The notes below the pieces were generated by a model. The model saw nothing but the letters and a program-made list of their open reading frames with translations. It was not told the DNA's origin and did no database searches. From Chloroflexota bacterium (GTDB lineage: Bacteria; Chloroflexota; Limnocylindria; Limnocylindrales; CSP1-4), in contig JAJYMP010000749.1 of assembly GCA_021786915.1 (NCBI GenBank), positions 1-18,063 of the forward strand: a stretch of 18,063 bases of DNA, given 5' to 3'. Shown here one piece after another: positions 1 to 18,063 of the stretch (the first letter of the stretch is position 1; every line of letters begins with the position of its first letter). A program made the translations under genes and the position numbers.

Positions 1-219
1 GCAGGGCGTCGACCCCCAATGACGCCTCCGGGAGGCGGGTATCTCGGGTGAATCCCCCGCAACGCCCCCGGGGGGCGGTTTGGGCGCTGAAGGTTGCGAA
101 ACGCGGCCTCCGGGGCCCCGGCCGTCGGATAGGCGCCTCCCGGGGGCGATATGGGCCGGGTGGCGACGTGGAGGCAGCCGCCGCAGGGCGTCGGGCGCTG
201 GCCGAAGGTGATCGCTGCG
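1..219. repeat. Non-coding run of short GC-rich palindromes
   Basis: No credible gene lies here; the open frames are Arg/Pro-rich shadows. Three 15-base hairpin sequences share the pattern CGCCYCC-N-GGRGGCG, at 23-37, 63-77 and 134-148 (the last has one G-T wobble pair). Each is followed within a few bases by a T-containing GGG box (TATCTCGGG, GTTTGGG, ATATGGG). A fourth, weaker GGCC/GGCC hairpin sits near 105-120. The stretch lies just downstream of the minus-strand acetyltransferase, so the hairpins could end its transcript. Their repetition suggests a small palindromic repeat family that may continue left of the window. Confidence 0.5.
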
Positions 220-1215
220 TCAGGCCGAACGCTCGAAGACGAGCTTCGTCCGCCGGGGCTCGAAGCCGACGCGCCGATAGAGCGCGAGGGCGCCGGTCAG
301 GTTCTGGGCGTCGACCGTCAGGGCCGCCTCGGTCATGCCGCGCTCAGCGAGCAGGCGCAGGTTCCGGCCGATGAGCGCGGTCGCCAGGCCGCGGCCCCGC
401 CAGGGCCGACGCGTGAAGATCCCCTCGGCGTAGCCGCGGCGCCGGCCGAGCGCGCGGTTCTCGTCCTCGTTGATGAACCCAAGCACGCCGCCCGCCACCT
501 CGTCGCCGTCCCAGGCGACCAGCCAGACGTCAAGCTGGCCGGCGAGCGGGTGATCCACCATGGCCTGGAGGTCGGCGTCGGTCGCCTCATGGAAGCCCCA
601 GTGGTCGCGGAACGCCTCATCTCCGGCACGCAGGATTCGGATGGCCATGTCGGGGGTCGCGGGGCGGACCTCGAGACCCGCGGGGAGCTCCGGTGACGGC
701 GGGTCGGCCAGCGACGGGCGCACCATCGCCACCATGTAGCGGACGACCGCGTAGCCGTCGTGCTCCAACAAGCGACGCGCAGTCGCCGAGTGCTCGGGGA
801 CCGACGTGCGGACGTGCGATCCGCCCGGGGCGGTGCCAAAGCGCCGATCTCCGTGGCGCCGCGCGCTCGCCTGGGCCGCCGCCAGCAGCCGCCGCCCGAT
901 GCCGTGGCCCCGCCAGTCGGGCAGCACCCGGCCGTCATGCCACAGTGTCCGGCCGTCCGGGCCGTCCTGGCCGTCAATCACCCCGAACGCGTAGCCGATG
1001 AGGCGGTTTGCGGCCATCGCCACGTGGACCTGCTCGTCGAGCGCGAGGCCCGGAAACCCTCCGATCCCGACGCGCAACTGCTCCGCGCTCAGAATGGTGT
1101 CGGCGCCGTCGACCTCGCTGGCAGCGGCGAGGACCGCGGCCATTGCCTCGAAATCGTCGTCTCGCGCACCCCGGATCTGCACGACGTCCCGCGTCGTCGC
1201 GATCGTCGTTGCCAT
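220..1215 (-). CDS. Double-GNAT N-acetyltransferase
   Basis: A 331-residue protein with two consecutive GNAT folds, expected to move an acetyl group from acetyl-CoA to an amine; the substrate cannot be told. The N-terminal domain covers about residues 10-165 and has the acetyl-CoA pyrophosphate loop RGHGIG at 102-107. The C-terminal domain covers about 175-331 with a second loop RGRGLA near 271 and the typical C-terminal ALYRRVGFEP motif. Both loops are intact, so both halves may bind CoA, although tandem GNATs often keep only one active half. ATG 1215 is chosen because the domain starts shortly after it. There is no clear Shine-Dalgarno (SD) sequence; a CATCCT box lies 6 nt upstream, and a 10-bp palindrome GGCACGTGCC lies at 1227-1236. 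It follows the MFS gene by 59 nt in the same direction and may be co-transcribed, which would suit a resistance or modification role. Confidence 0.9.
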   Translation of the reverse strand: MATTIATTRDVVQIRGARDDDFEAMAAVLAAASEVDGADTILSAEQLRVGIGGFPGLALDEQVHVAMAANRLIGYAFGVIDGQDGPDGRTLWHDGRVLPDWRGHGIGRRLLAAAQASARRHGDRRFGTAPGGSHVRTSVPEHSATARRLLEHDGYAVVRYMVAMVRPSLADPPSPELPAGLEVRPATPDMAIRILRAGDEAFRDHWGFHEATDADLQAMVDHPLAGQLDVWLVAWDGDEVAGGVLGFINEDENRALGRRRGYAEGIFTRRPWRGRGLATALIGRNLRLLAERGMTEAALTVDAQNLTGALALYRRVGFEPRRTKLVFERSA

Positions 1216-1274
1216 GCACCGAGGATGGCACGTGCCGCTCGAGGCGTCGAGCGACGAGGCGCGCACCGGGTGGC
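1216..1274. promoter_or_regulatory. MFS-GNAT spacer with palindrome and small hairpin
   Basis: The 59-base gap holds a perfect 10-bp palindrome GGCACGTGCC (1227-1236), 11 nt before the acetyltransferase start, and a hairpin CGCTCG-N6-CGAGCG (1236-1253). The palindrome could be an operator and the hairpin a processing or attenuation site between co-transcribed genes. Both readings are inference. Confidence 0.3.
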
Positions 1275-3077
1275 TCAGTCCCCCTCGGGCTCCAGAACAG
1301 CCTCGCCCACCGCGGCCTCGAGCATCGCCTCGGCCACCGGCGCGTGCGGGTGCGCATGCGGCCCGACGCCGGCCCCCACCGCCTCGCCAGAGAGGTCCGG
1401 CTCGGGCCCGTTCCACCACGACGCCGCCGCCGCGCCGAGCGACACGACCGCGCAGGCGCTGAACGCCACCCGCAGCCCGTCGACGAAGGGGCCCGAGAGC
1501 AGCTGCGGGAAGAACGAGGTGTCGAGGATCGCGGTCCGGGTGGCCGCGGGCAGGGCGGCGAGCTGGTCCGGCGGCAGCATCATGCCCATCGGGTTGTAGC
1601 CCAGGAACGCCGCGAACAGCGCCCCGATCGGCGGGATGTGCGACAGCCCGGCGGCCATGGTGGCCGGCACCCCGGCGGCGGTGAGGTGGCTGACGAGCGC
1701 CGCCGGCAGGTTCGCGGACAGGCCCAGCACCACCAGCGTGAAGATCACCGTGAGGCTGAGGCTCTGGCCCACGTTGAGGAACGCGGCACGCATCCCCGAG
1801 GCCACGCCCCGGAACGCGGCCGGCACCGAGTTCATCACCGACGCCGTGTTGGGGGCCGCGAACACGCCCTGCGAGATGCCCAGGAGCAGGAGGAGCGCGG
1901 CGAACACCGGGTAGTCGAAGTTGGCCGGGATCAGCATCATGCCGATGAAGCCCGCCACCGAGAGCAGCATGCCGGCGGTCGCGAACTGTCGGGTGCCGAA
2001 GCGGTCCGAGAGCGCGCCCGACAGCGGCCCCGAGATCAGGAAGCCCGCCGTCATCGGCAGCATGTAGATGCCCGCCCAGAGCGGCGTCTGGTCGAAGGTG
2101 TAGCCGTGCTGCGGGAGCCAGATCCCCTGCAGCCAGACGATCAGGATCAGCTGGAGCCCGCCGCGGGCGATCGAGGACAGCGCGCCCGCGATGTTGCCGG
2201 TCGCGAACCGGCGGGTGCGGAACAGGTCCATGCGGAAGAGCGGGTCGGCCACGCGCAGCTCGACCACGACGAACGCGACCAGCACCAGGACGCCCCCGGC
2301 AACCGAGCCCAGGATCCACGGGTTCGTCCAGCCGGTGGTCGCGTCGCCCGAGGGCTGGAGCGCAAAGGTGAACGCGATCAGCACGGCGGACAGGCCTGCC
2401 GCGAACAGCACGAGGCCCACGAGGTCGAAGCGCTGGTGCCGGCGGATGGTCGCGGTCTCGTGGAGCATCAGGTACGCCCAGATCGCGCCGATCACGCCGA
2501 ACGGCACCGAGACCAGGAAGATGGCCCGCCAGTCCACCTCGGCCAGGACGCCGCCCAGCAGCAGGCCGAGGAACCCGCCGGCGAGGCCCGCGATCTGGTT
2601 CACGCCCATCGCGAAGCCGCGCTGGTCGGCCGGGAAGGCGTCGGTGAGGATCGCCGCGGAGTTGGCCATGAGGAACGCCCCGCCCACCGCCTGGACCATG
2701 CGCGCGCCGATGAGCCAGAGCACCGCGCCATTGCCGCTGCCGGGCACGAGGTAGCTGGCGATCGACGCGACGGCGAACACGGCGAACCCGGCGTTGTACA
2801 GCCGGACCCGGCCGTACATGTCGGAGATCCGGCCCGCGGGCACGAGCATCACCGCGAGCACCAGCGTGTAGCCGACCAGGAGCCACAGCAGGTAGTCGGT
2901 CTCGCCCGGCGCGAGCGGGTTGATGCCGATGCCGCGGAAGATCGCCGGCAGCGCGATGAGCACCGTGCTCGCGTTGAGCGCGGCCATGAGGATGCCCAGC
3001 GTCGTGTTCGAGAGCGCGATCCAGCGATAGTCGATGTGGGCGGCGCGGCGCTGCGGGCGGGGCTGGGCGGGGGTCAC
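1275..3077 (-). CDS. DHA2-family MFS drug/metabolite exporter (14 TM)
   Basis: A 600-residue inner-membrane permease of the Major Facilitator Superfamily, EmrB/QacA (DHA2) type, normally a proton-driven efflux pump for drugs or toxic metabolites. It has about fourteen hydrophobic segments. The motif-A loop (GRISDMYGRVRLY) follows the second helix near residue 85, and the antiporter motif-C-like Gly-rich helix GGFLGLLLGG is near 165, followed by WRAIFLVSVPFG. The C-terminal tail after the last helix is polar, with a His/Pro/acidic stretch. The start is GTG 3077: it has GAGGAG 8 nt upstream (3086-3091) and overlaps the MarR stop as GTGA, indicating translational coupling. A MarR gene directly upstream strongly suggests ligand-induced efflux. 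The substrate is unknown. Confidence 0.93.
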   Translation of the reverse strand: MTPAQPRPQRRAAHIDYRWIALSNTTLGILMAALNASTVLIALPAIFRGIGINPLAPGETDYLLWLLVGYTLVLAVMLVPAGRISDMYGRVRLYNAGFAVFAVASIASYLVPGSGNGAVLWLIGARMVQAVGGAFLMANSAAILTDAFPADQRGFAMGVNQIAGLAGGFLGLLLGGVLAEVDWRAIFLVSVPFGVIGAIWAYLMLHETATIRRHQRFDLVGLVLFAAGLSAVLIAFTFALQPSGDATTGWTNPWILGSVAGGVLVLVAFVVVELRVADPLFRMDLFRTRRFATGNIAGALSSIARGGLQLILIVWLQGIWLPQHGYTFDQTPLWAGIYMLPMTAGFLISGPLSGALSDRFGTRQFATAGMLLSVAGFIGMMLIPANFDYPVFAALLLLLGISQGVFAAPNTASVMNSVPAAFRGVASGMRAAFLNVGQSLSLTVIFTLVVLGLSANLPAALVSHLTAAGVPATMAAGLSHIPPIGALFAAFLGYNPMGMMLPPDQLAALPAATRTAILDTSFFPQLLSGPFVDGLRVAFSACAVVSLGAAAASWWNGPEPDLSGEAVGAGVGPHAHPHAPVAEAMLEAAVGEAVLEPEGD

Positions 3078-3523
3078 GCGGGGATCTCCTCGGTCGGGGC
3101 GGTGATGCGGTCGAGCAGGTCGGCGAAGGCGGCGCGCTCTCGCTCGTCGAGGCTGAGCAGGCGGCGGACGAGGTCGCTCTGGCGAACCATGTCGAAGCTC
3201 TCGAGGGCCTCGAGGCCCGCGTTCGAGAGGCTCACGAGCGTCACCCTCCGGTCCTGCCGGTCGGCGGAGCGCTCCACCAGCCCGGCCCGCTCGAGGCGGT
3301 CAACGAGGTTCGTCGCCGACGATCGGCGCAGGCCCAGCTCGGCGCCGAGGTGGCTCACCGCGACGGAGCCCGTCAGCTCCAGCACGCGCAGGGCGTGGAG
3401 GTCGGCGAGGGCGATGCCGTGGCGGGCCGCGATCTCGCGCTGCAGCGGCTCCACGAGCGCGGCGGCGCGGAAGAACGCCGCGAACATGCGCCGGGTGGTG
3501 GGGTCGGCGTGAGGTGCTCCCAT
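3074..3523 (-). CDS. MarR-family transcriptional regulator
   Basis: A 149-residue winged-helix regulator. The core segment has the MarR recognition helix and wing: LGAELGLRRSSATNLVDRLE at about residues 70-90, then the wing motif SADRQDRRVTLVSLS at about 95-110, with flanking helices for dimerisation. MarR proteins usually repress a neighbouring efflux gene and release DNA on binding a phenolic or other small ligand; here the neighbour is the MFS pump whose start overlaps this stop. ATG 3523 is preferred over the much longer open frame because residues before it are low-quality, and because a -10 box TACTAT (3531-3536) lies 7 nt upstream, as at two other genes here. That implies a leaderless mRNA. 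A 9-bp inverted repeat spans this start and the -10 box, fitting autorepression. Confidence 0.92.
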   Translation of the reverse strand: MGAPHADPTTRRMFAAFFRAAALVEPLQREIAARHGIALADLHALRVLELTGSVAVSHLGAELGLRRSSATNLVDRLERAGLVERSADRQDRRVTLVSLSNAGLEALESFDMVRQSDLVRRLLSLDERERAAFADLLDRITAPTEEIPA

Positions 3524-3551
3524 GACGTGGATAGTACGACGAATGGGAGCA
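3515..3551 (-). promoter_or_regulatory. Leaderless marR promoter inside a 9-bp inverted repeat (candidate MarR operator)
   Basis: On the minus strand TACTAT (3531-3536) is followed by 7 nt and then the ATG (3523-3521), the spacing of a leaderless start. Perfect inverted arms TGCTCCCAT (3515-3523) and ATGGGAGCA (3543-3551), 19 bp apart, bracket the -10 box; the first arm contains the start codon. No good -35 hexamer is seen. A MarR dimer or pair of dimers binding here would block the promoter. Confidence 0.5.
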
Positions 3552-3955
3552 TCTCGCCGCCAGACACGAAGCGAGGCCCGATGGTCGCTGACCGGGGGCC
3601 TCGTTCGCGGAGGAGAGAGGAGGTGTCCGCAATGATGCACAGCCGTTTCTTGCGATCGCATGACAGCGAAACGGCCCCATGTGGCCACTTTGCTTCCGTG
3701 CGCGGCCGCCGGCACGCGCCCCCCTGGCGTTGTGCGCACAGTCCGGACATTCCGCGGCCATTGGCGCGCGAGACACCGCACCCGGGACGACCCTCGGCCG
3801 CTGAGCCGTGCAGCCCCGGCCTGCCGGGTGCTCCCGGCCTCGCTGGAGGCTCAGCTGCCGCTCCTTGGCACCTTCGGGGCCTCTCCGAAGCGCGGGATGC
3901 TCCTCGTCTTGTTCGGAAGGAGCGGAATCTGGCCCCTCGCGGCCGCCCCGAGCTA
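3552..3955. other. Gene-free stretch with dense hairpins (candidate structured RNA leader)
   Basis: No frame here looks like a real protein. A strong two-part hairpin CGAGGCCC/GGGCCTCG with inner GGTC/GACC lies at 3572-3603. Further left on the minus strand's 5' side are nested stems. An imperfect 12-pair arm joins 3795-3807 to 3848-3860 (core GCTGAGCC/GGCTCAGC). A perfect 9-bp stem CCGCTCCTT/AAGGAGCGG joins 3858-3866 to 3917-3925. CTTCGG/CCGAAG (3872-3877/3885-3890) lies inside the latter. GCCGGG (3823-3828) can pair either with 3815-3820 or with 3833-3838. Overlapping, mutually exclusive stems followed by a terminator-like hairpin before marR resemble a cis-regulatory leader. I could not match it to a known riboswitch class. 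Confidence 0.4.
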
Positions 3956-4891
3956 CTAAGACACCGCAGCAGCCCGCAGGAACGCCGGCAGCGGTACGCG
4001 TCCCTGGCTGATCGCCACCCCGAGCAGCACCACCGCCCCGCCCACCGGCTCGTGCCAGTTGAGCGGCTCGCCGAGGAGCAGCGCCCCCGCGGCGACCGAG
4101 ACCAGCGGCGTCACGTAGGTCACCGAGCTCGCGACCGTGCCGCCGGCGACGCCGACGATGTGCGTGTTCAGGACATACGCGACACCCGAGCCCAGCCCGC
4201 CCAGCGCCAGTATCCCGAGCACCGTCGCGGCCGACGGCGGGCCCGTCACGATGGGGCTGCCGAGCACCCACTCGACGACGACCACCGGCACCAGGAACAG
4301 GGCCGCCAGGGTGACCTGCCCGGCCGCGATCGCGATGGGCCCGTCGCCCGTTCCCACCAGGTGGCGCCGCGTCAGCGGGAACGCCAGGCCGTAGCAGGTG
4401 ATCGCGGCGATACAGGCGAGCACCCCCAGCAGCTCGCCGCCGCCGAGGCCCTCCCACACGCCCACCACGACGAGCACGCCGACGAAGCCGATGGCGAGGC
4501 CGACGATCCGCTGGCGGGTGGGCCGCTCCTCCGGGAAGGCCGCCAGCACGACGACGAGCGTCGCGAGCGGGGTGCAGGCGTTGATGATGCCGGCCAGGAT
4601 CGAGGAGACCTGCGTCTCGCCCCAGGCGAACAGCGTGAACGGGATGGAGCAGAACAGCAGCCCGACGATCGCGAGGTAGCCCCAGGTCCGGCGCCGGCGC
4701 GGCAGGCGCGTCCCCGTCAAGCGGACGATCGCCAGCAGCGTGACCGAGCCGATGGCGAGGCGCACGAACGCCACGCCCACGGGTGTCAGCGCCTCGAGGC
4801 CGAGCTTGATGAACAGGAACGAGCAGCCCCAGATGGCGCCGAGGGAGAAGAACAGCCAGGGCCAGGGGGTGGAACGCACGGTTCGCAGCAT
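3956..4891 (-). CDS. EamA/DMT-family permease
   Basis: A 311-residue inner-membrane protein with ten predicted helices in two repeated EamA units (about 10-145 and 155-300), the drug/metabolite transporter layout of RhaT, YdcZ and RarD relatives. The hallmarks are visible: WGCSFLFIKLGLEALTPV in helix 1 and its loop (the family's start of repeat one), the Arg in FVRLAIGS, and the closing ALLLGEPLNWHEPVGGAVVLLGV. Members usually export amino acids or other metabolites; the substrate cannot be inferred. ATG 4891 begins just before helix 1. There is no SD; a TAGGGT box lies 10 nt upstream (4902-4907) and a palindrome GGTTAACC at 4897-4904, so a near-leaderless start is possible. The gene stands alone between two non-coding stretches. 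Confidence 0.9.
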   Translation of the reverse strand: MLRTVRSTPWPWLFFSLGAIWGCSFLFIKLGLEALTPVGVAFVRLAIGSVTLLAIVRLTGTRLPRRRRTWGYLAIVGLLFCSIPFTLFAWGETQVSSILAGIINACTPLATLVVVLAAFPEERPTRQRIVGLAIGFVGVLVVVGVWEGLGGGELLGVLACIAAITCYGLAFPLTRRHLVGTGDGPIAIAAGQVTLAALFLVPVVVVEWVLGSPIVTGPPSAATVLGILALGGLGSGVAYVLNTHIVGVAGGTVASSVTYVTPLVSVAAGALLLGEPLNWHEPVGGAVVLLGVAISQGRVPLPAFLRAAAVS

Positions 4892-5150
4892 GAGGCGGTT
4901 AACCCTACCGGCGACTTCGCGGTTGCACGGCCGGTTCGTGACCGTGCCCCGTCAGCCTGTCAAGTCACCGCGCCGGGTTGGACTCTCGTGCCATGGATTC
5001 CGCCCAGCACCGTCAGATCTTGGCATGCGATGCGGCGAACCGACTGATTCGCGGCGGGCCCCCGGTCGCCGACGGTCGAAACTTGGCAGCAGAGGCCACA
5101 AATTGGCGCCTGTCACGGGAATCCATGGCCTGAAGGGCCACACCTTGACG
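4892..5150. repeat. Gene-free stretch with a 12-bp inverted repeat (arms 4990-5001 and 5118-5129)
   Basis: No gene is supported here. Perfect 12-bp inverted arms, GCCATGGATTCC and GGAATCCATGGC, enclose 116 bases. No target-site duplication is visible at the edges, so a miniature transposable element is only a possibility; a large RNA hairpin is the alternative. A smaller hairpin GCACGG/CCGTGC lies at 4925-4947, upstream of the permease. Confidence 0.4.
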
Positions 5151-5184
5151 GGTGGCGGCAAGGGCGCAAGCGCGCCGCTCCACC
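5151..5184 (-). terminator. Candidate terminator after the small secreted protein gene
   Basis: An outer stem GGTGG (5151-5155) / CCACC (5180-5184) encloses an inner stem GGCGC (5163-5167) / GCGCC (5172-5176) with a 4-base loop. It begins a few bases past the minus-strand stop at 5188. There is no U-tract, so this is a weak call. Confidence 0.35.
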
Positions 5185-5187
5185 GCC

Positions 5188-5537
5188 TCAGCGGCCCTCG
5201 CAGTCCACCCAGAACACCGTCGCCTGACCAGTGTTGCCGCTCCACACGACCGCCCCGGTGAAGCGGACGCCTGCCGCGCTGCTCAGCGGTGTGAGGCACG
5301 CCGGCCTGCCGTCCGTGTGCTCCGAGCCTGCGGCATCGCGCCAGACGACCGATGACACGATGCCGTAGGCGGTGCCGCCCGACCAGAGGGTGGCGACCTG
5401 CTGGCCGACGTGGCCGTCGCCGGTCATCGTGGCGGGGCGGACGCCGGCCACGCCCGCTGAACCGACCGCCAGGCCGGACAGGAAGGCCAAGACCGCGACG
5501 GCCAGCGGTGCGGCACGGTGACCAGCCGCTTGCGCAT
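5188..5537 (-). pseudogene. Small secreted protein with apparent frameshift in its signal peptide
   Basis: The frame ending at 5188 encodes about 100 residues from a TTG at 5490, beginning inside a hydrophobic segment (MAFLSGLAVGSAGVAGV, preceded in frame by PLAVAV). This reads as the core of an export signal lacking its basic N-terminus. The basic start is one frame over: ATG 5537 gives MRKRLVTVPHR and then nonsense. A one-base loss between 5521 and 5510 or so would join them into a normal signal peptide. The mature part (about 80 residues) has two cysteines, several Trp/Gly-Thr patches and ends DCEGR; I do not recognise the family. Either the gene is disrupted, the sequence has an error here, or the TTG start makes a shortened protein. 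It lies alone downstream of tetR in the same direction. Confidence 0.5.
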
Positions 5538-5594
5538 CTCAACCCCATGCTGGCCTCGCGTCGGGCGCCGAGCACGGGAGTTCGTTCTGCCACT

Positions 5595-5652
5595 GGGCGT
5601 GTCAGGGAACCCAGCGTCCCGGGTCACCACCCGGGGGGCGTGTCCAGGAACC
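5595..5652. repeat. Direct repeats flanking a strong hairpin (possible tetR terminator)
   Basis: Two near-identical words, GGGCGTGTCAGGGAACC (5595-5611) and GGGCGTGTCCAGGAACC (5636-5652), flank a perfect hairpin CCCGGGT-CACC-ACCCGGG (5618-5635). It lies about 100 bases past the tetR stop on its transcript side, so it may end that transcript. The flanking direct repeats are unexplained. The rest of 5538-5754 shows nothing gene-like. Confidence 0.45.
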
Positions 5653-5754
5653 GGAGCCCGCATAGCACGCTCGGGGGTAAGGCGGACTCCGGCGGATGGC
5701 GGTCGCCTCGAAGGGCCGGCGCGAGACGGGCCGCTGGCCGGAGCCGAGGGATCG

Positions 5755-6456
5755 CTACTCCGAGGCCGGCTTGGACACCGCGAGCAGCAGCAGCGGCAGC
5801 ACCGAGCGCGCCATCGCGTCGGGGTCCGCTCCCCCGCCTTGGAGCAGCGCCCGCCGCACGCTGCGCTCCACGATGGCGATCGACGCGTCGGCCACGTCGG
5901 ATGCCGACACCAGCAGCTCGCGGTTGCGGAACCGCGTCCCGTACTCGATGAACTCGGCGATGCGGGCGCGGAACCGCTGGTCCGCGTCGCGGAACTCGCC
6001 CGACACCTCGGGCTGCCGGATGGCGTTGATCTCGAGCTCGGTCTGGAGCATCGCAACCTGGCGGTCCACCGGCATCGCCCGCAGGATCCGCTCCACGACC
6101 GGCGCCATGGCGCCCAGCTCCTCGCCGGGAGCGGCGTTGTCGGCCGCGGCGAAGTCGGCCAGGGTGAGGGCGAGGTTCGCGTCCAGGCTGGCGATGACGC
6201 GCGCGTGCTCGCGGGCCACCAGCGAATCGACCAGCTCGGTCTTGTCGGCGAAGTTCGAGTAGAACGCCCCGCGCGTGAAGCCGGCTCGCTCGCAGATGTC
6301 CTCGACGGACGAGCCGATCACGCCGCGCTCGGCGAACACCGCCAGCGCCGCGTCCAGCACGCGCTCTCGCGTGGCCTCGCGGCGCGCCGTGCGGGACGGC
6401 TCCCTGACCTCGGTCACCCGCGTCTCGACCTCGATACGGTGGTGTATTCGATACAT
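5755..6456 (-). CDS. TetR-family transcriptional regulator
   Basis: A 233-residue regulator. The N-terminal TetR DNA-binding domain is clear at about residues 22-75: RERVLDAALAVFAERG leads into the helix-turn-helix GSSVEDICERAGFTRGAFYSNFADKTEL. The rest is an all-helical ligand and dimer domain with no obvious named subfamily. It is divergent from the giant MmpL-YhgE gene, the usual arrangement for a repressor of an exporter, and semi-palindromic sites with GATAC half-sites lie between them and over this start. ATG 6456 is chosen as the nearest ATG before the domain; GTG 6417 (giving MTEVREPSRTARRE) is a realistic alternative, as no strong SD decides it. The longer frame from 6528 would run through the operator and is unlikely. 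Confidence 0.9.
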   Translation of the reverse strand: MYRIHHRIEVETRVTEVREPSRTARREATRERVLDAALAVFAERGVIGSSVEDICERAGFTRGAFYSNFADKTELVDSLVAREHARVIASLDANLALTLADFAAADNAAPGEELGAMAPVVERILRAMPVDRQVAMLQTELEINAIRQPEVSGEFRDADQRFRARIAEFIEYGTRFRNRELLVSASDVADASIAIVERSVRRALLQGGGADPDAMARSVLPLLLLAVSKPASE

Positions 6457-6484
6457 TGACGCATCGGATACGCATTCGTATCCT
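6432..6484 (+). promoter_or_regulatory. Promoter of the MmpL-YhgE gene overlapping a TetR operator
   Basis: On the plus strand TTGACG (6456-6461), a 17-base spacer and TATCCT (6479-6484) form a near-consensus sigma-70-type promoter, with transcription expected near 6491 and a leader of about 78 nt. A perfect inverted repeat GGATACG-CATT-CGTATCC (6466-6483) covers the spacer and -10. Further GATAC/GTAT half-sites occur at 6432-6437, 6444-6450 and 6449-6454. The same segment holds the tetR start, so one bound TetR could control both directions. Confidence 0.7.
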
Positions 6485-6568
6485 ACCCGAGCGGCCACCC
6501 GCGCCGCAACCCCGCCGATTCCCATCACCGCAGGTCGGCGTGTCAGGCACCGACCGTGGAGGCAGATC

Positions 6569-9500
6569 GTGTTCGAAGGCCTTGGCTCGAGGACCTACCG
6601 GTGGCGATACCTCATCGTGGTGGTCTGGATCGTGGCGATGGTCGCCTCGGTCAAGCTGGCGCCCTCGCTCGCTGACAGCGCCTCGTCCGACCAGGCCGCG
6701 TTCCTCCCCGCAACGGCGCCCTCGTCGCTCGCCAACGACGCGCTCGAGAAGGCGTTCCCGGGCGCGACCGCCACATCGAGCGCCACCCTGACGTTCTCGC
6801 GCGACACGGGCCTCACCGACGCCGATGCCGCCTACCTCGACGCGACTGCCGCCTGGGTCCGCAGCCCCCAGGCGCCCGCTGAGCTCCGCGATGCCGTCAC
6901 CGGCACGGCCTCGGCGACCTCGCGCCCCGAGCTCGAGTCGATGCTCAAGAGCCCCGACGGCCAGCTCCAGCTCCTGCTGATCGACCTCAACGTGTCGTCG
7001 GCCGGCGATGCGGCCTCGGCCGTCGTTGGAGAACTGCGGGCCCACATCGCGCAGACCGCGCCAGCGGGGCTCGTCGTCCACGTCACCGGCACCGCCGGCA
7101 TCACCTCGGACTACCTCAACGCGGTCAAGGCCGGCACCGACAGCACGACCAGGGTCACGATCATCCTCGTCCTGGTCATCCTGCTGCTGATCTACCGGGC
7201 GCCGCTGGCGGCGATGGTGCCGCTGGTCACGATCGCCGGCGCCTACGTCGTCTCGCGGGGCGTGCTGGGGCTGCTGGCGGCGGCCGGCTGGAAGGTCAGC
7301 TCGCTGCTGGACACGTTCCTCGTGGTCATGGTGTTCGGCGTCGGCACGGACTACGCGATCTTCCTGATCAGCCGGTTCCGGGAAGAGGTCAGCGGCGGCG
7401 TGGACTGGCACGACGCCTCGCGGACCACCGTCCGGCGGATCGGCGCGGTGATCAGCGCCTCGGCGGCGACGGTCATCGTGGGCCTGGGCGCGATGGCGTT
7501 CGGCCAGTTCGAGATGATCAAGTCCACCGGGCCCGCGATCGCGGTGGCCATCGCGATCACGCTCGTCGCCGGCCTCACGCTCGCCCCCGCCCTGCTCGGC
7601 ATCTTCGGCCACTACCTGTTCTGGCCGATGCACACGCGGCCCGCGGCCGAGGGCGAGCCCGGCGGGTTCTTCGCCAGGCTGGCCGCGGGGGTCTCGCGCC
7701 ACCCGGGCGTCATCACGCTGGCGCTGATCGTGGCGCTCGGGCTGCCCGCGATGTTCGTGCCGCAGATGCACACCAACTTCGACACGCTCGCCGAACTGCC
7801 GGACAGCTCCGACGCGCGGCAGGGGTTCGACGTCGTGGCGGCGCACCTGGGCAAGGGCAAGCTGGTCCAGTCGACGGGCCTCATCGAGAGCCCCTCGGGC
7901 GACATGCTCGCCCCCGCCAACCTCGCCCGGCTGCGCGACACCGTCCTGGCACTCCAGTCCAGCCCCGGTGTGTCGCAGGTCACGAGCCTCGTCACGCCCA
8001 ACGGCGACGGCAAGGTGCCCGACGGCTTCCGCCCCTCGATCCAGCTGGGGACGATCGGCGACGCGTTCTCCGCCGACTCGTCGTCCTCGTCGTCGTCATC
8101 GGCCGCGGCCAGCGGCTCCAGCTCCTCGCTCCTGGACCCCAAGCTCACCGACGGCCTGGACCAGGCGCTCAACTACGTCGGGGCGCTGGGCGCGTCCTAC
8201 CCCGATGTCGCCGGCCGGGCCGAGTACCGCGCCGCCCGCCAGTCGATCACCGACGCGCTGGACCTCGTCGCGCGGGTCAAGAAGCAGACGGTCGTCGCCA
8301 CCCAGCTGCGTACGCTCGCCGCCGCGCTCACCGCCCCCGCGGCCGTGGCGAGCGGCAGCAGCGCCAGCAATTCCGACGCCTCGCTGATGTCGAAGTACCT
8401 CGACGAGCTGGCCACGGCGTATCCGGAGGTCCGCCCCCTGACGTCGTACCGTGACGCCGTCCGGAGCGCGGCGTCGCTCGCCACCAAGCCATCGGCCACC
8501 GCGGCCGTCGACACCGCGAATGCCATGAACGCGCTGGCCGTCCACTTCGACAGCCAGCCCGACTCCCGGCTCTCGCCCAAGAGCCTCGCCAACACGTCGT
8601 CCGCACTCGAGCTCCAGCGCGAGGCGAAAGCGACCTTCGCGGCGATCCCGAGCGCCTTCCACTCGCTCGCGTCGGTGTTCGCGACGCGGCCCGACGACCT
8701 GTTCGTCCCGGTGGGCCTGGGCGGCGACAACGCCCAGAAGGTGACCGACGCGGTCAACGCGTTCATCTCCGCGGACCGCACGGCCACCAGGTTCTACCTG
8801 GTCAGCGCGGACGACCCGTACGCCACGACCTCCTTCGACACGGTCCGCAACGCCCAGCGGTCCCTCGCCGCCGCGGCACCCGGCTTCGGGCCGGGGGCAC
8901 AGGCCTACCTCGGCGGCCCGACCGCGCAGTTCGCCGACGTCCAGACGACGCTCGAGAACGACTTCAACCGCGTCGGCGTCATCACGGTGCTGGGCATCTT
9001 CCTGGTGCTGGTGCTGCTGCTCCGCGCGATGGTGGCGCCGCTGTACCTGGTGGGCACAGTCCTGCTCTCGTACCTGTCCGCCGTCGGCCTGTCCGCCTTC
9101 CTGTTCCAGGACGTGCTCCACCAGGCCGGCGTCAGCTTCTACCTGCCGCTGATGGTGTTCGTGCTGCTGGTCGCGCTGGGATCGGACTACAACATCTTCC
9201 TGATGAGCCGGGTGCGCGAGGAGAGCGAGCACCGCTCGATCCGCGACGGCATCCGGATCGCGTCGGGCCACACCGGGTCCGTGATCACCTCGGCCGGGCT
9301 CATCCTGGCTGGGACGTTCGGGTCGATGGCCACGGCTCCGCTCGTGGTGCTGTTCCAGGTGGGCGTGGCGGTCGCGATCGGGGTGCTGATCGACACGTTC
9401 GTCGTGCGCTCCATCCTGGTGCCCGCGATCACGACGCTGGTGGGCGATCGGGCGTGGTGGCCGTCGGGGTCGCGGTTCAGCGGCCCGGCGCTGGCGCCCG

Positions 9501-12352
9501 CGGGGGCGGCTGGCGGCGCGGCCAGCGGCGTCTCGGCTGCGGCCGGCGGCGGCGTATCGGCTGCGGCCGGCGGCAGCGTCTCGGCTGCGGCCGGCGCCGC
9601 TTCGGCTGCGGCGGGTGGCGGCGTCTCGGCTGCGGCCGGCGCCGCTTCGGCTGCGGCGGCCGGCGGCGGTTCGGCCGAGCCGGTCCTCGTCGGGACCGCG
9701 GCACGTGCCGAATCCACGACGGGTGACGAGATTGTCCGGACTGGTCTTGTCGCGTTCGAGCCGGCGTTCGAGCCGGCGCTCGACGGCGGGGCGCTCCCCG
9801 GCCGGGCGCGACGATCGCTGGTCCGTGCGGCTGCAGCACTCGGCCTGGCCATCCTGGTCCCGGTCACGTTCGCGGGGCTGGTGACCTGGGCGTGGCAGCC
9901 ACAGCCCGGCGCCGTCACGATCCAGGCAGCCGTCGTCAACGCCGACACGGGGACGACGGTCACCGCCGGCGACGGCTCCGCCAAGCAGCTCACGCTGGGC
10001 AAGGACATCAGCGACGATCTGGTCGCGGGCGGGTCGGGCAGCACGTCCGGCGCCTCGGACCCGGCCTCGAGCGGCCTCGGCGCAGCCGGCGTCGCGTGGA
10101 CCGCCACGGACGCGAAGGCAGCGGCCGATGGGCTCGCATCCGGCCAGTACGCGGCCGTCCTGACGATCCCCGCCGACTTCTCGCAGGACATCGCGGCGAT
10201 CCGCGCCGGCACGTCCGGCAGCACCCCCGCGGCGACCCTGCACCTGGAGACGGGGAGCGGCGGCGGCAACGTCGCCACTGCGGTCGCCCGTTCGGTGAGC
10301 GACGCGATCACCGCGTCCGCGACCCGCAATGCCACCGCCTCCTACGTCGAGGACGTCCTGCTCGGCGTGTCCACCGCCCAGAACGACGTCACGCACGCGG
10401 CATCCTCGGCGAAGGACGTGGCGAACAGCGCCACCTCCCTCGCGAGTTCGGCCAGCGGCGTCAACGCGGTGTCGGGCGAGATGGTGTCCGGGCTCGGCAA
10501 GCTGGCGTCGGGGACCTCGGCGTCGGTCAGCGGCACGGCAAGCCTCGTCGATGCCACCAGCCAGCTCGCCTCGGGCACAAAGCAACTCGCCGCGGCTGCC
10601 TCGACGCTCGCGGCGGGCGCCAGCAAGACCGCCTCCGGCGCCTCGGCGCTCGCAACCGGGGCATCGTCGCTCGCCAGCGGCCTCGTCGCCCTCGAAGCGC
10701 ACACCAGGACGCTGCCGGCGCAGACCTCGCAGCTCGCCTCCGGGGCATCGGACCTCGCGGCGGGCGTGTCGCAGACCGTCTCGGGCATCGAGTCGCTCTC
10801 GGCCGGGCTCCAGACGCTGGCCAGCAACACCACCGGTCTGGGCAGCCAGGTCCACGCGCTCGACGTCGGGGCGGCAAGCCTCGCCAGCGGTGCCCACGAC
10901 CTCGAGACCGGCGCGTCGCAGGCAGCGGCGGCCGCGGCCGGCGTGTCGACCGGGGCCAGCGGCCTCAAGAGCGCCGTCGATGCGTACACCGGCGCGGTCG
11001 ATCAGCTTGCCGCCAACTGCACCGGGATGGGCGGTGGCGCAACCGTGTGTGGTGCGCTCACCGGCATCGCGAACGGCTCGGCAACCGTGCGCGACACCGC
11101 GGCAACCGTCGCCTCGGGCGCGAGCCAGGCATCTGCTGCGGCCGCGGGCGTCGCCAGCGGGGCCGTGTCCACATCCAGCGGCGCAGACAGCCTGCACAGC
11201 GGGTTGTCCCAGCTCGCGGCCGGCGCGCCGGCGATCGAATCCGGGATCGCCTCGTCGGCCGCCGGGGCGTCTGCCCTGGCCGCGGGCGCTGCGCAGCTGA
11301 CGCCCGGCGCCAGCCAGCTCGCCGACGGCACCAGCCAGCTCGCCGCCGGCATGCCGCAGCTCGTCGACGGCGTGTCGGCCCTGAGCTCGGGCGCCTCGCA
11401 GACGGCATCGGGCGCCACCCAGCTCTCGACCGGCGCGAGCGCCCTCGCAAGCGGCGCCGACAAGCTGGCGTCCGGCCTCGACACGACGGCAGCCGGCGCG
11501 ACGAAGCTGGCGTCCGGGACGAAGACGGCGGCCAGCGGTGCCACCCAGCTGACCGACGCCATCAACCAGGCCCTCGACGGGGCCCGGCTGGTACAGGCGG
11601 AGACTGGCCTGCTCGCCACCGACGGCACGTCGCTCTCGAGCGATGCCTCGAAGGTCTCCGACTCGCTCACGACGACGGCGGGCTCCATGCCCGCAACGGG
11701 CACCGCCGACCGCTCGCAGGTGGCCGCGCGCGTGGCCGACCCGGTGACCGTGCAGACCACGGCCGCCGACGGCAGCCCGGCGGGGATCGCGCCGCTGGCG
11801 ATGGTCCTGGCGCTCTGGCTGGGGGCGCTGGCGGCGCTGCTGGCCGTGCCGTCGATGGGCCGCGGGCGGGGCTGGTGGACCAGGCCGGTGGGCGCGGTCG
11901 GGCTGGCGGCGGTCGCCGGGCTCGTCGCGGCGGGGCTGATGGTCGCCGGGCTCGACCTCGGCGTCGGGATCGCCATCGCGCGCCTCCCGATGCTCGTGGC
12001 CATGAGCCTGCTGACCGCGGCGGCCTTCGCGGTGCTCATCGGGGCGCTGGAGTCGGCGTTCGGGCTCCGCGGCTGGGTGACTGCCCTGCTGCTGGCCGGG
12101 CTCGGCGTCGCAGCGTCGGGCTACCCGTTCGGCGTCGACGCGCTACCGGGGCCGCTCGCGTTCATCCGGCCGCTGCTGCCGACCTCGTGGGCCATCGACG
12201 CGATCCGCGCCTGCATCGAGAGCGCGAGCTCCTCGGTGTCGGTGGGCGTGGCGGTGCTGGTCGCGTGGCTGATCGTGGGCACCCTCGTGGTGGTGGCAGT
12301 CACCATGAGCGTGGAGCGGCGCACCGCTTCCCGGTCGCGCCTGACGGCATAG
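6569..12352 (+). CDS. MmpL/RND exporter fused to a YhgE/Pip-type stalk and membrane domain
   Basis: A 1,927-residue membrane protein. GTG 6569 is chosen because GGAGG (6558-6562) sits 6 nt upstream and helix 1 follows at residues 13-31; earlier in-frame codons lie upstream of the promoter. Residues 1-965 form an MMPL exporter: TM1, a first extracytoplasmic loop (32-195), TM2-7 with relay pair D261-Y262 (GVGTDY), a long second loop (about 400-800) with an eight-Ser tract at 504-511, and TM8-12 with D873-Y874 (GSDY). A repeat linker (about 985-1050) follows. Residues 1084-1927 match YhgE/Pip: a TM (1084-1110), the AAVVNADTG motif and GQYAAVLTIPADFS, an Ala/Ser-rich LxxG heptad stalk (about 1275-1690) interrupted by C1484/C1494, and a six-TM ABC-2-like end (from about 1738). 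It probably exports a lipid or surface polymer by proton motive force. The fusion is unusual; a sequencing join is possible but the frame is clean throughout. Confidence 0.9.
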   Translation: MFEGLGSRTYRWRYLIVVVWIVAMVASVKLAPSLADSASSDQAAFLPATAPSSLANDALEKAFPGATATSSATLTFSRDTGLTDADAAYLDATAAWVRSPQAPAELRDAVTGTASATSRPELESMLKSPDGQLQLLLIDLNVSSAGDAASAVVGELRAHIAQTAPAGLVVHVTGTAGITSDYLNAVKAGTDSTTRVTIILVLVILLLIYRAPLAAMVPLVTIAGAYVVSRGVLGLLAAAGWKVSSLLDTFLVVMVFGVGTDYAIFLISRFREEVSGGVDWHDASRTTVRRIGAVISASAATVIVGLGAMAFGQFEMIKSTGPAIAVAIAITLVAGLTLAPALLGIFGHYLFWPMHTRPAAEGEPGGFFARLAAGVSRHPGVITLALIVALGLPAMFVPQMHTNFDTLAELPDSSDARQGFDVVAAHLGKGKLVQSTGLIESPSGDMLAPANLARLRDTVLALQSSPGVSQVTSLVTPNGDGKVPDGFRPSIQLGTIGDAFSADSSSSSSSSAAASGSSSSLLDPKLTDGLDQALNYVGALGASYPDVAGRAEYRAARQSITDALDLVARVKKQTVVATQLRTLAAALTAPAAVASGSSASNSDASLMSKYLDELATAYPEVRPLTSYRDAVRSAASLATKPSATAAVDTANAMNALAVHFDSQPDSRLSPKSLANTSSALELQREAKATFAAIPSAFHSLASVFATRPDDLFVPVGLGGDNAQKVTDAVNAFISADRTATRFYLVSADDPYATTSFDTVRNAQRSLAAAAPGFGPGAQAYLGGPTAQFADVQTTLENDFNRVGVITVLGIFLVLVLLLRAMVAPLYLVGTVLLSYLSAVGLSAFLFQDVLHQAGVSFYLPLMVFVLLVALGSDYNIFLMSRVREESEHRSIRDGIRIASGHTGSVITSAGLILAGTFGSMATAPLVVLFQVGVAVAIGVLIDTFVVRSILVPAITTLVGDRAWWPSGSRFSGPALAPAGAAGGAASGVSAAAGGGVSAAAGGSVSAAAGAASAAAGGGVSAAAGAASAAAAGGGSAEPVLVGTAARAESTTGDEIVRTGLVAFEPAFEPALDGGALPGRARRSLVRAAAALGLAILVPVTFAGLVTWAWQPQPGAVTIQAAVVNADTGTTVTAGDGSAKQLTLGKDISDDLVAGGSGSTSGASDPASSGLGAAGVAWTATDAKAAADGLASGQYAAVLTIPADFSQDIAAIRAGTSGSTPAATLHLETGSGGGNVATAVARSVSDAITASATRNATASYVEDVLLGVSTAQNDVTHAASSAKDVANSATSLASSASGVNAVSGEMVSGLGKLASGTSASVSGTASLVDATSQLASGTKQLAAAASTLAAGASKTASGASALATGASSLASGLVALEAHTRTLPAQTSQLASGASDLAAGVSQTVSGIESLSAGLQTLASNTTGLGSQVHALDVGAASLASGAHDLETGASQAAAAAAGVSTGASGLKSAVDAYTGAVDQLAANCTGMGGGATVCGALTGIANGSATVRDTAATVASGASQASAAAAGVASGAVSTSSGADSLHSGLSQLAAGAPAIESGIASSAAGASALAAGAAQLTPGASQLADGTSQLAAGMPQLVDGVSALSSGASQTASGATQLSTGASALASGADKLASGLDTTAAGATKLASGTKTAASGATQLTDAINQALDGARLVQAETGLLATDGTSLSSDASKVSDSLTTTAGSMPATGTADRSQVAARVADPVTVQTTAADGSPAGIAPLAMVLALWLGALAALLAVPSMGRGRGWWTRPVGAVGLAAVAGLVAAGLMVAGLDLGVGIAIARLPMLVAMSLLTAAAFAVLIGALESAFGLRGWVTALLLAGLGVAASGYPFGVDALPGPLAFIRPLLPTSWAIDAIRACIESASSSVSVGVAVLVAWLIVGTLVVVAVTMSVERRTASRSRLTA
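9533..9680 (+). repeat. Tandem repeat encoding the Ala/Gly/Ser linker of the fusion protein
   Basis: TCGGCTGCGG recurs at 9533, 9557, 9581, 9602, 9626 and 9647, that is, at spacings of 24, 24, 21, 24 and 21 bases. It encodes alternating SAAAGGGV octads and SAAAGAA heptads. All spacings are multiples of three, so the frame between the MmpL and YhgE halves is kept whatever the copy number. Confidence 0.85.
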
Positions 12353-12355
12353 GGG

Positions 12356-12445
12356 GGTCGCCATCGGCCCGGGAGGCCGCCGTCGGCGCAGGCGCGGACT
12401 GGTTGCCACCGGCGCCGGGCGAGGTTGCCATCGGCCCCGGGGGCG
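12356..12445. repeat. Three short GCCAYCGGC repeats between convergent genes (possible terminator)
   Basis: Three related words of the form GGTYGCCAYCGGCSCCGGG start near 12356, 12401 and 12423, filling the gap between the convergent stops at 12352 and 12475. The first contains a hairpin CGGCC-CGGGA-GGCCG (12365-12379). They may serve as a two-way terminator. No gene is seen here. Confidence 0.4.
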
Positions 12446-12474
12446 GGAGGGCTGCGGTCCGGGCCGGCGCCCGC

Positions 12475-13245
12475 TCAGTTCAGGCGGTCGGACAGCGAGG
12501 CACGGTCGGGGACGTACAGCCCGAGGCGACGGTCGAGCAGGTCCAGCTCGCGGCGCAGCAGGCCGTCGAGGTCGCGCAGACGCTCCTCGGCCGTCGACGC
12601 CTCGAGCAGCGCCTGCTTGCGGTCGAGTTCGGCCTGGACGATCCCGGTCAGCAGGAACGACAGCGCCGACGGGTCGTCTGGCACGCGGAGCGACTCGACC
12701 GTGACCTCCTCGGTGGCGTCCACCTGGACCTCGGCCGCCACCTCCTCGACCGGGTCGTCGTCGACCTCGACCTCAACCTGGACATCGACGGGCAGGCCCA
12801 GCTCGCCGTCGCGCGGCTGGAGCTCGCGCAGGTATTCGATGAACCGGGCGCCGACTCGCTGGACCAGACGCCCGGCGACCTCCTCGTCGCCCACCGCGTC
12901 GGGGAGCGGCTCCACGTCGGCCACCAGGTACGGCTCGGAGGCTGCGTCCACCTCCAGCACGCTGAAGCGGCCCGTGCCCACCACGAGGAGGTCCCAGCGG
13001 CCGTCGGCGTACTTGCTCGCTTCGCGGATCTCCGCGAACGTCCCGACTCCGGCGATCGCGATCTCGGTCGCCACGCCATGGCGGAGCGCAACCTCGGACC
13101 CCTCGCGGATGAGCACCACGCCGAAGGGCGTCGACGAGTCGAGGCAGCGGCGGACCATGACGCGGTAGCGCTCCTCGAAGATGTGGAGCGGCAGGGCGAT
13201 CCCCGGCGCCAGGACGGTGTGGAGGGGGAAGAGCGGTAGGCGCAC
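12475..13245 (-). CDS. LON substrate-binding (N-terminal) domain protein
   Basis: A 256-residue cytoplasmic protein that is all LON N-domain (PF02190 type) plus a helical C-terminus, without the AAA+ or protease parts of Lon. The opening LPLFPLHTVLAPGIALPLHIFEERYR is the family signature, followed by FGVVLIREGSEV and ERY/DGRWDLLVVGTGRF. Such stand-alone proteins are widespread and mostly uncharacterised; a substrate-recognition or adaptor role is inferred. Residues about 150-181 form a strongly acidic Val/Glu/Asp insertion, and the C-terminal 50 residues are Leu/Arg/Glu-rich and look like a coiled coil. GTG 13245 is supported by the family start (MRLPLFPL) and by TACTCT (13253-13258) exactly 7 nt upstream, a leaderless arrangement. 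It is convergent with the exporter gene and 244 nt downstream of the Fe-S carrier gene. Confidence 0.88.
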   Translation of the reverse strand: MRLPLFPLHTVLAPGIALPLHIFEERYRVMVRRCLDSSTPFGVVLIREGSEVALRHGVATEIAIAGVGTFAEIREASKYADGRWDLLVVGTGRFSVLEVDAASEPYLVADVEPLPDAVGDEEVAGRLVQRVGARFIEYLRELQPRDGELGLPVDVQVEVEVDDDPVEEVAAEVQVDATEEVTVESLRVPDDPSALSFLLTGIVQAELDRKQALLEASTAEERLRDLDGLLRRELDLLDRRLGLYVPDRASLSDRLN

Positions 13246-13258
13246 GAATCGAAGAGTA
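13243..13258 (-). promoter_or_regulatory. Leaderless promoter of the LON-domain gene
   Basis: TACTCT (13253-13258), then 7 nt, then the GTG start (13245-13243). The spacing equals that at marR and the thiolase gene, and there is no SD. No -35 match is seen. Confidence 0.55.
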
Positions 13259-13408
13259 AGGCGGGTCGCGATTCGGGGACGCGGCGGCGAGGGCGCGCGG
13301 CCTGGTCGATCACGTTGCGTTCGCGACGCAGCCGGGCTGCGGCGCCGACCAGAACGGGCGGTGCGCCGATGGCGGTGGGGCCGATGGCGCTCCGCACCGA
13401 GGAATCAT

Positions 13409-13433
13409 CGAGCCGCCGGTGGCCGGCGGCTCG
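13409..13433 (-). terminator. Strong hairpin downstream of the Fe-S carrier gene
   Basis: A perfect 11-bp stem (13409-13419 with 13423-13433; CGAGCCGCCGG arm) and 3-base loop lie 57-81 nt past the minus-strand stop at 13490, followed on that strand by ATGATTCCT, only modestly T-rich. A second hairpin GGCGCC-TGG-GGCGCC lies nearer the stop at 13458-13472, and GCAGCC-G-GGCTGC at 13328-13340. Nothing gene-like is seen in 13246-13489. Confidence 0.55.
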
Positions 13434-13489
13434 GGATCGGGCGGTTGGGGTTGTTCAGGCGCCTGGGGCGCCCCACGACCTCGGTGCGG

Positions 13490-13870
13490 TCAGTGAGAGC
13501 AGGCTCGCGGCGTGCCCTCGTCCTCGGCGGTTCGGAACGAGGAGCCGCAGCCGCAGCCGGAAACCGCGTTGGGATTGACGACGGTGAACCCGGCGCCCAT
13601 CAGGGTGTCGACGTAGTCGATGGACGAGCCGTTGAGCAGCGGCACGCTGTTGCTGTCGACGTAGACCCGCACGCCGTTGGTCTCGAGGACGTTGTCGTCC
13701 TCGGCGGGCTGGTCCTCGAGCATCATCCCGTACCGGTAGCCCGAGCAGCCGCCCGAGTAGACGTACACGCGCAGGCCGATCGCGGGACTCGGCTCTTCCT
13801 TCGTCAGCTCGCGAAGCTTGGTCGCGGCGGCGTCGGTCAGATTGACGATCGAGGGCTGGGCGTCGATCAC
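13490..13870 (-). CDS. erpA: A-type iron-sulfur carrier (ErpA/IscA/HesB family)
   Basis: A 126-residue carrier that receives Fe-S clusters from the assembly scaffold and passes them to target enzymes in the cytoplasm. The three cluster-binding cysteines are in the family pattern: C42 in GGCSGYRYG, then C106 and C108 in SGCGCGSSF, with NLTDAAATKLREL at the start and GFTVVNPNAV before the Cys pair. An 18-residue tail after the CGCG motif ends in ACSH and is longer than usual. GTG 13870 is chosen because AAGGAG (13879-13884) lies 8 nt upstream and the domain begins at once; a longer open frame to 13996 has no such support. A promoter lies at 13925-13953. ErpA and IscA cannot be separated by sequence alone, so the symbol is a family-level label. 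Confidence 0.92.
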   Translation of the reverse strand: MIDAQPSIVNLTDAAATKLRELTKEEPSPAIGLRVYVYSGGCSGYRYGMMLEDQPAEDDNVLETNGVRVYVDSNSVPLLNGSSIDYVDTLMGAGFTVVNPNAVSGCGCGSSFRTAEDEGTPRACSH

Positions 13871-13924
13871 AGCGGGTTCTCCTTCGGGTCGCGGGCCCCG
13901 GACCGCCCGGCCCGGAGCTCGTGA

Positions 13925-13953
13925 ATCGTACGCACCGCAACGGATTTCGTCCA
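13925..13953 (-). promoter_or_regulatory. Sigma-70-like promoter of the Fe-S carrier gene
   Basis: On the minus strand TGGACG (13948-13953), a 17-base spacer and TACGAT (13925-13930) match the bacterial consensus at 4 of 6 bases each. Transcription near 13918 would give a leader of about 48 nt carrying the AAGGAG site, in contrast to the leaderless neighbours. Confidence 0.5.
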
Positions 13954-14010
13954 CACCCATGGCGAAATTGCACGGCGGCGCCCAACGGCCCGGCACCGCG
14001 GCGCGAAATG

Positions 14011-14160
14011 ACGCTGACCGAGGCGGCTGACCGAGGCGGCCGACGAGGCGCCCCCGCCGAGGCGGCCGACGAGGCGCCCCCGCCGAGGCGGCCGACCGAG
14101 CGGCCCCGGCGAGGCGGCTGACCGAGGCGGCCGACGAGGCGCCCCCGCCGAGGCGGCGTG
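14011..14160. repeat. 26-bp GC-rich minisatellite
   Basis: A 26-base unit beginning GAGGCGGCCGACGAGGCG occurs identically at 14033-14058, 14059-14084 and 14124-14149, with diverged units between (for example 14085-14110) and GAGGCGGCTGACC half-units at 14020 and 14111. It is non-coding and lies between the Fe-S carrier promoter and the 95-bp repeats. Confidence 0.8.
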
Positions 14161-14229
14161 AGTCGGGTCAGACTCATTCGAGCTGGAGCCGAGCGTGGGA
14201 GGAGGCCCAGACTGGCACTTCGAGCGGCC
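14135..14229 (+). repeat. 95-bp direct repeat, copy A
   Basis: Identical over 95 bases to 14260-14354 (offset 125, 30-base gap). Contains the semi-palindrome TGAGTC-N6-GACTCA (14159-14176). Confidence 0.9.
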
Positions 14230-14259
14230 CCGCCGAGGCGGCTGACCGAGCGGCCCCGG

Positions 14260-14354
14260 CGAGGCGCCCCCGCCGAGGCGGCGTGAGTCGGGTCAGACTC
14301 ATTCGAGCTGGAGCCGAGCGTGGGAGGAGGCCCAGACTGGCACTTCGAGCGGCC
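14260..14354 (+). repeat. 95-bp direct repeat, copy B
   Basis: Identical to 14135-14229. Its GAGCGTGGG (14316-14324) pairs perfectly with CCCACGCTC at 14356-14364, and its GAGTC-N6-GACTC semi-palindrome recurs in inverted form in the adjoining segment. Confidence 0.9.
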
Positions 14355-14440
14355 ACCCACGCTCACTGACACCGGAATTGAGTCGGACCTGACTCGCGTT
14401 CGCGCGCAAGGTGGAGGGCCAGGCGGAGGGCAGGCTGGGC
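14355..14440 (-). repeat. Diverged inverted third copy of the repeat, then thiolase 3' spacer
   Basis: Read on the minus strand, 14356-14397 aligns with the inner half of the 95-bp repeat: GAGTCAGGTCCGACTC against GAGTCGGGTCAGACTC, then TTC, then GAGCGTGGG. With copy B it forms a long imperfect hairpin just downstream of the thiolase stop, so it may also act as that gene's terminator. Confidence 0.55.
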
Positions 14441-15667
14441 CTACGCCTCCACCCGCTCGACCACGGTCGCGATCCCCTGCCCCACGCCGATGCACATCGC
14501 GGCCACCCCGAACCTGCCGCCCGTCTGCCCCAGCTCGTGGACCAGCATCGTGAGCAGGCGCGCCCCCGAGGCGCCCAGCGGATGGCCCAGCGCGATCGCC
14601 CCGCCATTGGGGTTGACCTTGGCCAGGTCGAGGCCAAGCTCGTCGGCACAGGCGACCGACTGGCTCGCGAACGCCTCGTTGATCTCGAACAGGTCGATGT
14701 CGGCCACGGCCAGGCCCGCCCGCGCGAGCGCCTTGCGGATCGCAGGCACGGGGCCGATCCCCATGACGTCGGGGTGGACCCCGGCGACGGCGGTCGACAC
14801 CACCCGGGCCATCGGCCGAAGCCCCAGGGCGCGCGCCCGCTCCGCTTCGACCAGAAGCAGCGCCGACGCGCCGTCGTTGATCCCGGAGCTGTTGCCCGCC
14901 GTCACGGTCCCGTTCTTGGCGAACGCCGGCCGGAGCGCGGCCAGCGCCTCGAGCGAGGTCTCGCGCGGGTGCTCGTCGCGGTCCACCACCGTGACCGCGC
15001 CCTTCTTGCCGGGCACGCTCACCGGCACCAGCTGCGCGGCGAATCGACCGGCCGCGATCGCGGCCGCGGCCCGCTGCTGGCTCTCGAGCGCGAACGCGTC
15101 CTGGCGCTCGCGCGAGACGCCGTACTGCTCGGCGACGCACTCGGCCGTCTCCCCGAGCGAGATCGGCGGGTACGCCTCGCGCATCTTCGGGTTCACGAAC
15201 CGCCAGCCGAGCGTCGTGTCCTCGAGCTGACGCGCCCCGCGCTCGTACGCCGCCTCCGGCTTGAGCATCACGTACGGCGCCCGGCTCATCGACTCCACGC
15301 CGCCCGCGATGAACACCTCGCCGTCGCCCGCGCCGATCGCGTGCGCCGCGGAGTTGACCGCCTGGAGACCGGAGCCGCACAGCCGGTTGACCGTCAGCCC
15401 GGCCACCTCGACCGGAAGGCCGGCGAGCAGCAGCGCCATCCGGGCCACGTTGCGGTTGTCCTCGCCCGCCTGGTTCGCACAGCCCATGATCACGTCCTCG
15501 ACGAGGGCCGGGTCGAGCGAGGTCCGCTCGACGATCGCGCGGATGACCAGGGCGGCGAGGTCGTCGGGCCGAACCGAGGCGAGCGCGCCGCCGTACCGCC
15601 CGATCGGGGTGCGGACGGCGTCGATGATCCAGGCCTCGTGGTGGGTGCGCTGCGGTTGGGTGGGCAT
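14441..15667 (-). CDS. Acetyl-CoA acyltransferase, PcaF/PaaJ-like thiolase
   Basis: A 408-residue degradative-type thiolase that cleaves a 3-oxoacyl-CoA with CoA to give acetyl-CoA and a shortened acyl-CoA. The catalytic set is complete: nucleophile C97 in [11 protein letters not shown]362 in [14 protein letters not shown], and C392 in MCIGVGQG. The stretch [17 protein letters not shown], the [10 protein letters not shown] loop and WRFVNPKM closely resemble 3-oxoadipyl-CoA thiolases (PcaF, PaaJ) of aromatic catabolism, but no other gene of that pathway is near, so a general fatty-acid or acetoacetyl-CoA role stays open. ATG 15667 is chosen over 15700 because TACAAT (15675-15680) lies exactly 7 nt upstream, which would give a leaderless mRNA. 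Divergent from the lipoprotein operon. Confidence 0.94.
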
Positions 15668-15706
15668 GTGGGGAATTGTAGGAGGCGCGGGGTGGTGCAT
15701 TACAAT
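15665..15706. promoter_or_regulatory. Divergent overlapping promoters (thiolase / lipoprotein)
   Basis: Minus strand: TACAAT (15675-15680) then 7 nt then the thiolase ATG. Plus strand: TACAAT (15701-15706), giving transcription near 15713 toward the lipoprotein. The two boxes form an inverted repeat ATTGTA/TACAAT, and each lies near the -35 position of the other (TTGTAR, 19 nt away). Firing in one direction should interfere with the other. Confidence 0.5.
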
Positions 15707-15820
15707 CTGCGCAGAACGCGCCTAGGCGGGGGCTCTGGCGCCGTTCCGGGTCGATTGCACCGCGACGCTCGTGCCAGGCGCTCGCGCTGATCGCACCCCC
15801 GTCAGGCCCCTGCGCGGGAT

Positions 15821-15843
15821 CTGCGCTCCGCAAGCGCAGGGAG
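15821..15843 (+). promoter_or_regulatory. Hairpin touching the lipoprotein ribosome binding site
   Basis: CTGCGCT (15821-15827) pairs with AGCGCAG (15833-15839) around a 5-base loop. The 3' arm covers the first two bases of the AGGGAG site (15838-15843), which is 8 nt before ATG 15852. The rest of the roughly 139-nt leader (15713-15851) is GC-rich with no small ORF I would support. Confidence 0.35.
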
Positions 15844-15851
15844 ACCTCGAC

Positions 15852-16643
15852 ATGTCCGCGGGCCGCCTGCCGATCAGAGCCGGTCGGATTGCGGCTGCCC
15901 TGCTGGCCCTCGCGGTCGCCTCGGCGTGCGGCGCCTGCTCGCCCGCTGCCAGCCCCGGCTCCGCGTTGGCCGCGAGCGTCCTCGCGTCGCTGCCCGTGCC
16001 GGCCTCGGCCACGTTGACCGTCGGCGCCGACGGGCCCGGCGTGGACGGCGACTCCCGCTTCTACGCCTACACCTCGACGGGAGCCCCCGGGGCCGAACTC
16101 GCCGCGTACGACGCGGCGCTGCGGGCGGCGCACTACCAGCCGATGCAGCGGGCGGGTGCGTGGACGGCCTACCTCCGCTCGGGCGTCACCGTCTGGGTCT
16201 CCGTCTCGGCCGACGGCCCGCCCACCTCGATCGTCGTGCTCGTCGCGGCCGATCCGACCTCCGCGGCCGTGCCCTCCCAGCTCGCCGCCGACCCGTCGGC
16301 GACCGCGCTCCTCGCCGACGTGCCCTCCGACAGGCCGGCCACCCCCGAGCCGCAGAGTCGTCCTGCACCCGGACCCTCCCGATCTCCAGCCCCGGTCTCG
16401 GGCGCCACGCCCGTCCCGGCCGCGGGTTCACCGACGCCCGCTGGCTCGCCGGAGCCCGCCGCCTCGCCCGAGCCGACCGCCAAGCCGCAGCCGAGCAGCA
16501 AGCCCAAGCCGAGCCACCCCGCCAAGCCCTCGCCGAAGCCGACGTCCAAGCCGAAGCCCACGCCCAGCCCGACGCCCACGCCCACGCCCACGCCCAAGCC
16601 GAAGCCCCGCCATCTGGCGGAAAGCGGCGGGACCAGCCAGTGA
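15852..16643 (+). CDS. Putative lipoprotein with Pro/Lys/Ser/Thr-rich C-terminal tail
   Basis: A 263-residue exported protein of unknown family. A basic start (MSAGRLPIRAGRI) and hydrophobic core (AAALLALAVASAC) end in a lipobox-like ASAC, so the Cys would be lipidated at the outer face of the cytoplasmic membrane. Residues about 45-135 form a small soluble domain (DSRFYAYTSTGAPGAELAAY, then AGAWTAYLRSGVTVWVSVS and a hydrophobic strand); I do not recognise it. From about 150 on it is low-complexity, rich in Pro, Ser, Thr and Ala, then basic KPKPS and PTPTPTP repeats, a typical wall-spanning tail. ATG 15852 has AGGGAG 8 nt upstream. It lies just before a response regulator and sensor kinase, so it may be an accessory sensor or an output of that system. 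Confidence 0.8.
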   Translation: MSAGRLPIRAGRIAAALLALAVASACGACSPAASPGSALAASVLASLPVPASATLTVGADGPGVDGDSRFYAYTSTGAPGAELAAYDAALRAAHYQPMQRAGAWTAYLRSGVTVWVSVSADGPPTSIVVLVAADPTSAAVPSQLAADPSATALLADVPSDRPATPEPQSRPAPGPSRSPAPVSGATPVPAAGSPTPAGSPEPAASPEPTAKPQPSSKPKPSHPAKPSPKPTSKPKPTPSPTPTPTPTPKPKPRHLAESGGTSQ

Positions 16644-16672
16644 CCATGAACGGGGGATCCAGCCAGTGACCA
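16633..16672 (+). repeat. 14-base duplication of the lipoprotein/regulator junction
   Basis: CCAGCCAGTGACCA occurs at 16633-16646 and 16659-16672. The first copy carries the lipoprotein stop TGA (16641-16643) and a GTGA overlap-type start that soon meets a stop; the second carries the response-regulator GTG (16666). Confidence 0.85.
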
Positions 16673-17376
16673 CCCGAGCTCCGCACCTGCTGCTCGTCGA
16701 TGACGACGTCCGCCTCGTCGCGCTGCTCGAGGACCGCCTCCGGCGCGACGGGTTCGAGGCCAGCGTGGCCACCCGCGGCAGCCAGGCGATCAGCGCGGTC
16801 GACCGTCGCTGGCCCGACCTGGTCATCCTGGACCTGATGCTCCCCGACATGCGCGGCGAGCAGGTCGCGGCCCAGATCAAGAAGCGCGCCGACCTGCCGA
16901 TCATCGTCCTGTCCGCGGTCACCGAGGTCGCGTCGCGCACCGCGTCGATCCGCGACTTCGCCGAGGACTACCTCGTCAAGCCGTTCCACTACCCAGAGCT
17001 GCGCGTTCGTGTGGAGCGGGTCCTGCGGCGGATGCCCGATCGCGTCCCGGCCGAAGAGCGGACCGTGGCCACCGGGCTGGTCCTCGCCCTGCGCCGCAGG
17101 GAGGCCGTGGTCAACGGTACGCGGATCCGGCTGACGCCCGTGGAGAGCCGCTTCCTGGGCGCGCTGGTCGCCGCGGGCGGCGAGCCGCTCACCACCGAGC
17201 AGCTGCTCGCCCGGGTCTGGTCGGGCGCCGACGGGGCCGACCCGGTCTACGTCTGGGTCACGATCCGACGGCTCCGCCAGAAGCTCGAGGCCGACCCGAG
17301 CCAGCCGAAGTTCATCCACACGATGAAGGGCGGCGGCTACCGCCTCGGCGACCCGCTGGGGGACGACGAGGCATGA
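16666..17376 (+). CDS. OmpR/PhoB-family response regulator
   Basis: A 236-residue two-component regulator. The receiver domain (about 5-120) has the acidic pair D13/D14 in LLVDDD, phospho-acceptor D56 in VILDLMLPDM, switch residue S83 in VLSAVTE, Y102 and the conserved K105 in YLVKPF. The C-terminal winged helix (about 140-228) has IRLTPVESRFLGALV, LLARVWSG, YVWVTIRRLRQKLE and the closing FIHTMKGGGYRLG typical of OmpR/PhoB proteins. All phosphorylation residues are present, so it should be activated by the kinase encoded next. GTG 16666 is chosen: a GGGGG tract (16652-16656) lies 9 nt upstream and the receiver begins immediately. The stop overlaps the kinase ATG as ATGA, indicating coupled translation. 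Confidence 0.95.
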   Translation: MTTRAPHLLLVDDDVRLVALLEDRLRRDGFEASVATRGSQAISAVDRRWPDLVILDLMLPDMRGEQVAAQIKKRADLPIIVLSAVTEVASRTASIRDFAEDYLVKPFHYPELRVRVERVLRRMPDRVPAEERTVATGLVLALRRREAVVNGTRIRLTPVESRFLGALVAAGGEPLTTEQLLARVWSGADGADPVYVWVTIRRLRQKLEADPSQPKFIHTMKGGGYRLGDPLGDDEA

Positions 17377-18063
17377 CGCTCCTGCGCCGACGACTCGCTC
17401 GCGGCGCCGGCGTCCCGTTCAACCGCCTCACCGCGATCGCCCTCATCTTCGCGGCGGTGCTGCCGGCGGCGATCCTGGGGATCCTGGTGTACGGCCAGGT
17501 CGACCGCGCGCTCGCTGCGGATGCACTCGTGCGCACGGAGCAGGCGGCAGCGGCGGCCACGCTGCATGTCCGCGAGGCGCAGGCCGAGCTCGACGCACTG
17601 GCGGCGAGCTACGCGACCTGGCCCGTGTTCGAGCGCATGGTGGGCGCCGGCGAGCTGGCCACCGCCCACGACGACGTGATCGCGTTCCTTGTGGGCCAGG
17701 GCTCGGTCGAGGCGGGTCGCGTGGAGACGTCGACAGGCTCGGTGTCCGCCGGGGAGTCCACCGTCGCGGCCGCCCTGGGAGAGCTCGCCTCGCCCCCAGC
17801 GTCCTCGCCCACCGTCCTCACGGTCGGCCAGGCCGTGTACCTCGCCACCTCGCAGCCGATCCCGGATCCCGCGAGCCCGGGGCGCATGCTGGGCCGAATC
17901 AGCCTCGCCCGCCGGCTCGATGCACTGTTCGTGACCGGGCTCGCGACACTGACCGGGTACAACGTCACCGTGGCGGGCCGCGACGGGGGCGCCGTCATCG
18001 CCACGGAGCCCGAGACCGCAGCGAGCGCGATCGCGGCCGCGCGCAGCGCCGCAGGCGTCGTCA
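17373..18063 (+). CDS. Sensor histidine kinase, N-terminal part (runs off the window)
   Basis: Open from ATG 17373 to the last base (230 codons seen). After a short basic start, a transmembrane helix spans about residues 19-41 (LTAIALIFAAVLPAAILGILVYG). It is followed by a helical stretch rich in Ala/Glu and the pattern ELDALAASYATWPVFERMVG at about 72-91, which resembles the CHASE4 extracellular sensor domain. The rest, to 230, fits the mixed alpha/beta sensor fold. The kinase core (HisKA, HATPase) would lie beyond the window, so the kinase call rests on the ATGA overlap with an OmpR-type regulator; a CHASE4-GGDEF enzyme is the main alternative. The ligand is unknown. Confidence 0.8.
   Translation, partial: MTLLRRRLARGAGVPFNRLTAIALIFAAVLPAAILGILVYGQVDRALAADALVRTEQAAAAATLHVREAQAELDALAASYATWPVFERMVGAGELATAHDDVIAFLVGQGSVEAGRVETSTGSVSAGESTVAAALGELASPPASSPTVLTVGQAVYLATSQPIPDPASPGRMLGRISLARRLDALFVTGLATLTGYNVTVAGRDGGAVIATEPETAASAIAAARSAAGVV

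Follow-up and report, generated by a model that had tools for sequence, protein, structure and literature searches.

According to our analysis, the gene at positions 6569-12352 of the 18,063-nucleotide stretch of DNA considered here (the window) encodes an MmpL-type exporter and a YhgE/Pip-type protein in one chain. We lean, with modest confidence, toward the view that this is a single-chain RND/ABC-2 hybrid, in which a proton-driven pump of the MmpL4/5 kind is joined to an ATPase-less, ABC-2-type YhgE/Pip domain bearing a coiled-coil hairpin about 30 nm long with cysteines at its tip. We know of no settled function for YhgE/Pip proteins. In passages of PMC4999554 they appear as surface proteins known mainly through phage infection.

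Organization of the fused chain

The features discussed are the following (TM, transmembrane; NBD, nucleotide-binding domain).

5755-6528, minus strand: TetR-family regulator gene, divergent (PF00440, 51.6 bits)
6569-12352, plus strand: MMPL::YhgE single-chain gene, 1,927 amino acids, GTG start
6569-9472, plus strand: MMPL half (MmpL4/5-like RND), residues 1-968, 12 TM helices in the model
7349-7354, plus strand: D261-Y262, presumed relay pair in TM4, invariant in 33 of 33 aligned MMPLs
8138-8683, plus strand: insert of several shorter helices (AlphaFold2 secondary structure) in the second extracytoplasmic loop, residues 524-705
9185-9190, plus strand: D873-Y874, presumed relay pair in TM10, invariant in 33 of 33 aligned MMPLs
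9473-9811, plus strand: Ala/Gly/Ser-rich linker, residues 969-1081, predicted to be disordered (pLDDT mostly about 24-32)
9827-9883, plus strand: first TM of the YhgE half, residues 1087-1105, from hydropathy
9833-10357, plus strand: YhgE/Pip N-terminal domain (TIGR03061), residues 1089-1263, from profile and Foldseek (3cni)
10364-11710, plus strand: stalk of 449 residues (1266-1714), predicted hairpin with LxxG heptads
11018-11050, plus strand: predicted hairpin tip with C1484 and C1494, mid-stalk (arms of 218 and 220 residues), cysteines invariant in 24 of 24
11711-12319, plus strand: YhgE half, C-terminal membrane domain (TIGR03062) with five TM and a fold predicted as ABC-2/ABCG-like
12475-13245, minus strand: LON substrate-binding-domain gene, also downstream in loci L001 and L002

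The frame on the plus strand is open throughout its 1,927 residues, and its GC content at the three codon positions (0.68/0.59/0.93) fits a real gene. The continuous passage from MMPL into YhgE/Pip claimed in the original prediction was thus recovered as one translation matched by both sets of domains; the four profiles named there (PF03176, TIGR03061, TIGR03057 and TIGR03062) all match, TIGR03061 and TIGR03062 below their curated cut-offs. The chain has 18 TM segments in total, 12 in the MMPL half of the model and one N-terminal plus five C-terminal ones in the YhgE half.

PF03176 matches the chain with 382 bits (cut-off 20.5) in two stretches, corresponding to both halves of the 12-TM chain, and the model contains the 12 TM helices of a complete MMPL, as had been predicted (hydropathy gives 11 at the threshold used). 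This half conforms to the MmpL fold; TIGR00833 reaches 505.8 bits, under its cut-off of 874.7, which leaves the chain outside the NCBIfam subfamily. The pairs D261-Y262 and D873-Y874 pointed out earlier are both present, and we take the Asp-Tyr pairs of TM4 and TM10 to be the proton relay. Proteins P0108-P0121 are MMPLs of 1,317-1,483 amino acids whose two MMPL parts are separated by a large additional internal region; the named ones are from Lactiplantibacillus.

In the YhgE half, TIGR03061 scores 66.8 bits at residues 1089-1263 (cut-off 96.15) and TIGR03062 scores 68.0 bits at residues 1721-1913 (cut-off 102.2), each with an E-value of about 1e-18. Because both scores lie below the curated cut-offs, NCBI's own rule would not name this half, and we therefore regard it as a diverged YhgE/Pip relative. 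The profile of the LxxG heptad stalk, TIGR03057, exceeds its cut-off (57.1 against 18.6 bits), in line with the stalk described originally, and the expected motifs AVVN (residue 1121) and GQYAAVLTIPADFS (residue 1192) were found, as was the half's own N-terminal TM, a hydropathy peak at 1087-1105. The six-TM C-terminus proposed there was not borne out: hydropathy gives five C-terminal peaks besides the single N-terminal one, all helices in the model, and we take this one-plus-five topology to be the one expected of YhgE/Pip proteins.

Foldseek matched the N-terminal domain of the YhgE half to 3cni, an ABC type-2 domain (probability 1.00, E-value 0.096); searches with the YhgE model returned no match at E<=0.001, and coiled-coil and helical pore proteins from the fold search were set aside as generic helical matches. 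PF12698 (ABC-2) reaches 19.3 bits on the chain, short of its gathering score of 31.6, and precomputed annotation assigns it to 39 of the 120 listed homologues. These predictions hint, at low confidence, that the YhgE half may resemble the membrane domain of ABC-2 exporters. No NBD was found in the MMPL::YhgE chain.

Stalk, predicted hairpin and linker

Among the 87 complete chains described below, stalk length ranges from 371 to 617 residues (median 449), and 85 have exactly two stalk cysteines, 8-11 residues apart. The cysteine pair is usable in 86 chains, of which 54 have arms of 218 and 220 residues. The lengths of the two arms tend to vary together (25 distinct pairs, r = 0.93, to which a few very long ones contribute), and the non-zero changes are multiples of seven in 21 of 38 cases, about 5 being expected by chance with kinship not removed. 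Three fused proteins (P0020, P0021 and P0023) have 617-residue stalks, in which each arm is longer by exactly 84 residues, or 12 heptads. In the AlphaFold2 model the stalk consists of two long helical arms with a turn at the cysteines, at low confidence (pLDDT 66, pTM 0.33). This model would fit an antiparallel coiled-coil hairpin with a disulfide at its tip, and arithmetic at 0.15 nm per residue gives an arm of about 30 nm. According to passages of PMC12501195, MmpL5 has a coiled coil that forms a smaller hairpin, closed at the tip by a disulfide, and deletion of this coiled coil abolished pump function.

The linker between the halves is of low complexity, with near-repeats of GVSAAAGGG/AASAAAGGG, and occupies the position at which actinobacterial MMPL partners have an NBD-like tail. 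Its length is 20 to 137 residues across homologues and 89-113 among the closest ones; since it is both low-complexity and variable, its exact length here could be off, with no effect on the fusion.

Distribution and genomic context of the fusion

Homologues with the same domain order, which the original prediction had proposed to look for, were found among 121 proteins (the query and 120 listed of at least 327 matches), each heading its own cluster at 90% identity. MMPL, YhgE-N and YhgE-C follow one another in this order in 87 of them; 15 combine MMPL with YhgE-N, one combines MMPL with YhgE-C, and 18 have MMPL only. Four fused homologues (P0005, P0031, P0068 and P0069) lie on contigs of 0.95-4.2 Mb. 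The halves are not always separate genes in relatives, a possibility that would have spoken against the fusion: they share one frame in 9 of 177 genomes of the class, which we take to be Limnocylindria. No split MMPL/YhgE pair was verified in these 177 genomes, where two copies are cut by contig ends and one genome has a short unlinked YhgE. Among 400 sampled Chloroflexota genomes, no fusion was found elsewhere in the phylum, the only matches with open frames above 900 amino acids (G002 and G013) being from Limnocylindria genomes. A protein search with the YhgE N-domain (proteins 0.55-1.75 times full length) gave at least 41 matches, with PF03176 in all those listed. The closest contigs carry the label Chloroflexi, and a homologue with 91% identity is named Candidatus Limnocylindrales; judged by name, the fused homologues are Limnocylindrales (Chloroflexota).

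The low-complexity linker might be taken as a sign that two genes were joined by an assembly or frame artefact, to which we assign a negligible probability. This explanation was ruled out because the fused order is shared by 87 of the 121 separate cluster heads, some of them on contigs near or above 1 Mb, and because each fused half forms a single clade in the trees.

A homologous divergent TetR gene is present in six of the seven proven fused loci with upstream DNA, L003 being the one without it. The LON-domain gene is not thought to be part of the exporter system. Two other regions of the window have no evident link to the exporter, namely a thiolase gene at 14441-15700 (minus strand), near 3-oxoadipyl-CoA thiolases, and, at 16156-18062 (plus strand), a response regulator and, after it, an open frame that matches CHASE4 weakly; this frame is probably the histidine kinase of the adjoining response regulator, cut by the window end.

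YhgE loci in Actinobacteria

Sixty actinobacterial YhgE regions, hand-chosen from 129 places in 70 genomes, contain 62 YhgE ORFs. The claim that YhgE/Pip proteins are normally separate proved too simple, as 32 of the 62 directly follow a same-strand ABC-ATPase-like ORF and 6 an MMPL ORF, and 20 more pairs were found from the MMPL side; neither partner lies upstream of 14 long-stalk and 10 short-stalk YhgE ORFs. In 20 control regions from the same genomes, one ABC ORF occurred in 1 and MMPL in none. ABC ORFs were scored by Walker A and signature motif besides a model made from YhgE-linked genes; a 60-bit cut with that model alone is biased against ordinary ABC genes. Canonical ABC ORFs were found in 7 and YhgE-type ones in 36 of the 60 YhgE regions.

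Pfam ABC_tran exceeded its cut-off in 4 of 12 tested upstream genes (L117, L123, L134 and L227), fell below it in L190 and was absent from 7, because most of these genes are degenerate; annotated records call the upstream genes of L226 and L227 ABC ATP-binding. The ATPase-like genes before YhgE in L115-L122, L126-L131, L133, L134, L137 and L139-L144 have no standard Walker A (e.g., GPSGSGRT) and, from their motifs, could possibly be pseudo-ATPase subunits; those of L123-L125 and L132 retain GRNGSGKT. In tblastn searches of plasmids, an operon YhgE matched 51 records and the window's YhgE half none; among six plasmid regions examined, two annotated ones have an ABC-ATPase gene directly upstream of YhgE. 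A narrower search of 198 actinobacterial genomes with the YhgE of L177 gave nothing further.

Tandem pairs of long-stalk YhgE, with no ATPase-like or MMPL ORF directly upstream, occur in L145, L147 and L149 and possibly form heterodimers. Short YhgE-like proteins, with 8-59 residues between the domains, were found in L151-L154, L178-L180, L182-L184, L104, L113 and L114; they likewise have no ATPase-like or MMPL ORF directly upstream and cluster together in trees.

In the six MMPL partners found through YhgE, the MMPL stop overlaps the YhgE start (ATGA in five, TGATG in one), and a TetR gene is divergent in five operons and on the same strand in the sixth. These MMPLs carry 204-267 extra C-terminal residues homologous to the ABC-ATPase-like genes (98.9% for four tails together, 98.5% for L177 and 99.8% for L189, E-values 3e-15 to 7e-30; controls 0.1-0.5%). 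The tail of the L189 MMPL has a clear ABC_tran match (56.9 bits) with Walker A intact; among the relatives of this MMPL, 99 of 120 listed combine PF03176 with PF00005, and its close homologues are named Aeromicrobium.

For a reciprocal search, the L189 MMPL end plus NBD was compared with genomes, and 20 loci not previously seen were hand-chosen from the best long-frame matches among those listed. All 20 have a YhgE ORF directly downstream (that of L248 is cut by the fetched end), and 17 have overlapping stop and start codons; of the 19 in which both YhgE ends are present, 16 have a cysteine pair near mid-stalk. Seventeen MMPL tails match the NBD set at 93% or more, and those of L245, L249 and L250 at only 35-50%. 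The resulting 26 systems (six via YhgE, 20 via the MMPL side) come from 23 genomes. A clear ATPase-like tail is present in 23 of them, and a standard Walker A is kept in 6 and missing in 20; the Asp-Tyr pair is found in TM10 of all 26 MMPLs and in TM4 of all 25 that were readable. Judging from these motifs, most actinobacterial two-gene versions appear to have a decayed ATPase, and the MMPL::YhgE chain is apparently their one-gene counterpart.

Phylogenetic relationships

The trees were built by short searches, with SH-aLRT support only. Two YhgE trees, with 26 and 16 hand-picked fused proteins of the 87, placed the fused halves in one clade (support 99 and 100, respectively), inside a group (99-100) that holds every operon YhgE in the trees together with L190-L193, three of which have an ATPase-like gene upstream. 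The tree with 16 fused proteins included 23 of the 26 operon YhgE, L245, L248 and L249 having failed the domain filter. In the MMPL tree the fused halves also formed one clade (100), the sisters of which are stand-alone Chloroflexota MMPLs (100) and not the operon MMPLs; the operon MMPL of L217, the same gene as that of L177, is labelled "paralog" there. Locus L013, on a contig labelled Myxococcales, has an MMPL nested among Chloroflexota ones and is probably mis-binned.

Because the YhgE halves group together and the MMPL halves apart, related YhgE proteins are tied to two MMPL lineages. A simple fusion of the actinobacterial operon was rejected on these grounds, and the topology would instead favor functional pairing, by partner swap or independent pairing.

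Comparison with known systems

In comparison to the mycobacterial MmpL4/MmpL5 pumps (RND/HAE2) with MmpS, the long hairpin here belongs to the added YhgE half, several shorter helices are predicted for the MMPL loop insert, and six extra TM segments are present; no MmpS gene was recognised among the window genes scanned. Like B. subtilis YhgE, Lactococcus PIP and Enterococcus PIP_EF, the YhgE half has an N-terminal TM with TIGR03061, an LxxG stalk and the C-terminal TMs of TIGR03062, but it stands behind an MMPL in one chain, is diverged (both profiles below cut-off) and has a mid-stalk cysteine pair. The predicted membrane-domain fold and the coupling of relatives to ABC-ATPase-like genes recall the ABC-2/ABCG exporters (PF12698; Pdr5, ABCG2, PmtCD), whereas the present chain has no NBD, contains an inserted stalk of about 450 residues and is joined to an RND pump. 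The actinobacterial systems (e.g., L189 and L231), known here from sequence, share the order of MMPL then YhgE and related YhgE halves (one group, 99-100), with TetR nearby in many and the mid-stalk cysteine pair in most; they differ in being two genes, in the NBD-like tail of the MMPL and in belonging to another MMPL lineage. Of the suggested kinship with EsaA/YueB (type VIIb), what stands is a large extracytoplasmic region on a multi-TM protein and a distant profile match (TIGR03929, 29.9 bits), far below the family cut-off of 122; no T7SS context was seen, the window genes scanned having no match to a T7SS family.

YhgE, MMPL and ABC-2 proteins are each known, and their combination looks new; no description of MMPL-YhgE or MMPL-NBD pairing was found among the open-access papers listed in our searches, judged by titles, abstract openings and passages, including passages of PMC12584985 and PMC5417439.

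Proposed mechanism and alternatives

A single chain with an MmpL-type exporter and a long extracytoplasmic stalk beside it, as put forward in the original prediction, is supported by our analysis, and export is the likeliest role; surface display gained no support, family scans of the chain having recovered no cargo or anchoring domain. In the hybrid that we favor, the MMPL half would draw on the proton gradient to extract a hydrophobic or amphiphilic molecule from the membrane, YhgE halves would associate as ABC-2 domains do, and their hairpins may bundle into a rail or tube carrying the molecule out through the wall. Such a bundle would serve a thick wall in the way proposed for the coiled-coil tube of mycobacterial MmpL5. 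The proton drive would take over from the ATPase, which is decayed-looking in most actinobacterial two-gene versions and absent here, and the presence of a divergent TetR gene suggests that the substrate acts as inducer.

An order of events in which the ATPase decays and the proton relay stays would fit both the 26 systems and the NBD-less fusion. As a tentative and still doubtful extension, we raise the idea of a new class of transporters: an ABC-2-type exporter would have swapped its ATP motor for an RND motor driven by protons, with the cysteine-tipped hairpins as a wall-spanning conduit for a hydrophobic envelope molecule. The exchange would have occurred more than once, because the fused MMPL is from a different MMPL lineage. 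Its steps may be represented in living genomes by an ATPase-like gene with YhgE, by MMPL::ATPase-like proteins with YhgE and an eroding Walker A, and by the Limnocylindrales MMPL::YhgE, with the ATPase gone.

If the YhgE half were a scaffold or anchor only, its hairpin tethering the MMPL pump to the wall or to partners and the fusion merely fixing stoichiometry, the long hairpin with matched arms and a conserved tip would be accounted for, and the absence of a standard Walker A from most NBD-like partners may mean that the ABC-2 part no longer transports. We consider this rather unlikely, as a tether needs neither the whole membrane part that the YhgE half keeps nor MMPL genes of this kind directly before YhgE in 26 of 26 cases (six of them found through YhgE). 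The relatives with ABC-ATPase-like partners, together with the Walker A kept in 6 of 26 MMPL tails and in four upstream genes (L123-L125 and L132), could also point to a chain that is still an ABC exporter, with the MMPL as an accessory and an ATPase from a separate gene bound to the YhgE half. This is improbable, since no ABC ORF, canonical or YhgE-type, occurs in the sequence surrounding the gene at nine fused loci or in the window, and no NBD remnant was detectable in the fused linker (hhalign 0.1-0.2%).

We give very little credence to a tethered machine for surface display or for secretion of the EsaA/YueB kind, or to an exporter bearing a protein of the phage-receptor type. It would agree with the weak TIGR03929 match and with passages describing Lactococcus and Enterococcus PIP as phage-infection proteins (PMC4999554) and YueB/EsaA as a T7SSb subunit and SPP1 receptor (PMC9600267); however, the EsaA match is far under its cut-off, the scanned window genes include no T7SS family, and the use of a surface protein by phage is uninformative on the protein's own function.

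In conclusion, the ties of YhgE to ABC-2 proteins, through predicted fold and repeated coupling to ATPase-like genes, and to MMPL pumps, through operon and fusion, would give this family a testable function as long-stalked export proteins of thick walls, and the single-chain version would be a convenient object for structure work. If it is true that a proton pump replaced the ATPase, these systems would represent a natural motor exchange between two transporter superfamilies.
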